This document shows positions 1 through 64,000 of a stretch of 64,000 nucleotides of DNA, in pieces. This stretch comes from CAVYHJ01 sp963768165 [NCBI: uncultured bacterium] (GTDB taxonomy: Bacteria; UBP4; UBA4092): NCBI GenBank assembly GCA_963768165.1, contig CAVYHJ010000028.1, positions 372,001 through 436,000 on the forward strand, read 5' to 3'. The notes below the pieces were generated by a model. The model had not been told where the DNA came from and did not search any database. It worked only from the letters and a program-made list of their open reading frames with translations. The first letter of the stretch is position 1, and every line of letters begins with the position of its first letter. Made by a program: the position numbers and the translations under genes.

Positions 1-396
1 GAATCACCGTATGAACCGGTTATCATTGGATTGCAATTGCCGAGAAAAGAATTATATGCACGGATTGATACACGCGTGGTCAACATGTTTGAAAGGGGAT
101 GGATAGAAGAAGTCGAGAAGTTACGCAAAATGGGATATTCCCCGGGACTACAATCCATGCAAAGTTTGGGATACAAATATATTAATGAATATCTCGATGG
201 AAAATGCAATAAAGAGGATATGATTCAATTGACTCAACGGGATACCCGGCGCTATGCCAAACGGCAGATGACCTGGTTCCGGGCGGATAAAAGAATTCAA
301 TGGATGGATGTCTCGGAGTCGGAAAATTTCTCTTCCCTTGTCGAAAAAATCACCGAACAATTATTCAAGTCATCGAAAATTCTTCCGCTCCATTAA
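1..396 (+). CDS. miaA: tRNA dimethylallyltransferase, C-terminal part (cut by window start)
   Basis: This is the last ~131 codons of MiaA, which transfers a dimethylallyl group from DMAPP to A37 of tRNAs reading UNN codons. The open frame runs in from base 1, so the gene starts outside the window; a TTG at 31 is internal, not a start. Family landmarks are visible: the LYARI-x2-RV stretch, GWIEEVEKLRKMGY, the QSLGYKY segment, and TQRDTRRYAKRQMTWFR, which matches the conserved C-terminal T-x-RYAKRQ-x-TWFR signature. The P-loop and DMAPP-binding half are missing. Its last 32 bases overlap the end of the convergent galK gene. Confidence 0.95.
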   Translation, partial: ESPYEPVIIGLQLPRKELYARIDTRVVNMFERGWIEEVEKLRKMGYSPGLQSMQSLGYKYINEYLDGKCNKEDMIQLTQRDTRRYAKRQMTWFRADKRIQWMDVSESENFSSLVEKITEQLFKSSKILPLH

Positions 397-1549
397 CGAT
401 TTTAAAATCGAAAAATTGGCAGGTGCGGGCAAAGTGTGTTTTGTAAGAGTTAGAAAGATGGTTTTGGAATTGGGGGATTTGAGTGGTGTTGACCAGATTA
501 ATGGTACATCCGCCGAATCCTCCGCCGGTCATCCGGGAACCCAGACAATTGGGAAAACTCTGTGCCGATTCCACCAAACAATCTATTTCCGGACAGCTTA
601 TTTCATAATCCTCTTTCATGCTTTGATGGGATTGATTCATCAATTGTCCGAGTGACTTTAAATCATTTTTCTTTAATACCTCAACCGCTTTCAATACCCG
701 CTCATTTTCCGAAATCACATGGCGGCAGCGTTGGGCAATGACCGGCGGAAGAGAACTGGAATATTGCATGAATATCGGCATATCTATCCCTCGAAGATTC
801 TCAAAAGATGCCGCAGTTCCCGTTTTGGCCGAGTGTAATTGATTAATAAGTTTAACCCCTTTTTCACATTCTTTTCTGCGCTGATTATATTCCGATTTCA
901 CCAATTGATGTGTAACCCCGCTATTGACAGCCACTAAACTCAAATCGCCCAAAGAGAAAGGGATGTGCTGATATTTTAGAGTCTGGCAATCAATAAAAAG
1001 AGCCATATCTTTCTTTCCGAAGCCGGAAATGAATTGATCCATGATGCCACAATTGACACCTACGAACTCATTCTCCGCGCGCTGACAAAGTTTGACCATT
1101 TCCAACATCGGCAAATCGAAATGAAAAATAGTTTGTAAGATGTATGCGGTTGCCAGTTCGATGGCCGCAGATGAACTTAATCCGATACCATGCGGAATGT
1201 TGCCGGAAATAACCGCATCAATCCCCTTGGACATAAGTTTCTTTTGTGACAGAAAATGGATAACCCCCTTGGGGTAATTTGCCCACTGGGGAGATTCCCG
1301 GTGAATCTTGTTTAGAGAAAAGATGATGTCCTCATCAAAATCCGTCGAATATATTTTGATAATGTCATCTTCTCGCGGCTGTGCGATAATCGTAATCCAT
1401 CGGTCAATCGCCACCGGCAAAACAAATCCCCCGTTATAATCAGTATGTTCCCCAATTAAATTCACCCGTCCCGGAGCACGAACCATAACCGGGTTACTTT
1501 TAACAGAAAACTTTTGAGAAAATAATTCTAGGAGATTTTTATTTGACAT
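365..1549 (-). CDS. galK: Galactokinase
   Basis: GalK phosphorylates galactose to galactose-1-phosphate with ATP, the first committed step of the Leloir pathway. The 394-residue protein has the galactokinase signature at residues 27-38 (GRVNLIGEHTDY), the GHMP-kinase ATP loop at 121-129 (GIGLSSSAA) and the third GHMP motif near the C terminus (MTGGGFGGC). I start at the ATG at 1549 rather than the upstream TTG at 1603 because residues before this Met do not resemble the family; no clear ribosome binding site is present. It follows galT on the same strand with an 11-base overlap, so the two are cotranscribed and probably translationally coupled. Length is normal for the family. Confidence 0.95.
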   Translation of the reverse strand: MSNKNLLELFSQKFSVKSNPVMVRAPGRVNLIGEHTDYNGGFVLPVAIDRWITIIAQPREDDIIKIYSTDFDEDIIFSLNKIHRESPQWANYPKGVIHFLSQKKLMSKGIDAVISGNIPHGIGLSSSAAIELATAYILQTIFHFDLPMLEMVKLCQRAENEFVGVNCGIMDQFISGFGKKDMALFIDCQTLKYQHIPFSLGDLSLVAVNSGVTHQLVKSEYNQRRKECEKGVKLINQLHSAKTGTAASFENLRGIDMPIFMQYSSSLPPVIAQRCRHVISENERVLKAVEVLKKNDLKSLGQLMNQSHQSMKEDYEISCPEIDCLVESAQSFPNCLGSRMTGGGFGGCTINLVNTTQIPQFQNHLSNSYKTHFARTCQFFDFKIVNGAEEFSMT

Positions 1550-2510
1550 CGGAGATTTTTTTGGGAGTGATTTGGCGCAATTCCTCGGCCTTTTCTTCCG
1601 CAATACTATCGTTAATAAACGTCCCGGTGCCGGATTCGCATCCCGCCAGGTATTTCAATTTCGTCCGGCTACGATAGGGCGGATAAAATTCGATATGCCA
1701 GTGATAATAGGGATATTTCCCTCCGCTCGTCGGACTTTGATGCATGACCATCATATAGGGAAAAGAAAAACCATACAGGTTGTCATATTTCATCAATACA
1801 AATTTCAATATTTTCGCCATATCCAGAATTTCCGATTCAGTAAATTCTGTAATTTTCCCAATATGCCGCTGACTGGTAATATGAATTTCATAAGGCCAGC
1901 GTGCATAAAAAGGAATAACAGCTGTAAAACTCTGATTTTCTCCAACCACGCGTTTTTTCTCGCTTTTTTCTTGTTTAAGAATATCACAAAAGAGACAACA
2001 TTTCTCTTTTTCAAAATATTCTTTGGCGGAATCCAATTCTTTTTGAATTTTTGGCGGGATATAACTGAAAGAATAAATCTGACCGTGCGGATGAGGCATG
2101 GTCACTCCAATCACCTCTCCTTTGTTTTCAAAAATAAAAACATATTGAATCTTTTTATCTTTTTCCAAGGCCGCAAACCGGTCACGCCAAAGATGAATCA
2201 ATGTCACAATATGATCAATTGGTAAGAGGGTTAGTGAAGTGTTATGGTCGGGACTATAAAGAACTACATCGCAATACCCTTCGGACGGAGCGGTTTTGAA
2301 TAACCCCTCACTGGTAACATCCATCGGAGGAGGGGGGACTGCAAAGGTGGGAAAATCATTCGGATACAAATACACATCATATTTTTCTGGCACCCGACCC
2401 GACCCCGGACAAAAAGGACACCAATCCTTGGGCATCTGCGGGCGATCCATGCGATGAGTTGCTGTCACCACCCATTCTTGTAATACCGGATTCCATCGTA
2501 ATTCAGACAT
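1539..2510 (-). CDS. galT: Galactose-1-phosphate uridylyltransferase
   Basis: GalT exchanges UMP between UDP-glucose and galactose-1-phosphate, the second Leloir step. The 323-residue protein shows the zinc-binding CPFC (31-34), the HIT-like active-site HPHGQ at 140-144 with nucleophile His142, a second CLFC pair near 175 and the C-terminal YYHWHIEFYP metal/structural motif. The ATG at 2510 is preceded by GGGGAA at a good distance. galT is first and galK second in the operon; no galE is visible here. The 84 bases between the tilS stop and this start could hold a promoter (TTTAGT-17-TATTCT on the minus strand, weak). Confidence 0.95.
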   Translation of the reverse strand: MSELRWNPVLQEWVVTATHRMDRPQMPKDWCPFCPGSGRVPEKYDVYLYPNDFPTFAVPPPPMDVTSEGLFKTAPSEGYCDVVLYSPDHNTSLTLLPIDHIVTLIHLWRDRFAALEKDKKIQYVFIFENKGEVIGVTMPHPHGQIYSFSYIPPKIQKELDSAKEYFEKEKCCLFCDILKQEKSEKKRVVGENQSFTAVIPFYARWPYEIHITSQRHIGKITEFTESEILDMAKILKFVLMKYDNLYGFSFPYMMVMHQSPTSGGKYPYYHWHIEFYPPYRSRTKLKYLAGCESGTGTFINDSIAEEKAEELRQITPKKISDVK

Positions 2511-2593
2511 AATTCCCCATTATTTTATTTAAAATTGATGCATTTAAGAATATCATAAAGTTTGAGTTTACTAAAATATGTATTATGCGGGAG

Positions 2594-4057
2594 TTACCTC
2601 ATTTCGACCAATAAGAGAGACCGGGTGGATTTATCCACTTTTACTAAATCGGAGAGTTGATGACCCACAATCCAAAGGATTTTGGATTTATCGCAGAGAA
2701 TGGGAATTTGGTGGCGGTCTTCAATGGGGATTTTACGGTCCATGAAAAAATCTTGTAATTTTTTTTGACCTTTCATCCCCAAGGGTACAAACCTATCCCC
2801 CGGCCGCCAGCTACGGATGGTTAAAGGCTTGGTGACTTTATCAAAATCCAGGTAAACGGTTTTAGAAGAGATTTTTCCCGACATGATCTTTTGTAGAAGT
2901 AAAGACGTTGTATGCAACGTCTCTACACAAATTTTCATATTCCATTCTTTCAGATATGTCGTAGAAGGGATTTGGAGACGATAGATTTTGTTGATTTCTT
3001 TAAGGGGGATGGTTTTGGGTTTGACGATGAGGAATTCTTTTTCCACGGAGACAGAATATTTTCCCGGGAGTTGAATGGTGGATTCTTTTTCGGGATGGCG
3101 GATCATATCCAGGATTTTATCGATATGAGAAAACTCAATTTGCTGTAAATGCCCTTGGACGTATTCCAGGAAAAAGCGAATCAACCGCCGCTGCAAAGCG
3201 ACAGGCGAATTCCGTAAATGAACCAGCGGGTATTGATAACGGTCGGTGTATAAAGGAATATCAAGATTCTTAAGAAGAGAGGAAAGAAATGTTTCCAAAA
3301 ACTCATCGTCTCCTGCCAATATTTGGGATGTCCGCAGAAGCGAATTGCGGATTTGCGGATTGTATTCTTTTTCCAAATAAGGAATGAGTTTATGCCGGAT
3401 TTTATTGCGTAAAAAAGCCGTATCCATATTGGTCGAATCCGTGCGATAAGAGAGTTTGTTCTCGTTCAAATAATCAAAAATTTCAGCTCGGGTAACTTCC
3501 AGCAATGGGCGAATGATAGAGACAGGTTCCTGATGGTCGGAGTGACCTTGCTCGAAGTGGATATACCCGAAAAACCGTTTATATTTGATACCCGCCAATC
3601 CTTCGGAACCCGCTCCCCTGATTAAATGCATCAAAACCGTTTCAATTTGGTCGTCGGCATGATGCCCCAGGACAATTTTGGTCGCCCAATATTTTTGGGC
3701 CAATTTTCCGAAGAATTCATAGCGTTTTTCACGGGCGATTTCTTCCAAGGAGCTTTTGCCGGCTTTTTTCAATTGGCGGATGCTCACGGATTGAGAGACG
3801 AATTTTACCTTCCATTTTTTACAAAGGGATTTAACAAATTGCTCATCCTTGTCGGATTCTTTTCCGCGCAATTGGTGATTGAGATGAGCGACAATCAAAT
3901 TCAGGGAATATTCCTTGCAAAGTTGTCTGAAAAGATGCAACAGGCAAACCGAATCCGGTCCGCCGGAAACACCGACAAGAAGGGTATTGGTATGTAACGA
4001 GAACTCTAACAATTTCTCTTTTTCAATGGTTTGACGAACTTTTTCGAGTAGAGTCAT
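2594..4057 (-). CDS. tilS: tRNA(Ile)-lysidine synthetase
   Basis: TilS converts C34 of the CAU-anticodon tRNA-Ile to lysidine using ATP and lysine, so that it reads AUA; it is essential in most bacteria. The PP-loop ATPase motif SGGPDS lies at residues 31-36 and the HHADDQIET segment follows; the C-terminal TilS domain is seen in RSWRPGDRF and KKLQDFFMDRKIP. I chose the ATG at 4057; a TTG twelve bases upstream is an alternative. The 487-residue length is normal. A 28-base imperfect palindrome (2899-2926) lies in frame inside the gene, at about residues 377-387, between the central and C-terminal domains (see findings). It runs toward galT-galK on the same strand, 84 bases away. Confidence 0.93.
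   Translation of the reverse strand: MTLLEKVRQTIEKEKLLEFSLHTNTLLVGVSGGPDSVCLLHLFRQLCKEYSLNLIVAHLNHQLRGKESDKDEQFVKSLCKKWKVKFVSQSVSIRQLKKAGKSSLEEIAREKRYEFFGKLAQKYWATKIVLGHHADDQIETVLMHLIRGAGSEGLAGIKYKRFFGYIHFEQGHSDHQEPVSIIRPLLEVTRAEIFDYLNENKLSYRTDSTNMDTAFLRNKIRHKLIPYLEKEYNPQIRNSLLRTSQILAGDDEFLETFLSSLLKNLDIPLYTDRYQYPLVHLRNSPVALQRRLIRFFLEYVQGHLQQIEFSHIDKILDMIRHPEKESTIQLPGKYSVSVEKEFLIVKPKTIPLKEINKIYRLQIPSTTYLKEWNMKICVETLHTTSLLLQKIMSGKISSKTVYLDFDKVTKPLTIRSWRPGDRFVPLGMKGQKKLQDFFMDRKIPIEDRHQIPILCDKSKILWIVGHQLSDLVKVDKSTRSLLLVEMR
2899..2926. repeat. 28-base palindrome inside tilS
   Basis: Arms GTAAAGACGTTG and CAACGTCTCTAC pair over 12 positions with one mismatch (a G-U pair in one RNA strand) around the loop TATG. 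It is in frame within tilS and encodes part of a Val-Glu-Thr-Leu-His stretch. Palindromes of the GTAGAGACG type are, as I recall, scattered through many environmental genomes, which makes this look like an inserted dispersed repeat rather than native tilS sequence. Confidence 0.75.
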
Positions 4058-4128
4058 CAGTAAATTCAATATATCATGGGAAATGGATTTTCAAGAAATC
4101 AATGGAACCCTTCGCTTTCCGTCTTGCA

Positions 4129-4155
4129 AGCGGAATTGAAATTTTCAATTCCGCT
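4129..4155. repeat. 27-base perfect palindrome upstream of tilS
   Basis: Arms AGCGGAATTGAAA and TTTCAATTCCGCT are exactly complementary around a single central T. It lies between the tilS start and the insertion sequence. Neither side has the T-run of an intrinsic terminator. The inner GGAATTGAAA also occurs in the hairpin at 26983-27027, in a similar context (CTTGCA...AGCGG nearby), so the two may be related. Confidence 0.7.
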
Positions 4156-4255
4156 CGTGAACCGCATAAATAATGGGTACGATTACCCCATGTGCCATTT
4201 TGACCTGCTTACCATTTCATAGGGAATGATGAAATAATTATTAACAAATGTTAAT

Positions 4256-4273
4256 CCCAAAATAGTCATTAGG
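4256..4273. repeat. IS terminal inverted repeat (3' side of transposase)
   Basis: CCCAAAATAGTCATTAGG, pairs with 5719-5736 at 15 of 18 positions. It ends two bases before the transposase stop codon and is flanked by the direct repeat TTAAT at 4251-4255. Confidence 0.88.
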
Positions 4274-4275
4274 AA

Positions 4276-5595
4276 TCAAGTTTTAAGGATGAAAGGCCAG
4301 CTCATAAGGTCTGCCGAGGACCAAAGACCCGAGAACCAAGTTCGTCTTTTCATGGAAAGGGACAATTTAAGGATCCTTGAATTTCCCTTCTGAATCAAAT
4401 AGCCACCTACCGCAAAAACCTTATAGCGAATGGTTTTTAAAAAGGGCTTGGATGTCCCTCCGAGAAGGGCTTGCCGAAAAAGACTCATCAGATTATACGC
4501 CAGCATCACGAAATTTAAGGTAGCCTCGGTGGCCCAAAAGTGATGGGTATTAAACCGGTCTGCCCCAAAGTCATACTTTACTTCTTTGATACGGTTTTCG
4601 GCATCGGCCCGATTGCGATACAGGTCATACACCATCTTGGGAGACAAGTCTACATTGGTCACAAAACAACTGTAGCGATACTTCTGGTAGAGGGTTTCGT
4701 CCGAAAACAAACGTAATTGTTTTCCCACCGCCTTGGGACGCTTTTCGATTTCCTGCCGAACCATAATCAGACGTCGGGGAGCCTTCCAGGAATCGGCTTG
4801 ATAGAAGGTCTCGGCAATCTCCAATCCCTCGTCCAGTTTTAACCATCCCTTCTGCCGGAGGACCACCGCTTGAAGAGGAGGATAAAACTTGGCCGCCAGG
4901 ATATAGGACGTCGGACGATGGGTTTCCAGATACTCCATGATTCTATCGCTGTAGAATCCACTATCCGCTCGAATCAACCCTACACTTTTCCCCTGAAGCT
5001 TGTTTAGGGTATCTTCCAAAAAACCTAAAAAATTATTGGTCGTGTGGCTGTCTCCGGACCGCAGCCAAAAATTAGCCACCATCCGACAATCGGGAATAAA
5101 TGCCATCAACGGATGATGCGATTTTCTCCCCCGTTTCTTAGGATTATAGCCCTTCTTGCTCCCTTGCTGTTCCCCATAACGAGTCAGGACCGTGGAATCA
5201 AAATCCAAGGTATAGTTGTCAAAATGTATATTCCGAAAAAACCATTGATATAAATGCGTGAAAACCCGTTGATTGGTGGCTTGCGTAAATTTATTGAAAT
5301 AGCGTGCAAAGGCTTTATTCCCCGCCATCCGTTTCCAATCGAAGATCTCCTTGACCACTTCATCCTGTCGCGTCACTTCCAAATGCTCAAAACAATTCGC
5401 CCCACACCATACCCCGACCCAAAAGTTCTGGATCAATTGACTGGGACGGTACCCTCGATTAGATCCTTGTTGGGGGAGTGGCGCTTCTTTCAGGGTCTCC
5501 TCCATCTGGATTTGCTCCAGCATCTTCCTCAGGATACTCATCCCACCCCAGGGGGTTATTTCTTTGTCTGTATATTCTATTTTTAGATTCTTCAT
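4276..5595 (-). CDS. IS1380-family DDE transposase
   Basis: This 439-residue protein carries out cut-and-paste or copy transposition of its own element. The family-typical stretch GYNPKKRGRKSHHPL is present near residue 150, together with the DDE triad candidates: Asp in TLDFDSTVL (~132), Asp in LIRADSGFYS (~212) and Glu in RADAENRIKEVKYDFG (~330). The ATG at 5595 is preceded by AAAGGACA. The frame is intact from end to end with no stop or frameshift. A minus-strand extended -10 (TGCTATAGA) sits about 60-70 bases upstream within the element. Nothing suggests passenger genes. Confidence 0.93.
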   Translation of the reverse strand: MKNLKIEYTDKEITPWGGMSILRKMLEQIQMEETLKEAPLPQQGSNRGYRPSQLIQNFWVGVWCGANCFEHLEVTRQDEVVKEIFDWKRMAGNKAFARYFNKFTQATNQRVFTHLYQWFFRNIHFDNYTLDFDSTVLTRYGEQQGSKKGYNPKKRGRKSHHPLMAFIPDCRMVANFWLRSGDSHTTNNFLGFLEDTLNKLQGKSVGLIRADSGFYSDRIMEYLETHRPTSYILAAKFYPPLQAVVLRQKGWLKLDEGLEIAETFYQADSWKAPRRLIMVRQEIEKRPKAVGKQLRLFSDETLYQKYRYSCFVTNVDLSPKMVYDLYRNRADAENRIKEVKYDFGADRFNTHHFWATEATLNFVMLAYNLMSLFRQALLGGTSKPFLKTIRYKVFAVGGYLIQKGNSRILKLSLSMKRRTWFSGLWSSADLMSWPFILKT

Positions 5596-5718
5596 AATGT
5601 CCTTTATTCTTACACACCTTGACCCGTTTTTTAACCCCCCTTTGCCCAGGTCTATAGCACTCTATCTATTTAGGTTACCTATCTGTTTCTCTAATGACCG
5701 CCATTAGAAACTATTGCC

Positions 5719-5736
5719 CCTATTGACGAATTTGGG
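5719..5736. repeat. IS terminal inverted repeat (5' side of transposase)
   Basis: CCTATTGACGAATTTGGG on the plus strand, the inverse of the repeat at 4256-4273 (15 of 18). It is followed at 5737-5741 by TTAAT, the second copy of the target duplication. Confidence 0.88.
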
Positions 5737-5816
5737 TTAATAATTTATCTCCAATTAAATCAAGGGTTTAATTATTCGATATTTGGTAAAGAATTAGTTT
5801 ATAGAGAAATGGTGGA

Positions 5817-5844
5817 AAAACTTTCGGCAATTGCCGAAAGTTTT
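5817..5844. repeat. 28-base perfect palindrome, terminator-like
   Basis: AAAACTTTCGGCAA is followed directly by its exact complement. With A-runs on one side and T-runs on the other it has the shape of a bidirectional intrinsic terminator, but no gene on either strand points into it at short range. It may be a dispersed palindrome or a leftover of a lost gene. Confidence 0.65.
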
Positions 5845-5966
5845 ATATCGTTAATAGAATCAAGTATATAGGAAACTTTGTGCAAATGCACAAAGCTATT
5901 GACCAGCAACAATCAGCCGCCTTTTGAAAATGGCGAAAAGGGGAATCTATTTCATTAAAATAATCC

Positions 5967-5995
5967 TTGTATGCAAGATATGAATCAACTATAAT
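5967..5995 (+). promoter_or_regulatory. Promoter of the membrane protein at 6008
   Basis: TTGTAT (5967-5972) and TATAAT (5990-5995) are separated by exactly 17 bases. Transcription would start near 6002, only about six bases before the ATG at 6008, so the message would be leaderless or nearly so; no Shine-Dalgarno sequence is present. The same -35/-10 pair precedes the nuo operon. Confidence 0.65.
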
Positions 5996-6007
5996 TAAGT
6001 TAATTGT

Positions 6008-6583
6008 ATGATTAAAAAAACAGACCGAAGACAACTAGCCCAAGCTTTGCGACATTTTGTTATAGGGCTTATTAATTATGAAGAATACAAAAAACGTATT
6101 CCAAAAGAGTCGAAAGATATTGGGGTACAAGAAATCATACGATTAATTAACGATGATATATTAGGTTTTAAAATAGGTATTGAAGATACGGAATGTATTC
6201 ATGTTTATGATAAAGATATTCGGCTTATTGGGAAATATAAGTTAAAACCTGGGAATAAGAGAAATTTTGCCAGATGGATTTTGTTTTTATATTCTGATAA
6301 GGAGTATAGATGGTTTCCTTGGATGAGAACCTTTTCCGTTTGGCTTATGTTTATTTCGTTATGCTGTTTCATTATAAGTCTAACCCTATTACATGATAAT
6401 TGGAGTTTGTCAACTGGAATACTTGGTTTTTTTGGATTATCACTAGGCATAGAGATATGGGGATCGTATTGTTTGACTATCAATCATGCAATAGACAAAT
6501 ATTATTGGCCTTTTCTGAGAAAAGCCGATTTTCGTTTTGCACGTTCACATCCAATCTTTTTAAATCGCAAATCTTCCCATTAA
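6008..6583 (+). CDS. Small membrane protein of unknown function
   Basis: I do not recognise this 191-residue protein. The N-terminal ~100 residues are soluble and charged; two hydrophobic segments follow at roughly 107-130 and 137-155 around the stretch SLCCFIISLTLL and GILGFFGLSLGI, with a basic C-terminal tail. That suggests a two-helix inner-membrane anchor with a cytoplasmic N-terminal domain. Its codons are strikingly AT-rich (about 27% G+C over 6121-6180 by hand count) compared with the galT and regulator genes beside it, which together with the IS next door suggests acquisition. It ends 21 bases before the convergent response-regulator stop. Confidence 0.6.
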   Translation: MIKKTDRRQLAQALRHFVIGLINYEEYKKRIPKESKDIGVQEIIRLINDDILGFKIGIEDTECIHVYDKDIRLIGKYKLKPGNKRNFARWILFLYSDKEYRWFPWMRTFSVWLMFISLCCFIISLTLLHDNWSLSTGILGFFGLSLGIEIWGSYCLTINHAIDKYYWPFLRKADFRFARSHPIFLNRKSSH

Positions 6584-6604
6584 GCAAGAATAAATCATCG
6601 TCTT

Positions 6605-7993
6605 TCATGCGGCAGGTTCTTTTTCTTCCCAAGGCGGTTTGAGACCGAGGGTACGAATTTTTTCATGGAGATGGCGGCGGGACATTTGGGCTTCTTCAGC
6701 AGTACGGGTTACGTTCCAACGGTGTTTAGATAATAATTTGGAGAAATATTGGGACTCAAAAGAAATTTTGGCCTCCTGATAATTTTTAGAATCTATCGAA
6801 TCAAATTTTGCTCTCGTATGAAACCGGTCCGGTAAATCATCCGGTAGAATTTCGTTCCGGTCAATCATGGTCAAGAGCAATTCAATCAAGTTTTCCAATT
6901 CGCGGACGTTTCCCGGCCAGTGGTAACGGGTCAAAAGTTTCATGGTCTCCGGCATCATTTTGGGTTTTTCTTTCATATTACGCTTTTCACAAATGCGGTC
7001 AATGAATTTATCCACTAATAACGGAATATCTTCCGCGCGATCGCGCAATGGTGGGACATGAATGGGGATTACATTTAATCGGAAAAACAAATCTTCGCGG
7101 AATTCTTTGTTTTGCACGGCAACCTGCAAATCCTTGTTAGTGGCGGCCAGAACCCGTACATTAACCTTGATGGTATCCAACCCACCCACCCGGCGAAATT
7201 CACTTTCTTGTAAAACGCGCAATAGTTTGACTTGCAGAGCCGGAGAAAGTTCACCGACTTCATCCATAAAGAAAGTCCCTTCATGCGCCATTTCAAAAAG
7301 ACCGAATTTCCGGCTGATAGCACCGGTGAAGGAACCTTTTTCATGGCCGAACAGTTCGGACTCGAGAAGCGGTTCAGGCAACCCGGCGCAATTAATAGTT
7401 ACAAAAGATTTTTCTTTACGGAGACTGTGATAATGGATGGCTTTGGCGATTAGTTCTTTTCCGGTTCCGCTTTCGCCTGTGATAAGGACTGTACTGTCCG
7501 TGGGAGCTACTTTTTCAATCAATGAAAAAAGATGGATAATAGCAGAACATTTACCGACAATTTTATCAAAGGAATATTTATTTTCGACCTCCGCTTCCAG
7601 AATCCGGTTACGTGAAACCAAGGCTTGGCGTTCCCTGGCTTTGGCCACGGTCATTAAAATTTCATCTATCTGAAAGGGTTTCAAGACATAATCATAGGCA
7701 CCTAATTTCATGGCTTCGACGGCACTTTCCACGGTGGCGTACGCGCTCATTAAAATGACTTCGGTTCCCGGATAATAAGTTTTCACCTCCCGCAATAATT
7801 CCATGCCATCCAATTTGGGCATGCGCAAATCGCTGATAACGATATCGGGCGGGTCGTTTTTGAGGAGCAGCAAGGCTTTTATCCCATCGTTGGCTGAACG
7901 AACATCAAAGTGTTCCGCTTGGAGAATCTCTTCCAAAATCCGGCACATATTGGGTTCGTCATCTACGACCAGTATGCTGCCTTTGGAGTTCAT
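6605..7993 (-). CDS. Sigma-54-dependent response regulator (NtrC family)
   Basis: This 462-residue protein turns on sigma-54 promoters when phosphorylated. Domains in order: receiver (1-~120, acidic pocket D11/D12, phospho-acceptor D55, LKPF lysine near 105), AAA+ ATPase (~140-380, Walker A GESGTGKE, Walker B FMDEVGEL, arginine-finger region LRDRAEDIP), and a Fis-type helix-turn-helix at the C terminus (NVTRTAEEAQMSRRHLHEKI). The sigma-54 contact loop reads GSFTGA instead of GAFTGA, a variant known in some members. AAAGGACT precedes the ATG. It is the last gene of the operon that also encodes the likely partner kinase (8933-10372). Confidence 0.93.
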   Translation of the reverse strand: MNSKGSILVVDDEPNMCRILEEILQAEHFDVRSANDGIKALLLLKNDPPDIVISDLRMPKLDGMELLREVKTYYPGTEVILMSAYATVESAVEAMKLGAYDYVLKPFQIDEILMTVAKARERQALVSRNRILEAEVENKYSFDKIVGKCSAIIHLFSLIEKVAPTDSTVLITGESGTGKELIAKAIHYHSLRKEKSFVTINCAGLPEPLLESELFGHEKGSFTGAISRKFGLFEMAHEGTFFMDEVGELSPALQVKLLRVLQESEFRRVGGLDTIKVNVRVLAATNKDLQVAVQNKEFREDLFFRLNVIPIHVPPLRDRAEDIPLLVDKFIDRICEKRNMKEKPKMMPETMKLLTRYHWPGNVRELENLIELLLTMIDRNEILPDDLPDRFHTRAKFDSIDSKNYQEAKISFESQYFSKLLSKHRWNVTRTAEEAQMSRRHLHEKIRTLGLKPPWEEKEPAA

Positions 7994-8020
7994 TGTTGTA
8001 GTCCTTTAAAAAATACGATT

Positions 8021-8923
8021 TTATTTTCCCCGTGTTTGGACATTAGAAATCTTCCATGTGCCATTTATCTTTACCAATATATATTTCTGTTGATAGGTTT
8101 TTGGGAACCGTCCGTATTTTTCAATTTTGTCACAAATCACGCGGGCCGTATCGTCGTCTATTTTCACAGAATGAATTGGGCCAAGTTCTTGTGTGGGCAA
8201 AGTTCCATTTTTCCCCAGTTTCATGGCATCGGCATAGGCATAATGTCGGGCGCGAACATAATCCTTCTGCGGAGTCGCGCGGAGTCGGTCTGCCAGACAA
8301 TCATATTCGTCGTTAAATTTTTGCTGATTCCACGATTCGATAAAACAGCGGATACAATCTTCGGGTGTTGGTTCTTGAGGCTCCGGTTCTGGAACTCGTG
8401 TGGCGGCCGGCGGTTCCGGTGGTTCTTCTATCACCGGTTCTGGTGGAAATTCGGGCACGGGTGTTTCCACGGGTGGCGGTTCGGGCATGGACATTTCCAC
8501 GGGTGGTGGTTCAGGGTTTGGAATCACAAAGGGATCAAGGTCGGATACATCGTCCACATCTTTTAAAACTTCCGACAATTTGTCCAATCGTTCTTCTTGT
8601 TGTTTTAATTGTTCCACCAAACCCAGCGCGGCATCCCGTTCATCGGGAGACAAATTTCCGATTCCTGATTGAAGCAGTCTTAGCATGGCCTGGCGTTCCA
8701 ATTTGACTCTGTCAGCGGGATTAGTCCGTTTCACTTTCTGCATTTGTTTCACCCAATCCAGACGGTAAAGATTGCACGATTTTCCGTTTACAATCAATTC
8801 ATTCTGGGGATGGGAACAGAACGTAATCGGTACCCATTCTCCATCCACTTCCGCGTTCTCATAGGAATAAAAATAACAATCTGTGCGCGGGCATATAATT
8901 TCTCTTTTTTTGCTTTTCAACAT
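8021..8923 (-). CDS. Zinc-finger / proline-rich linker / NTF2-like protein in two-component operon
   Basis: I do not know this 300-residue protein as a family. It has three parts: an N-terminal cysteine cluster (C11, C16, C37 with H39, C51) that could bind a metal; a short coiled-coil-like helix (~70-120, LEQLKQQEERLDKL); a proline/glutamate-rich linker (~130-190) with repeated PEPPPVE units; and a C-terminal domain (~190-295) resembling NTF2/SnoaL-like or DUF4878-like folds, ending in NGTWKISNV. No signal peptide or membrane segment is seen, so it should be cytoplasmic. It lies between the kinase (9-base gap) and the regulator (27-base gap) and is probably cotranscribed with both, suggesting an accessory role in the signal path. 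Confidence 0.65.
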   Translation of the reverse strand: MLKSKKREIICPRTDCYFYSYENAEVDGEWVPITFCSHPQNELIVNGKSCNLYRLDWVKQMQKVKRTNPADRVKLERQAMLRLLQSGIGNLSPDERDAALGLVEQLKQQEERLDKLSEVLKDVDDVSDLDPFVIPNPEPPPVEMSMPEPPPVETPVPEFPPEPVIEEPPEPPAATRVPEPEPQEPTPEDCIRCFIESWNQQKFNDEYDCLADRLRATPQKDYVRARHYAYADAMKLGKNGTLPTQELGPIHSVKIDDDTARVICDKIEKYGRFPKTYQQKYILVKINGTWKISNVQTRGK

Positions 8924-8932
8924 TTTTATAAC

Positions 8933-10372
8933 CTATACAATGTTATGGGTATCTGTTTTTACCGGCAATAAAATTCCAAATTTCGTTCCTTTATCCGGCT
9001 GGCTTTCCACATAAATTTTGCCGTTATGCCAATCGATAATCCGATCGGTAATCGCCAATCCCAATCCCGACCGGCCCGCACGCGTGGTGAAAAAAGGCGT
9101 AAATATTTTATCCATATCTTCCGGTGGAATGCCAACTCCGTTATCTGCAACCTGGATGGAAATATCATTTTCTTTCAGTTCATATTCTGCCTGAATCGAG
9201 AGAATTCCCCCGGTGGGCATGGCTTGAATCGCGTTCGAATATAAATTAACTAATGCGCGTTGGAGCAAGGTAGAATTCCCTTGAATATCCGGCAATTTTT
9301 CCTGACAATCAACTTGAATTATTACCTGATGTTGGTCCGCTTGCGGCTGAACTATTGTAACAGTATCTTGAATTAATTGCGATAGGGATAAGGGTTCTGT
9401 TTTGATTTTTGAAGGGGATGCCAGATTCAGTAATTCCGCGACAATGCGTTTGCACCGTTCTGCTTCCGTGGCAATCATTTTAAGGTTGTCATACTGCGGG
9501 TCTTGCGGTTTCGTTTTTCGTAAAAGGTAATCCGTGCAGGCGGTGATTATGCCCACGGGGTTATTGATTTCATGGGCCACGCTGGCGGCGATTTCACCCA
9601 TACTGGCCAGCCGTTCGTTGCGGATAATCTGGTCTTCCATCTGGCGAATCCGATCCACATCCTCCTGTATTCGTTCTCTTTGTATCCGCACGATTTCCAA
9701 CACAAACCAGCTCATTAACATGACTCCCCACAAGAGAACCAGGCGGACTAAAAAATCGTTTGTTGTTAGAAAACGCAACGATTGCTGGCTTACAAAGACC
9801 GTGAAAATATAGAGCACACTGATGATCCCATTCATGATGACACTATGAACTTTGGTGGGAAATAAAACAATCCCACGCAGGATGATTAAAAAATAAAGCA
9901 GATAATAATCCGTTTGCAGCGCCCGTCCGGTTTCCAGCAGCCCGGTCAAAAAGATTAATAAAGTAACCACGGTAATGTCCATCGCAATGGATAAATATTC
10001 CAATTGTCGAATTTGATTCGACGCGTACCGGTGGAAATAATACACATAAGAAAAAACCAAATTGCTGGCGGCGTAAAATGCCAATACCGTGAAAATCCGC
10101 GCGGGTGGGTGGATAAACCCGCTTTCAATTACCGATAATACGATGCTTAGCGCCAGTAACATCCATTTGGATGGAATTACAGCCGTACGTTCGATATTGA
10201 CCAGCCATTGTAATTCCGGGGACAACTGTGAATCCAGCGTCACCGGGGGAACCCGAAACCATTTTGACAGGAGTTTTTTGGGGGAATTTACGGAATTTCC
10301 GATGAATGGTTTTTCTTCCGCAATGGCTTGGTTTTCCGATGGAATGACACTGGTTGTTGGATTCACTGACAT
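8933..10372 (-). CDS. Membrane sensor histidine kinase
   Basis: The 479-residue protein should autophosphorylate on His and pass phosphate to the sigma-54 regulator at 6605. About six hydrophobic segments lie between residues 70 and 230 with no large periplasmic loop, so it may sense a signal in or at the membrane. The cytoplasmic core has the H-box SVAHEINNP (His near 268), N-box NLYSNAIQAM, G1 DNGVGIP, F-box FTPFFTT and G2 SGLGLAI. GGGGAA lies upstream of the ATG. It starts three bases after the stop of the TPR gene and ends nine bases before the zinc-finger gene, a compact operon. Confidence 0.92.
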   Translation of the reverse strand: MSVNPTTSVIPSENQAIAEEKPFIGNSVNSPKKLLSKWFRVPPVTLDSQLSPELQWLVNIERTAVIPSKWMLLALSIVLSVIESGFIHPPARIFTVLAFYAASNLVFSYVYYFHRYASNQIRQLEYLSIAMDITVVTLLIFLTGLLETGRALQTDYYLLYFLIILRGIVLFPTKVHSVIMNGIISVLYIFTVFVSQQSLRFLTTNDFLVRLVLLWGVMLMSWFVLEIVRIQRERIQEDVDRIRQMEDQIIRNERLASMGEIAASVAHEINNPVGIITACTDYLLRKTKPQDPQYDNLKMIATEAERCKRIVAELLNLASPSKIKTEPLSLSQLIQDTVTIVQPQADQHQVIIQVDCQEKLPDIQGNSTLLQRALVNLYSNAIQAMPTGGILSIQAEYELKENDISIQVADNGVGIPPEDMDKIFTPFFTTRAGRSGLGLAITDRIIDWHNGKIYVESQPDKGTKFGILLPVKTDTHNIV

Positions 10373-10375
10373 AGT

Positions 10376-11371
10376 TCAATTCCCCGGATTAGATTTCTCA
10401 CTCACGCAGGCTTGGGCATTTTGCCTGGCTAAGTCTCGCAATTCTAATTTCCCTAATTTTTCATAAATATCTACTAATAAATTGTATGCTTCAAGATAAG
10501 TAGCATCCAATTCCAAGGCTAATTGAGCTGATTTCAGCGCGTCATCATATTTCTTATTTTGAAATTGGGCCCGTGCCAAATCCAGATAAATACTGGCTTC
10601 CTTAAATCCCAGTTCAATGGTTTTTGCGTATTCCACTTCAGCTTTTTGATAATTACCAGATTGCAAATAGGCATTCCCCAAATGATAATGTGCAAAAATG
10701 AAATTCGGATTTATCCGGACCGCCCTTTCCAAATAAATTGCCGCTTCTTTAAATTCTCCTTTTCCAAAAAGCAATATCCCCATTTGATATTGTAAATCGG
10801 CATAGGTCGAAAACCGTTCCGTGGCCTGTCTTAAAATAGCCTCTACTTCGGTCATATTGTCTTGGACCGCGTATATCTGGCTGAGCACAAAATAGGGTTT
10901 CCAAGATTGTGGATTCAACGTCAGGGCTTTCTTTAAATGCTCTATCGCTTTGGCCAAATCTCCTTTCGCTTCCGCTAAATATCCAAAGTGCAATTCATAC
11001 TGGTACTCATCATGGGTGATCGCAAACGCCTCTTGCAACGCTTTTTCCGCCAAATCCATCCGACCTTGTTGCGCAAAATATAACGCGGCCAAATGATGTG
11101 CCTCGCTAATACAAAACGGCGGGTTTACCATCCGGCTGGGATCGGTTATCTTTTGTTCTTGTAATGTCCGGATGATTTTATCGAGTTCTTGTGCCTGGCT
11201 GTAATTGGGATTTAATGTTAAACTTTGCGCGACCTCTTCCAGTGCCTTGGAATAATTCCCGCAATACATCTCAAACAAAGCCAGCTGATATCGGAAATCC
11301 GCATACTGTGGATTCTCCGTGACCTGTCTCTGGAGGGTACGTATGATGTTTTGATAATCTACTTGAGACAT
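10376..11371 (-). CDS. TPR-repeat protein
   Basis: This 331-residue protein is built almost wholly of tetratricopeptide repeats; about seven are visible, for example NPNFIFAHYHLGNAYLQSG and KAIEHLKKALTLNPQSW. No signal peptide or membrane helix is seen, so it is probably a cytoplasmic scaffold. It lies between the BON-domain gene (24-base gap) and the kinase (3-base gap), which suggests it helps assemble the two-component pathway, though this is inferred only from position. Confidence 0.85.
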   Translation of the reverse strand: MSQVDYQNIIRTLQRQVTENPQYADFRYQLALFEMYCGNYSKALEEVAQSLTLNPNYSQAQELDKIIRTLQEQKITDPSRMVNPPFCISEAHHLAALYFAQQGRMDLAEKALQEAFAITHDEYQYELHFGYLAEAKGDLAKAIEHLKKALTLNPQSWKPYFVLSQIYAVQDNMTEVEAILRQATERFSTYADLQYQMGILLFGKGEFKEAAIYLERAVRINPNFIFAHYHLGNAYLQSGNYQKAEVEYAKTIELGFKEASIYLDLARAQFQNKKYDDALKSAQLALELDATYLEAYNLLVDIYEKLGKLELRDLARQNAQACVSEKSNPGN

Positions 11372-11395
11372 AGCAATAACTCTAAAGACGGAAAA

Positions 11396-11716
11396 CTATA
11401 TAATTCTCCGTTTCCACCCCCCTTTTTCCTTTTTCCAATATTCTAAATCAAAATGAATTCCAGTTACATCCGGAATACGTTTTATTTCATCTTCGATTTG
11501 CATAATTAGTGTCAATTCACTCATTTCGACTGTTGGATCTTCCTGCTCTTCATCAGTGTCTTCGGATTTTCCTGCTCGCCCAAAAATCCGTTTTATGCGG
11601 CCCCGAAGATATACTTTCCCTTTGATGGTGCCTATAGTACATTTTGTCGTATCTACCCATTTGCGGACTAGAATTGACCGTACCTTTGCATTGATTCGAA
11701 AATCATCAGTTCGCAT
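11396..11716 (-). CDS. BON-domain protein
   Basis: The 106-residue protein resembles the BON (OsmY and nodulation) domain: a helix with VRSILVRKWVD, a GTIKGKVYLRGRI strand pair, then a long helix and a PDVTGIHFDLEYW strand. An acidic insert (SEDTDEEQED) interrupts the middle. BON domains usually bind phospholipid or other proteins; without a signal peptide this one is presumably cytoplasmic. It is the first gene of the five-gene regulatory operon; the ~240 bases upstream contain a possible extended -10 on the minus strand (TGCTAAACT). Confidence 0.75.
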   Translation of the reverse strand: MRTDDFRINAKVRSILVRKWVDTTKCTIGTIKGKVYLRGRIKRIFGRAGKSEDTDEEQEDPTVEMSELTLIMQIEDEIKRIPDVTGIHFDLEYWKKEKGGWKRRII

Positions 11717-11957
11717 GGCTGCTTTAAATTCTCTACTCTTTCAGTTTCTTAACCGTTGCCTCAACCGAAAGTTTAGCACATTTTTCTTCATTAGAACACT
11801 TTTTATATTTGAATTAGGGAGAAAAACAGCGCGGCTGGGAAGAAAACATCGCTAAAACAGAGTGAATGGATAGGTATACCATAAAAATCTGTGGGATTAG
11901 TGTGCTTTTATTATTTTATCCGAATATTGGCTTTCCCGCTCTCCGATTCAATCTCCG

Positions 11958-12320
11958 TTAACTATCCCTATGAACCGTATCCGGTGAAAAGGCTGGCAAG
12001 CACACCGCAATATATTCCGTGCCTCCGGCATCTGGAGAACTATATTGTACCCATTCCCCTTTTTCAACTAAAATCGCCTGACCTGCTTTCACTTCCTGAT
12101 TCCCTTGGCGCGTGGTAACGTGTAATGTCCCTTTGAGTACCACCGTATATTCGTCAAACTCCGGTGTCTGTCCGGGTTCCACCCACCCTTGAGGGCTAAC
12201 CATTCGCGCAACGCTGACATCATCGGTCTGTGTATTCACCCGTCCCACATATTCTTCAATCCGTTTGGGCTTGTTTCCCGCGGCATGTATAACCGTGGAA
12301 CCTTTAATTAATTTCGGCAC
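11958..12320 (-). CDS. Cupin-domain protein
   Basis: A 120-residue single-domain cupin, a small beta-barrel that often binds a metal or small ligand. The family pattern is visible in WVEPGQTPEFDEYTVVLKG (first motif, with Glu and Asp in place of the usual His pair) and GQAILVEKGEWVQYSSPD (second motif). The start is a GTG at 12320 with a strong AGGAGG eight bases upstream. It is divergent from lysS and separated by 241 bases from the BON-led operon. The substrate cannot be told from sequence. Confidence 0.8.
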   Translation of the reverse strand: MPKLIKGSTVIHAAGNKPKRIEEYVGRVNTQTDDVSVARMVSPQGWVEPGQTPEFDEYTVVLKGTLHVTTRQGNQEVKAGQAILVEKGEWVQYSSPDAGGTEYIAVCLPAFSPDTVHRDS

Positions 12321-12378
12321 TTTTTATCCTCCTCAATAAAAACAAACAATCGCGTACTCAACATAATATCCTTCTCAA

Positions 12379-12387
12379 TGATATAAT
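12379..12387 (+). promoter_or_regulatory. Extended -10 promoter of lysS
   Basis: TGATATAAT, a perfect extended -10, 54 bases before the lysS ATG. No good -35 is seen 17 bases upstream, as is common for extended -10 promoters. Confidence 0.5.
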
Positions 12388-12441
12388 AAATGCCACTTAT
12401 TAAAAAGACCAAATCGGGCATCGCCGTTTCATTTTAATTTT

Positions 12442-13899
12442 ATGGAAAACTTAACCGGGTATCAAAAATTAGAAGCGTTTCAGAAACAGGGGGTTGACGC
12501 CTATCCGCATCGGTTTGATATTTCTCATTCTTCAGAACAAATCAAATCGCAGTTTGCTGAAGTCAGTCATGAGGGGTCAACTGAAACTGTCCGTTTTGCC
12601 GGTCGAATTATGACCATGCGTGCGATGGGTAAAATTACGTTCGCCCATCTCCAGGATACCTACGGAAAAATTCAAGTTTATGCCGGGAAAAATGATTTAG
12701 GAGAAGAGAAATTCAAACTGTTCAATGAATTCGACATGGGCGATATTATCGGGGTCACGGGTCCGGTCTTTAAGACCAAAACCGGGGAAATCACCATTCG
12801 GGTCATGGAATTTCAACTGCTCTCCAAGTCTCTGAGAAATCTTCCTGAAAAATGGCATGGATTGAAAGACGTGGAATTGCGTTACCGCCAGCGGTATCTC
12901 GACTTGATTTCCAATCCCGAAGTCAAAGACATTTTTATCAAACGCTCCAAAATCATTTCCGCCATGAGGGAATATCTCGATTCTCATGGCTATTTGGAAA
13001 TTGAGACCCCCATGATGCAGCCATTGGCGGGAGGTGCCACCGCGCGCCCTTTCAAGACCCATCACAATGCGCTGGGAATTCCGCTCTATCTCCGTGTCGC
13101 CCCTGAACTCTATCACAAGCGTGTGGTGGTCGGCGGTCTGGAGAAAATCTATGAAATCAATCGCAACTTCCGTAATGAAGGAATCTCCACCAAACACAAT
13201 CCCGAATTTACCATGATGGAACTCTACACTGCGTATTGGGATTACAACCAGAGCATGGATTTGTGCGAAGACATGATTCGGTTCATCTGCCAAAAAGCCT
13301 TGGGTACGACCACTGTCGAATTTCAAGGGAATACTCTAGACTTTGGAAAAAATTGGACTCGTTTCACCGTCCTCGAATCAATTGAACATTACACAAAAAC
13401 AAGTTTCCAATGGGGCGAAGACTTTGCAACAGCCAAAACCAAAGCAGAAAAACTATGCGGAGTCCCTTCTGAATTCAAAACAGCGGACGAAATCATTATG
13501 TTTGTCTTTGAAGAATGTGTCGAGAAAAATCTCATTCAACCCACCATCATCAAAGATTATCCATCTTCCTTGTCCCCGCTTTCCAAAGCCAGTGACGCGC
13601 ATCCCGAAATAGCCGAACGTTTTGAACCTTATGTTGCAGGCATGGAAATTGGTAACGCCTACTCCGAGCAAAACGACCCCATTCTCCAGCGCCAAGCCTT
13701 TGAAGACCAGGTCAAACAGTCCGATAAAAACGAGGAACTCCCCAAAGAAATTGACGAGGATTATCTCCGCGCTCTCGAACATGGTATGCCCCCGGCATCA
13801 GGTTTGGGTATCGGCATTGACCGCCTCACCATGATTCTCACCAACCAATCTTCGATTCGAGAAGTGATCCTATTTCCATTACTTCGTCCGGAAATATAA
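12442..13899 (+). CDS. lysS: Lysyl-tRNA synthetase, class II
   Basis: LysS charges tRNA-Lys with lysine in the cytoplasm. The 485-residue protein has the N-terminal OB-fold anticodon-binding domain (~50-145, with VRFAGRIMTMRAMGKITFAHL), then the class II core: motif 1 around GYLEIETPMM, motif 2 NRNFRNEGISTKHNPEF near 240, and motif 3 GLGIGIDRLTM near the C terminus. Length is typical. It appears to be monocistronic, followed by 159 bases before the next gene with no clear terminator hairpin. Confidence 0.97.
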   Translation: MENLTGYQKLEAFQKQGVDAYPHRFDISHSSEQIKSQFAEVSHEGSTETVRFAGRIMTMRAMGKITFAHLQDTYGKIQVYAGKNDLGEEKFKLFNEFDMGDIIGVTGPVFKTKTGEITIRVMEFQLLSKSLRNLPEKWHGLKDVELRYRQRYLDLISNPEVKDIFIKRSKIISAMREYLDSHGYLEIETPMMQPLAGGATARPFKTHHNALGIPLYLRVAPELYHKRVVVGGLEKIYEINRNFRNEGISTKHNPEFTMMELYTAYWDYNQSMDLCEDMIRFICQKALGTTTVEFQGNTLDFGKNWTRFTVLESIEHYTKTSFQWGEDFATAKTKAEKLCGVPSEFKTADEIIMFVFEECVEKNLIQPTIIKDYPSSLSPLSKASDAHPEIAERFEPYVAGMEIGNAYSEQNDPILQRQAFEDQVKQSDKNEELPKEIDEDYLRALEHGMPPASGLGIGIDRLTMILTNQSSIREVILFPLLRPEI

Positions 13900-13964
13900 G
13901 TTTGTTTTTGCTTCTTCTTATCACATAATCTCTGGAGTTAATATTATCGAAAAGATTAGTTTTT

Positions 13965-13973
13965 TGATATACT
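13965..13973 (+). promoter_or_regulatory. Extended -10 promoter of the GH3 gene
   Basis: TGATATACT about 85 bases before the ATG at 14059; no recognisable -35. It follows the same TGnTATAnT pattern as other promoters in the window. Confidence 0.4.
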
Positions 13974-14058
13974 TTTTCCTGAGCGTTATTTGACCCGATT
14001 GCCGGGCATACGCGATGCTTTAATATCTAATTAATTCTAAAAGGGAGTAAGTGTATTT

Positions 14059-16593
14059 ATGTATAAGAAAAATGTGATACAAAAGCCCCTATTTCTTTTT
14101 CTAGGGATTTCATTATTAGTTTCCATATCAATTCCTGCCACACAATCAAATCCCTCACAAGTGGAACAAAGAGTGGATAAAATTCTTCAACAGATGACCC
14201 TGGAGGAAAAATTGGATTATATTGGCGGGTATGAAGATTTTTATATTCGAGCGATTGATCGGTTAAAACTACCGGCAATTAAAATGTCGGATGGTCCGAT
14301 TGGAGTTAGAAATTATGGGCCGACTACTGCCTATCCCGGGGGAATTGCCCTGGCAGCCACTTGGAATCCTGAATTGGCAGCCCGGTTTGGCACCTCAATT
14401 GGACATGATGGACGTGCCAGGGGTGTTCACATCTGGCTGGCTCCCGCAGTGAATATTTTCCGGTCACCACTTTGTGGCCGGAATTTCGAATATTTGGGTG
14501 AAGACCCTTACCTGGCGGGGAAAATGGTGGTACCCATTGTCCAAAATGTTCAAAAAGAAGGAGTCCTGGCTACCGTGAAACATTATGCCTGTAATAATAA
14601 TGAATACGGTCGGAATTACACCACCTCTGATATCGATGAAAGAACTTTACGGGAAATTTATTTACCGACCTTCAAAGCGGCTGTCACCGAAGGGAAAGCT
14701 GCCTGTGTTATGAATGCCTATAATATGGTCAATGGGATGTGGTGTACTGAAAATGATTTCCTGAATAATCAAGTCCTTAAAAAAGAATGGAAATTTGACG
14801 GTATCTTGATGTCGGACTGGGGTGCGACGCATAATGCATTGCGTGCTGCCTTGGGTGGATTAGATCTTGAAATGCCTTCTGCAAGATACATGAATCCATC
14901 CACCATGCTTTCCCTGCTAAAGGAGGGTAAAATTTCCAAAGAAATGGTGGATGATAAGGTTCGCCGGATTCTCCGGGTGATTACCAGGGCGGGTTTCCTG
15001 GATCGACCCCAGCAAATCAGTTCTATTCCTATCGATGACCCCGCCAGCCGGCAAACGGCTTTGGCTATGGCAAAAGAAGGAATTGTTCTTTTAAAAAATG
15101 ATAAAAATCTGTTGCCTCTAGTAGATAAAAAAATTAAATCGATTGCTATATTCGGACCCAATGCCACTCCCGGTATTCCGGAAGGCGGAGGGAGTGCTTT
15201 TACAACTCCCAATCGTACAGTAAGTATTTTGCAAGGGATTCAAGACCGGGCTCAAAATAATATTAAAGTTTCCTATAACCCTTTTACTCCGGAAAAAGAA
15301 TTGGATAAGGTTTTTAATTCTTCCAAATACCAATATGTTGCAGAAGACGGATCCATCAAAGAGGGGCTGCAAGCGCAATATTTCGATGTCCAGAGTTATG
15401 ACAGTACTTTTGCCAATCCGGTTTATAAAACAGTAGTGCCCACGGTTAACTATGATTGGAATAAAAATAGGCCCTCGGCGTTTACCACAGACCGGTTTGC
15501 CGTTCGGTTGACGGGACAAATTAAACCCGACCAATCCGGTGAGTATACCTTTGTGTTACGGTCGGATACTTTTGTAAAAATCTATTTGAATGATACGGTC
15601 ATATTAAATGACTGGTATTGGCATGGCATCCGGGTTCACATGGCTAAAGTTTCACTGGAATCGGGTAAGACCTATGATCTGAAAGTAGAGTTGTCCAGGA
15701 ATCGAAGACGGGCATCAGTGACTCAATTTGGTTGGGGGGATGTAACAGAACCGGTTTTTGCTGCGGATGCCGAGATGGCCAGAAAAGCTGATGTAGCCGT
15801 GGTTTGTATTGGATTTACCAGCTCGGAGGAAGGGGAAGGATTTGACCGGACTTTTGATCTTCCCTGGGGTCAAAAAGCACTGGTGGAAGCAGTTGTGGCT
15901 GCCAATCCTCATACCGTGGTTATCCTCAATAGCGGGGGAGGAGTCGCCATGCAGGATTGGATAAATAAAATCCCGGCCTTGATACAAGCATGGTATCCCG
16001 GTCAGGAAGGGGGGACAGCGCTCGCTGCAATCCTGTTTGGAGATATTAATCCTTCCGGTAAACTTCCGGCAACTTTTGAAAAAAAGTGGGAGGACAACCC
16101 TTCGTATCCTTATTATATGACCAAAGATGGAAAATCGGTTCCCTATACGGAAGGTGTATTTGTCGGATATCGGGGATACGATTCCAAAGAGATTGAACCC
16201 CAATTTTGTTTTGGTTATGGATTATCCTATACTCAATTTGGATATAGCAATTTAAAGATTACTCCTGCAACCAAATCAGGACAGAGTAAATTTAAAGTGA
16301 AGTTCAATATTAAAAATACCGGCGATCGGGCAGGTGCTGAAATAGCCCAGTTATATGTTCATGAATATAACCCACTCATCCCCAGACCGGTCAAAGAATT
16401 AAAAGGATTTAAAAAAGTTTATCTAAAACCCGGTGAATCTAAAACGATTGAACTTACTTTGGAGAAAGATGCGTTTTCTTATTTTGACCCGACTTCCAAA
16501 CAATGGGTGGCTGACCCGGGCGAGTTTGAGATACGCATTGGTTCTTCATCCCGGGATATCCGACTCCGTGGAGATTTACTGTTGAAGTCGTAG
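14059..16593 (+). CDS. Secreted GH3 glycoside hydrolase with PA14 domain
   Basis: This 844-residue enzyme most likely removes terminal glucose or related sugars from beta-glucosides outside the cytoplasm. Signal peptide at 1-~30 (LFLFLGISLLVSISIPATQS). The GH3 N-terminal barrel (~40-300) contains the nucleophile D253 in MSDWGATH and the substrate-binding KHYACNN. The second GH3 domain contains SSEEGEGFDR, where the acid/base Glu is expected. A PA14 carbohydrate-binding domain is inserted at ~430-560 and a fibronectin-III-like domain closes the protein. This architecture is that of beta-glucosidases, not NagZ. AAGGGAG precedes the ATG. The sugar kinase 42 bases downstream may use its product. 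Confidence 0.92.
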   Translation: MYKKNVIQKPLFLFLGISLLVSISIPATQSNPSQVEQRVDKILQQMTLEEKLDYIGGYEDFYIRAIDRLKLPAIKMSDGPIGVRNYGPTTAYPGGIALAATWNPELAARFGTSIGHDGRARGVHIWLAPAVNIFRSPLCGRNFEYLGEDPYLAGKMVVPIVQNVQKEGVLATVKHYACNNNEYGRNYTTSDIDERTLREIYLPTFKAAVTEGKAACVMNAYNMVNGMWCTENDFLNNQVLKKEWKFDGILMSDWGATHNALRAALGGLDLEMPSARYMNPSTMLSLLKEGKISKEMVDDKVRRILRVITRAGFLDRPQQISSIPIDDPASRQTALAMAKEGIVLLKNDKNLLPLVDKKIKSIAIFGPNATPGIPEGGGSAFTTPNRTVSILQGIQDRAQNNIKVSYNPFTPEKELDKVFNSSKYQYVAEDGSIKEGLQAQYFDVQSYDSTFANPVYKTVVPTVNYDWNKNRPSAFTTDRFAVRLTGQIKPDQSGEYTFVLRSDTFVKIYLNDTVILNDWYWHGIRVHMAKVSLESGKTYDLKVELSRNRRRASVTQFGWGDVTEPVFAADAEMARKADVAVVCIGFTSSEEGEGFDRTFDLPWGQKALVEAVVAANPHTVVILNSGGGVAMQDWINKIPALIQAWYPGQEGGTALAAILFGDINPSGKLPATFEKKWEDNPSYPYYMTKDGKSVPYTEGVFVGYRGYDSKEIEPQFCFGYGLSYTQFGYSNLKITPATKSGQSKFKVKFNIKNTGDRAGAEIAQLYVHEYNPLIPRPVKELKGFKKVYLKPGESKTIELTLEKDAFSYFDPTSKQWVADPGEFEIRIGSSSRDIRLRGDLLLKS

Positions 16594-16635
16594 GGGATCC
16601 GATAAAGGGATTTCAATAGAGAAGGAGAACCAATT

Positions 16636-17625
16636 TTGAGTATCACCTATTATATTGGTATAGACGGCGGAGGAACTAAAACCTACGGGCTCATCGCTGA
16701 TGAGAATGGCAAATTATTGGCTTCGACAAAACGCGACACCAGCAATTACCTCCAAGTCGGTATTGATAAAGCCAAAGAAAACCTACTGGGTATGATTAAC
16801 GACCTCTGCGAATCCCAAAACATTGATATCCTGACCTTTGATTATGCCGTACTTGGATTGGCGGGTGCCGGTCGGCAGGAAGACCGCGACATCATCATGA
16901 AAGCTCTCACGTCCTCCGGGTTACGTGTCCCGCAATTGGAAATTGTGCCTGACTTTACTATCGCTCTGGCAGGCGGTACCCTCGGAGAACAAGGGGTTAT
17001 TATTATTTCTGGTACCGGCTCTGTGGTTTTTGGTGTGAATGAATTTGGCGAAACTAAACGCGCCGGCGGGTGGGGCCATATTCTCGCGGATGAGGGCGCC
17101 GGTTACCAATTTGGTCAGGAAGCCCTCAAAGCCGTTATGCGATCATTCGATGGACGTGGCGCACCTACCAAACTCACTGACAAAATCCTGAAGCAACTGA
17201 ATCTCGAATCTCCCGAGAAACTGGTCAAATGGTCTCTCTCCGAGGGAATGCAAAAACCCAATATCGCAGCCTTCGCTCCCCTGGTTTTTGGTTCCATCAA
17301 CGAAGGGGACAAAGTCGCAGAGGCGATTCTCGAAAAAGCGGTAGACGGAATTGTCGAAATGGTTCAAGCGGTCGCCAAGGGTTTGGCGATTACGGATGAA
17401 CCTTTTAAAATAGTATTGGCAGGCGGTAATTTTAAACATCAACCTAAATTTGTAGATTTGCTCCGCAAGAAACTTAAATTGGTTGTCCCCAATGCCACCG
17501 CTGAGTTGCCGCGTTTTGAACCTGTTGTGGGTGCCATTATTTTAGCCATGAAAAATCAAGAGGTTCCCATTACCGAAGAAATCATCGCCAACATCGAATC
17601 CACCTTGCCTAACATGAGCTTGTAA
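16636..17625 (+). CDS. BadF/BadG-type sugar kinase, N-acetylglucosamine kinase-like
   Basis: A 329-residue cytoplasmic ATPase of the actin-like ASKHA fold, most similar in pattern to N-acetylglucosamine/glucosamine kinases. Phosphate-1 motif GIDGGGTKT (residues ~8-16), phosphate-2 region ISGTGSVVFG, then GGWGHILADEGAGY and the adenosine motif VLAGGNF. The start is a TTG at 16636, supported by AGAAGGAGAA just upstream and by the usual distance to the first motif. It probably forms an operon with the GH3 gene. The exact sugar is not provable here. Confidence 0.88.
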   Translation: MSITYYIGIDGGGTKTYGLIADENGKLLASTKRDTSNYLQVGIDKAKENLLGMINDLCESQNIDILTFDYAVLGLAGAGRQEDRDIIMKALTSSGLRVPQLEIVPDFTIALAGGTLGEQGVIIISGTGSVVFGVNEFGETKRAGGWGHILADEGAGYQFGQEALKAVMRSFDGRGAPTKLTDKILKQLNLESPEKLVKWSLSEGMQKPNIAAFAPLVFGSINEGDKVAEAILEKAVDGIVEMVQAVAKGLAITDEPFKIVLAGGNFKHQPKFVDLLRKKLKLVVPNATAELPRFEPVVGAIILAMKNQEVPITEEIIANIESTLPNMSL

Positions 17626-17631
17626 AATAAA

Positions 17632-17684
17632 GACCACCCCTTTTATTCCTCCTCCTTAATTAAGGAGGAGGCGAGGGGGTGGTC
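17632..17684. repeat. Long stem-loop after the sugar kinase gene
   Basis: Outer arms GACCACCCC and GGGGTGGTC enclose a perfect 24-base palindrome (17648-17671, half-site CCTCCTCCTTAA). It begins six bases after the kinase stop. There is no T-run, so it is not a classical terminator. The right half of the palindrome carries AAGGAGGAGG, which looks like a Shine-Dalgarno sequence but is 35 bases from the next start. Confidence 0.75.
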
Positions 17685-17701
17685 AAATTAAGGCCTTCAT
17701 C

Positions 17702-19003
17702 ATGATTGAAAAAGGCAAAGAACCAACGATCCGGGTTGGATTGATTCAGGACAGGGAAAATACCAAGTTTTCTATTGATAAATCGGTTTCTCTCGTCCCT
17801 GAAAAAGGGATGAAAATTAAATTAACTCCTCAAGGTAAAGAAACGTGGCGGATTTTTGCGAATGAGGGTTTGGTATGTGAGAATCTGACAACTCATGAAA
17901 AACATGCATATCCTGAAGCTGGTTTTATCCGGATTGAACCGGAAGATTTAAAAAATACCTTAACCGTTCTGCATGATGTGACCATCGGGATTCAATTTCA
18001 TTGGGAACGGGAAGAAGACGACGATTATCCGTATATTCTTGAATTCTGCAAATCCTCTGCTAAAAAAATTATGGCGATTAATGAATTGCCGGTCGAACGA
18101 TACCTCGAAAGTGTGATTTCTTCCGAAATGTCGGGCGATTGTCCCTCCGCCTTATTGCACGCCCACACGGTCATTGCCCGCAGTTGGCTCCTCGCGCAAA
18201 TGCAAAACCCTCCGCACGTCAATTATTTGGTTTGTCATGATGACCATTGCCAGCGCTATCAGGGAATGCGGCGATGGACAAAATCTGCCGGAAATGCGGT
18301 TAAGGATACCCACGGGGAAGTCCTCACGTATCAGGGTGAAATTTGTGACACGCGCTATTCCAAAAGTTGCGGTGGGATTACCGAGAATTTCGAAAATTGC
18401 TGGCCGCCTCAAAAAGTTTCTTATTGCCAAACCATTGTAGACGCGCCCGAAAATAAAATTTCTCCCGTACCGGATTTGACCAAAGAAGAAAATGTCCGTA
18501 CCTGGGTCACCTTCCGTCCCGCTTCTTTTTGCAATGCAACCCCGCAGGAACTCGAACGCCTGCTGGTCGAATATGATCGGGAAATCAAAGACCTTTTCCG
18601 CTGGGAAGTGATTTACTCCCAAGACGAAATTACTAAATTGATTGAGAGTAAAACCCAGAGAAAATTGGGACAGCTCAAAGAAATCAAAACTGGAAAAAGA
18701 GGACGTTCCGGTCGGTTATTATCAATTGACTTTATTGGCACCACCGGTAATATCCACGTGGACGACCAATTGGAAATCCGTCGGGTTCTTTCTCCCAGCC
18801 ATCTCTACAGCGCTTGTTTTGTCGTGGATACGGAAGGCGGAAAAGACAGCGTGCCGGATAAGTTTATATTGCGCGGTGGCGGTTGGGGTCACGGGGTCGG
18901 CTTATGCCAAATCGGTGCCGCCGTCATGTCCACCCACGGATACGATTACAAACAAATCCTCCAACATTATTACCGCGGTACCGAACTCACCCAATGGTGG
19001 TAA
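17702..19003 (+). CDS. SpoIID/LytB-domain protein
   Basis: SpoIID-domain proteins act on peptidoglycan glycan strands lacking stem peptides (lytic transglycosylase in SpoIID). The 433-residue protein has the family core LPVERYLESVISSEM (~135-150), the arginine-rich ARSWL segment, HCQRYQGM, YSKSCGG and the C-terminal GGGWGHGVGLCQIGAAVM. An N-terminal SH3-like region precedes it. Unlike most family members it shows no signal peptide or membrane anchor, so either export is unusual or it acts inside the cell. It is not evidence of sporulation by itself, since relatives occur in many non-spore-formers. Confidence 0.85.
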   Translation: MIEKGKEPTIRVGLIQDRENTKFSIDKSVSLVPEKGMKIKLTPQGKETWRIFANEGLVCENLTTHEKHAYPEAGFIRIEPEDLKNTLTVLHDVTIGIQFHWEREEDDDYPYILEFCKSSAKKIMAINELPVERYLESVISSEMSGDCPSALLHAHTVIARSWLLAQMQNPPHVNYLVCHDDHCQRYQGMRRWTKSAGNAVKDTHGEVLTYQGEICDTRYSKSCGGITENFENCWPPQKVSYCQTIVDAPENKISPVPDLTKEENVRTWVTFRPASFCNATPQELERLLVEYDREIKDLFRWEVIYSQDEITKLIESKTQRKLGQLKEIKTGKRGRSGRLLSIDFIGTTGNIHVDDQLEIRRVLSPSHLYSACFVVDTEGGKDSVPDKFILRGGGWGHGVGLCQIGAAVMSTHGYDYKQILQHYYRGTELTQWW

Positions 19004-19006
19004 AAT

Positions 19007-19054
19007 AGCGAACGTGCAATGAACGAGACTGATCTCGTTCATTGCACCCTCGCT
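19007..19054. repeat. Dispersed hairpin, copy 1 (loop CTGA)
   Basis: The core 14-base arm TGCAATGAACGAGA and its exact complement enclose the loop CTGA (stem 19014-19047 with one more pair). Flanks AGCGA and TCGCT lengthen the stem after a small internal loop. It starts ten bases after the SpoIID-like stop. The 32-base core is identical to the reverse complement of the hairpin at 36784-36827. Confidence 0.85.
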
Positions 19055-19224
19055 AGGATTGATTAGATTTAGGCTATAAATATCTCTCAAAAATCCCTAA
19101 AAATGATCCCATGGATACCCTAAATCATCCCCCATTGCTCAAGCTCCCCCCAAAACGCCACCGTCATCTAAAAATCCGCTCCCGAAGGAACAAATGGATA
19201 TAAGGTTTTTGCCTGTGTTTCCAT
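19050..19224 (-). pseudogene. Relic of a small gene, possibly glyoxalase/VOC-like
   Basis: An ATG at 19224, preceded by a strong GAGGAAAG ribosome binding site, opens with METQAKTLYPFVPSGADF and then hits a stop (19168-19170). Protein-like reading continues after it (TVAFWGELEQWG, and in a shifted frame GDDLGYPWDHF) with further stops. The opening resembles glyoxalase-like (VOC) proteins, but this is only a weak impression. It lies directly downstream of the unknown gene 19233-19973 on the same strand, so it may once have been its operon partner. Confidence 0.4.
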
Positions 19225-19232
19225 GTCTTTCC

Positions 19233-19973
19233 TCATTTTGTAGGGTCAGAAATAAATTTTCTGAATTCTAATGCAAAGCCTCGTATTCCATATATCAATT
19301 GGCCTATGGTATTCATCTCTTTGTTATAATCATACAATAACCCAGTATTGATTAGATCATTGCAATATAACTCGACTTGCCACGGTTGGTAAGTTTTAAG
19401 ATTGCTAATTATTCCTTGTATGTCAATTTTAAATTTATCTTGATTAGTGAGCGGCGGCCTGTCATACTGGATATAGATATATTGCAATACACAAACATCA
19501 TCATCTGTCAGGGTTTCTACAGCAGATATTACATTGTCTTTAATTTTTGACTTAGCTAATTCTTGTGTACAACAATTAACAAAAACATTTCTAAAACGAT
19601 TTATTTTTTCAGAGCTGTGAGTTTTACTCACTCTTTCAAAGATTCTTTCAAAAATATAATAGAATTCTTCTGAATTGAGAAAAGTTTTATCAATTTTAGT
19701 ATCTATAATACTTTTAAGTGCTTCGTCTGATAATTTAATAAACTCATATATTCGTTTGAGTTTTATTGAGATAGCCTTGTCAGAGAGATAGTCACCGATT
19801 ATTGGGCCTACTGTAGGGAAAAGATTAAATAGTATCTTTGCGATAGTACTACCATCATACTTTTTGGATAAGTAAGTTATTACTTCTTCGCCATGCTCAT
19901 CATGGTACTTTTTAATTTCATTTAATATTTCTTCTGTAGGTATTAGCTGGAATTGTGAATTATCTCCATTCAT
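19233..19973 (-). CDS. AT-rich protein of unknown function
   Basis: I do not recognise this 246-residue protein. It is mainly charged and helical, with one short hydrophobic stretch near 45-65 (AKILFNLFPTVGPIIGDYL) that could be an amphipathic or membrane-touching helix, and a C-terminal region (~170-240) reminiscent of winged-helix folds (DDDVCVLQYIYIQYD, LINTGLL). AAGGAAA precedes the ATG. Its G+C is very low (about 27% over 19561-19620 by hand count), in contrast to its neighbours, suggesting recent acquisition. It shares a 42-base promoter region with the divergent Gp37/Gp68-family gene. A defence or accessory function is possible but unproven. Confidence 0.6.
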   Translation of the reverse strand: MNGDNSQFQLIPTEEILNEIKKYHDEHGEEVITYLSKKYDGSTIAKILFNLFPTVGPIIGDYLSDKAISIKLKRIYEFIKLSDEALKSIIDTKIDKTFLNSEEFYYIFERIFERVSKTHSSEKINRFRNVFVNCCTQELAKSKIKDNVISAVETLTDDDVCVLQYIYIQYDRPPLTNQDKFKIDIQGIISNLKTYQPWQVELYCNDLINTGLLYDYNKEMNTIGQLIYGIRGFALEFRKFISDPTK

Positions 19974-19999
19974 AGGTAATTTCCTTTTTTTAGTCTATC

Positions 20000-20011
20000 A
20001 GATTATAATCT
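20000..20011. promoter_or_regulatory. Palindromic shared -10 of a divergent gene pair
   Basis: AGATTATAATCT is a perfect palindrome that contains TATAAT on both strands. On the plus strand the -10 (20004-20009) would place the transcript start at or next to the ATG at 20016, giving a leaderless message. On the minus strand it would give a leader of about 20 bases with an AAGGAAA ribosome binding site. Confidence 0.45.
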
Positions 20012-20015
20012 AAAT

Positions 20016-20735
20016 ATGTCTTCCAACTCCACCATCGAATGGACCGACTCGACTTGGAATCCAATAACCGGCTGTGACAAGATAAGTCCAGGATGTGGGC
20101 ATTGTTACGCGGAGACGTTTGCGGAACGGTTTCGCGGGGTGAAGGGACATCCCTTTGAACAAGGGTTTGATTTAAAACTCTGGCCGGAACGATTGAAATT
20201 ACCGTTGGAATGGAAAAAGCCCAAGACCATTTTCGTCAATTCCATGAGCGATTTGTTCCATGAAGATATCCCTACAGACTTTATCTTAAAAGTGTTTAAG
20301 ACCATGCAATTAGCGCATTGGCATCGCTTTCAAATTCTCACCAAACGTTCTGAACGACTTCTTGAACTGGACTCTTTGATTCCCTGGGAATCCAATATCT
20401 GGATGGGTGTCAGCGTGGAAAATCAAAAATATACCTACCGCATTGACCATTTGCGAAAAACTCACGCGCAAATTAAATTCTTGTCCTTGGAACCCCTGTT
20501 AGGCCCGTTACCATATTTGAATCTCAGAGAAATTGATTGGGCGATTGTCGGAGGGGAATCCGGTCCTCGTGCTCGACCTATGCAAGAAGACTGGGTGATT
20601 GATATCCGTAACCAATGCAAAAAATCCAGAGTCCCCTTCTTTTTCAAACAATGGGGCGGGGTGCAGAAAAAGAAAAACGGCCGTCTCCTCCAAGGCAAAA
20701 CTTATGATGAAATGCCCCTCTCAGTCGCCGCCTAA
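20016..20735 (+). CDS. Phage Gp37/Gp68-family protein (DUF5131)
   Basis: The 239-residue protein matches the DUF5131 family first named from phage Gp37/Gp68. It starts with [16 protein letters not shown] and has a C-x6-C-x2-C cluster (C20, C27, C30), resembling radical-SAM iron-sulfur sites; [38 protein letters not shown] and [12 protein letters not shown] are family hallmarks, and FFKQWGG closes it. Biochemical function is unsettled; relatives often sit on phages and mobile DNA beside three-Cys-motif partner proteins, which I do not see here. There is no Shine-Dalgarno sequence and the start lies on the expected transcription start. Confidence 0.88.
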
Positions 20736-20736
20736 C

Positions 20737-20790
20737 CCTTTTAAATAAAAAAACCTCGCCCACGTGAAGAAAAAAAAGCGGCAGAAAAGA
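20737..20790 (+). pseudogene. Remnant resembling the start of the gene at 21811
   Basis: Bases around 20744-20785 read IKKPRPREEKKAAEKKSP and then stop. This matches the N-terminal LNKKKPRPREEKS of the membrane protein at 21811, and the DNA (TTTTAAATAAAAAAA, then CCTCG, CCACGTGAAGAAAAA) is nearly identical. It looks like a truncated duplicate or one edge of a rearrangement; the rest of that gene is absent here. Confidence 0.45.
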
Positions 20791-20879
20791 AATCCCCATA
20801 ACGGCTGGGAGAACCAACCCCGTTCATGAGGACTAAAATTGCCAAAGATGTTGAAACTTTATAGGTTATAAAAAACAGA

Positions 20880-21614
20880 TTATCGGTTGAACAATTCCCA
20901 CTCATTTACACCTAAAGTTTCCGTATACATGACCGTTAGACTGGGTGAATTGACCAAGTTTTCAGAAGCGGAATAAATTCGCGCACTCCCGGAAGCACCT
21001 TCATCGCCGATCAGAATCCAACCGTTATTGGGTAGAGAACCATTCACCCACGCTTGCACATCCGATACCAAACCGGAGCCACTCCAGGCTTTAAGTCCTG
21101 CGGTAGAGCCGACATTGTTAAGAGCGCTGGTTAGCGACGAAAAATCACCGCCCGGTGTTGTCCAAGGAAGCGAAAAATTTTGACGGAATGCCCAGGAGGC
21201 ACCACCAGGAACCGGTTGCCCCCCTTGTCCACCCGCGACATTACCCCGACCGAGACCCGTCCCTTGTGACCAAGAATTTAAAACACGATAAAACACTTGA
21301 TTTCCGCTGAGACCGCCTGCCGCCCTTGTCATGTTAAGAGTGACGGTAACCGCACTGATGACAGCATCGGAAGGAATTGAAGAAAGATTAAATTGAAGCA
21401 ATAGCCGGCGCTTTGAGCCAGCCTGATTTTGTCCCACCCAATTCAGCAAATTTGCTCCCACATTATCGGTAGTGCTATCGGAATATAGGGTCGTATCGTA
21501 AATATTGGCGGTATCGGAACTAATCGTTATGGTCGTCGTATAAGCGGATTCCATTATTCCCAACAGGAATAATAGAACTACAAAAAACCAAAAATTGAAT
21601 GTTTTGTGTTTCAT
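20880..21614 (-). CDS. Secreted DNRLRE-domain protein
   Basis: A 244-residue exported protein with a signal peptide (FWFFVVLLFLLGIMESAYT) and a single DNRLRE-type beta-sandwich: the marker ANLLNWVGQNQAGSKRRLLLQF, LSSIPSDAVISAVTVTLN and the closing LVNSPSLTVMYTE. Such domains are found in surface or extracellular proteins of unknown detailed role. No PEP-CTERM or sorting signal is seen at the C terminus. AAAGGAGAAG upstream of the ATG is a strong ribosome binding site. It stands alone on this strand. Confidence 0.8.
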   Translation of the reverse strand: MKHKTFNFWFFVVLLFLLGIMESAYTTTITISSDTANIYDTTLYSDSTTDNVGANLLNWVGQNQAGSKRRLLLQFNLSSIPSDAVISAVTVTLNMTRAAGGLSGNQVFYRVLNSWSQGTGLGRGNVAGGQGGQPVPGGASWAFRQNFSLPWTTPGGDFSSLTSALNNVGSTAGLKAWSGSGLVSDVQAWVNGSLPNNGWILIGDEGASGSARIYSASENLVNSPSLTVMYTETLGVNEWELFNR

Positions 21615-21777
21615 GGCACTACTTCTCCTTTAGTTAAAATAAGTTAATCTTTTTAATGTAAAAAAGACCTATAGTAAAGAAACACCTGAGTGATAATAAT
21701 AGTTCCATACAATTTGGATGCTATCAAGACATTGAACGTCTAATTTTTCATTCACCAAAACCATATTTCTTAGGTTA

Positions 21778-21786
21778 TGCTATAAT
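21778..21786 (+). promoter_or_regulatory. Extended -10 promoter of the gene at 21811
   Basis: TGCTATAAT, a perfect extended -10. Transcription would start near 21793, leaving a leader of about 18 bases with GAGAG as a weak ribosome binding site. Confidence 0.5.
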
Positions 21787-21810
21787 CTGCCAATTGAGAG
21801 ATAGTTATAT

Positions 21811-22260
21811 ATGCCGGAACCATTATTTTTAAATAAAAAAAAGCCTCGTCCACGTGAAGAAAAATCATTGGAAGAATTGACGTTTGAATTATTGGATTAT
21901 AAAGAGGAACTTGATCGGTCCATTCAGGAATATGAAGATGCGGTACAGAGAATGAAACACAAAGACCGCGTTTGGACCCTGGTCACCCTGGCTATCTTGA
22001 TTTTAGTGGGGGTTATTCTGTACTTTTCCATTGGCGGGTTAAAGTTTTTGTTGGAACATCCGGAACAAGTCCGCCCTATTCTCTGGGCATGTTTGGGTTG
22101 TCTTTTACTGGGGTTTGTAGTGGCCCACTGGCTGGCACGGTGGGAACGCCGAGCTGATTTTAATGAAGACGTCATGCGACGACGACGGGAACAAGCTGCG
22201 ATTTATTACGCCGATTTGCTGGAACAATTGGAAAAATTAAAAGCAAAAAAGAAAACCTAG
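21811..22260 (+). CDS. Small membrane protein with coiled-coil flanks, unknown function
   Basis: A 149-residue protein I cannot assign. A charged helical N-terminal part (~18-52, LEELTFELLDYKEELDRSIQ) is followed by two membrane helices (~55-78 and ~88-108) and a second charged helix to the end (RRRREQAAIYYADLLEQLEK). Both termini should be cytoplasmic. A remnant of a similar N terminus lies 1 kb upstream (20737). It is followed after 256 bases by the HD-GYP gene, with its own promoter. Confidence 0.6.
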   Translation: MPEPLFLNKKKPRPREEKSLEELTFELLDYKEELDRSIQEYEDAVQRMKHKDRVWTLVTLAILILVGVILYFSIGGLKFLLEHPEQVRPILWACLGCLLLGFVVAHWLARWERRADFNEDVMRRRREQAAIYYADLLEQLEKLKAKKKT

Positions 22261-22413
22261 TTGACGAGTACATTTATTTAAATCAATTGTTTTAAAAATA
22301 TTCTGATACCAATCCCTTTTGCTTTATAATAAATCTAGACAAAACGAGACAGCAGCTCCGGAGACATATAAGCAACTGTCTCTAAAACTCATAAAACCTA
22401 ATATCACTAATTT

Positions 22414-22442
22414 TTACCACTTGTGAAAACTCGTGATATAAT
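22414..22442 (+). promoter_or_regulatory. Promoter of the HD-GYP gene
   Basis: TTACCA (22414-22419), 17 bases, then TATAAT (22437-22442) with an upstream TG (TGATATAAT). Transcription would start near 22449, about 68 bases before the GTG start. I saw no cyclic-di-GMP riboswitch in that leader. Confidence 0.6.
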
Positions 22443-22516
22443 GATGGTTATAATATGGGAAAAGTCTGAAGTAAATCGAAATAACTACGCAAGATATCTA
22501 TCAAGGAGGAAGGGTA

Positions 22517-24031
22517 GTGACTGAATCATCTAGAGACTCAGTTTTAGTTGTAAGCGCCAAGGAATTGGGAATACTAAAACATCGTTATCAACAATATCAT
22601 ATCGCAATAGCAATAATCTTTCTGCTGATTTCTATAAGTTCATTTTATACGGGTTCCACAGAACCCTCTTACCAGCATTATATGATAGAACTTTATTACA
22701 TTCCTGTAATTATCTCTGCGATTGCTTTCGGTTGGAGATGGGGATTGTTTTATGCTCTCACCGCGAGCCTGATTTCCTTGGTAGTATTATACGGGCAGAC
22801 CGATTCAATACACCGCTGGTCGAATTATCTATCCATCCATTCCATGATCCGGTCATTTTTGTTCGTCTTTATCGGTGTTACGGCGGGGTATGTGTCCCAA
22901 CGCGAAAAGCGGAGACAGCAAGTCTATCAAAAAGTTACGCATATTCTCGAAACCATGCCCAATCCTGTATTAGCCAAAGATGTGCAAGTCTGGTTCGAGC
23001 AAATTCTGACAGCGGCTGAAAACCTGTTGCAACCAAAAACAATCGATACTTTTTCCATTATGCTGTTGATTGAAGAAGTTGAGAAGGAGGAAGGATATTT
23101 GCGCATTATCGCGGCGAAAGGACTTTCTGATGAGGTTATACGAACTACCAGACACCCCGTCGGGAGAGGGATTATTGGACAAGTCATGCGGACTAGCAAA
23201 CCTCTGGTATGCCGGGACTTTGTGAATATAGTGGATACTTTGTCAATGCCCAATCCTGATAACAAACCCGTTTCCTCCATCTGTATTCCTTTGATCAGTC
23301 ATGGAAAACCTATTGGTGTTTTGAACGCCTCTTCCTTTTCCAAGACCCATCCTTTCGATGAAACGGATTTACCCCTTCTGGTAATTCTTGGGAGTGCGGT
23401 TGCCATGACTGTCGAAATTGCCGATTTGCAAAAGGGATTAAAAGCGATATATTTGCAGACCATTCATTCCTTGGCAGGGGCTATTGATATGAAAGATAAA
23501 TATACCTTTGACCATTCCGAAAAAGTTGCTAAATATGCGGTGGCGTTGGGACATAGGTTGAATTTATCGGATACTGAAATTGAAGATTTGTATGCCTCGG
23601 CGCTCTTGCATGATATCGGGAAAATCGGTGTACCGGATGCGATTCTTGGAAAATCCGGCGGATTGACAGATCAAGAATATGAAGAGGTCAGAAAACATGC
23701 TACTCTGGGAATGAAAATTCTCCAACCCCTGGAACAAATGAGAGGGGTTTCAAAGGTGATTTTACACCATCAGGAATGGTATGACGGAACCGGTTATCCC
23801 CAGGGTCTAAAAGGAGAGCAAATTCCCTTGGGCTCCAGGATTTTGGCAGTAGTCGATGCGTTCCATGCTATGACTTCGGACAGAATTTATCGCAAGGCGC
23901 TTCCGGTTGAAATAGCCATCGAGGAATTAAAGAGAAATAAAGGGAAACAATTTGACCCTACTATCGTGGATCTTTTCTTGAAAACTTTTCAACAAGAACA
24001 ACTCATGACGCCCGTAGGAAATTCCAATTAA
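22517..24031 (+). CDS. Membrane GAF/HD-GYP phosphodiesterase
   Basis: HD-GYP domains hydrolyse the second messenger cyclic di-GMP. This 504-residue protein has an N-terminal membrane region (~25-130, about four helices, resembling DUF4118/MASE-type sensors), a GAF domain (~150-310, PVGRGIIGQVMRTSKPLVC and SSICIPLISHGKPIGVLN), and an HD-GYP domain (~315-490) with DHSEKVAKYA, LLHDIGKIG and HHQEWYDGTGYP, so metal-binding residues are intact. The start is GTG at 22517 with AAGGAGGAAGG directly upstream. It is monocistronic with its own promoter. Confidence 0.92.
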   Translation: MTESSRDSVLVVSAKELGILKHRYQQYHIAIAIIFLLISISSFYTGSTEPSYQHYMIELYYIPVIISAIAFGWRWGLFYALTASLISLVVLYGQTDSIHRWSNYLSIHSMIRSFLFVFIGVTAGYVSQREKRRQQVYQKVTHILETMPNPVLAKDVQVWFEQILTAAENLLQPKTIDTFSIMLLIEEVEKEEGYLRIIAAKGLSDEVIRTTRHPVGRGIIGQVMRTSKPLVCRDFVNIVDTLSMPNPDNKPVSSICIPLISHGKPIGVLNASSFSKTHPFDETDLPLLVILGSAVAMTVEIADLQKGLKAIYLQTIHSLAGAIDMKDKYTFDHSEKVAKYAVALGHRLNLSDTEIEDLYASALLHDIGKIGVPDAILGKSGGLTDQEYEEVRKHATLGMKILQPLEQMRGVSKVILHHQEWYDGTGYPQGLKGEQIPLGSRILAVVDAFHAMTSDRIYRKALPVEIAIEELKRNKGKQFDPTIVDLFLKTFQQEQLMTPVGNSN

Positions 24032-24182
24032 TTTCTCGTCCAATTTTTGGCAAACAACTTACTTTGTCTGTAGACGGACGCCATGTCTCGGTTATTTCCA
24101 ACATAGGATAAAGTGGATGATTTTGGTCTGTGTTTGTGTCTAGGTCGGGTATAAGCTATTTAAGAGATTATCAGAGAATAAA

Positions 24183-25049
24183 ATGAGATATGTTTATAAA
24201 TTATTAATTCCCACGGTTTTATTTTTCATCATATCAAAACAAGCATTTACCGAAGACACAAAAACCAACCTTCAACCTACACAGGACGATAGGAAATGGT
24301 TTTTCTTGAAATCAGCGGATATCGTCGCCGGGTCGCATCACATGCACCACGCGGAGATATTCGGGAAATATGTCTCCGGCTACAACATATATATACTTCA
24401 GGGAATTGACAAAGCACAGTCTCACGCCATGAACGGGGGTGGTTACTTTATCGGAATCAAAGCTGTACCTACCGAATCGCCTATAGGATATGAATTATCC
24501 TTATTTGGCAAATCGCTTCTTAAACCACCCCGCACTTCCAGTTATTGCAGCGGAGCAAGTTATACGGCTTTTATCGAAGGGTTAAATTTGATTTATCCCG
24601 ATGGCGCGAGAAAAATCTCTGATGACCGGTATGAAGCCCTTCGGATGCAAGAACCGGACGGCGGGCGGCGCGAGGATAATATCAAATATTGGGGGTATTG
24701 GAACGCCGACGGGTTCGGCAGTGATTTCGCGTTGGTGCAATATTCCGGTATGGGAAAAGAAATTAAACCGCAAGATGCCCTTCCCGGAGATTTCATGAAC
24801 ATCTCCTGGAAAAAAGGAGGAGGTCACTCGGTCGTTTTTCTCGGATGGTTTCAGGATAAAAAAATGGGAAAACGAGTCATGTATTGGGCCAGCCAACCCG
24901 GTACCAACGGTATGGGTGACCAATTGGTTTCTCTTGACCGCATCAAAGAAGTAAAAATCGTCCGCCTCACCCAACCGGACAATCTATTTTCGTTCAATGT
25001 TACCCAATCCATAAATCACAACATCCCCGGCGATACCATTCACTGGTAA
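24183..25049 (+). CDS. Secreted protein, possible papain-fold (NlpC/P60- or CHAP-like) hydrolase
   Basis: A 288-residue exported protein with a signal peptide at 1-~23 (LLIPTVLFFIISKQAFT). No family name is certain. The segment TSSYCSGASYTAFIEGL (Cys near 121) followed about 95 residues later by GGGHSVVFLGWFQD (His) and by a polar residue is the pattern of NlpC/P60 and CHAP cysteine peptidases/amidases, and GDFMNISW before the His fits too. If so, it would cut peptidoglycan or peptide bonds outside the cytoplasm. The Shine-Dalgarno sequence is weak. It converges on the O-antigen ligase gene with only 17 bases between the stops. Confidence 0.6.
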   Translation: MRYVYKLLIPTVLFFIISKQAFTEDTKTNLQPTQDDRKWFFLKSADIVAGSHHMHHAEIFGKYVSGYNIYILQGIDKAQSHAMNGGGYFIGIKAVPTESPIGYELSLFGKSLLKPPRTSSYCSGASYTAFIEGLNLIYPDGARKISDDRYEALRMQEPDGGRREDNIKYWGYWNADGFGSDFALVQYSGMGKEIKPQDALPGDFMNISWKKGGGHSVVFLGWFQDKKMGKRVMYWASQPGTNGMGDQLVSLDRIKEVKIVRLTQPDNLFSFNVTQSINHNIPGDTIHW

Positions 25050-25066
25050 TCAAAAAGTTGGTTTTT

Positions 25067-26911
25067 TTATTTTCCATTCTGCAATTGCTCTTCTTTCTCA
25101 TGCGCCTGATTTGCCAAAGAATTATTTCCACTGCGTAAATACGTTATCCATAGATAATGTTGGTAAGCCGGGGTTTGCGGATCACGTTCAGCTAATATTT
25201 TCCAGTATTCTATCGCCTTTGGATAATCTTTTTTGAAAAAATAGACATTGGCTAACGCATTATAAATATTCTTATCTTTCCGCTGTTGGGCGGATTGCTG
25301 AAATACTTTTAAAGCATCATCTAACCGTCCCTCCCGATACAATAATTCCCCCAAATTATATTCCGCATCGGCATGATCGCTTAACCGGGATGCCTTTTCA
25401 AAGTTTTCTATTGCTGCATTTCTATTTCCCAGTATTTTCTCTATTTTGCCCTGCCGGAAATAAATCTCCGACATCAACGGACATATTATCCAAATACTGC
25501 AAACAATCAGTAAAGTTATCAAAGTCGTCAAGCGCACCCACCGAAACCAGGAGGGAGTATCTTTTCCGCCTAATTTTCCCTCTCCTTGACTAGAAGCGGA
25601 GTCAGGGGTGAGGTGTAAAATCATCGGCACACTTAATAAAAATAAAAAGGATAAACATGTTGCCGGTAAATGAAATGGATAACTCATCATTCCATACAAC
25701 GCTAACGCCGTCATTCCACCGAGACTTCCTAATAACAACCCCCGGCTTTGCGGTTCCATTTGTTTTTTCAATCCATTAAACCCTGTTTTGTAAAACAAAT
25801 AAAATAGCCAGACCAACAGAATGACTCCCGGGATTCCTATCTCCGCCCAAGTTTGTAAAATCTCATTATGCGCCGCATTGGTATATTCTCCGGCGTAAAT
25901 TCGATATTCAGGATTTGCCAATACTTTTGGAGAAACAGTATCGAGATACCGATAGGTAAAATTTCCGGTACCCACGCCGAAAACCGGATGACGTTTAATA
26001 ATTTCCAAAGTATTCAACCAGATAACAACTCGTGTATTCCCGCCTTCTTTCCAACGCTGCGACCCGAACGCTTGCTGAAAAATAGACTCCCCTCGGTTGT
26101 TCCATTGATTTGGGACAACGTAAAACAAAGTAACCAGTAAGATACAAAACGATAAAGCCCACGTGTAATTACGAATTATTAATTTTGAATTATTAATTTT
26201 TCTTTGTTTTAAATAGATAAATAACATCAATAGTAATCCAAGGATTAATCCCCCATTTGACCCGACTGACCACGTTACAATCAATGCCGCGTAACAGAGA
26301 ACTAAAAAGAGTAATAGTAACCCGCGATAAAGATTCTTTGTGACCGTAAAAAAAAGTCCCACACCCACGGGCACAAGACTTATTAAAAACCCGGCGACAT
26401 AATCCGAGTTCCCCAATCCTGCCACCAAATACCCGCGCCAATCAGGTAATTTGGCAATAAGCCCTTCACTAAAAAAATGAAAATCTTGTAACACCGTCCA
26501 AAGGGCAGTAATGCCCGCGGCACTCAAAAGCGCGGTACACAAATAATAAATTTGTTTAGCATTCCGGCAAACTTTTAAAATCACTAAATATAACAAAAAT
26601 AAAAATGTCCATTTGGTCAATTCATGAATCGCCAAGGTTTTACTTCCGGCATAAAAAAAAGTAACCGCCGACCAGAGTACAAATCCCAAAAAAGGAATAC
26701 AGGTTGAAAATGGAATTCCTGAGGCTTCTTCTTGTTTAAAAAATAAAACAGTCGCAAGATACAGAGTGATCAGTTCCAAAATTACGAATTTCGGAATAAT
26801 ATAGGAATCGTCCGCCCAAGGTATAACTATGAGCGGAAGTAGAGCAAAAAGTAGATACACTCCCGCCCGATAAATCCGGGTCATATCAATTTTTTGGTTT
26901 AAATCTATCAA
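25067..26911 (-). CDS. O-antigen ligase-like membrane protein with C-terminal TPRs
   Basis: A 614-residue polytopic membrane protein of the Wzy/WaaL (O-antigen ligase/polymerase) class, which join or extend surface glycans. About ten to twelve hydrophobic segments precede residue 490; the Wzy_C signature region is seen in GVGTGNFTYRY and NAAHNEILQTWAEIGIPG. Residues ~495-600 hold TPR units (NAAIENFEKASRLSDHADAEYNLGELL). The start is a TTG at 26911 with AAAAGGATG upstream; an ATG at 26884 is the alternative but has no ribosome binding site. A direct repeat GAATTATTAATTTT occurs in the gene at about 26171-26203. Confidence 0.85.
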   Translation of the reverse strand: MIDLNQKIDMTRIYRAGVYLLFALLPLIVIPWADDSYIIPKFVILELITLYLATVLFFKQEEASGIPFSTCIPFLGFVLWSAVTFFYAGSKTLAIHELTKWTFLFLLYLVILKVCRNAKQIYYLCTALLSAAGITALWTVLQDFHFFSEGLIAKLPDWRGYLVAGLGNSDYVAGFLISLVPVGVGLFFTVTKNLYRGLLLLFLVLCYAALIVTWSVGSNGGLILGLLLMLFIYLKQRKINNSKLIIRNYTWALSFCILLVTLFYVVPNQWNNRGESIFQQAFGSQRWKEGGNTRVVIWLNTLEIIKRHPVFGVGTGNFTYRYLDTVSPKVLANPEYRIYAGEYTNAAHNEILQTWAEIGIPGVILLVWLFYLFYKTGFNGLKKQMEPQSRGLLLGSLGGMTALALYGMMSYPFHLPATCLSFLFLLSVPMILHLTPDSASSQGEGKLGGKDTPSWFRWVRLTTLITLLIVCSIWIICPLMSEIYFRQGKIEKILGNRNAAIENFEKASRLSDHADAEYNLGELLYREGRLDDALKVFQQSAQQRKDKNIYNALANVYFFKKDYPKAIEYWKILAERDPQTPAYQHYLWITYLRSGNNSLANQAHEKEEQLQNGK

Positions 26912-26982
26912 AAGTACATCCTTTTCTTCTTAACTCTAATAATCTCAATTATATAAATCATTAATCACTCTTGCAGTACAAG

Positions 26983-27027
26983 CGGTTCAGGACTGGAATT
27001 GAAAATAGCAACTCCAGTCCTGAACCG
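26983..27027. repeat. Long hairpin directly after the Mut7-C stop codon
   Basis: Arms CGGTTCAGGACTGGAATTG and CAACTCCAGTCCTGAACCG pair over 19 positions with one mismatch, with a 7-base loop AAAATAG. Its edge touches the stop codon of the Mut7-C gene (minus strand, stop at 27028-27030). There is no T-run after it. It shares GGAATTGAAA with the palindrome at 4129-4155. Confidence 0.8.
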
Positions 27028-27507
27028 TTACGAATTGGGAATTGAATTTAACATTTTTTGGATTTTATCACGAATCTGGGAAAGGTGCGTCCCTGCCCAA
27101 TAAATCCTACCACAATTTGTACATTGGCTGAATTTAGTATTTGTTTTAAACACATAGGGAGGAACAAGACCGTTGACCGATTCCTTTTTTATAGTTGTCA
27201 AAAGGTGATTACATTCCATACACCGGGTAAATAATTTTTTTTCAATATCCAGATGCAGGGTTTCAACGACCTGCCGGAACTGGTCTGCCAGTTTTGTGCT
27301 CTGGATCAAAACCAAATATCTAACAGATTTCATTTTTTCAAAATGATGGTCGCGGGTCAGGATGGTCCGGTTATCTTTCAGGGCGTGCGCGACAACGTCC
27401 CGGTCGGGAATATCCTTGAGATAAATGGTGTCATATCCGATTGCCCGTAACCATCGCGCGAGAGTCCCCACCATCGCGTCACAGACAAATTTTTTCGGTA
27501 AGGGCAT
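27028..27507 (-). CDS. Mut7-C RNAse-domain protein
   Basis: A 159-residue protein of the Mut7-C family: a PIN-like nuclease domain (~5-85) with the acidic residues of FVCDAMVGTLARWLR, LKDIPDRDVV and ILTRDHHF, then a zinc ribbon (C95-x2-C98 in RCMECNHLL and C-x2-C in FSQCTNCGRIYWAGTH). Members are predicted RNases; substrates are not known. It begins six bases after the TamB-like gene ends and is probably cotranscribed with it, an odd functional pairing. Confidence 0.85.
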   Translation of the reverse strand: MPLPKKFVCDAMVGTLARWLRAIGYDTIYLKDIPDRDVVAHALKDNRTILTRDHHFEKMKSVRYLVLIQSTKLADQFRQVVETLHLDIEKKLFTRCMECNHLLTTIKKESVNGLVPPYVFKTNTKFSQCTNCGRIYWAGTHLSQIRDKIQKMLNSIPNS

Positions 27508-27513
27508 AGGTCA

Positions 27514-30500
27514 TCATTTGGTTTGAAAATGAAATTCCAAATCTACCGAACCGTTGGCTTCATCGGTAAGAGAATTGACACCCACCCCGCCAACCACGGA
27601 CATATGTTTATTCACCTTATATTCGATTTGACCGCCAGAATTGGATTCTTTGGATAATCCCGCACTATACGATACCGTGACATTTTTCTTGATATTTTTT
27701 TCAACTTTTAATTTATTCTCATTATCCACTTCATCGTATTCCATGGAGACGTTATCAATCCCCACGGCTTTCATGACCGGACTCCCCAATGTGTTGAGAA
27801 TTTGTTGGGATGCATATCCTGTCGCGACCTGGGATGTAATATCGGTTTTCCCTTGCAAACGCAATTCTTCATTGGTGCGTCCGGTGGCTAATAATGAGAA
27901 AATATCCGGTTGGGAATACGCCGGATCACTGGAAAGATTAATATCGTAATCGTTTAATGTCCCGTAGACCCGAAAGAAAATATCAATCGAGCGGACTCTC
28001 GTTTGCGCCACGGCGTCTATATACGGGTTAAATATTTTTGGATCAGTATGACGGACCTGTGCTTTCGTGATGGGAAATTTCTTGTTTTGATATAAGACAT
28101 ACCCATCTATGGTTTTCAAATCGTGAGTAATTTCCAATTCACCTGAAGAATCGGTTTGGACTTTGATCCAGCCTTGTGCCTGTAAATTCAATAATTCCGT
28201 TTGTAGGAAAATGGCGGAATCAGCAGAAAGAGTAACGTTCATTTTGGTTTTTAAAGTGGGAAAGGAAACGATCCGTCCGGTCCCGGTATTGGGATTGGAA
28301 AGTGTGGGTATAACCGGCGCGGTAATTTGTATTCGGGAGAATTTTAGGTCACCGCTGAATTGAGGTTTATCGGCGGAACCGTAATATTTTAGTTGGGAAT
28401 CGAAAATAGCATTGATTCCTTTCACAATAGGCCAGGAAAAATTGTGTGCGGTTAACGTAATATCGTAATATTGCGGTTGATGGTCTTTGAGAGTCACCGT
28501 TCCCTCACCATTTAACGACCCGCCATTTTCCAAAACAGTAGAAGTTGATTCATTTTTGGATGCCGGTTTTACAAGAGTACTACTTATCAAAGTAAAAGGA
28601 TGAAAAATACATCGATCCAAAGTCCACTCAATTTTGGCGGGGTCTTGTAACTGGAGACTGGATTTCCCACTCCGGGCATCCAATTGGGATACGGTCATGG
28701 AACCCACATGAGATTTATAATTTCCACGAAGTTGCGCCTCAAGGTTTATTTCACTGTCCACCAGCCAATCTGTGACCCGCGGGGATAACCAACGGGATAT
28801 CCGCAAATTGGTTCCGGTAATATCTCCGGAAAATTCACCCGATTGTGTATTGGCCTGACCGGAAAATAAAGAAGAAGAATTCTTTCGAATGATGGTGGCA
28901 TTCACCAGTTTAATGAGAGGGTCCTGGAGAACGAGTTCCGCTTTTGCCTTTTCAAAAGTTTCCGTTCCAATACGGAAATTGGTAAAAGAACAGTTCACCG
29001 TGCCTTTCATGGTATCGTCTAATTTAATTTCCAGTAGAGCCGTATTCCAGGAAAAAAGATTGTATTGACCGGAATCAATTTGGAGAGTTCCCTGCCAGCG
29101 GGGGTGATCCCACGTGTTGGACATGGTTAAATCAATATCAGTTTTTCCGGAACTTTTTTCAAGGAACGGTTCGAGGTTATCCAGCAACCCGCGAAATTGT
29201 AAATGGAGATGCCGCTCAGAATCGAACCAGCCATTGATTTTAACGGAAGTTTTTGAGAAATCCAGCTGGGTATCGGACAATTGTACCCGACCTTCTTTTA
29301 TCTGGAATGAACTGGAAAGTTTGTCAGCAGAAAATTTTTGATAGCGCACTTTGTCTACGGTAATCTTTCCATCGCCGTTGATATCGGCAAATTTCATGGA
29401 TTTGCCGGATAAGTTTACTTGTCCCGACACCCACCCGGATAAGGAGGATATTGAATCGGGTGAGAAAAAGGAAAATATTTGTTCTGCGGGTAGACTATTT
29501 CCATTCACTGTCAATTTAAACGGTGGTGAAGATTTGGATAAGTCCAATGAACCTTGGAGATTTAGATCGCCCGCTTGTGTACGAATTCTTAAATAGTTGA
29601 TATCTAACAAAGAATCGTGTGAGGAAAATTGTGATTGAAGGGAAGAAATGGGTACACCTTGAATTAGACCTGTCGGCACGTTTAATTTAAAATTAGGAGA
29701 TTTTCTATTCTGCCAAGAGATGTCCATGCTGGCCTTTTGGAATCGCGTTTTATGAGATTGGGCGGGTTGGGATGAAAGAAAATCACCAATGAGTGTGGTC
29801 AACTGCCCGTTTTGTAGTGTGTTTTGTAATTGGCCGAACACTGCGACATTGGAAAACTGGAATGGAATACCCGACCCGGATTGGGCGGAGATAGAAGTTA
29901 GGTTGGCGGAAAAATGGAGATTGGAATTTCTGCCGGATACTTGTATAGAACCATCTATAGTTCCATGTATATTCTTCACTTCCGCAGTTTCGGATGGTAG
30001 TATAATCTGTGCGTTTCGCAAATCAGCATTGACTTCCACTAAAGGATCAGCTTTATGAAAATCAACCGCCCCACGTAAAGTATAACCCGTGGCTTTGGCG
30101 GAGAACTGCAATACTTTGTTCTGCAAGGCCACGGTTCCGTCAATCGGGCTGGAAACCGGGGTATCGGAAACCCGAAATGCTGGACCAGAGAATTGGGTGG
30201 TCACTAAAATAGAATCTGTTTTCCCGGTGATATTCCCAGAGAGTGCAAACGTTCCGTCCAGAATAGAAATTTGTTTATGTACCGCCGAAATATCTTGTAA
30301 TCTTGCCTTGTCGGATTTAAACGCAAATTGGATTTGTTGCGTGGAAGAATCTACAAACCCACTGGCTACCGCCTGAGTTTCTCCCTGGGTTAAAAGAATT
30401 TGTGGGAACCGGATGAGCCGGGTTTTAGGATTATTCTTATCTCCGAATTGAAATTGAACAAACGCCTTCTCTACCGGCCATTCATTTCCCCAGACCAGTT

Positions 30501-32154
30501 TTGTGCCGATTAAATCAAGACGCCGGTCGGGATAAATGGTTCCGTCCACATGAGTAAATTTAATGGCACCATAATGTCCAGAATCCAATTGGAACTTCCC
30601 GTCTATCAGCAAGGGAGTTAAATTTTCACTCACCCCATGAACTTGTCCTTTCCCGGTTCCGTCCAAATCAGTAATATGAACGATGGATTTATCCTTGTTG
30701 AGATTGGTAGAGACCCAGTCCATATTAAATTCGATTTTAGTATTTTTTTGAGCCATATTTGAAATGTCAATATTACCTTTGACTTCTATTTCCGGGGCAT
30801 TGAACCGGGTATTGATGAAATGGAGATTATTGGATTGAATGACAATATTAGACTTGCCGGAGAGATTGTTGATCCCTTTATATTGGCCCTCTGACCAGTT
30901 GAGTGTACCGGTCCCTTTCAGAGAAGAAGCCTGAAGAAGATTGACATTAAGATTTAGTTGGCCGTCCAGTGTTCCGAATAGGGTTTTGTCAATGGTCGGG
31001 ATTTGAGTCACATCCAGATGTTGATAATTAATTGCCAGAGAAAAGGGAACAGTGGATACTGTTTGTTCAGATATCGCCGGGATATATTTTCCTTCACCGG
31101 AGGCATGGATTTTTCCGGTCAACATATTAATCGAAAAATCTTCCAATTTAAAATGGCTGGCGATGGAAGAGAATCTTAAACTTAATTGGGTATAAGGTAC
31201 GGAACCGAGTTTTCCTTTAGGCGCGAAAAGTTGGCCGCGACCGGAAATTCGTTCAAAAGGTCCTGATAAATCCAGAGCAAATTGGCCGGTCCCGGTCATG
31301 GGCGCGGTATGAAGGGTCGGGAAAAACCCAAATAGTTTATCCACTGGTAACTTATTGGATTTGACATGTAAATCCAACGAAGGCCCCTCACCCATGTTTT
31401 TTCCGGACGGCATAGGAATTCGGGAAGCAAGGTTTAATTGACCGTCCAGATCTAATTCAATTTCGTTACCTATCACATGAAGAGATTTAGCAACGATTTG
31501 ATCGGGCGACATGGTTACCCTTCCACGGAGTTGATCAATATGAAGGTTTTCAACCATACCGGAAAAATCTCGCACCAGAATATTAGTGACTACTGTATCC
31601 ATAGAAAAAGAACCGTGGAGTTGAGCGTTTTGAACAAGATATTTTTTGTCGAGATAAACAATTGTGAGATTGGCGTCCGACAAGTCGAGCCAATTGAGAG
31701 TGAATGGACGGTGTGGACCTTTGCTGATTTCTGTAGGAATTCTCTTTTTGGTAAAAGTTCGGGTGTCTAGATAGAGGGTCGGAGAAAGGATGCGAACCGA
31801 AGAAAACCCCAGTTGACCACGCAATAATTGCCAAGGGCTGAACCGCACAACGATTTCCTTGGTAGTGAGATGGTTTTCCGGGATATCCGTTTTGTCAGGG
31901 CCTTGCATGTCAATATCCTCAAGCCGGAGATTAGAAAACGGATTGCCAGATATCCGCCGGATGGTTAGCCGGGCATCCAGACTTTTTTCGACCGAAGAAA
32001 TAATCTGTAGTTTAATCCATCTCTGGAAATCGGGATTGATCATGAGTAAAAAGCCGCTCAGAAAAATCCCCACGGCAATAATAAAAATTCCCAAGAGAAT
32101 ACGGTATCGCAATCTCCAATACTTCCAATGTTTCCATTCACTAAACCATTTCAT
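27514..32154 (-). CDS. TamB-like translocation and assembly module protein
   Basis: A 1,546-residue protein of the AsmA/TamB superfamily, thought to bridge inner and outer membranes as a long hydrophobic groove carrying phospholipids or helping outer-membrane protein assembly. One N-terminal membrane anchor (~18-40, ILLGIFIIAVGIFLSGFLL), then over a thousand residues of repeated beta strands, and the conserved TamB (DUF490) C-terminal domain (~1290-1546) with IFSLLATGRTNEELRLQGK and a closing beta-strand ending in a phenylalanine-rich VDLEFHFQTK. No tamA (BamA-like) partner is next to it. It is divergent from the nuo operon, sharing a 203-base upstream region. Confidence 0.88.
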   Translation of the reverse strand: MKWFSEWKHWKYWRLRYRILLGIFIIAVGIFLSGFLLMINPDFQRWIKLQIISSVEKSLDARLTIRRISGNPFSNLRLEDIDMQGPDKTDIPENHLTTKEIVVRFSPWQLLRGQLGFSSVRILSPTLYLDTRTFTKKRIPTEISKGPHRPFTLNWLDLSDANLTIVYLDKKYLVQNAQLHGSFSMDTVVTNILVRDFSGMVENLHIDQLRGRVTMSPDQIVAKSLHVIGNEIELDLDGQLNLASRIPMPSGKNMGEGPSLDLHVKSNKLPVDKLFGFFPTLHTAPMTGTGQFALDLSGPFERISGRGQLFAPKGKLGSVPYTQLSLRFSSIASHFKLEDFSINMLTGKIHASGEGKYIPAISEQTVSTVPFSLAINYQHLDVTQIPTIDKTLFGTLDGQLNLNVNLLQASSLKGTGTLNWSEGQYKGINNLSGKSNIVIQSNNLHFINTRFNAPEIEVKGNIDISNMAQKNTKIEFNMDWVSTNLNKDKSIVHITDLDGTGKGQVHGVSENLTPLLIDGKFQLDSGHYGAIKFTHVDGTIYPDRRLDLIGTKLVWGNEWPVEKAFVQFQFGDKNNPKTRLIRFPQILLTQGETQAVASGFVDSSTQQIQFAFKSDKARLQDISAVHKQISILDGTFALSGNITGKTDSILVTTQFSGPAFRVSDTPVSSPIDGTVALQNKVLQFSAKATGYTLRGAVDFHKADPLVEVNADLRNAQIILPSETAEVKNIHGTIDGSIQVSGRNSNLHFSANLTSISAQSGSGIPFQFSNVAVFGQLQNTLQNGQLTTLIGDFLSSQPAQSHKTRFQKASMDISWQNRKSPNFKLNVPTGLIQGVPISSLQSQFSSHDSLLDINYLRIRTQAGDLNLQGSLDLSKSSPPFKLTVNGNSLPAEQIFSFFSPDSISSLSGWVSGQVNLSGKSMKFADINGDGKITVDKVRYQKFSADKLSSSFQIKEGRVQLSDTQLDFSKTSVKINGWFDSERHLHLQFRGLLDNLEPFLEKSSGKTDIDLTMSNTWDHPRWQGTLQIDSGQYNLFSWNTALLEIKLDDTMKGTVNCSFTNFRIGTETFEKAKAELVLQDPLIKLVNATIIRKNSSSLFSGQANTQSGEFSGDITGTNLRISRWLSPRVTDWLVDSEINLEAQLRGNYKSHVGSMTVSQLDARSGKSSLQLQDPAKIEWTLDRCIFHPFTLISSTLVKPASKNESTSTVLENGGSLNGEGTVTLKDHQPQYYDITLTAHNFSWPIVKGINAIFDSQLKYYGSADKPQFSGDLKFSRIQITAPVIPTLSNPNTGTGRIVSFPTLKTKMNVTLSADSAIFLQTELLNLQAQGWIKVQTDSSGELEITHDLKTIDGYVLYQNKKFPITKAQVRHTDPKIFNPYIDAVAQTRVRSIDIFFRVYGTLNDYDINLSSDPAYSQPDIFSLLATGRTNEELRLQGKTDITSQVATGYASQQILNTLGSPVMKAVGIDNVSMEYDEVDNENKLKVEKNIKKNVTVSYSAGLSKESNSGGQIEYKVNKHMSVVGGVGVNSLTDEANGSVDLEFHFQTK

Positions 32155-32258
32155 TATAGAATCATCCTACTGCAAATCGAAAGTTAAGGTCAATGCATAA
32201 ATACACCGATTCTCTCGATTTAGCAGACATCCCCTATTACTATTCTCGATTCATTTGC

Positions 32259-32287
32259 TTGTATTTCTACAACACAAGCGATATAAT
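32259..32287 (+). promoter_or_regulatory. Promoter of the nuo operon
   Basis: TTGTAT (32259-32264), 17 bases, TATAAT (32282-32287). The same boxes and spacing precede the gene at 6008. Transcription would start near 32294, about 64 bases before nuoA. Confidence 0.7.
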
Positions 32288-32291
32288 AGAC

Positions 32292-32312
32292 CTTGTAAGT
32301 GGTTGTTACAAG
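32292..32312. promoter_or_regulatory. Inverted repeat at the nuo transcript start
   Basis: CTTGTAA-(7)-TTACAAG, a perfect 7-base inverted repeat that covers the predicted transcription start. It could be an operator, or a 5'-end hairpin that stabilises the long mRNA. A second imperfect inverted repeat (GCTTGT...ACAAGC, 32257-32279) spans the -35/spacer. Confidence 0.5.
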
Positions 32313-32357
32313 CGAGCGATTGTAAACCGGTAAAATCAACTAAATAAGCAGGAAATA

Positions 32358-32714
32358 ATGGAATATCTCCCAATAATATTAATAATGGTAATCGGCCTTG
32401 CGATGGCGGGTGGCATGATATTATTATCCCATTTATTGGGACCGAGCCGTTCCACCCATCGAAAAGACGCGCCTTATGAATGCGGGGTAGACCCCAAAGG
32501 TGACGCCCGCCAGCATTTCTCCGTCAGTTTTTATATGGTGGCAATGCTATTTATTCTATTTGATGTTGAAGTAATTTTCCTGTACCCATGGGCGGTAGTT
32601 TTTATGAATATGTCACCCAAACTCTATGCGTTTATTGAAATGATGGTTTTCATTGCAGTACTTCTGGCTGGATATCTGTATGCCTGGAAGAAAGGGGCAT
32701 TTGAATGGGACTAG
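32358..32714 (+). CDS. nuoA: NADH-quinone oxidoreductase subunit A
   Basis: NuoA is a small membrane subunit of complex I, which couples NADH oxidation by quinone to proton pumping. The 118-residue protein has three membrane helices (~5-27, ~63-85, ~90-112) and the conserved loop [20 protein letters not shown] with the Cys that marks the active/deactive switch loop in homologues. AGGAA precedes the ATG. First gene of the 14-kb nuo operon; it overlaps nuoB by ten bases. Confidence 0.96.
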
Positions 32715-33202
32715 AAGAATTACTCGGGAACGATAATTTCATTACAACCAACCTGGATAAATTGGTTCAATGGTCACGAAAAAACTCGATTTGGCCTGCG
32801 ACTTTTGGTTTGGCGTGTTGCGCCATTGAGATGATGTCTGCCGGAGCTTCCAAGTTTGATTTGGCGCGGTTCGGATCGGAAGTGTTTCGCGCCTCCCCTC
32901 GTCAGGCGGATTTAATGATTGTGTCAGGCCGGGTCTCGAAAAAAATGGCGCCGGTAGTAAAAAGAATTTACGACCAAATGCCCGAACCTAAATGGGTTAT
33001 CTCAATGGGCGCTTGTGCTTCTTGCGGCGGTATCTTTAATAATTATGCCATTGTGCAGGGTGTTGACCAAATTCTTCCGGTGGATGTGTATGTCCCCGGA
33101 TGCCCGCCCAGACCGGAAATGCTGATTCAAGGAATCATGCTGCTCCAGGAGAAAATCCAAAAGGGCGACAAATCCTTTCGAGAGCCAATCGTCGTAGGTT
33201 AA
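32705..33202 (+). CDS. nuoB: NADH-quinone oxidoreductase subunit B
   Basis: NuoB holds the terminal cluster N2 that hands electrons to quinone. The 165-residue protein shows the tandem cysteines C38-C39 in LACCAIEMM plus [11 protein letters not shown] and the CPPRPE cysteine, together the four N2 ligands, all present. It overlaps nuoA and is followed by nuoC after 18 bases. Size is typical. Confidence 0.97.
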
Positions 33203-33220
33203 AACATTCTTTAATTTTCC

Positions 33221-33733
33221 ATGGATCAAATAGACAATACTACAGTTGTGAAATTAAAAGAAAAATTTCCGGATGCCATTCAGGAAGTTACTGAATTTCG
33301 CAATGAAATAACCGTTCTCGTGAAACGGGAGAATGTGTTGGATATTCTGCGTTTTATGCACGACGATAAGGATTTGGGATATAATTTTCTTGCCGATATA
33401 ACTTCCGTAGATTGGTTTCAACGGACTCCGCGATTTGACGTGGTATACCATCTACGCTCCTTAAACCATAACTTTTTTATTCGTATTAAAACTCACGTGA
33501 AGGACGGAGAAAAAATTGAATCGGCAACCCCTGTCTGGACAACTGCCAACTGGTTGGAACGGGAAGTCTATGATTTAATGGGCATCGAATTCTCCCATCA
33601 TCCCGACTTACGACGCATTCTGACACCGGATCATTGGGAAGATTACCCTTTGCGAAAAGATTATCCGCTGGTTGGGAAGAACGAACCTATCATGATTCCT
33701 ACACAGGAAGATGTGGAGGATAACGAATTATGA
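33221..33733 (+). CDS. nuoC: NADH-quinone oxidoreductase subunit C
   Basis: The 170-residue NuoC (30-kDa subunit) supports the quinone module. The signature RVKTHV-like segment (RIKTHVKDGEKIESATPVW), NWLEREVYDLMGIEFSHHPDLRRIL and the closing DYPLRKDYPL are clear. The gene is separate from nuoD, not fused as in enterobacteria; its stop overlaps the nuoD start as ATGA, so the two are translationally coupled. No Shine-Dalgarno sequence is evident. Confidence 0.97.
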   Translation: MDQIDNTTVVKLKEKFPDAIQEVTEFRNEITVLVKRENVLDILRFMHDDKDLGYNFLADITSVDWFQRTPRFDVVYHLRSLNHNFFIRIKTHVKDGEKIESATPVWTTANWLEREVYDLMGIEFSHHPDLRRILTPDHWEDYPLRKDYPLVGKNEPIMIPTQEDVEDNEL

Positions 33734-34914
33734 TTACGGATACCCCCAAGCTGAAAACCATGACCCTTAACATGGGCCCCCAACATCCCAGTACTCACGG
33801 CGTCTTGCGCCTGGAAATGGAAGTGGATGGGGAAGTAATCGTCAATTGCCGTCCGCATATCGGTTATCTCCATACGGGTGTTGAGAAAGAAGCGGAATAC
33901 AAAACCTATCACCAGGTTATTCCCATGACCGACCGGTTGGATTACCTGGCTCCCATGTCGAATAATCTCGCGTACATTTCCGCTGTGGAAAAACTTTGTG
34001 AAATTGAAGTTCCCAAACGGGCGCAATATGTCCGGGTCATGTTTACCGAACTTTCCCGAATCATGAGTCATCTCGTTTGGTTGGGAACTCATGCCATGGA
34101 TTTGGGTGCCATGAGCGTTTTCCTTTACTGTTTCCGGGAACGCGAAACCATTTTGGATATGTATGAGGAAATTTCCGGTGTCCGCATGATGGCATCCTAT
34201 TTCCGGATTGGCGGATTGCGTGAAGATATTCCCGATTCCACCATTGAAAAAATTCGGAATTTTATTAAAGTATTTCCCGAACGTTGGGCGGAATATGATG
34301 GGTTGTTAACCAAAAATCCGATATTCATCAACCGGGTCAAAGGAATCGGTGTGATTTCCGCGGAAGATGCCATTAATTATGGATTGAGCGGGCCAAGTTT
34401 ACGCGCATCCGGCGTGAAATGGGATCTCCGCAAATCGCGTCCCTATTCCAGTTATCAGGATTTTGAATTCGATATTCCTACAGAAACCGCCGGGGATGTC
34501 TTTGCCCGGTATTTTGTCCGTATCCGGGAAATGTTGGAATCGTTGCGAATCGTCAAACAATCCGTGGAGAATTTACCCCAAGGCGCTTTCATTGCCCGTG
34601 ACCCCAAATTTGTCCCACCTCCGAAAGAGGAAGCGAAAAAAGACATGGAACAATTGATTCATCATTTTATTTTATATAGTGAAGGGTTCAAAGCGCCCCA
34701 GGGTGAAATTTATAATGCCATTGAAGCCCCCAAAGGGGAACTCGGCGTTTATCTCGTGAGTGACGGGACGAATAAACCGTATCGCATGCACTGGCGCGGG
34801 CCTTCCTTTGTGAATCTGCAAGCTTTGCCGAAACTCGTGAAGGGGCGATATATCGCGGACGTGGTCGCTATTATTGGTAGTATAGATATTGTATTAGGTG
34901 AAGTGGACAGATGA
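33730..34914 (+). CDS. nuoD: NADH-quinone oxidoreductase subunit D
   Basis: NuoD (49-kDa subunit) lines the quinone pocket. The 394-residue protein begins with MTLNMGPQHPSTHGVLRLEM, the family signature, and contains RPHIGYLHTGVEK, the quinone-site His and Tyr regions, and the C-terminal APKGELGVYLVSDGTNKPYR and IDIVLGEVDR. Start and end both overlap neighbours by ATGA. Full length. Confidence 0.98.
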   Translation: MITDTPKLKTMTLNMGPQHPSTHGVLRLEMEVDGEVIVNCRPHIGYLHTGVEKEAEYKTYHQVIPMTDRLDYLAPMSNNLAYISAVEKLCEIEVPKRAQYVRVMFTELSRIMSHLVWLGTHAMDLGAMSVFLYCFRERETILDMYEEISGVRMMASYFRIGGLREDIPDSTIEKIRNFIKVFPERWAEYDGLLTKNPIFINRVKGIGVISAEDAINYGLSGPSLRASGVKWDLRKSRPYSSYQDFEFDIPTETAGDVFARYFVRIREMLESLRIVKQSVENLPQGAFIARDPKFVPPPKEEAKKDMEQLIHHFILYSEGFKAPQGEIYNAIEAPKGELGVYLVSDGTNKPYRMHWRGPSFVNLQALPKLVKGRYIADVVAIIGSIDIVLGEVDR

Positions 34915-36752
34915 GTACAACTACCTTGGAATTTTCCGAAACGACCTTGCAAAAATTTCACAATACGGTGAAGAAATATCCCAATTCCCGTTCTGCCCTA
35001 TTGCCTGCCCTCTATATGGCACAAGAGGAATTTGGACAGCTTTCCGATGATGCTATCGTGTACGTTGCGGATTTGTTGGACTTGACTCCCACAGAAGTTT
35101 ACTCGACCGCCAGTTACTACATTATGTTTCATCGCAAACCGGTTGGGAAATATGTCATCGCCCTTTGTACCAATATCTCCTGCGGACTTTGCGGGTCATA
35201 CTATGTCATGGAACATCTTAAGAAAAAATTGGGTGTCGCGATTAACGAAACGACTCCTGATAATTTATTTACTTTAAAAAACGAAGAATGTCTGGCGGCC
35301 TGTGGTTCCGGGCCTGTCATGTTGATTAATAAAGAATTATTTGAATACCTGACGCCTAAAAAAATAGATATGATTATTGACCGACTAAAAGTCGGCGATA
35401 CATTGGAAACCGTCCGGTTTGAAATCCAAAAGAATGACGGGCAATCCATTCAAAATATTCCCGATACCGGGAAAGAAGTTTTGTTAAAAAAAGTTATCGG
35501 ATTCAACAGTTCCGCCGCTATTCAAACCTATATTCAACAGGGTGGGTATGAAGCGTGGAAAAAAACACTGGCGCAATACAAACCCGATGAAGTAACCGAA
35601 ATCGTGAAAAAGTCGGGATTGCGCGGGCGCGGGGGTGCCGGGTTCTCTACCGGCATGAAATGGGGTTTCGTTCCTAAAAATATTCCCAAACCCAAATATA
35701 TGGTTTGCAACGCTGATGAATCCGAACCGGGAACATTTAAAGACCGCCAAATTCTCGAACGTGACCCGCATTTGCTGATTGAAGGAGTCGCTATCGGCAG
35801 TTATGCTATCGGTGCCAATAAAGCTTTTATTTATATTCGTGGTGAATTTCCCTATGCGATTGTCCGCGTAGAAAAAGCAGTTGAAGAAGCCCGCCAACAT
35901 GGGTTTCTCGGCAAAAATATTTTTGGTTCAAATTACGATTTGGATATTGTCGTCCATACCGGCGCGGGCGCTTATGAGTGCGGAGAAGAATCCGCGCTTT
36001 TAGATTCTTTGGAAGGCAAACGCGGAGAACCGCGCCTCCGCCCGCCATTTCCGGCGGTCAAAGGGTTATATGGTTGTCCGACCATTATTAATAATGTGGA
36101 AACTTTGTCGAATGTACCCTCAATTATTACCCATGGCCCGGAATGGTATTCCGCCATGGGTACGGAGAAAAATACCGGTACTCGGATTTACGTGGTGAGC
36201 GGGCATGTCAATAAACCCGGCCCATACGAACTGCCGATGGGTGTTACCTTGCGGGAGTTGATTTACGATTATGCGGGGGGGATGAAAGACGGACGTAAAT
36301 TAAAAGCGGTTATCCCCGGCGGATCTTCCACTCCGATTTTGACCGCCAATGAAATTGATGTCAAAATGGATTTCGATTCACTCGCCAAAGCCGGGACCAT
36401 GCTGGGTTCCGCGGGAATTATCGTCATTGACGACCGGACGTGTATTGTCCAGGTTGCCTTGCGGTTGATTGAATTTTACCGTGACGAATCCTGCGGGAAA
36501 TGCACCCCCTGCCGGGAAGGGTCGTACTGGTTATCCCAAATACTGCATCGCATTGAACACGGGCAGGGACGCATGGAAGACCTGGATTTAATACCCGATA
36601 TTTGTGACAATATCTCCGGGAAATCGTTCTGTCCCTTTGGTGACGCGGAAATTGCACCGCCCCTTAGCACAGTCAAAAAATTTAGAGAAGAATACGAATT
36701 TCATATTAAAAATAAGAAATGTTTAGTCGGTTCGGATTTCCGAATCATTTAA
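34911..36752 (+). CDS. nuoEF: NADH dehydrogenase subunits E and F fused
   Basis: A single 613-residue frame carries both subunits of the NADH-input module. Residues ~1-160 are NuoE, a thioredoxin-fold [2Fe-2S] protein with CTNISCG and ECLAACG ligands; ~185-613 are NuoF with the NADH/FMN sites GRGGAGFSTGMKWGF, CNADESEPGTFKDR and GAYECGEESALLDSLEG and the N3 [4Fe-4S] ligands SCGKCTPCREG. Together they make NADH oxidation and the first electron steps possible. The ~25-residue joint is continuous with no stop or frameshift. These are usually two genes; the fusion is uncommon. A long hairpin (36784-36827) separates it from nuoG. Confidence 0.95.
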   Translation: MSTTTLEFSETTLQKFHNTVKKYPNSRSALLPALYMAQEEFGQLSDDAIVYVADLLDLTPTEVYSTASYYIMFHRKPVGKYVIALCTNISCGLCGSYYVMEHLKKKLGVAINETTPDNLFTLKNEECLAACGSGPVMLINKELFEYLTPKKIDMIIDRLKVGDTLETVRFEIQKNDGQSIQNIPDTGKEVLLKKVIGFNSSAAIQTYIQQGGYEAWKKTLAQYKPDEVTEIVKKSGLRGRGGAGFSTGMKWGFVPKNIPKPKYMVCNADESEPGTFKDRQILERDPHLLIEGVAIGSYAIGANKAFIYIRGEFPYAIVRVEKAVEEARQHGFLGKNIFGSNYDLDIVVHTGAGAYECGEESALLDSLEGKRGEPRLRPPFPAVKGLYGCPTIINNVETLSNVPSIITHGPEWYSAMGTEKNTGTRIYVVSGHVNKPGPYELPMGVTLRELIYDYAGGMKDGRKLKAVIPGGSSTPILTANEIDVKMDFDSLAKAGTMLGSAGIIVIDDRTCIVQVALRLIEFYRDESCGKCTPCREGSYWLSQILHRIEHGQGRMEDLDLIPDICDNISGKSFCPFGDAEIAPPLSTVKKFREEYEFHIKNKKCLVGSDFRII

Positions 36753-36783
36753 CCCATGTTCACGATTTCATAGGAATGATAAG

Positions 36784-36827
36784 CGGAGTTGCAATGAACG
36801 AGATCAGTCTCGTTCATTGCAACTCCG
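36784..36827. repeat. Dispersed hairpin, copy 2 (loop TCAG), inside the nuo operon
   Basis: A perfect 20-base-pair stem with the four-base loop TCAG, 31 bases after the nuoEF stop and 18 bases before the nuoG start. The central 32 bases are the exact reverse complement of the core at 19016-19047 region (arm TGCAATGAACGAGA). No T-run follows, so it should not terminate by itself, but it could affect mRNA stability or nuoG translation. Confidence 0.85.
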
Positions 36828-36845
36828 GATAAAATACAGACAAAT

Positions 36846-39299
36846 ATGAGTGATGTAACACTGACCATAGATGGAAAACAGGTGACGGTTCCGCAGGGAA
36901 CGACGGTATTAAATGCTGCCAAAAAGATTAGTGTTCCCGTACCCGTGTTTTGTTATCACGGGGAATTAGACCCGATTGGCGCGTGCCGGATGTGTCTGGT
37001 GGAAATCGAGAAAATGCCGAAACTGGCAATTTCCTGTGCCACGGTCGCGACCGAAGGCATGGTCGTTCATACCAATAATGAAAAAGTCATCAAAGGGCAA
37101 AAGGGGATGTTGGAATTTCTTCTGATTAATCACCCTCTCGATTGTCCAGTCTGCGACAAGGGCGGAGAGTGCGAGTTACAAGATAACACTTTTGCCAACG
37201 GTCCCGGCGGAAGCCGATTCATTGAAACCAAACGGCGCTTCGTCAAAAAAGATTTGAACCAATTAATCCGTCTCGACATGAACCGGTGTATTATGTGCCG
37301 AAGATGCGTGAGGACGTGTGAAGATTTGGAAGGCCAGGGTGTCTTGGGAGTTATTGAACGGGGATATAAATCCGAAATTGCCATGTTTAGCGGGGGCGAT
37401 TCGAAATGCACCTATTGCGGAGATTGTATCGAAGCCTGTCCCGTGGGCGCGTTGACCAGTATCCCATTCCGGTTCAAGGCGCGGGTTTGGGAATTAAAAC
37501 GCACCAACACGGTTTGTACCTATTGCGCGGACGGGTGCCGGTTGACATTGGAAACACGTAATCAAAATATATTGCGTTCCCGCGCGCGGTTAACCCCGGG
37601 TGAATATCTGAGCACCGACCATCCCTGCGTCAAAGGACATTTTGGACATGACTTTGTGAGCCATCCCGGACGGTTGAAAAATCCTTTAATTCGCAAAAAC
37701 GGACAATTAACGGAAGTGGGTTGGGAAGAAGCCATTGAATTTGTTGCCAGTGGATTGGAAAAAGTAAAAGATACCTACACCGGTAGCGCCATCGGTGTAC
37801 TTGGCTCTGTGCGAACAACCACTGAAGAACAATATATTACAGCGAAATTTGCCCATGAAATATTGGAAACGGATAACCTCGACCATTTATTAACTCCCAA
37901 GGGAACATTTAAAAATGAATCTTTTGATAAATTAATTTCCCATCCGGCGAAACATGAAGATATTGTGAACGCGCAGGCGATTGTGTTGATTGGTACAAAT
38001 ATCGAAACGACCAATCCCTTTACCCGGTTGAAAATCGTAAAAGCGGTATCGCAAAAAGGCGCGCAACTCATTACGATTCATCCCCATGATACGGGGTTGC
38101 ATGGATATATCGCCCATGAATTAAGACCGAAATACGGGGCGGAGATAGCCACGGTTGGACTTGGCTTGCCTTTGGCATTGGGAGCATCAGGCGGAAACCT
38201 CGAACAGGTTGCGGCGGATACTGGGATTGCCAAAGAAGAATTCACAGAAGCGGGAAATTTATTGGCAAATGCCGAGCGGCGGGTTCTCTTGTTCGGTGCG
38301 AGTGTTTTATCTCACCCGAAAAGAGACGATTATTTAAAGGCGATTGAAAATCTGGTTTACCATTTAAATTCATTGGGTAAAGGGATAACCAAAGTTCTCT
38401 GGTTACCGGAATATAACAATTCCCGCGGGGCCCTGGAGATAGGGTTGTCGCCGAGTAATAGCGGGTTGACGTTCAACGGGATGGTGGAATCTGCGTCCTC
38501 GGGAAAACTCAAAGCGATGGTGGTTATCGGTGAAAATCCGGTATTGCGGGGACAGGACAAAAATTATATTACAGAAAATTTAAAGAAATTGGAATTTCTG
38601 GTAGTGCAGGATTTATTTATGACCGAAACTGCGGAATTAGCCCACGCGGTATTGCCCGGGGTTTCTTTCGCGGAAAAAGACGGCACCTATATTACCTTGG
38701 ATGGGTTGGTACAGAAAGTAAATATTGCATTTCCTCCCAGAGAAGAAGCGAAACCGGATTGGTGGATATTGACTGAGCTTGCGAATCAATTGGGTGTATG
38801 CTGGAACTATGAATTTGCTGAACAGATACTGGTGGAAATCAGTCAAACGGTCAAAGGATTCGAGAAAGTAAAATTTGATGACTTGGGACGAGATGGAATT
38901 TACATTGATTATCCGAATAAACCAATTTCAGATTTCAGATTTCAGATTTCAGATTTAACTTCGATTCCTTTACCTGAATCCAATTCTGATTTTTATCTGC
39001 AGACAGGGAATGTGTTGATTCATTCCGGGACGATGACGCGGTACGCCAAAGTTCTAGAGAGTTTATCGGATCATCCGTTCGTTTCGATTTCCCGTACCGA
39101 TGCCAAACGGTTGAATATTAAAGAAGGGCAAACCGTAACTGTGGAATCGGACAAAGGGGTTTTGACGTTGCCAGTGATAGTCACGAAACATCAAGCCAGG
39201 GGAACCATCTTCGTGCCTAATAACTTTACCCAGGCACACGTGAATAGTTTGTTTGGAAAAGACAGTGAGTCCGTCCAGGTGAAATTAAAAACCGAATAA
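36846..39299 (+). CDS. nuoG: NADH-quinone oxidoreductase subunit G
   Basis: NuoG is the large iron-sulfur subunit of the peripheral arm. The 817-residue protein has an N-terminal [2Fe-2S] domain (CYHGELDPIGACRMC), the His-Cys3 cluster motif HPLDCPVCDKGGECELQD, two ferredoxin-like [4Fe-4S] motifs (CIMCRRCVRTCE, CTYCGDCIEACP), an extra CTYCADGC motif at the start of the molybdopterin-oxidoreductase-like domain, and that domain to the end. Residues 694-704 are encoded by a 7-base tandem repeat (38925-38956). The gene is in frame throughout. It is preceded by a dispersed hairpin, so its expression may be set apart from nuoA-EF. Confidence 0.95.
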   Translation: MSDVTLTIDGKQVTVPQGTTVLNAAKKISVPVPVFCYHGELDPIGACRMCLVEIEKMPKLAISCATVATEGMVVHTNNEKVIKGQKGMLEFLLINHPLDCPVCDKGGECELQDNTFANGPGGSRFIETKRRFVKKDLNQLIRLDMNRCIMCRRCVRTCEDLEGQGVLGVIERGYKSEIAMFSGGDSKCTYCGDCIEACPVGALTSIPFRFKARVWELKRTNTVCTYCADGCRLTLETRNQNILRSRARLTPGEYLSTDHPCVKGHFGHDFVSHPGRLKNPLIRKNGQLTEVGWEEAIEFVASGLEKVKDTYTGSAIGVLGSVRTTTEEQYITAKFAHEILETDNLDHLLTPKGTFKNESFDKLISHPAKHEDIVNAQAIVLIGTNIETTNPFTRLKIVKAVSQKGAQLITIHPHDTGLHGYIAHELRPKYGAEIATVGLGLPLALGASGGNLEQVAADTGIAKEEFTEAGNLLANAERRVLLFGASVLSHPKRDDYLKAIENLVYHLNSLGKGITKVLWLPEYNNSRGALEIGLSPSNSGLTFNGMVESASSGKLKAMVVIGENPVLRGQDKNYITENLKKLEFLVVQDLFMTETAELAHAVLPGVSFAEKDGTYITLDGLVQKVNIAFPPREEAKPDWWILTELANQLGVCWNYEFAEQILVEISQTVKGFEKVKFDDLGRDGIYIDYPNKPISDFRFQISDLTSIPLPESNSDFYLQTGNVLIHSGTMTRYAKVLESLSDHPFVSISRTDAKRLNIKEGQTVTVESDKGVLTLPVIVTKHQARGTIFVPNNFTQAHVNSLFGKDSESVQVKLKTE
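38925..38956. repeat. Tandem heptamer ATTTCAG within nuoG
   Basis: Four full copies of ATTTCAG followed by ATTT, 32 bases, in frame, encoding ISDFRFQISDL. Because 7 is not a multiple of 3, gain or loss of one unit would shift the frame and truncate NuoG. Confidence 0.9.
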
Positions 39300-39315
39300 A
39301 CAGAAAATTTAAATT

Positions 39316-40329
39316 ATGAATGATTTAGAATTTTATATTATTGCGAGTCTCGTGAAAATTGGTATTGTGCTGGGTGCTGTGATGGGCGCGGCGGTTCCGG
39401 GTATGGTTTATCTGGAACGGCGGATTGTAGCGTTCATGCAACAACGTTTGGGACCCAACCGGGTCGGGCCGTTCGGCTTGTTTCAACCAATAGCAGACGC
39501 AATTAAATTGATGTGGAAAGAAGATATTACGCCATCAGACGCGGATAAGTTTCTATATTTCCTGGCGCCCGGGATTGTGGTATTTACTGCCGTGATTGCT
39601 TTGGCAATTATTCCTTTCGGACCCGATGTTCGGATCATGGGACACACCGTTGGGCTTTATGTCGCGGATATTAATGTTGGAATTCTGTATGTCTTGGCTG
39701 TTTCATCCATGGCGGTATACGGGATTGTCTTTGCCGGGTGGGCCTCCAACAGTAAATATTCCCTGCTCGGCGGATTACGGTCTTCCGCGCAAATGATTAG
39801 TTATGAATTATCCATGGGACTGGCGTTAATTGGTGTTATCATGCTTTCGCAAACCTTGAGTTTAAAAACGATTGTAGACGTTCAAAAAGTATGTCCCTTT
39901 ATTATTCTCCAGCCGTTAGGTTTTATCATTTTTCTAGTCTGCATGATTGCGGAAACCAACCGTGCGCCGTTCGATTTACCGGAAGCGGAAACTGAATTGG
40001 TCGCCGGGTTTCATACGGAATATACCAGTATGAAATTCGCCATGTTTTTTATGGCAGAATATGCCAATATGGTTACCATGTCCGCCATCATTTCAACTTT
40101 GTTTTTAGGCGGATGGCGCTGGCCGATTGCTGAACCGGGAGTGATTGTCGGAGTAATTCAATTTGTAGTAAAAGTATTCGCCTTTTTGTTTTTCTATATT
40201 TGGCTGCGGGCAACCTTGCCCAGATTCCGCTATGACCAATTAATGAGATTTGGATGGAAGATTTTGTTACCACTCGGAATTTTGAATCTTTTTATTACGG
40301 GACTTTTAATTTGTTACGCAAAAGGATAA
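39316..40329 (+). CDS. nuoH: NADH-quinone oxidoreductase subunit H
   Basis: NuoH joins the quinone pocket to the membrane arm. The 337-residue protein has about eight membrane helices and the family signatures ERRIVAFMQQRLGPNRVGPFG and AETNRAPFDLPEAETELVAGFHTEY, including the acidic residues lining the quinone tunnel. It begins 16 bases after nuoG and ends nine bases before the nuoI ATG. There is no clear Shine-Dalgarno sequence. Confidence 0.98.
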   Translation: MNDLEFYIIASLVKIGIVLGAVMGAAVPGMVYLERRIVAFMQQRLGPNRVGPFGLFQPIADAIKLMWKEDITPSDADKFLYFLAPGIVVFTAVIALAIIPFGPDVRIMGHTVGLYVADINVGILYVLAVSSMAVYGIVFAGWASNSKYSLLGGLRSSAQMISYELSMGLALIGVIMLSQTLSLKTIVDVQKVCPFIILQPLGFIIFLVCMIAETNRAPFDLPEAETELVAGFHTEYTSMKFAMFFMAEYANMVTMSAIISTLFLGGWRWPIAEPGVIVGVIQFVVKVFAFLFFYIWLRATLPRFRYDQLMRFGWKILLPLGILNLFITGLLICYAKG

Positions 40330-40338
40330 TTGGATAGT

Positions 40339-40851
40339 ATGTTTGAAATTGTAAAAGGATTGATTATTACGGCGAAACACCTGGCAAGAAAGCCGACCAC
40401 TTTGCAATATCCTGAAGAAAAAAAGGTAATGCCAGAACGGTTCCGCGGGCGACATCATCTCCGCCGGGATAAAGAGGGCTTGGAGTTGTGTATCGGATGT
40501 CATTTATGCGCGGTGGTATGCCCGGCGGACGCCATTTTCTTAGAAGCGGAAGAAAACACGGAACAGGACAGACATTCTGGTGGCGAGCGGTACGCTAAAA
40601 TTTACCAGATTGATTATCTGCGGTGTATCTTTTGTGGTTTTTGTGTAGATGCCTGTCCAACCGATGCGCTGGTCATGGGGAAAGAATATGAAATGGGTGC
40701 GTATAAACGGGAAGACTTTATTTATAAAAAAGAAAAATTAATGGATTCACCGCAAGACAAAACAGACGTGAAAGCCTATTACCGGACGGATGGCGGAACC
40801 TGGAATTCCGATACGAATGAACTTGAAAAAGGGGAGAATAGAGAGACGTAA
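40339..40851 (+). CDS. nuoI: NADH-quinone oxidoreductase subunit I
   Basis: NuoI carries clusters N6a and N6b that lead electrons to NuoB. The 170-residue protein has two ferredoxin motifs, CIGCHLCAVVCP and CIFCGFCVDACP, all eight Cys present, preceded by the amphipathic helix and FRGRHHLRRD. I start at the ATG at 40339; a TTG at 40330 is possible. The C-terminal tail is hydrophilic and a bit long. Confidence 0.96.
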   Translation: MFEIVKGLIITAKHLARKPTTLQYPEEKKVMPERFRGRHHLRRDKEGLELCIGCHLCAVVCPADAIFLEAEENTEQDRHSGGERYAKIYQIDYLRCIFCGFCVDACPTDALVMGKEYEMGAYKREDFIYKKEKLMDSPQDKTDVKAYYRTDGGTWNSDTNELEKGENRET

Positions 40852-40875
40852 TATTGGATGTCTCAATAAACAAAA

Positions 40876-41394
40876 ATGAATATACAGCTTGTTATATTTG
40901 CCTTACTAAGTATTTTCGCGATTAGCGGTGCGATTGTTACCGTGACGCACCGGAATCCGGTGTATTGTGCGTTGGGTCTAATCGCGTGCTTTCTCGCGGT
41001 AGCCGGATTTTATTTATTGCTTAACGCGCCATTTTTAGCAGCCGTCCAAGTGATTATTTACGCGGGTTCCATTATGACGTTGTTTATTTTCACCATCATG
41101 CTGATGGATTTGGATAAATCGCATATTGAATCAGATCCGGCAAAACTTGGAAAATATATCGCTATGTTGTTGGGATATGTCCTGTTTTTCCAATTGGTCA
41201 TTGTTGTAAATATGGGAATCCTATCGGGAAAACAAGGACCATGGACAGCCGAAAAAATCAAAGCGATGGGACATACCCAGGTGGTTGGAAAAGTCCTGTT
41301 TTCGCAATATCTCTATCCCTTTGAAATTATTTCATTGATTTTATTGGTCGCCTTAATCGGCGCCATCATTCTCGGAAAGAAGAGGATTGATTAA
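40876..41394 (+). CDS. nuoJ: NADH-quinone oxidoreductase subunit J
   Basis: NuoJ is a membrane subunit with the pi-bulge helix that takes part in proton-pump coupling. The 172-residue protein has five hydrophobic segments and the typical RNPVYCALGLI and VQVIIYAGSIMTLFIFTIMLMDL. No Shine-Dalgarno sequence is visible upstream; it is followed two bases later by nuoK. Confidence 0.96.
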   Translation: MNIQLVIFALLSIFAISGAIVTVTHRNPVYCALGLIACFLAVAGFYLLLNAPFLAAVQVIIYAGSIMTLFIFTIMLMDLDKSHIESDPAKLGKYIAMLLGYVLFFQLVIVVNMGILSGKQGPWTAEKIKAMGHTQVVGKVLFSQYLYPFEIISLILLVALIGAIILGKKRID

Positions 41395-41396
41395 AC

Positions 41397-41699
41397 ATGA
41401 TCCCGTTATCCTATTATCTGAGCGTTGCCGCGTTTCTGTTTTTTCTGGGGGTTGTCGGGATATTAACCCGGCGCAATACCTTGGTCATGCTCATGTGTAT
41501 TGAGTTGATGATGAATGCTGTCAATTTAACGTTTGTGGCGATGTCGGCCTATCTCCATTCGTTAAATGGACAGATGTTTGTGTTTTTCGTAACGGCGGTC
41601 GCAGCGGCGGAAGTCAGTGTGGGGTTGGCCATTATTATCGCCATCTTCCGAAATAAATCCACAGTGGATGTGGATAAACTGGATAGTCTACAAGGATAA
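41397..41699 (+). CDS. nuoK: NADH-quinone oxidoreductase subunit K
   Basis: NuoK, related to MrpC, is a three-helix proton-channel subunit. The 100-residue protein has RRNTLVMLMCIELMMNAVNL with the key membrane Glu residues, and VAAAEVSVGLAIIIAIFR with the second one. Start two bases after nuoJ; nuoL begins nine bases after its stop. Confidence 0.97.
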   Translation: MIPLSYYLSVAAFLFFLGVVGILTRRNTLVMLMCIELMMNAVNLTFVAMSAYLHSLNGQMFVFFVTAVAAAEVSVGLAIIIAIFRNKSTVDVDKLDSLQG

Positions 41700-41708
41700 T
41701 TTGATTCC

Positions 41709-43589
41709 ATGATGCAAAATTATATTTGGCTGATACCGATATTTCCCCTTGCGGGAGTTTTAATCAATTTATTTTTTGGCCGGGTCTTGCGTAAAGCCAT
41801 AGACTGGATTGCGTGTCTGGCGGTGGGCGCTTCTTTCGTGGTGGCGCTGGTTGCTTTTTTTCATGTCCTGAACGGGGAGACGTTAAATTATAATTTTTTT
41901 GACTGGATTGTCGTCGGCCATTTCAAAACCTCTATCGGGTTGTTGGTAGATCCGTTGTCCGCGATTATGCTTTTGGTAGTCACCGGTGTCAGTTTCCTGA
42001 TTCATATTTACTCCATTGGGTATATGCACGGAGACGAAGGGTATAATCGGTTTTTCGTTTATTTGAATCTCTTTGTCTTTTCCATGGTCATGTTGGTGTT
42101 AGCGAATAACTTTTTATTACTTTATGTCGGCTGGGAAGCGGTGGGTTTATGTTCGTACCTTTTAATTGGGTTCTGGTTTACCAAAAAGTCTGCCGCGGAT
42201 GCCGGAAAAAAAGCGTTTATCGTCAACCGTGTCGGTGACTTTGGTTTCGGGTTGGGAATCATGTTGATTTTTACCACTCTCGGAACATTGCAGTTTACTG
42301 AAGTCTTCAGCAAAGCCAATACCATTTGTTCCGGGACTGTCACTGCGATTACTTTATTACTACTACTGGGAGCGATGGGAAAATCCGCGCAAATTCCGTT
42401 ATACGTTTGGTTGCCTGACGCGATGGAAGGGCCAACTCCGGTTTCCGCGTTGATTCACGCGGCGACCATGGTGACCGCTGGTGTGTATATGATTGCGCGG
42501 TGTCATGCTTTATTTGATTTGGCACCAACCACCCAAACAATCGTGGTATGGATGGGAACGTTGACTGCCTTTTTTGCGGCGACCATTGCGCTGGTACAAA
42601 AGGATATTAAAAAAATACTCGCCTATTCCACCATCAGCCAGCTTGGATATATGTTTGTTGCCGTGGGATTGGGCGCTTACACCGCTGGAATTTTTCATTT
42701 GGCTACACACGCCTTTTTCAAAGCTTTATTATTTCTCGGCGCGGGAAGTGTAATGCATGCGATGGCGAATGAAACCGATGTGTGGAAAATGGGCGGATTG
42801 GGTGACCAGATGAAAGCCACCCGGTGGACATTTTTCATCGCCTGTTTGGCAATCGCCGGAATATTTCCCTTTGCCGGATTTTTCAGCAAAGAAGAAATTT
42901 TAGGCGCGGCTTTTCATTCGGGAAATTATGCCGTTTATTTGATTGCTCTGGTCACGGCGTTTCTTACCGCATTTTATATGTTTCGGATTTATTTCTTAAC
43001 TTTCCGCGGGACTCCACGATACGACACCCATGCGCATCACGCCCATGAATCGCCTTCCGTAATGACCATTCCGTTGATGATTCTCGGATTTTTTTCTTTC
43101 TTTGTCGGCTGGATAGGTTTTAAGTTTCATAACATATCCTGGTTCGATTCATTTTTGAGTCCTGTTTTCACCCATGTTGGAGAACATGCCACAACAGAGG
43201 AAAGCAGCGGTTCATTTCTATTAATCCTCGTAGCGCTTGTGATAGCGGGGTTGGGGATATTCCTAGCATGGCAATTTTATTTAAAACATTTGCAATGGGC
43301 TAATAAATTGGCGGAAAAATATTCCACTTTACACCGTATCTTGACCAACAAATATTACGTAGATGAATTCTATGATGCGATATTTGTGAGCACGATTAAG
43401 AACTTATCTTTGGCCCTTTGGAAAGGGTTTGATTTGGGTGTCATTGATTTTATTGTCAATCTAACAGGAACTTTAGTGTCCGGGATCGGCCAATTATTAC
43501 GACGGTTTCAATCCGGTTATGTGCGGACCTACGCAACCCTCATTGTCTTAGGAGTTATTGCCGTCATTGGATTTTATTTGGTGAGATAG
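41709..43589 (+). CDS. nuoL: NADH-quinone oxidoreductase subunit L
   Basis: NuoL is the distal antiporter-like pump subunit with the long lateral helix. The 626-residue protein has about sixteen membrane helices, the N-terminal domain signature YVGWEAVGLCSYLLIGFW, pump residues within AMGKSAQIPLYVWLPDAMEG and HAATMVTAGVYMI, and the C-terminal lateral helix region ending in YVRTYATLIVLGVIAV. Normal length, no breaks. Confidence 0.98.
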   Translation: MMQNYIWLIPIFPLAGVLINLFFGRVLRKAIDWIACLAVGASFVVALVAFFHVLNGETLNYNFFDWIVVGHFKTSIGLLVDPLSAIMLLVVTGVSFLIHIYSIGYMHGDEGYNRFFVYLNLFVFSMVMLVLANNFLLLYVGWEAVGLCSYLLIGFWFTKKSAADAGKKAFIVNRVGDFGFGLGIMLIFTTLGTLQFTEVFSKANTICSGTVTAITLLLLLGAMGKSAQIPLYVWLPDAMEGPTPVSALIHAATMVTAGVYMIARCHALFDLAPTTQTIVVWMGTLTAFFAATIALVQKDIKKILAYSTISQLGYMFVAVGLGAYTAGIFHLATHAFFKALLFLGAGSVMHAMANETDVWKMGGLGDQMKATRWTFFIACLAIAGIFPFAGFFSKEEILGAAFHSGNYAVYLIALVTAFLTAFYMFRIYFLTFRGTPRYDTHAHHAHESPSVMTIPLMILGFFSFFVGWIGFKFHNISWFDSFLSPVFTHVGEHATTEESSGSFLLILVALVIAGLGIFLAWQFYLKHLQWANKLAEKYSTLHRILTNKYYVDEFYDAIFVSTIKNLSLALWKGFDLGVIDFIVNLTGTLVSGIGQLLRRFQSGYVRTYATLIVLGVIAVIGFYLVR

Positions 43590-43599
43590 AACAAATTAT

Positions 43600-45126
43600 A
43601 TGGATATAACAACAATTCCAATTTTATCAGTCATTATCTTTCTGCCGTTGGTCGGTGTAATTGTCTTATTACTGACTCCGAAGAAGAACCATCCTGCCTT
43701 ACGGATAATTACTTTTCTAACTGCGCTTATCACTTTTTTTGTTTCGTTATTACTTTTGACTAATTTTGAATCTGCCAGTGCGGAAATGCAGTTTGTGGAA
43801 TTAAGGTCCTGGATACCCGATTTCAGCATATCCTATCATCTAGGCATAGACGGAATAAGTTTATTTTTGATTCTTTTAACGACCTTTCTTTCTGCTATAG
43901 CCATCCTATCTTCGTTCACAGCAGTCACCAAACGTGTCAAAGAATACATGATTTGTTTATTGCTTTTGGAGACCGGAATGCTGGGTGTTTTTTGTTCGCT
44001 GGACATGGTGTTGTTTTTCTTTTTCTGGGAAGTGATGCTGATCCCGATGTATTTTCTGATAGGCGTGTGGGGTGGGGAACGCCGGTTATACGCGGCGATT
44101 AAATTTATACTATACACGATGACCGGAAGCGCGCTGATGCTGGTTGCCATCCTGGTGATGTATTTTCAATATCATAGTATGACCCAACAATATAGCTTTG
44201 ATTTACTGAAATGGTACCAAATGTCTCTCCCCTATAATTTGCAATACTGGTTATTCCTGGCATTCTTTTTGGCTTTTGCGATAAAAGTTCCGATATTTCC
44301 ATTTCACACGTGGTTACCGGACGCGCATACCGAAGCGCCCACCGCGGGCAGTGTGATTCTGGCAGGAGTTCTCTTGAAAATGGGGACCTATGGTCTGGTG
44401 CGGTTTTGCCTGCCGTTATTCCCGCAAGCCACTTTGCATTTTGTGCCGATGGTTTGTATACTCGCATTAATCGGGATTATTTATGGCGCGTGGGTGGCGA
44501 TGGTACAGCCGGATGTAAAACGATTGGTGGCGTATTCCAGTGTCGCCCATCTCGGTTATGTCGTTCTTGGGATTTTTGTTTTGAATATGCAAGGATTAAC
44601 CGGCGGGCTATTACAAATGATTAATCACGGACTCAGTACCGGCGCTTTGTTCCTTCTGGTCGGGATGATTTATGAACGTAGACACACCCGCGAGATATCT
44701 CAATTTGGCGGACTCGCCAAAGTCATGCCGGTTTTTTTTGTTTTCTTTTTGATTGTGACTTTGTCTTCCATTGGACTCCCGGGGTTAAATGGATTTGTTG
44801 GAGAATTTTCCATACTGGTGGGTACGTTCCAATATAAAATTTCTTATGCAGTTGTTGCGACTCTCGGAATTATTTTTGCGGCAGTTTACATGCTCTGGAT
44901 GTTCCAGAGGGTGATGTTCGGTGAAATCACCCATGAAGAAAATCGCACTCTTAAAGATTTATCCGCGCGTGAAATCGCTGTTTTAATTCCGATTATTATT
45001 TTAATTTTTTGGATAGGCGTATATCCAAAGCCCTTTTTATCCCGCATGGAACCTTCTGTGAATAAAGTGCTTGAGAAAGTCCATCCGGTGGAACCCCTTA
45101 TCCAAATTACGGAGAACCGGCCTTGA
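43600..45126 (+). CDS. nuoM: NADH-quinone oxidoreductase subunit M
   Basis: NuoM is the middle antiporter-like pump subunit. The 508-residue protein has about fourteen helices, FFFFWEVMLIPMYFLIG with the conserved Glu, KVPIFPFHTWLPDAHTEAPT with the pump Lys/His, and VKRLVAYSSVAHLGYV. Its stop codon overlaps the nuoN start (TTGA), implying coupled translation. Confidence 0.98.
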   Translation: MDITTIPILSVIIFLPLVGVIVLLLTPKKNHPALRIITFLTALITFFVSLLLLTNFESASAEMQFVELRSWIPDFSISYHLGIDGISLFLILLTTFLSAIAILSSFTAVTKRVKEYMICLLLLETGMLGVFCSLDMVLFFFFWEVMLIPMYFLIGVWGGERRLYAAIKFILYTMTGSALMLVAILVMYFQYHSMTQQYSFDLLKWYQMSLPYNLQYWLFLAFFLAFAIKVPIFPFHTWLPDAHTEAPTAGSVILAGVLLKMGTYGLVRFCLPLFPQATLHFVPMVCILALIGIIYGAWVAMVQPDVKRLVAYSSVAHLGYVVLGIFVLNMQGLTGGLLQMINHGLSTGALFLLVGMIYERRHTREISQFGGLAKVMPVFFVFFLIVTLSSIGLPGLNGFVGEFSILVGTFQYKISYAVVATLGIIFAAVYMLWMFQRVMFGEITHEENRTLKDLSAREIAVLIPIIILIFWIGVYPKPFLSRMEPSVNKVLEKVHPVEPLIQITENRP

Positions 45127-46577
45127 ATTCATCCCTTGCCCATATTGATTTTGTCGTTGTATTCCCGCAGGTGATATTAAGTATCACAGCAATACTGGTT
45201 TTGTTGGCAGGATTGGTCATTCCCCGCAGACAACATGTGTTGTTGGCAATTCTCAGCCTTGCCGGAGTTCTTTTAGCGATGGTGGTTTCTTTGCACCATC
45301 CAATGTTTTCGACAAGCACTTTCAATCAAATGGCGACTCTTGACGGTCTCACGATTGTGTTTAATCTAATATTCTATATTTCAACCGCGTTTATCCTTGT
45401 CTTATCCATACCTTTTTTAGACCGGGAAGACGTGCATCCGGGAGAATATTATTCCTTGATTTTGTTTGCTGTTGTAGGAATGATATTGATGGCGGGCACG
45501 ACAGATTTGATGATTATCTTTTTGGGATTGGAATTAATGTCCATCTCATTGTATATCCTTGCTTCGATTACTCGCGATAATCCCAAATCGAATGAAGCCG
45601 CCATGAAATATTTATTATTGGGAGCCTTTGCCACCGGCTTTTTATTGTATGGTATTGCTTTGATTTACGGCGCTACGGGAAGTACCAATCTGCTGGAAAT
45701 TACTCGATTCATGTCCCATCGACGGCTTTACTTGAGCGGTTGGATGTTGCCCGTCGGCTTGGGTCTGGTGATGGTCGGTTTGGGCTTTAAGATTGGGATG
45801 GTACCGTTTCATTCATGGATTCCCGATGTTTATGAAGGCTCCCCTACGATTGTTACGGCATTTATGTCCATCGGTCCAAAGGCGGCAGGATTCGCCGGAT
45901 TGATAAGAATTTTTGTTGACGGGCCATTTTATTTCGTCAACATTCCCTGGCCATTTTTAATTGCAGTATTTGCGGGTCTAACTATGACCGTCGGAAATTT
46001 AGTCGCCATTGCGCAGGGCAATATCAAACGCATGTTAGCGTATTCCAGTATCGCTCATGCCGGTTATATTATGTTGGGATTGGTCTCCGCCAATCATGTG
46101 TATACTCCGGCAATTCTGTTTTATTTCTTTGCGTATTTATTTATGAACTTGGGGGCGTTTACGGTGGTATTTGCCGTTCAGCAAAGTGAAGGTGTCGGGA
46201 ATACTCTGAAAACCTATTCGGGTTTAGGATATAAACAACCCCTGCTGGCGCTCGCCATGACATTTTTTATGTTATCCCTTGCGGGATTTCCGCCGACCGC
46301 CGGATTCATGGGTAAATTTTATTTATTCAGGAGCGCCATTGATGCCGGACATATCCCGGTAGTCATTATTGCTGTATTAAACAGTGTGATTTCCGCGTAT
46401 TATTATTTGCGTGTGGTTGTCTTCATGTATATGCGGGAGCCGGAAGATAATACCAATATCCCCGTGGTTTCTTCTCTGGTTGGAATTGTCATACTCCTTT
46501 GTGTTCTTGGCGTATTTTACCTGGGTATCTTTCCCGAACACGTTCTCCACATTACCCAATTAGCACTTTATTTCTAA
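45123..46577 (+). CDS. nuoN: NADH-quinone oxidoreductase subunit N
   Basis: NuoN is the proximal antiporter-like pump subunit and the last gene of the operon. The 484-residue protein has about fourteen helices with LGLELMSISLYILA, FKIGMVPFHSWIPDVYEGSP and IKRMLAYSSIAHAGYI. The start is a TTG at 45123 overlapping the nuoM stop; no other start fits the N-terminal helix. A nested hairpin (46585-46639) follows. Confidence 0.97.
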   Translation: MNSSLAHIDFVVVFPQVILSITAILVLLAGLVIPRRQHVLLAILSLAGVLLAMVVSLHHPMFSTSTFNQMATLDGLTIVFNLIFYISTAFILVLSIPFLDREDVHPGEYYSLILFAVVGMILMAGTTDLMIIFLGLELMSISLYILASITRDNPKSNEAAMKYLLLGAFATGFLLYGIALIYGATGSTNLLEITRFMSHRRLYLSGWMLPVGLGLVMVGLGFKIGMVPFHSWIPDVYEGSPTIVTAFMSIGPKAAGFAGLIRIFVDGPFYFVNIPWPFLIAVFAGLTMTVGNLVAIAQGNIKRMLAYSSIAHAGYIMLGLVSANHVYTPAILFYFFAYLFMNLGAFTVVFAVQQSEGVGNTLKTYSGLGYKQPLLALAMTFFMLSLAGFPPTAGFMGKFYLFRSAIDAGHIPVVIIAVLNSVISAYYYLRVVVFMYMREPEDNTNIPVVSSLVGIVILLCVLGVFYLGIFPEHVLHITQLALYF

Positions 46578-46584
46578 TCTTGTA

Positions 46585-46639
46585 TTGACGTTATAGGGTA
46601 TTAGGTCTATGATAATCATAGAGCGAGCTATAACGTCAA
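46585..46639. repeat. Nested stem-loops after nuoN
   Basis: Perfect 12-base arms TTGACGTTATAG and CTATAACGTCAA enclose a second palindrome (TCTATGAT-A-ATCATAGA). It begins seven bases after the nuoN stop and ends 21 bases before the peroxidase gene. No T-run follows. It could end the nuo transcript by a factor-dependent route, control the peroxidase, or be another dispersed palindrome. Confidence 0.7.
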
Positions 46640-46660
46640 AATCAACCAGCGAGGTGTACT

Positions 46661-47251
46661 ATGATTAAAAAGTTAGTCGTCTTTTCAACCCTATCCCTGT
46701 TCCTGATGGGGATTCATTCCCAGGCAGAAACCCAATCCAAGGAGGCCGCACCCATGAGTAAATCCATCTACAGTTTTACCATGAAAAATATTGATGGGAA
46801 AGATGTAAATTTAAACCATTACAAGGGAAAAGTGGTCCTGGTGGTCAATGTCGCCAGCAAATGCGGGTATACTCCGCAATATGAGCAATTAGAAGCGACC
46901 TATAAAAAATATAAAGATCAGGGGTTTGTGGTTTTGGGATTTCCCGCCAATAATTTCCATGAGCAGGAACCGGGAACCAATGAGGAAATTAAACAATTTT
47001 GTACCGCGAAATATGGCGTGACTTTCCCCATGTTTGCGAAAATCTCCGTCAAAGGGGATGACATGGATCCCCTATACCAATATCTAACCAGCAAAGACCA
47101 AGACCCGCAATATGGCGGTGACATTACCTGGAATTTTAATAAATTCCTGATTGACAAAAAAGGAAATATCATTGCGCGGTTCGATTCCAAAATCAAGCCG
47201 GATGACACCTCTGTCACCACCGCTTTGGAATCAGCGCTCAAACAAAAATAA
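46661..47251 (+). CDS. Exported glutathione peroxidase-family protein
   Basis: A 196-residue thiol peroxidase of the glutathione peroxidase family, likely reducing lipid or organic peroxides with thioredoxin-like donors in the periplasm. Signal peptide at 1-~22 ([18 protein letters not shown]). The redox-active C68 lies in [12 protein letters not shown] (Cys, not selenocysteine), with [13 protein letters not shown] and the Trp-containing [12 protein letters not shown] completing the catalytic site. A GAGGTG ribosome binding site precedes the ATG. Most bacterial homologues are cytoplasmic, so export is notable. Confidence 0.9.
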
Positions 47252-47289
47252 CCAAAGAATACATAAGCATTTGTCCAGTAAAAGTATAG

Positions 47290-47326
47290 TTAATCCTGTT
47301 AGGGACCCCGTCTCTAACGGGATTAA
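47290..47326. repeat. Hairpin downstream of the peroxidase gene
   Basis: Sixteen-base arms starting TTAATCCTGTTAGGGA pair with two wobble-type mismatches around the loop CCCCG. It lies 38 bases after the stop and has no T-run. It belongs to the same class of 3'-end palindromes as those at 17632, 19014, 26983 and 36784, though the sequence differs. Confidence 0.65.
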
Positions 47327-47481
47327 TCTAGAATTCGTACTACCACTTTCCCTCTTCTTTTTTCAAAATAATGGCATCCACTTTTAAAATCATCAGAAAT
47401 CACTCAAAATTGACGTATAAACAACAAACTTACCCAAAAGAGTCTTAAATTAAGTCCCGAACCAAATCCTCACTCTTTTTC

Positions 47482-47524
47482 AATGGGAGACAATACGGAG
47501 ATAATACGGAGAAAATAGGGAGAT
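47482..47524. repeat. Direct repeats AATACGGAGA, 11-base period
   Basis: Copies begin at 47492, 47503 and 47514 (the last with one change), preceded by a shorter version at 47482 (AATGGGAGA). The period is about one DNA turn, as in iterons or protein-binding arrays. Confidence 0.7.
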
Positions 47525-47634
47525 GACTCAGACCCAATTTTGAAATATTTTATGCCCCTTAAATCGCAAATTTAGCTATGCCATTTTGGCACAACATAGG
47601 AAAAGGTCTCTCCCTTTTATGTCTGTTTTCGAGA

Positions 47635-47838
47635 TTAAGAAGGTTTTTTGAATTTTCTAGCATGTGAAAACGAATGTTTTCGACGATGCAATAATTCAAC
47701 AGTCTTGCGAAATGTATTAATGAAAGCCTTGCAGGGTGGACAGGTATCTATATGTTGGTCTATCTTTTCGCAGATTTTAGGATCAATATCCTGGTCAATA
47801 TAATCGGATAATTTGGCAAGAAGTTTTTTGCAAACCAT
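47635..47838 (-). CDS. Zinc-finger (zf-HC2) anti-sigma factor
   Basis: A 67-residue protein with the ZAS/zf-HC2 motif: C3 near the start and H-x3-C-x2-C in QHIDTCPPCKAF, which folds around zinc and holds an ECF sigma factor inactive. The frame extends 41 codons further upstream, but the ATG at 47838 fits the family and begins four bases after the sigma factor stop. The protein has no membrane segment, so it would be a soluble anti-sigma factor, as in redox-sensing pairs. Confidence 0.82.
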   Translation of the reverse strand: MVCKKLLAKLSDYIDQDIDPKICEKIDQHIDTCPPCKAFINTFRKTVELLHRRKHSFSHARKFKKPS

Positions 47839-47842
47839 AGGG

Positions 47843-48457
47843 TTATGTTTTTTTTCCTTTGAAATAAAAATCGAGTTCTGAGCGGACGAAGAGCCGTGCT
47901 CGATGAAGGCGCGACTTGAGTGCCGGGATACTAAGACCGAGGATTTGAGAGACTTCTTCATTCGATAATTCCTCTATATCTCGCAGGGTGATAACCGCCC
48001 TATAATCCTGCGGTAGTTTAAGAATAGCTTTATCAAGAATTCCGTCCAATTCTTTCTGTAAAAGAATCTTATCCGGTTGATGACTCCAATCAATAATATC
48101 TTTGTGATTCGCAGGTTTGTCTCCAAACGCAGCAGACTCAACGGACTCCATTCTATGATTTTTATCTTTGCGCTTTTTTGACCAACAAAGATTCTTGGCA
48201 ATCTGATGGAGCCAGGTCGTGAAACTCGATTGACCGCGGAATTTGGAAATCGCTTCAAACGCCTTGATGAATGATTCCTGGCAGGTATCCTCTGCACGGT
48301 CTTCATTATTACAGATATATCGGGTAAAGGCGGATAATCTGGGTTCATGTCTTTGGAATAATTCATCAAATGCTGACCGTTCACCTTTCCTGGTTAAATC
48401 AACCAATTCTTCATCACTTAATTTTGCTATTTCTTTTTGTGTAATTGTCATATCCAT
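47843..48457 (-). CDS. ECF-type RNA polymerase sigma factor
   Basis: A 204-residue sigma factor with only regions 2 and 4: region 2 (~20-90) with FDELFQRHEPRLSAF, EDTCQESFIKAFEAISKFRG and FTTWLHQIAKN; region 4 (~140-195) with LPQDYRAVITLRDIEELSNEEVSQILG and the HTH LSIPALKSRLHRAR. It directs RNA polymerase to a stress regulon. Start ATG at 48457 (a TTG and another ATG lie within two codons). It is transcribed with the zinc anti-sigma gene downstream; its likely targets may include neighbouring peroxidase or efflux genes, but no matching promoters could be identified by eye. Confidence 0.9.
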   Translation of the reverse strand: MDMTITQKEIAKLSDEELVDLTRKGERSAFDELFQRHEPRLSAFTRYICNNEDRAEDTCQESFIKAFEAISKFRGQSSFTTWLHQIAKNLCWSKKRKDKNHRMESVESAAFGDKPANHKDIIDWSHQPDKILLQKELDGILDKAILKLPQDYRAVITLRDIEELSNEEVSQILGLSIPALKSRLHRARLFVRSELDFYFKGKKT

Positions 48458-48529
48458 CAATGTCCACTAAAATAATACCGTAGCCATCGGGATATAACAA
48501 TTAATATAGAACTTTTATCCGGTAATCTA

Positions 48530-48727
48530 TTACTCTCGAATTCCTAATTTCCGTAAGATAGTCATCATGGGACACCAACAGGTGAAGGCAGATTGAATCA
48601 GATTCAATGCCACAAACCCTGTAAAGAAAAACCAGTAATGGCTCACGTAAATACCCAGTAACAGGCTTGCCAGAACAAAACTTCCGGCTATTAACCGCAA
48701 CCAGGCATGTAAATCCATGCTTTTCAT
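48530..48727 (-). CDS. DUF2892-family small membrane protein
   Basis: A 65-residue protein with two hydrophobic segments and the C-terminal CWCPMMTILRKLGI resembling the CP-x-LLG end of DUF2892 (YgaP-like membrane domain) proteins, which often accompany rhodanese or redox genes. AAGGAGGA lies seven bases before the ATG, a near-perfect ribosome binding site. It sits 72 bases upstream of the sigma factor on the same strand and may be cotranscribed. Confidence 0.75.
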   Translation of the reverse strand: MKSMDLHAWLRLIAGSFVLASLLLGIYVSHYWFFFTGFVALNLIQSAFTCWCPMMTILRKLGIRE

Positions 48728-48858
48728 AGACGTCCTCCTTTTTAGATTATTTGATTCTTTTAACCATTAGACGCAATAGTGGCTAATTGGATTCAATAAT
48801 TATTTTTGAATCTCCCAACCTATTCTTGCGTCTAACTGGATTGAAAGGAACAATATTT

Positions 48859-50217
48859 ATGAAATATTCAATAGAACTTGCAAGAATTATCATCTTTGTA
48901 ATGTTGATTTTGATTGCTTCTCTTGTGTTTGGTGAAGAGAAACTGACTTTGGAACAAGCGGTTTCGAGAGCTTTAGTCAATAACCATCAAATTCGAGCCG
49001 CCAAACAACAAGTTAAGGAATCGGAAGCGGATATCGGTGTGGCACATAGCGGGTTTATGCCACAAGTCACATTTACCGATACTTTTCAGGAAACCAATAA
49101 CCCCTCGCAGTCCTTTTTCTTTAAATTGAATGAACGAGAATTTGATATTAACAATATTGATTTTAACCATCCGGGTACCAATACGGATTTTGAGTCCAAA
49201 TTGACAGTGACACAGCCTTTATTCACGGGTGGAAAATTATCCGCTAACCTGGAAGTCGCGAAAAAAGAATTAGCTATCTCCAAGACTCAAAAAAATAAAA
49301 CCGAAGAAGAAATCACCTATCAAGTCACACAGGCTTATTACAATGTATTAGTCGCCAAACAATTTATTAAGGTTACTGATTTGGCGGTAAAGGATGCCAA
49401 AGAACATTATCGTATTGCCCAGGCGCATTATGAGGAGGGGCATGGAATTAAATCCGATATGTTGCGGTCACAGGTTTATCTGACACAAATGGAAGAAAAC
49501 CAAATAAAAGCTGATACACAATTGGAAATTGCAAAAAGTGGATTTGCTCTTATATTGGGGGAAAGTCCAGAAACTCCAATAGATGCCGAAGGCGACCTTA
49601 CCTATTCTGTTCAAAGTGTAGATTTGTCTCAGGCGATTCAAGCAGGATTGGAGAACCGCAAAGACGTCCAGGAATTAAATCTTCGCAAGGAACAATTGGC
49701 TCATCAAAAGAAAGCCACTCAAGCCGATTATTTCCCATCAGTCAATCTGGTAGGTTCCTATCAATTAAATAGTAGTGAAACACCCTTTGGTTCCGATGCC
49801 AATAGTTGGTACGGAGCAGTAGTCCTTTCCTATCCGCTCTTTGATGGGTTTGCACGCAAGAACAAATTGATCAGTACGGAAGCCGCGCAAGGGAAACTGG
49901 ATGAATTCATGGAAACAACAAAGAAAAATATCATGTTCCAAATTACCCAATCGGTATTGAAATTGGAAGAAGCCAATAAACGCGTGGAGTTGACCCAAAA
50001 TTCCGTGGAACAAGCCGAGGAGACTTTACGATTGACGGAAGTGCGTTATGAGAACGGGTTGGCAACTATTACGGATATCACGGATGCTCAAACTGCTTTA
50101 ACACAGGCACGAGTCAATTCTATTCAAGCAATTGCCGAATATGAGGTTGGTTTGGTAACCGTGGATTATGATACCGGTCAACTGGTGAAAAAGTTTTCCA
50201 AAGAGAGAAAGGATTAA
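48859..50217 (+). CDS. TolC-family outer-membrane efflux protein
   Basis: This 452-residue protein forms the outer-membrane exit channel of a tripartite pump. Signal peptide at 1-~24 (LARIIIFVMLILIASLVFG). The two OEP repeats of long coiled helices are visible (LTLEQAVSRALVNNHQIRAA; SQAIQAGLENRKDVQELNLR), with conserved AYYNVLVAKQFI and LTEVRYENGLATITDITDAQ. I start at the ATG at 48859, after GAAAGGAAC, not at the upstream 48787. First gene of a three-gene operon with adaptor and RND pump. Confidence 0.93.
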   Translation: MKYSIELARIIIFVMLILIASLVFGEEKLTLEQAVSRALVNNHQIRAAKQQVKESEADIGVAHSGFMPQVTFTDTFQETNNPSQSFFFKLNEREFDINNIDFNHPGTNTDFESKLTVTQPLFTGGKLSANLEVAKKELAISKTQKNKTEEEITYQVTQAYYNVLVAKQFIKVTDLAVKDAKEHYRIAQAHYEEGHGIKSDMLRSQVYLTQMEENQIKADTQLEIAKSGFALILGESPETPIDAEGDLTYSVQSVDLSQAIQAGLENRKDVQELNLRKEQLAHQKKATQADYFPSVNLVGSYQLNSSETPFGSDANSWYGAVVLSYPLFDGFARKNKLISTEAAQGKLDEFMETTKKNIMFQITQSVLKLEEANKRVELTQNSVEQAEETLRLTEVRYENGLATITDITDAQTALTQARVNSIQAIAEYEVGLVTVDYDTGQLVKKFSKERKD

Positions 50218-50219
50218 TT

Positions 50220-51419
50220 ATGAAAAAGAAATTATATTTTATTGTTCCTACTTTTTTAGCTTTACTCATTATTGAACTTTCAGGTTGTAGTTCGACAATA
50301 GAACCCACTGGCGAAATACCTGCAGAAATGAAATCCAAAGTACTAACTCTCGCTATGGAGACAGTTCCCAAGACGGAAAGCGTTGTAGGCACTGTAATTT
50401 CCAAGAATCAATCAAATATCTCCAGCAGGGTGATGGGGTCTATTGAAGCCGTCTATGTCAAAGAAGGGGACGTCGTAAAAGCGGGTCAGGCATTAGTTAA
50501 GATTGACAACCGCGACCTTCTTCCCAATGTGGCGAAAGCCAATGCCGGGTTGCAGGAAATATCCGGCGGGTTGGCAGAACTGGATAAAGCCAAAGATGAA
50601 TTGAGCGCGTCGCAACAAGCCGCGCAAGCTAATTTTGATTACGCGTCCACCTCCCTGCATCGCATGGAGAACTTATATGACCGTCAGGCAATTTCCAAAG
50701 ATATGCTGGATGAAACTGTCCGGCAATATAAGTTAGCAGAATCCAATCGGGCGATTGTCTTCGCCAAGCAAGGGGGATTGGAAGATAAACGCACACAATT
50801 ACTTGCAAAAGGAAAACAGGTCAAATCCGAATTGCAATTAGCGAATGTATACCTGGGATATGCCAATATCAAATCACCTATTGCAGGTGTGGTCGTGAAA
50901 AAAAATATGGACCCGGGTAGTATGGCAAGTCCGGGGCAAACTATTTTAGTCATTGAATCACCGGATTATCAATTCCAAGCCTATGTCAAAGAATCTCTTT
51001 ATTCTTACCTAAAAATTGGTCAAAAAGTGCCAATTCAATTAGATTCAATTGATCAAACGATGGATGGAACTATTGTAGAGATTGTACCTGTTTCGGACCC
51101 TTTGAGCCGGACTTTTACTGTAAAAATAGCTTTATCCAAAATGCCCAATCTTCGTTCGGGATTGTATGGTAAAACGAATTTTATTCTGAGCAATGAATCC
51201 AAATTGGTCATACCCAAATCTGCCATCATCGAGCGCGGTTCTTTGCAAGGTGTATTCACATTGGATTCAACGAATATCAGCCGGTTTCGGTTGGTTAAAA
51301 CAGGCAACGATTATCAGGATAAAATTGAAATCACGGCAGGTCTACAACCCGGAGACCGAATCCTCGTATCAAATTTGGATAAAGTACAAGATGGAATGAA
51401 AGTGGAGGGGATACAGTGA
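50220..51419 (+). CDS. RND periplasmic adaptor lipoprotein (HlyD family)
   Basis: A 399-residue membrane-fusion protein linking the RND pump to TolC. It is a lipoprotein: hydrophobic leader and lipobox LSGC with C23. Then come the half lipoyl motif [22 protein letters not shown], a coiled-coil hairpin (~100-190), the second lipoyl half ([20 protein letters not shown]), a beta-barrel (~230-300) and membrane-proximal domain. It starts two bases after tolC and its stop overlaps the pump start (GTGA). Confidence 0.93.
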
Positions 51420-54400
51420 ATCGGATTGGTCTTGCGGGGAAAACAGCTCATTTTTTTATTGATTCCAAGTTAACGCCCTTAATCGTTGTTGCTTCCCTGC
51501 TATTAGGCTTATTTGCCGTCTGGAAAACTCCACGGGAAGAAGAACCCCAGATATCTGTCCCGATGATTGATGTGATGGTAGCGTATCCCGGTGCGAGTTC
51601 CAAGGAAATCGAGCAACGGGTCACTTATCCCATGGAAAAATATATTTCCGAAATCAGCGGTGTGGAATATGTGTATTCCATCACCAAACCAGGGATGAGT
51701 TTCTTAATTGTTCGATATTATGTTGGGCAAAATCTGGAAAATAGTCTTGTCAAACTTTATGACAAGTTAAATGCGAATATGGATAAAGTCCCACTTGGCG
51801 TCATGCCTCCACTGGTGAAACCGCGTACTATTGATGACGTTCCTATTCTCAGTCTGACACTCTGGGGAAAGGGATACGATGGATATAATCTCCGCCGGGT
51901 TGCCTTGGAATTGGAGGACCAAATCAAACAGGTCAATGATGTTGCGGAAACCAAGGTCATTGGTGGACAAAGTCGGCAATTTAGAGTAACTCTCGACCCG
52001 ACGAGATTAGCATCCTATCAATTGACATCCGTGGACATCATTACCAAAATTCAACAGGCAAATGTGAGCCAATCTGATGGAACAATGAATTCGGGTAACA
52101 AAGAATTCAAAATAGAATCAGGTACTTTTATTTCCACCATTGATGATGTAAGAAAACTGGTAATCGCTACTCATAATCAGAAACCTGTGTTTCTTGATGA
52201 TGTGGCCTATATCAGGGATGGACCGGAGGAACCAGTTCATTACGTTTTCATTGGGTTGGGTACTCAATCTGACAAAAAAGGCATCCTCAAACCGGAATCA
52301 CCAAATACGGACTATCCCGCAGTTACTATCTCTATTGCAAAACGAAAAGGGGCAAATGCAACAGTGGTAGCGGATCAGGTATTAAATAAAATAAAAGCTC
52401 TCAAAGGATGGATTCCCTCTGATATTCAGGTAACCGTCACACGAAACTATGGGGAAACCGCACAAGAAAAATCCAATGAGTTATTGGAACACATGTTGAT
52501 AGCGACATTCTCGGTCATTATCCTAATGGCACTGGCATTGGGTTGGAGAGATTCGTTAGTCGTCGCAGTTGCCATCCCCGTGACTTTGGCATTGACCTTG
52601 TTTATTTATTATCTATTCGGGTATACACTCAATCGGGTTACCTTGTTTGCACTTATCTTTTCCATCGGGATATTGGTAGATGATGCGATAGTAGTCGTAG
52701 AAAATATCCATCGATATTTCCAGACCAAGACCGGAATGTCACCATTGGAGACGGCGGTATCCGCCGTAGATGAAGTCGGCAACCCGACCATTTTGGCAAC
52801 ATTCACAGTCATCGCCGCTATTTTACCAATGGGATTTGTATCGGGTTTAATGGGTCCTTACATGCGACCTATTCCAGTGGGTGCTTCTATGGCAATGCTA
52901 TTTTCCTTATTTATTGCATTTGTGATTTCACCTTATATGGCGTATCGTTTGTTGAAAAACAAAGTGCATAGCTCTTCATCTGCCGGGAAAGATCATACAC
53001 AGTCCTGGGATTACCGATTTTATGTAAAAATCATGACACCTTTAATCCGAAAACCGCTTGTTCGTTATTCTTTTCTTGGTGGAGTTATCATATTACTACT
53101 TGGCTCCATGTCTCTGGTTTATTTCAAAGTCGTCAAAGTAAAGATGTTACCGTTTGATAACAAGAGTGAATTTCAAGTTATTATTGATATGCCGGATGGG
53201 ACTTCTTTGGAACAAACCTATCGGGTCGCTCAGGATATCGGGACCTATTTACACACTGTGCCAGAAGTCACGAATTATGAGGCGTATGTGGGAACATCTT
53301 CCCCCTTTAATTTTAACGGGTTGGTACGGCATTATTTCCTCCGACAACAATCCAATCAAGCGGATATTCAAGTCAATCTGGTGAGTAAGAAATTGAGAAA
53401 ATTACAAAGCCATGATATTGCCAAACGGGTTCGCGCACCCCTTGATGAAATCGGTACAAGGTATGGTGCAAGGATTAAAATATCTGAAATTCCTCCCGGT
53501 CCCCCAGTGTTACAGACATTGGTGGCAGAAATTTATGGGCCTGATTACAATCAACAGATTGCCTTGGCTAAACAAATCAAACAAATCTTTCAATCAACTC
53601 CCAGTGTGGTGGATGTGGATTGGGAAATGGAAGATGATCAAAACAAAATCCAGTTTAATGTAGATAAGGAAAAAGCCGCATTGAATGGTATTTCCACGGA
53701 TCAGGTATCCCAAACTATTTACACAGCCGTCAATGGATATTCCGCTGGATTATCCCATCTGCCCAAAGAAAAAGAGCCTGTTAATTTATGGGTTCGTTTT
53801 CCGGAATCCGCACGATCCAATATCGAAGAACTACAATCCATCTACGTCTCCAATTCTGAAGGAAAACAAATACCCGTTTCAGAACTGGTGACCGTCAAAA
53901 AATCTATCGAAGATAAAAGCATTTATCATAAAAATCTTAAACCTGTGGTATATGTTACAGGAGATGTTGCCGGGAAAGAAGAATCACCTGTGTATGCCAT
54001 TCAAAAAATGTCTCACGCAATCGCTCAATTAAAAATTCCACAAGGATATTCCATCGAACAATACGCTACTCATGCACCCTTCTTGAATGATAAACTGGCG
54101 TTAAAATGGGATGGAGAATGGTATATCACCTACGAAGTATTTAGAGATTTGGGACTGGCATTTGCGGTGGTCTTGATACTCATTTATATTTTAGTGGTTG
54201 CCTGGTTCCAGTCTTTCACCACTCCTCTTGTCATCATGGCACCTATCCCATTAACCTTAATTGGAATCTTACCCGGACATGCCATCTTTGGAGCCTTTTT
54301 CACAGCAACCTCCATGATTGGATTCATCGCATTGGCGGGTATCATTGTCCGCAACTCCATCATCCTGATTGATTTTGTCGAAATCAGAAGAAGAGACGGT

Positions 54401-54625
54401 TATTTACTAGAGGATGCCATTATTGATGCCGGTGCCGTTCGATTCCGTCCGATGTTATTAACAGCTTCCGCGGTTGTTGTTGGTGGGTTCGTAATTCTTT
54501 TTGACCCGATTTTTCAGGGATTGGCAATCGCATTAATGACAGGCGAAATCGCGGGTACTTTCTTATCACGTATTACCATCCCCATTCTTTATTATCTGGC
54601 TGAATCTCGACGGAAACATTCGTAA
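51416..54625 (+). CDS. RND-family efflux pump, inner-membrane transporter
   Basis: A 1,069-residue proton-driven pump of the AcrB/HAE superfamily. Twelve membrane helices in two sets of six with two big periplasmic loops; the proton-relay pair in helix 4 is [37 protein letters not shown] near the N terminus resembles the clade of RND pumps linked to metals or small organics rather than classic AcrB, but the substrate cannot be named. The start is GTG at 51416, overlapping the adaptor stop. It ends the operon. Confidence 0.94.
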
Positions 54626-54788
54626 AACATCTAAATCGAGAAAGAGAAATCTTCTTTAAAGAAGAGAAAATAAAACAACTAAGGATTCTCTGCAGTGATA
54701 GAATCACAGATAATCCACCAATTTCTCTCATTTATCAATTATACAATCTAGTTTATGTTGTCAGAGCATAGACCTGCTCGAAGAAGAC

Positions 54789-54817
54789 TTGACACACCAC
54801 AATAATCTCCTTATGCT
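54789..54817 (+). promoter_or_regulatory. Promoter of the YncE/phosphoesterase gene
   Basis: A perfect -35 TTGACA (54789-54794), 17 bases, then TATGCT (54812-54817). Transcription would start about 40 bases before the ATG at 54865, which has GGAGG at the right distance. Confidence 0.6.
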
Positions 54818-54864
54818 AATCTTGAAAATAAAATATTTATTTATTCCCATTTTTGGAGGCTTCC

Positions 54865-57648
54865 ATGTTTGCTAAATTCAGAATTCTTTTGGTAATTGGC
54901 ACTTTATGTTGCGTTACCCCTGCTCTTTCTCAAGAAAGGTATCTTAATTCCACAGCAGAAAGATTACTCCCCCGTCAATGGACTCTTCGTCCCGCGGGAA
55001 CCAGTATTCCCCTAGGTGATAAACCACTGAATATTGCCATATCTCCCGATAACCGTTATATCGCGATTTTACATAGCGGATACGGCCAACACGAAATTCG
55101 CGTTGTGGATCTAAAGTCCCATCAACAGGTAGGACAAGCTTCTTTGAAAAATACCTGGTATGGCGTTGCGTTTACTCCCGATGGGAAACGGTTGTATGTC
55201 AGCGCGGGTACTGACGACGCTGTCGTGCAATACGATTTTAATCATGGAATCCTCACTAATCCGACAAGATTTGATCTCACTAAAGATACAACAACACTCC
55301 TTTATCCTTGTGGAATCGCTATTGATAAAAAAGGACAATTTGCGTATATCGCCGAGCAATACGGCAATCGCCTTGTTGCTTTAGATTTGCTTGCACCGGA
55401 ACATTCCATGAAGGAAATTATCAAATTTTCTGACTCGCACTCTTATCCCTATAAAGTGGTATTACATCCCGATGGTATAACATACTACGTTTCGCTATGG
55501 GGTGGAAAAGCCGTGGCGGAAGGGAATGTGGCAAATGCAAAGACGCAATTAATTTTCACCGATTCTCATCCTAATGAAATGGTATTGACGAAAGACGGGT
55601 CGCGGCTCTTTGTCGCTTGCGCCAATTCCAATAACGTGGATATCATTGATACAAAATCACACAGGGTCACGGAAAAACTCAATGGCGCACTCTATCCCAA
55701 TATGCCGGAAGGTTCCACACCCAACGGCTTGGCACTCAGTGCCGATGAAAAAACGCTTTATGTCGTTAATGCGGATAATGATGATTTGGCGGTATTCGAT
55801 ATCTCCCGTCCGGGACATGCCAAATCTCTTGGGTTCATTCCCACCGGTTGGTATCCGACAGTAGTGGCCGTTTCACCCAATAAAGAAATTATCGTGGTCA
55901 ATGGAAAAGGAAATGGTAGTTTGCCCAATCCCGATGGTCCGAAACCCGTTTCACAAAACACCCCCGGTATTTCCATTGAAATCCAACCGTCCGGTCAGGA
56001 TGCACAGGGATTGATATTTAAAGTAAATAAAAAAGATTATACCAACGCAAAACGAATCGGCGTTTTGCCCAAATTGCGCAAGTGGGAAGATAAAGATGCA
56101 CCCGACCGATTCTATGAATCCAGTATGGGTTCGGAGGTACGGATAACTCAAGACGACCATGTTCTTTATCCTGTAAAAAAGGTTGTAAAAGGTAAAGCCT
56201 CCTTGGATAAGGACACTTTTATTCTGCATTATTACCGTCCCAAAGGTGACTATAAAGATTGGACGTTATGGACATGGGCGGCTCCCGCCAATTCGGAACA
56301 ATATATCGGTGGTCTGCTTCTGGGAACCTTATCGTTTATCCCGCAACCTTCTGCAATAAAATTAAAAGCATATACCCGTCAAGCCTACCTCTGTTCTCCT
56401 CTGCGGCAGGATTTATTACCGGTACACGCTGAAAAAAACAATCCGATTCCCGCCAAAGTCGGCGACCCCAGCCCTATAAAGTATGTCGTTTATTTCATCA
56501 AGGAAAACCGTACCTATGACCAAATGTTCGGCGATATGCCTCAAGGAAATGGCGACAGCACCCTTTGTTTATTCGGTGAAAATGTTACTCCCAACCTCCA
56601 TAAAATCGTGCGGGATTTTGTGTTGTTAGACAACCTCTATGCCGACGCCGAAATCAGCGCCACCGGCCATGAATGGTCCATGGGCGCTTATGCCACGGAT
56701 TTTGTGGAAAAAAGCTGGCCTCCGAACTATGGCGGACATGACCATCCGGGAAAAACACTTGACTACAAATCCGAGGGTGCCGATCCAGTAGACGATGGCG
56801 ACGCAGGACATATCTGGAATCGCGCTAAAGAAGCCGGGATTACCTATCGCAGTTATGGCGAATGGGTGGATGACGGCGGACCCGCAGGAAAAGGACATAC
56901 CAGCGATCCCGTGCTCATGGGACATTTTGATCCCTTTTACACCGGCTGGAATCTGGACACCAGTGACTTGGACAGGTTTAAACAATTTCAACAGGAATTT
57001 ATGGAATTTGAAAAGAAGGGTGAAATGCCACAACTGGTTATTATTAAGTTACCCAATGATCATACCTCCGGCACCGCAAAAGGTGAACCAACGCCAACAG
57101 CCTATCAAGCGCAAAATGACTTGGCGCTGGGAATGTTTCTCGATTTGCTTTCCCATTCCCAATTCTGGAAAAACATGGCGGTGTTCGCCATCGAAGACGA
57201 CGCGCAAAGTGGTTCCGACCACGTGGATGCTCACCGCACCGAGGGAATAATCGCCGGACCCTTCGTGAAACGCGGTTATGTGGATCATCACCTGTACTCC
57301 ACCACCAGTTTTCTCCGCACGATGGAATTGATTCTGGGATTGAAACCCATGAGCCAGTTCGATGCTGCAGCACTTCCTCTCTATACCAGTTTTACCAATG
57401 TTCCCAATAATCAGCCTTATGTTAAAGAAGAAGCGCGCGTTTCGCTGACGGAAATCAACGAAGATAAAGCCCCCATGCAGAAACAATCTTCTCTCTTGAA
57501 TTTCAAAAAAGAAGATGCTAATCCCGATATTCTGTTTAATGAGATTATCTGGAAATCCGTCAAAGGCGCCAACAGCGAGATGTCCCCGCCCGTTCATGCC
57601 GCCTTTATCCAACCCGCACCCAAACTGGCGGATAAGGATGAGGATTAA
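54865..57648 (+). CDS. Secreted YncE-type beta-propeller fused to alkaline-phosphatase-family phosphoesterase
   Basis: A 927-residue exported protein. Signal peptide at 1-~22 (FRILLVIGTLCCVTPALS). Residues ~45-350 form a YncE/YVTN-like seven-bladed propeller with repeated SPDNRYIA, TPDGKRLYV, SADEKTLYVVNADND units. Residues ~525-830 form a phosphoesterase domain of the alkaline-phosphatase superfamily (VVYFIKENRTYDQMFGDM, SATGHEWSMGAY, AIEDDAQSGSDHVDAHR), like phospholipase C-type enzymes. I start at the ATG at 54865, after GGAGG, not the upstream TTG. This fusion is known from other bacteria; its substrate is unknown. Confidence 0.9.
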   Translation: MFAKFRILLVIGTLCCVTPALSQERYLNSTAERLLPRQWTLRPAGTSIPLGDKPLNIAISPDNRYIAILHSGYGQHEIRVVDLKSHQQVGQASLKNTWYGVAFTPDGKRLYVSAGTDDAVVQYDFNHGILTNPTRFDLTKDTTTLLYPCGIAIDKKGQFAYIAEQYGNRLVALDLLAPEHSMKEIIKFSDSHSYPYKVVLHPDGITYYVSLWGGKAVAEGNVANAKTQLIFTDSHPNEMVLTKDGSRLFVACANSNNVDIIDTKSHRVTEKLNGALYPNMPEGSTPNGLALSADEKTLYVVNADNDDLAVFDISRPGHAKSLGFIPTGWYPTVVAVSPNKEIIVVNGKGNGSLPNPDGPKPVSQNTPGISIEIQPSGQDAQGLIFKVNKKDYTNAKRIGVLPKLRKWEDKDAPDRFYESSMGSEVRITQDDHVLYPVKKVVKGKASLDKDTFILHYYRPKGDYKDWTLWTWAAPANSEQYIGGLLLGTLSFIPQPSAIKLKAYTRQAYLCSPLRQDLLPVHAEKNNPIPAKVGDPSPIKYVVYFIKENRTYDQMFGDMPQGNGDSTLCLFGENVTPNLHKIVRDFVLLDNLYADAEISATGHEWSMGAYATDFVEKSWPPNYGGHDHPGKTLDYKSEGADPVDDGDAGHIWNRAKEAGITYRSYGEWVDDGGPAGKGHTSDPVLMGHFDPFYTGWNLDTSDLDRFKQFQQEFMEFEKKGEMPQLVIIKLPNDHTSGTAKGEPTPTAYQAQNDLALGMFLDLLSHSQFWKNMAVFAIEDDAQSGSDHVDAHRTEGIIAGPFVKRGYVDHHLYSTTSFLRTMELILGLKPMSQFDAAALPLYTSFTNVPNNQPYVKEEARVSLTEINEDKAPMQKQSSLLNFKKEDANPDILFNEIIWKSVKGANSEMSPPVHAAFIQPAPKLADKDED

Positions 57649-57653
57649 TTCGC

Positions 57654-57692
57654 ATACGCCGGGAATGAAACAAAACAGATTTTCCGGCGTAT
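57654..57692 (+). terminator. Possible terminator of the phosphoesterase gene
   Basis: Nine-base arms ATACGCCGG and CCGGCGTAT with an AT-rich loop of 21 bases, five bases after the stop, followed by a T-rich run (CTTATTCTATTTCG). It is the most terminator-like hairpin in the window, though the loop is long. Confidence 0.5.
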
Positions 57693-57717
57693 CTTATTCT
57701 ATTTCGTCGTTATCTTA

Positions 57718-57746
57718 ATTCGAGTTCACGTAAAACATGATATGAT
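57718..57746 (+). promoter_or_regulatory. Promoter-like sequence upstream of GH5, direct-repeat copy 1
   Basis: ATTCGAGTTCACGTAAAACA followed by the extended -10 TGATATGAT. The same sequence recurs at 59437-59476 (17 of 20 plus 9 of 9) but with 11 extra bases between the two parts. Confidence 0.55.
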
Positions 57747-57813
57747 GCCTTATAACAACCCTAAAATAGATAAAGGTTCTTAGGTTGAAATCATATATAC
57801 ATTATTGGGCGTC

Positions 57814-58845
57814 ATGAAGTCGCAATACACAATTCTACTGACAGTTCTTCTGTATGGTTGCTGGGTCACTTGTTCGGCTGCCGCAGAGCAGCCCATCAAA
57901 AAAACTGGCACGCTTGAATCTACCTCGATCTCCCACTGGTCTACCCAGCTTCAGATTAAAGATAACCGCATCGTCAACGGGTCCGCAGAAAACATCCGCC
58001 TCAAAGGCCTGATGATTCCAGAACCGGCCAGGTTGGCGGGAGAGGGGCGTTACACACGCAAGTTGTTCGAGACAGTGCGAGCGACGGGGGCCAACGTGAT
58101 TCGGATTCCGGTTCATCCTCAGTATTGGGCAAAGAATCCAGATTATATACACCGCTATCTCGATCCTGCGGTGCAATGGGCGGGAGAACTTGGCATGTAT
58201 GTCATTCTGGATTGGCACTCCATCGGCAATGAGATAACCGGGTACGCACCGCAGGTTCCCGAACTTTTTTGTCATACCGATGCCATGACTAAAGACTTCT
58301 GGGAGCGTGTGGCTTCGCATTTCAAGGATTCGCCGCATGTGATTTTTGAGATCTTTAATGAGCCGCAGAACATATCCGCGGCGGACTGGCGTGGTTGCGC
58401 CAACCGATTGGTGAGGATAATCCGGGCACAGCGAGCCAGGCAACTTATTATCGTCGGCGGGTTAAATTACGGTCGAGAGCTTGATTGGGTCCTGCGGGAA
58501 CCAGTTACTGGCGAGAACATTGCGTATGCCTCCCACATTTTTCCGAGCCATGCTCAATCCGGGTGGGATTACGATTTTGGTAGAGTCGCGGCGCGTTATC
58601 CTGTGGTGATTACCGAGTGGGGCTTCATAGACAAGAAGCAAACGCCCAATCCCTCCGACCGTTATCTCAGCGGCGATGTCGGTACGTATGGTGACCCGTT
58701 GATGTCTTACCTAACCGAGCGTGGGATTGGATGGGTGGCGTGCTGGTTCGACGAACAATGGCAGCCGGCAATGCTTCTTCCGGACAGCAAAGGATATACC
58801 AATTGGGGAAAGTTTGCGACACTCCAGTTGAAGAATACCAGATGA
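57814..58845 (+). CDS. Secreted GH5-family glycoside hydrolase (cellulase-like)
   Basis: A 343-residue exported enzyme that should cut beta-1,4 or related glucans or mannans. Signal peptide at 1-~25 (ILLTVLLYGCWVTCSAAA). The GH5 barrel shows RLKGLMIPEPA, GANVIRIPVHPQYW, YVILDWHSIGN, the acid/base Glu in FEIFNEPQN and the nucleophile Glu in VVITEWGF, then IGWVACWFDEQW. The ATG at 57814 is preferred over a TTG at 57805; no good ribosome binding site is present. The gene is richer in G+C than its neighbours (71 of 120 over 58021-58140 versus 24 of 60 over 55441-55500), pointing to transfer. Confidence 0.9.
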   Translation: MKSQYTILLTVLLYGCWVTCSAAAEQPIKKTGTLESTSISHWSTQLQIKDNRIVNGSAENIRLKGLMIPEPARLAGEGRYTRKLFETVRATGANVIRIPVHPQYWAKNPDYIHRYLDPAVQWAGELGMYVILDWHSIGNEITGYAPQVPELFCHTDAMTKDFWERVASHFKDSPHVIFEIFNEPQNISAADWRGCANRLVRIIRAQRARQLIIVGGLNYGRELDWVLREPVTGENIAYASHIFPSHAQSGWDYDFGRVAARYPVVITEWGFIDKKQTPNPSDRYLSGDVGTYGDPLMSYLTERGIGWVACWFDEQWQPAMLLPDSKGYTNWGKFATLQLKNTR

Positions 58846-59087
58846 ATAGGAAACAACGAAGACTAACAAGGACGGTCTCTCACCGCGACTCCAGCCAACC
58901 GTGATAAAAATGAAAAAGACGGGTTTCACAACTATAGAATCTGAAGTAATACAAGCTACCCAGTGAACTTAAATCTTCCTTTTGTGGAAATTCGTTTCAT
59001 AAATAGATTTCACCCACATTTTACAGCGCCTTCATTTAATTGCAATATATGAGTATTATCATAATTATGAAGTAAATAAAGGATCTC
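58846..59087. other. Gene-free stretch after GH5
   Basis: Part of the 319 bases between GH5 and the small ORF at 59165. Its first third keeps the higher G+C of the GH5 gene, the rest is AT-rich. A -10-like TATCAT/TAATTAT lies around 59057-59068 before the tiny ORF at 59088. I see no RNA gene or strong hairpin. Confidence 0.5.
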
Positions 59088-59147
59088 ATGGACCAATCAA
59101 CAACAACCGGTTCATTAATAGATCTAGTGATTCAATCCATTTATTAA
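59088..59147 (+). CDS. Possible 19-residue peptide upstream of the gene at 59165
   Basis: ATG after AAAGGATC opens MDQSTTTGSLIDLVIQSIY and stops at 59147, just before the AAGGAGA ribosome binding site of the next ORF. It could be a leader peptide or chance. No homology is claimed. Confidence 0.25.
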   Translation: MDQSTTTGSLIDLVIQSIY

Positions 59148-59164
59148 TAAGGAGACGAAAAAAC

Positions 59165-59368
59165 GTGCTAGAGGAACACATCTGTCCTATTTGTTTTAAA
59201 GATTTAAGCAAAGCGATTCCTGAGATTTATGCCACATTGCCGCCGAATGAAATTGAAGACCATCAACGGAAGTTGCTGTCCAAACTGGAATACCTATCCA
59301 AGAGTGCCCACGCCCAGCAAATTGCGCAATCGAAAGAGAAGCTGAAGGGACTGAAAATAAAATTTTAG
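59165..59368 (+). CDS. Small CxxC protein, unknown function
   Basis: A 67-residue ORF with GTG start and AAGGAGA ten bases upstream. It starts MLEEHICPICFKDL with a CPIC pair, followed by a charged helical stretch (HQRKLLSKLEYLSKSAHAQQ) and a Lys-rich end. It could be a small metal-binding or regulatory protein, or the N-terminal stub of a longer one. It lies between the GH5 gene and the ABC exporter promoter. Confidence 0.45.
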   Translation: MLEEHICPICFKDLSKAIPEIYATLPPNEIEDHQRKLLSKLEYLSKSAHAQQIAQSKEKLKGLKIKF

Positions 59369-59436
59369 ACCTATGAATTTCGGTACGATGGATATGGGAT
59401 AAAGTTATTTCACAAGAGTGCATCCCAGTCCTCTTG

Positions 59437-59476
59437 ATTCGAATTTACATAAAACAGTGCTGTTTTATGATATGAT
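59437..59476 (+). promoter_or_regulatory. Promoter/operator of the ABC exporter, direct-repeat copy 2
   Basis: ATTCGAATTTACATAAAACA, 11 extra bases, then the extended -10 TGATATGAT. The extra bases complete a palindrome CATAAAACAG-TG-CTGTTTTATG (59448-59469) touching the -10, which makes it a good operator candidate. It ends nine bases before the ATPase ATG at 59485, so the leader is very short. Confidence 0.55.
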
Positions 59477-59484
59477 AACGCGAC

Positions 59485-60375
59485 ATGATTCGTGTTGAAA
59501 ACTTACGGAAATCCTATAATTCATTAATCGCCGTAGATGGAATTTCTTTTGAAATCTATAAAGGTGAATGTTTTGGTTTATTGGGACCTAATGGAGCGGG
59601 AAAAACCACAACCATTCATCTCTTAACGGGATTAATCCAACCGGATTCCGGAATGATAGAAATTGGCGGCGCCACAGACCCCACCCGTCCTGAAGTCAGG
59701 AAACAATTGGGAGTGACCCCCCAATCCTTGGCCATCTATGATGATTTAACTGGAAAAGAAAATCTGGCTTTTTTTGGTCAATTAAACCGTGTGTCGGGAA
59801 AACAATTGACAGAAAAAATCAATTGGGTCTTGGAATTGACCGGATTAACCGACCGCCAAAATGATCGGACCGTTAATTATTCCGGCGGAATGAAACGCAG
59901 GTTAAATCTGGCTTGCTCATTATTGCATGACCCACCCGTTTTATTAATGGATGAACCCACGGTCGGAGTTGACCCCCAATCCCGTAATCTGGTTTTTGAT
60001 AATATTGAAAAACTGAAAAAAGAAGGCCGAACTATCCTTTACACTACCCATTATATGGAAGAAGCACAACGGTTATGTGACCGGGTCGCTATTATGGATC
60101 ATGGAAAAATTCTCGCCTTGGATTCGATTCCTAACTTGATACAAAAATATGGGGGATTGACGTTGGTGGAAGCTGTGTTCCAAAACCCACCGCAGGGAAA
60201 AGAAAAAATTTCGGGCCAGTGGGAGGGAAACCATTTCCGTACGGAAATCAATAATTCCATGGAATTGGTAGTACAACTGGTTTCTCTGGATGGAAATATT
60301 CAGAGTATGCGTGTCGAAAAACCGGACTTGGAAGATGTGTTTTTGAATTTAACCGGTAGGAGCTTGAGAGATTGA
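59485..60375 (+). CDS. ABC-2 type exporter, ATP-binding protein
   Basis: A 296-residue ATPase of the DrrA/CcmA-like ABC-2 exporter class. Walker A GLLGPNGAGKTTTIHLL, Q-loop GVTPQSLAIYDDL, signature YSGGMKRRLNL, Walker B PPVLLMDEPTVGVDP and H-loop YTTHYMEEAQ are all intact; residues ~225-296 are the usual accessory tail. The stop overlaps the start of the permease (TGATG). No Shine-Dalgarno sequence is seen and the leader is short. Confidence 0.94.
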   Translation: MIRVENLRKSYNSLIAVDGISFEIYKGECFGLLGPNGAGKTTTIHLLTGLIQPDSGMIEIGGATDPTRPEVRKQLGVTPQSLAIYDDLTGKENLAFFGQLNRVSGKQLTEKINWVLELTGLTDRQNDRTVNYSGGMKRRLNLACSLLHDPPVLLMDEPTVGVDPQSRNLVFDNIEKLKKEGRTILYTTHYMEEAQRLCDRVAIMDHGKILALDSIPNLIQKYGGLTLVEAVFQNPPQGKEKISGQWEGNHFRTEINNSMELVVQLVSLDGNIQSMRVEKPDLEDVFLNLTGRSLRD

Positions 60376-61652
60376 TGTCACCGATATTACTGATTGCGTT
60401 TAAAGATTTAAAAGAACTTTGGCGGGACAAATTTGGTTTGTTCTGGGTCGTGGGATGGCCGGTTATTATGGCGGTATTGTTTGGATTTATCTATTCGGGA
60501 ATTGGTGAACAACAATCCAGTTCTATTTCAGTGGGTGTCGTCAATGAAGATAATTCAGATTACTCTGTCCGATTTATTCAGAATTTAAAAAAAAGAGAGG
60601 CGTTATATGTTGAAAATTATTCCCTGGATTCTGCGGAAAATAATGTGCGGAAAGGTAATCTGGCAGCCTATCTACGATTGAAAAAAGGGTTTGGGGATTC
60701 TATGGGTATGTTCGGAGACCAAAGTACTCTTGAAATCGGCATTGATCCCAGCCGGAAAGCGGAATCTGGTTATTTACAGGGGATGATTATGCAAACTCTC
60801 TTTGAATCCATGCAAAGTAAATTCCAGGATAAAACCAATGCACGGGAGATGATTCAAAAAGGGCAAAAATCCTTGACTCAAGATACGTCTATCAACTTAT
60901 TCCAGAAATTAATTATAGGTAAATTTTTGAAAGACTTGGATTCATTTATTGCAACCTCGGATAGTACTACTTATCAAAAAGGATTTTTTGGCGGAAAAGG
61001 AATGGATATGAAACTGGATACCAAAAATGTCCAAAGAGATTATTCCGGCCAACCCCGGTCTTCTTTTGATATTTCGTTTCCTTCGGCTATCTTGTGGGGG
61101 ATGATCGGATGCGCTTCCGCGTTTTCAATCTCTATCGTATCCGAACGTAGAAAAGGGACCTTTGCCCGGTTACGCATATCGCCTATTTCCACAAATCATA
61201 TCCTGATTGGCAAAGGGACCTCCTGCTTTTTGGCCTGTATCGGTGATATTTCTTTATTGTTAATCCTGGGAATAGGCTTCTTCCACCTCAGGGTTTCAAA
61301 CCCGTTTTATTTAATTATGGCGGCTGTTTGTATCGCCTGGTGTTTTGTGGGAATCATGATGTTTGTTTCGGTACTTGGCAAAACGGAACGCGCTGTCGCG
61401 GGTACCGGGTGGTCAATTTTTATGTTCATGGCAATGTTCGGCGGTTCAATGGTTCCTTTAATCTTTATGCCGGGGTGGATGAAATATGTCAGTCCCTTGA
61501 GTCCTGTTAAATGGGGCATTTATTCTCTGGAAGGGGCTATCTGGCGGGACTTCTCTTTCCAGGAAATGCTATTTCCCTGTGGGGTTTTATTAGCGGTGGG
61601 TCTCGTGATGTATTTGATTGGTTGGACGTTATTGAAAAAACAAAGAGAATAG
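60375..61652 (+). CDS. ABC-2 type exporter, permease
   Basis: A 425-residue membrane subunit pairing with the ATPase. One N-terminal helix (~20-40, VVGWPVIMAVLFGFIYSG), a large extracytoplasmic domain (~45-225), then five helices with FPSAILWGMIGCASAFSISIVSERRKGTFARLRI and the C-terminal LVMYLIGWTLL. This is the ABC2_membrane layout with a large external loop, as in YhgE/DrrB-like exporters. The ATG at 60375 is used, with TAGGAG upstream. The exported substrate is unknown. Confidence 0.92.
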   Translation: MSPILLIAFKDLKELWRDKFGLFWVVGWPVIMAVLFGFIYSGIGEQQSSSISVGVVNEDNSDYSVRFIQNLKKREALYVENYSLDSAENNVRKGNLAAYLRLKKGFGDSMGMFGDQSTLEIGIDPSRKAESGYLQGMIMQTLFESMQSKFQDKTNAREMIQKGQKSLTQDTSINLFQKLIIGKFLKDLDSFIATSDSTTYQKGFFGGKGMDMKLDTKNVQRDYSGQPRSSFDISFPSAILWGMIGCASAFSISIVSERRKGTFARLRISPISTNHILIGKGTSCFLACIGDISLLLILGIGFFHLRVSNPFYLIMAAVCIAWCFVGIMMFVSVLGKTERAVAGTGWSIFMFMAMFGGSMVPLIFMPGWMKYVSPLSPVKWGIYSLEGAIWRDFSFQEMLFPCGVLLAVGLVMYLIGWTLLKKQRE

Positions 61653-61757
61653 TATCCCTATCATAAAACCTATGGCTTATATTCGTCATGTTTTTTTCGG
61701 ATATTTTAAGTTGCTATTTAGGATATTGAGTAAAACAAACTATACTTTCATTTTTCG

Positions 61758-61766
61758 TGCTATACT
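61758..61766 (+). promoter_or_regulatory. Extended -10 promoter of the serpin gene
   Basis: TGCTATACT about 37 bases before the ATG at 61803; no clear -35. A CGGAGGTG ribosome binding site follows at 61791. Confidence 0.5.
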
Positions 61767-61802
61767 AATTTTTTAGTAAGCAACGTTAATCGGAGGTGTC
61801 TT

Positions 61803-63626
61803 ATGAAGCGGTTAATTGTGTTCCTTTTAATGCTTTCCTTTATTTCCTTAACCTATTGTTTTGGCGAAAGATACGTGTTGCAATTCAAAGATGGGAATGT
61901 GATTGAAGGGAATATAGTCTCGCAGGATGATGTCATGATAACCATAAAACTAGATTCCGATAAGAATATTTCCTATTACAAAGTCCTGTTGAATACACTT
62001 GAACCCAGTACCGGCTATCACACCCGGTTGGGAGACGATTCCTATAAAGCGAGAAAATACGCGGATGCTGTCAAAGAGTATGAAAAAGTCCTGCAAATCG
62101 ATCCGCAAAACGACCATGCTCAAAAACAAATTGCCGCTATTAACAAAAGGTATGCTTCCCAGCACAAGGAACAACAAGCCAAACAAAATGAAATTGCCGA
62201 TGCTCTGCTCTTTTCCCAAGGTATGTCTTATTACCGGAGTATGAATTATGAACTGGCGGCTAGTAAATTCAAGGAAGCCTTAACCTACAATGCCAATGAC
62301 AGTTCTGCCGCGGAGTATCTCAAGTTATCCACGCAGAAAGCCTCGGAAACAGAGCCGCAAAGTGTTCAAGATGAAGAAAAACTAATGCAATCTGAAAAGA
62401 CCGAAACCGTTAAACAGCCAGAATTAAATGCGGTGGTGGCAAATAATACGCCTCCCCCCGCTCCTACGGAAACAATCTCTGATGTGCAGAAAGTAGTTAC
62501 CGGGAATACCGCCTTTGCGCTGAACCTCTACAGCGAGTTAAAAACGACGGGTGGTAATTTGTTCTTTTCACCCTACAGTCTTTCCATGGCATTGGCGATG
62601 ACCTATGGCGGCGCACGGGGCCAAACAGCCGAACAAATGGCCCGTGTATTACAGTTCCCAACGCTCCCAAACAATAAACTACACGCTGCCTTTGGCGCCC
62701 TGAAAGCCAGAATGGATTCCATTCAAAAAGGTGGAACCGTCCAACTTAATATCGCGAATGCGCTGTGGCCGCAGAAGGGGTATCCCTTTCTAAACAAATA
62801 CCTCAACCTTTTAAAGTCGCAATACGGTGGCTCTGTTACGCCCTTGGATTATAAGGAAAATAAAGAGGCGGCCTGCCAGGCCATCAACCACTGGGTGGAA
62901 GAACAAACTCAGCATAAAATCACTGACCTGATTCAGCCAGGGTCGCTGAATTCATTAACACGTCTTGTGTTGGCCAATGCGATTTACTTCAAGGGCCAAT
63001 GGGCTACCCCATTCAATCCGAATGCTACGGTAAAGGATACCTTTCATCAGACCGTCATCAAAGATGTGCCCTGCCAGATGATGAAAAAGCAAGAAACTTT
63101 TGCCTATACCGAGACCCCTGACTTGCAAATCGTGGAACTTCCGTACGCCGGGAAAGAATTATCGATGGTTATTTTGTTGCCCCGAACGGTGGACGGTATC
63201 GGCACATTGGAAAACAGTCTTTCGGCAAAAAAGCTGACGGAGTGGTTTGGCAGCCTGAAAAAGAAAACAGTAATGGTACATTTGCCTAAATTCCTGCAGA
63301 CCAGTACGTTTAACTTGGCAGAAATCCTCGAGAAAATGGGCATGACTTTGGCATTCGATAATAAGGCGGATTTTTCCGGGATGAATGGGCATACCAATGA
63401 CTTATTCATTGGTGTTGTTAGGCACAAGGCGTATGTGGACATCAACGAGAAGGGTACGGAAGCAGCCGCAGCAACGGCGATTACGATGAGGATGAGCGCA
63501 AGACTGGGAGAGCGAGAAGTTCCTATCCCGGTGTTTCGGGCGGACCATCCATTTATTTTCCTGATTGTGGATAAGAACACGAGTAGTATTTTGTTCATGG
63601 GCCGTGTAAACGAGCCGAAAACCTAA
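61803..63626 (+). CDS. Exported TPR-serpin fusion protein
   Basis: A 607-residue exported protein joining three parts. Signal peptide at 1-~20 (LIVFLLMLSFISLTYCFG); a small beta domain (~24-65, VLQFKDGNVIEGNIV); two TPR units (~75-110 and ~140-180); a polar proline-rich linker (~180-235); and a complete serpin (~235-607). Serpins trap serine or cysteine proteases by a loop that inserts after cleavage. The hinge is inhibitory in type (E549-KGTEAAAAT), and counting 17 residues places P1 at S565, beside M564 and A566; NPFFFSPYSLSMALAMT-type and FRADHPFIFLI-type family signatures are present (FFSPYSLSMALAMTYGGA, VFRADHPFIFLI). Bacterial serpins are usually single-domain. Confidence 0.9.
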   Translation: MKRLIVFLLMLSFISLTYCFGERYVLQFKDGNVIEGNIVSQDDVMITIKLDSDKNISYYKVLLNTLEPSTGYHTRLGDDSYKARKYADAVKEYEKVLQIDPQNDHAQKQIAAINKRYASQHKEQQAKQNEIADALLFSQGMSYYRSMNYELAASKFKEALTYNANDSSAAEYLKLSTQKASETEPQSVQDEEKLMQSEKTETVKQPELNAVVANNTPPPAPTETISDVQKVVTGNTAFALNLYSELKTTGGNLFFSPYSLSMALAMTYGGARGQTAEQMARVLQFPTLPNNKLHAAFGALKARMDSIQKGGTVQLNIANALWPQKGYPFLNKYLNLLKSQYGGSVTPLDYKENKEAACQAINHWVEEQTQHKITDLIQPGSLNSLTRLVLANAIYFKGQWATPFNPNATVKDTFHQTVIKDVPCQMMKKQETFAYTETPDLQIVELPYAGKELSMVILLPRTVDGIGTLENSLSAKKLTEWFGSLKKKTVMVHLPKFLQTSTFNLAEILEKMGMTLAFDNKADFSGMNGHTNDLFIGVVRHKAYVDINEKGTEAAAATAITMRMSARLGEREVPIPVFRADHPFIFLIVDKNTSSILFMGRVNEPKT

Positions 63627-63794
63627 AGCCGAAAATTAACAACGAAACGATAGTAGAAGATGCGGTAATAGAGTTGCGCATCCTTGAGAGAGGGCAAGAT
63701 GAATTGCTTTTGTCTAATACCATTGACCATCACTCTTTATGCCTATAAAAAGGCGTTAATGGAACTTTAAATTCAATCACGAAGAGGAAGATTT

Positions 63795-64000
63795 ATGAGA
63801 ATTAAAAGGATTTATTTCAGTATTATTGTATCCATCGTAGTATTCATCGGAGGATGTACGCAGAAACCGGCGAAGCCCATGGATGCACAATCTTATTATG
63901 AGCAAGGGAGACAGTTATCTATGCAGGCAAAGTATCAGGAAGCGATAGGATATTTTGATAAGGCGTTAGCCATCAATTCTACTTATCTTCTCGCCTGGTA
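63795..64000 (+). CDS. TPR lipoprotein, N-terminal part (cut by window end)
   Basis: The first 68 codons of a gene that continues beyond the window. A lipoprotein signal (IIVSIVVFIGGC, Cys21) is followed by a TPR unit (AQSYYEQGRQLSMQAKYQEA, IGYFDKALAINSTYLLAW). GAGGAAG precedes the ATG. It should be anchored in a membrane facing the periplasm, like the TPR part of the preceding serpin fusion. Confidence 0.8.
   Translation, partial: MRIKRIYFSIIVSIVVFIGGCTQKPAKPMDAQSYYEQGRQLSMQAKYQEAIGYFDKALAINSTYLLAW

What the first reader, a model, noticed from the sequence alone, without database searches (positions are those of the whole stretch)
61803..63626. Serpin fused to an exported TPR module
Bacterial serpins are known, but an exported protein with a small beta domain, TPRs and a linker before a complete inhibitory-type serpin is not an arrangement I recognise. 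TPRs could dock the inhibitor to a membrane complex, perhaps with the TPR lipoprotein encoded next. The hinge GTEAAAAT is intact and the predicted P1 is S565 with Met before and Ala after, so targets may be elastase- or chymotrypsin-like proteases. It could protect the cell from host, predator or own proteases.
Basis: partly seen in the sequence, partly recalled or inferred. Interest (0 to 1): 0.62.

Follow-up and report, generated by a model that had tools for sequence, protein, structure and literature searches.

The report
Exported TPR-serpin fusion protein
A bacterium of unknown kind encodes a protease inhibitor of the serpin family whose front end carries an export signal and two protein-binding TPR repeats; the inhibitor part is ordinary, but this particular front end was not found on any other serpin examined here.

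Summary
Window 61803-63626 (+) is one uninterrupted 607-codon frame: a hydrophobic export signal, a small predicted beta region (weak evidence), two TPR motifs (not a long array), a Pro/Thr/Glu-rich linker and a full-length serpin (Pfam 234-605, E=1e-118) with the inhibitory hinge EKGTEAAAAT and hinge-counted P1 = Ser565.

The serpin is a standard bacterial inhibitory-type serpin: 53-56% identical to the best Planctomycetota match found and 346 bits to chloropin, a solved bacterial serpin. None of 62 Planctomycetota serpin frames with at least 60 residues ahead of the serpin has a Pfam TPR match. A 14-genome phylum whose NuoD is closer to the window's held only a serpin fragment, in 1 of 14 genomes.

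Other front ends occur on Planctomycetota serpins: ECF sigma factor, and more weakly dockerin, SH3-like and FecR-like. So "serpin with an N-terminal module" is a theme of which TPR is one more variant. I read it as an exported suicide inhibitor positioned by its N-terminus; partner, target and organism are unknown. Only two bacterial groups could be sampled in depth, so rarity elsewhere is untested. New variant of a known kind; modest interest.

The parts
61792..61798 (+). ribosome-binding-like GGAGGTG
   Evidence: read directly
61803..61862 (+). N-terminal hydrophobic export signal, residues about 1-20 (type I-like; the residues before Cys19 do not fit a lipobox)
   Evidence: hydropathy maximum; cleavage site is inference, no predictor run
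61866..61988 (+). small predicted beta region, residues about 22-62
   Evidence: weak: sub-threshold NCBIfam match NF047433; four strands in a low-confidence model; no Pfam match
62016..62111 (+). TPR motif 1, residues 72-103
   Evidence: Pfam TPR_2 E=1.6e-9
62199..62300 (+). TPR motif 2, residues about 133-166
   Evidence: Pfam counts a second TPR_2 stretch without printing its place; consensus 7 of 8 at 133
62343..62480 (+). linker rich in Glu, Pro, Thr, residues about 181-226
   Evidence: read directly; relatives' matches start in or after it, one at 173
62502..63617 (+). serpin domain, residues 234-605
   Evidence: Pfam Serpin E=1e-118; 8gxv chloropin 346 bits over 236-605
63447..63533 (+). 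reactive loop: hinge E549-T558 (P17-P8), P1 S565, P1' A566, up to V577
63795..64000 (+). start of the next gene, a putative TPR lipoprotein cut by the window end; not shown to belong
   Evidence: TPR_1/TPR_2 E about 1.5e-5, just under the cut-offs; lipobox by eye

Best explanation
The gene makes an exported, multidomain suicide inhibitor. Shown from sequence: a single frame, an export-type N-terminus, two TPR motifs, and a full serpin with intact inhibitory hinge and shutter residues. Inferred: the protein is moved across the inner membrane; a target serine (or cysteine) protease cleaves the exposed loop near Ser565-Ala566; the loop inserts into sheet A and traps the protease covalently. The beta region and the TPR pair act as a spacer or adaptor holding the inhibitor near a partner in the envelope, and the linker gives the serpin freedom to change shape. 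Its likely job is to protect envelope proteins, or the cell's own exported enzymes, from stray or foreign proteases.
For: Serpin E=1e-118 over the full profile. Best solved match is chloropin, 8gxv, an experimentally inhibitory bacterial serpin whose P1 Arg (abstract and passages of PMC10090351) is where the same hinge count puts it in the alignment. Hinge E549, G551, T552, E553, A554-A557 and T558 and shutter residues S256, S259 and H541 are invariant with five Planctomycetota serpins (the shutter assignments are recalled from alpha-1-antitrypsin). One strong hydrophobic segment, at the N-terminus; a passage of PMC8233489 says most prokaryotic serpins have N-terminal transport peptides. In Planctomycetota the serpin domain sits behind several unrelated N-terminal modules, which fits an adaptor-plus-inhibitor design. 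The rows grouped with it in the tree, L019 and L024, have open frames of only 411 aa with about 30 residues ahead of the serpin match, so no TPR.
Against: No activity, partner or target is known. Only two TPR motifs, about 30 residues apart. Structure models of the whole protein (mean pLDDT 47.5) and of the N-terminus (46.8) are too poor to use. No second example of the fusion, so no conservation of the N-terminus could be measured. One of the five aligned relatives (L002) has Asp for N392 and Arg for K496, so two of the recalled key residues are not fixed even among relatives. A passage of PMC10090351 says many prokaryotic serpins are intracellular.
Confidence: 0.6

Rival explanations
1. Protease sensor rather than mere inhibitor: cleavage and loop insertion of the serpin change the state of the TPR part, which signals to an envelope partner.
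For: Planctomycetota serpins occur fused behind ECF sigma factors with one hydrophobic segment between (8 ORFs in 5 genomes; named by reading, counted by Pfam) and behind FecR-like regions (L108 FecR 23.9 bits against a cut-off of 24; L023 and L107 by eye only, no FecR match), so serpins do sit on signalling proteins.
Against: The window protein has no sigma or FecR match and no second strong hydrophobic segment; a 46-residue flexible-looking linker is poor at passing on a shape change.
Confidence: 0.12
2. The serpin part has lost inhibition and serves as a binding or storage domain.
For: Non-inhibitory serpins exist in animals (recalled). The loop is at the long end of the range: 27 residues against a commonest 23.
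Against: Hinge P15-P8 is exactly GTEAAAAT, as in inhibitory serpins; non-inhibitory ones usually lose the small residues here (recalled). A passage of PMC8233489 gives ExGTEAAAA as the inhibitory hinge.
Confidence: 0.1
3. Assembly chimera: a TPR gene and a serpin gene joined by error.
For: No relative examined shows the same join; third-position GC is 0.46-0.47 in the beta and TPR parts, 0.35 in the linker and 0.56 in the serpin.
Against: The join is in frame and lies in a low-complexity linker just where plain serpins have their signal peptide and spacer; apart from the short linker the GC3 values lie within the spread of five other window genes (0.41-0.59).
Confidence: 0.05
4. The N-terminal region is a passive spacer or export and stability aid with no binding role.
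For: Only two TPR motifs; motif 1 scores just 5 of 8 by simple consensus count, a value most shuffles also reach.
Against: TPR_2 score above the curated cut-off (37.6 against 27).
Confidence: 0.2

Closest known systems
Chloropin (PDB 8GXV), bacterial inhibitory serpin
   Same: 346 bits over residues 236-605; same EKGTEAAAATA hinge; same position of P1 by hinge count
   Different: P1 Arg (PMC10090351, abstract and passages) against Ser; loop three residues shorter; the solved chain is the serpin alone (375 residues), without TPR
Planctomycetota serpins (L023 in G058; L019 and L024; L001-L005)
   Same: 45-56% identical over the serpin; in many, a hydrophobic N-terminal segment then the serpin (read by eye)
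   Different: no TPR match in any of 62 frames with 60 or more residues before the serpin
Serpins with dockerin (cellulosome serpins of clostridia and rumen bacteria)
   Same: an inhibitor brought to a site by a fused adaptor domain (recalled; papers holding both terms seen only in a search listing, none read)
   Different: dockerin binds cohesin in a known scaffold; here a TPR pair with no known partner. Two Planctomycetota frames here carry a dockerin-like segment (L049, L051; Dockerin_1 in 2 of 30; 22.8 bits against a cut-off of 22.9 in L049)
ECF sigma factor-serpin fusions in Planctomycetota (found here)
   Same: serpin at the C-terminus behind an unrelated module
   Different: sigma domain plus a hydrophobic segment instead of signal peptide plus TPR

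Membership tests
Serpin superfamily | full-length serpin fold by profile | tested here: met
   Pfam PF00079 397 bits, profile 2-370 of 370
Inhibitory serpins | hinge P17-P8 Glu, any, Gly, Thr/Ser, any, four small residues, Thr | tested here: met
   E549 K G T E A A A A T558
Inhibitory serpins | shutter Ser, Ser, Asn, His and the Lys-Glu breach pair | tested here: met
   S256, S259, N392, H541, K496 and E549 present by alignment; assignment of roles recalled from alpha-1-antitrypsin
Inhibitory serpins | covalent SDS-stable complex with a protease | not testable with these tools
   bench assay needed
TPR proteins | at least one TPR motif above the curated cut-off | tested here: met
   TPR_2 37.6 bits against a cut-off of 27
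TPR docking superhelix | three or more tandem motifs | tested here: not met
   two motifs, about 30 residues apart; no usable structure model
Bacterial lipoproteins | lipobox with a small residue before Cys | tested here: not met
   Leu-Thr-Tyr-Cys19, read directly; no predictor run
Cellulosome-type dockerin serpins | dockerin domain | tested here: not met
   no dockerin match at E<=1

The most novel reading that the evidence does not exclude
Bacteria in and around Planctomycetota use the serpin domain as an interchangeable C-terminal protease trap or protease sensor behind many N-terminal modules (TPR, ECF sigma, FecR, dockerin, SH3-like), and the window protein is the TPR form: an envelope-docked trap whose irreversible shape change on protease attack is read out by a bound partner.
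Probability: 0.15. Interest if true: 0.7.

Novelty: new variant of a known kind. Interest (0 to 1): 0.33.

Why it matters
The roles of bacterial serpins are largely unknown (PMC8233489, passages). A serpin tied to a protein-binding module gives a handle: the partner of the TPR part would show where the inhibitor works and which protease it guards against. Together with the sigma-factor and FecR-like fusions seen in Planctomycetota, it suggests that some bacterial serpins are parts of larger envelope or signalling proteins, not only free inhibitors.

Tried and rejected
Structure: the whole protein with five serpins as alignment (mean pLDDT 47.5) and the N-terminus alone (46.8). Both too poor, so no fold search was run. 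Only L001-L005 (from the search for related loci) were given to the folding tool with the window protein, out of 85 distinct serpin frames held later, because its rule names no loci from the genome search.

Placing the organism: no genome is held. NuoD is 56-59% identical over nearly its full length in 8 of the 14 genomes of the phylum of G006, and lower or only partial in the other 6; it is 45-47% in the full-length matches of G002, G004 and G005. LysS is at most 51% over long matches in 19 genomes, the best of them Planctomycetota, so the two proteins disagree on the nearer group. No tRNA or Rfam match in the window. Left unplaced.

Relatives of the N-terminal region: nothing else in the window; hits in other genomes are short TPR matches (L006, L014-L017). 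Viral contigs: none. Plasmid serpins: none of 80 records has a place covering 80% of the query; the 20 listed all start at residue 224 or later.

Class of the best-matching genome G058: 2 genomes, 1 with matches, none starting before residue 221. Class of G300: 29 genomes, 7 with a match, none starting before residue 208.

Operon with the upstream ABC transporter: 150-base gap; the pattern scan found no forward promoter-like and no terminator-like site in the two gaps beside the gene, and site numbers overall were at chance level. Undecided.

An unexplained mismatch: one search gives open frames of 962 and 983 aa for the G200 and G318 serpins, but the fetched stretches hold frames of 416 and 418 aa.

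Full report
What is there. Window 61803-63626 on the + strand is one open frame of 607 codons with an ATG start and a GGAGG ribosome-binding-like sequence just upstream. Pfam places a full serpin at residues 234-605 (E=1e-118, profile 2-370 of 370) and TPR_2 at 72-103 with a second stretch whose place it does not print (E=1.6e-9). The second motif is most likely residues 133-166 (7 of 8 positions of a recalled consensus; 16 of 1000 shuffles reach 7). The only strongly hydrophobic segment is at the N-terminus. The beta region rests on a sub-threshold NCBIfam match and on a low-confidence model; Pfam finds nothing there.

The reactive loop. Counting from the hinge, G551 is P15, so S565 is P1 and A566 P1'. 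The same count applied to chloropin in the alignment lands on Arg, the P1 given in its abstract (PMC10090351), which supports the method. Of 85 distinct serpin frames held at that point, 53 matched my loop pattern. In these P1 is Gly 22, Thr 9, Arg 6, Leu 5, Ala 4, Lys 3, and Met, Glu, Ser, Val one each; the stretch from hinge Gly up to the following Phe is most often 23 residues (21 of 53) and 27 in 3 of 53, as in the window. The other 32 did not fit the pattern: in many the hinge is intact but the downstream Phe motif differs or the frame is cut, while some have a changed hinge (for example L058, L061, L067, L069, L074), so not every relative need be inhibitory. Small P1 residues are usual among the 53, but the long loop and two nearby Arg residues leave the true cut in the window protein open.

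Relatives. In 392 Planctomycetota genomes, 150 had a match at E<=0.001; by my count of its table, 112 of these have best E below 1e-20, and the other 38 may be TPR or divergent serpins. No listed match began before residue 173; the listing was cut. I then read the frames of the 30 loci returned by that call and of 40 further stretches from it, mostly chosen because their open frame could hold an extra domain; the remaining listed rows were judged only by match range and open-frame length. Of 82 serpin frames in loci L001-L087, 62 have at least 60 residues ahead of the serpin. All 62 were scanned against Pfam in two sets (30, 32; two of the 62 are repeat reads of one contig) and none has a TPR match at E<=0.01, where the window protein scores 1.6e-9. 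A phylum of 14 genomes whose NuoD is closer to the window's (56-59% in 8 of 14, against 45-47% in three Planctomycetota) has only one serpin fragment; but LysS is closest to Planctomycetota (51%), so the organism stays unplaced.

Other front ends. Among the first 30 of these frames, 8 carry ECF sigma regions (Sigma70_r4_2 in 8, Sigma70_r2 in 7) and 2 a Dockerin_1 match. In the three sigma fusions listed singly the sigma matches exceed Pfam's cut-offs; dockerin (L049), zinc-ribbon-like (L026) and SH3-like (L031) matches are all below theirs, and SH3-like in L003 is by eye. L108, fetched later, has a FecR match at 23.9 bits against a cut-off of 24; L107 and L023 look similar by eye but have no FecR match. 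A quick tree of 80 serpin domains, the window's included, groups the window with L019 and L024 (SH-aLRT 93, below the starred level); by path length L023 is equally near. The ECF fusions fall in three places, though one origin is not ruled out.

How it most likely works. An exported inhibitor disables its target protease by the serpin mechanism, and its N-terminal part holds it near a partner. The first half rests on strong family evidence; the second is inference from architecture. I know of no experiment on this protein.

Literature. In the listings of searches for serpin with tetratricopeptide terms (15 of 268 listed; 40: none found; 70: 10 of 62 listed), with sigma factor and fusion (10 of 16), with FecR (5 of 7), with Planctomycetes (15 of 15) and for bacterial or prokaryotic serpins (30 of 38), no title or abstract opening described such a fusion. 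'Planctomyc', 'tetratricopeptide', 'fusion' and 'multidomain' do not occur in the main text of PMC8233489, the large serpin phylogeny (find). Passages of a review on ECF sigma factors (PMC8103513) show that C-terminal extensions of ECFs are known in general; I did not search it for serpins. Only openly licensed papers are held, and no protein database could be searched by architecture.

Verdict. Real, mostly as described, and a new combination within what could be searched, but a single case from an unplaced organism, with an ordinary serpin and only two TPR motifs. New variant of a known kind.

Noticed in passing
L028, L055, L056 (genome G160); L041 (G129); L043, L052 (G190); L045 (G095); L058 (G075): Serpins fused behind an ECF sigma factor (sigma-70 regions 2 and 4) with one hydrophobic segment between: a predicted membrane-tethered sigma factor with an outside serpin, which could be a protease sensor. 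Pfam found region 4 in 8 and region 2 in 7 of the 30 frames scanned; L043 looks frameshifted in the region 2 part (by eye).
   Followed up: partly
L108 and L107 (G083), L023 (G058): Serpins behind a hydrophobic segment and a FecR-like region (Pfam FecR just under cut-off in L108 only; the others by eye).
   Followed up: partly
L049 (G309), L051 (G254): Planctomycetota serpins with an N-terminal dockerin-like segment.
   Followed up: partly
L026; L003 and L031: Serpins with a zinc-ribbon-like segment (L026) or an SH3-like segment (L003, L031) at the N-terminus; all matches below curated cut-offs or by eye.
   Followed up: partly
L105 (G200), L106 (G318): Planctomycetota serpins that begin without any evident signal peptide (by eye), perhaps cytoplasmic.
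   Followed up: no
L013 (genome G011, C65): A serpin match of 42-45 residues in a 47-codon frame, the only serpin trace in 14 genomes of that phylum; possibly a decayed gene.
   Followed up: no
window 32705-46577: Run of complex I genes (NuoD and NuoG named by NCBIfam; the others are guessed from size and order).
   Followed up: no
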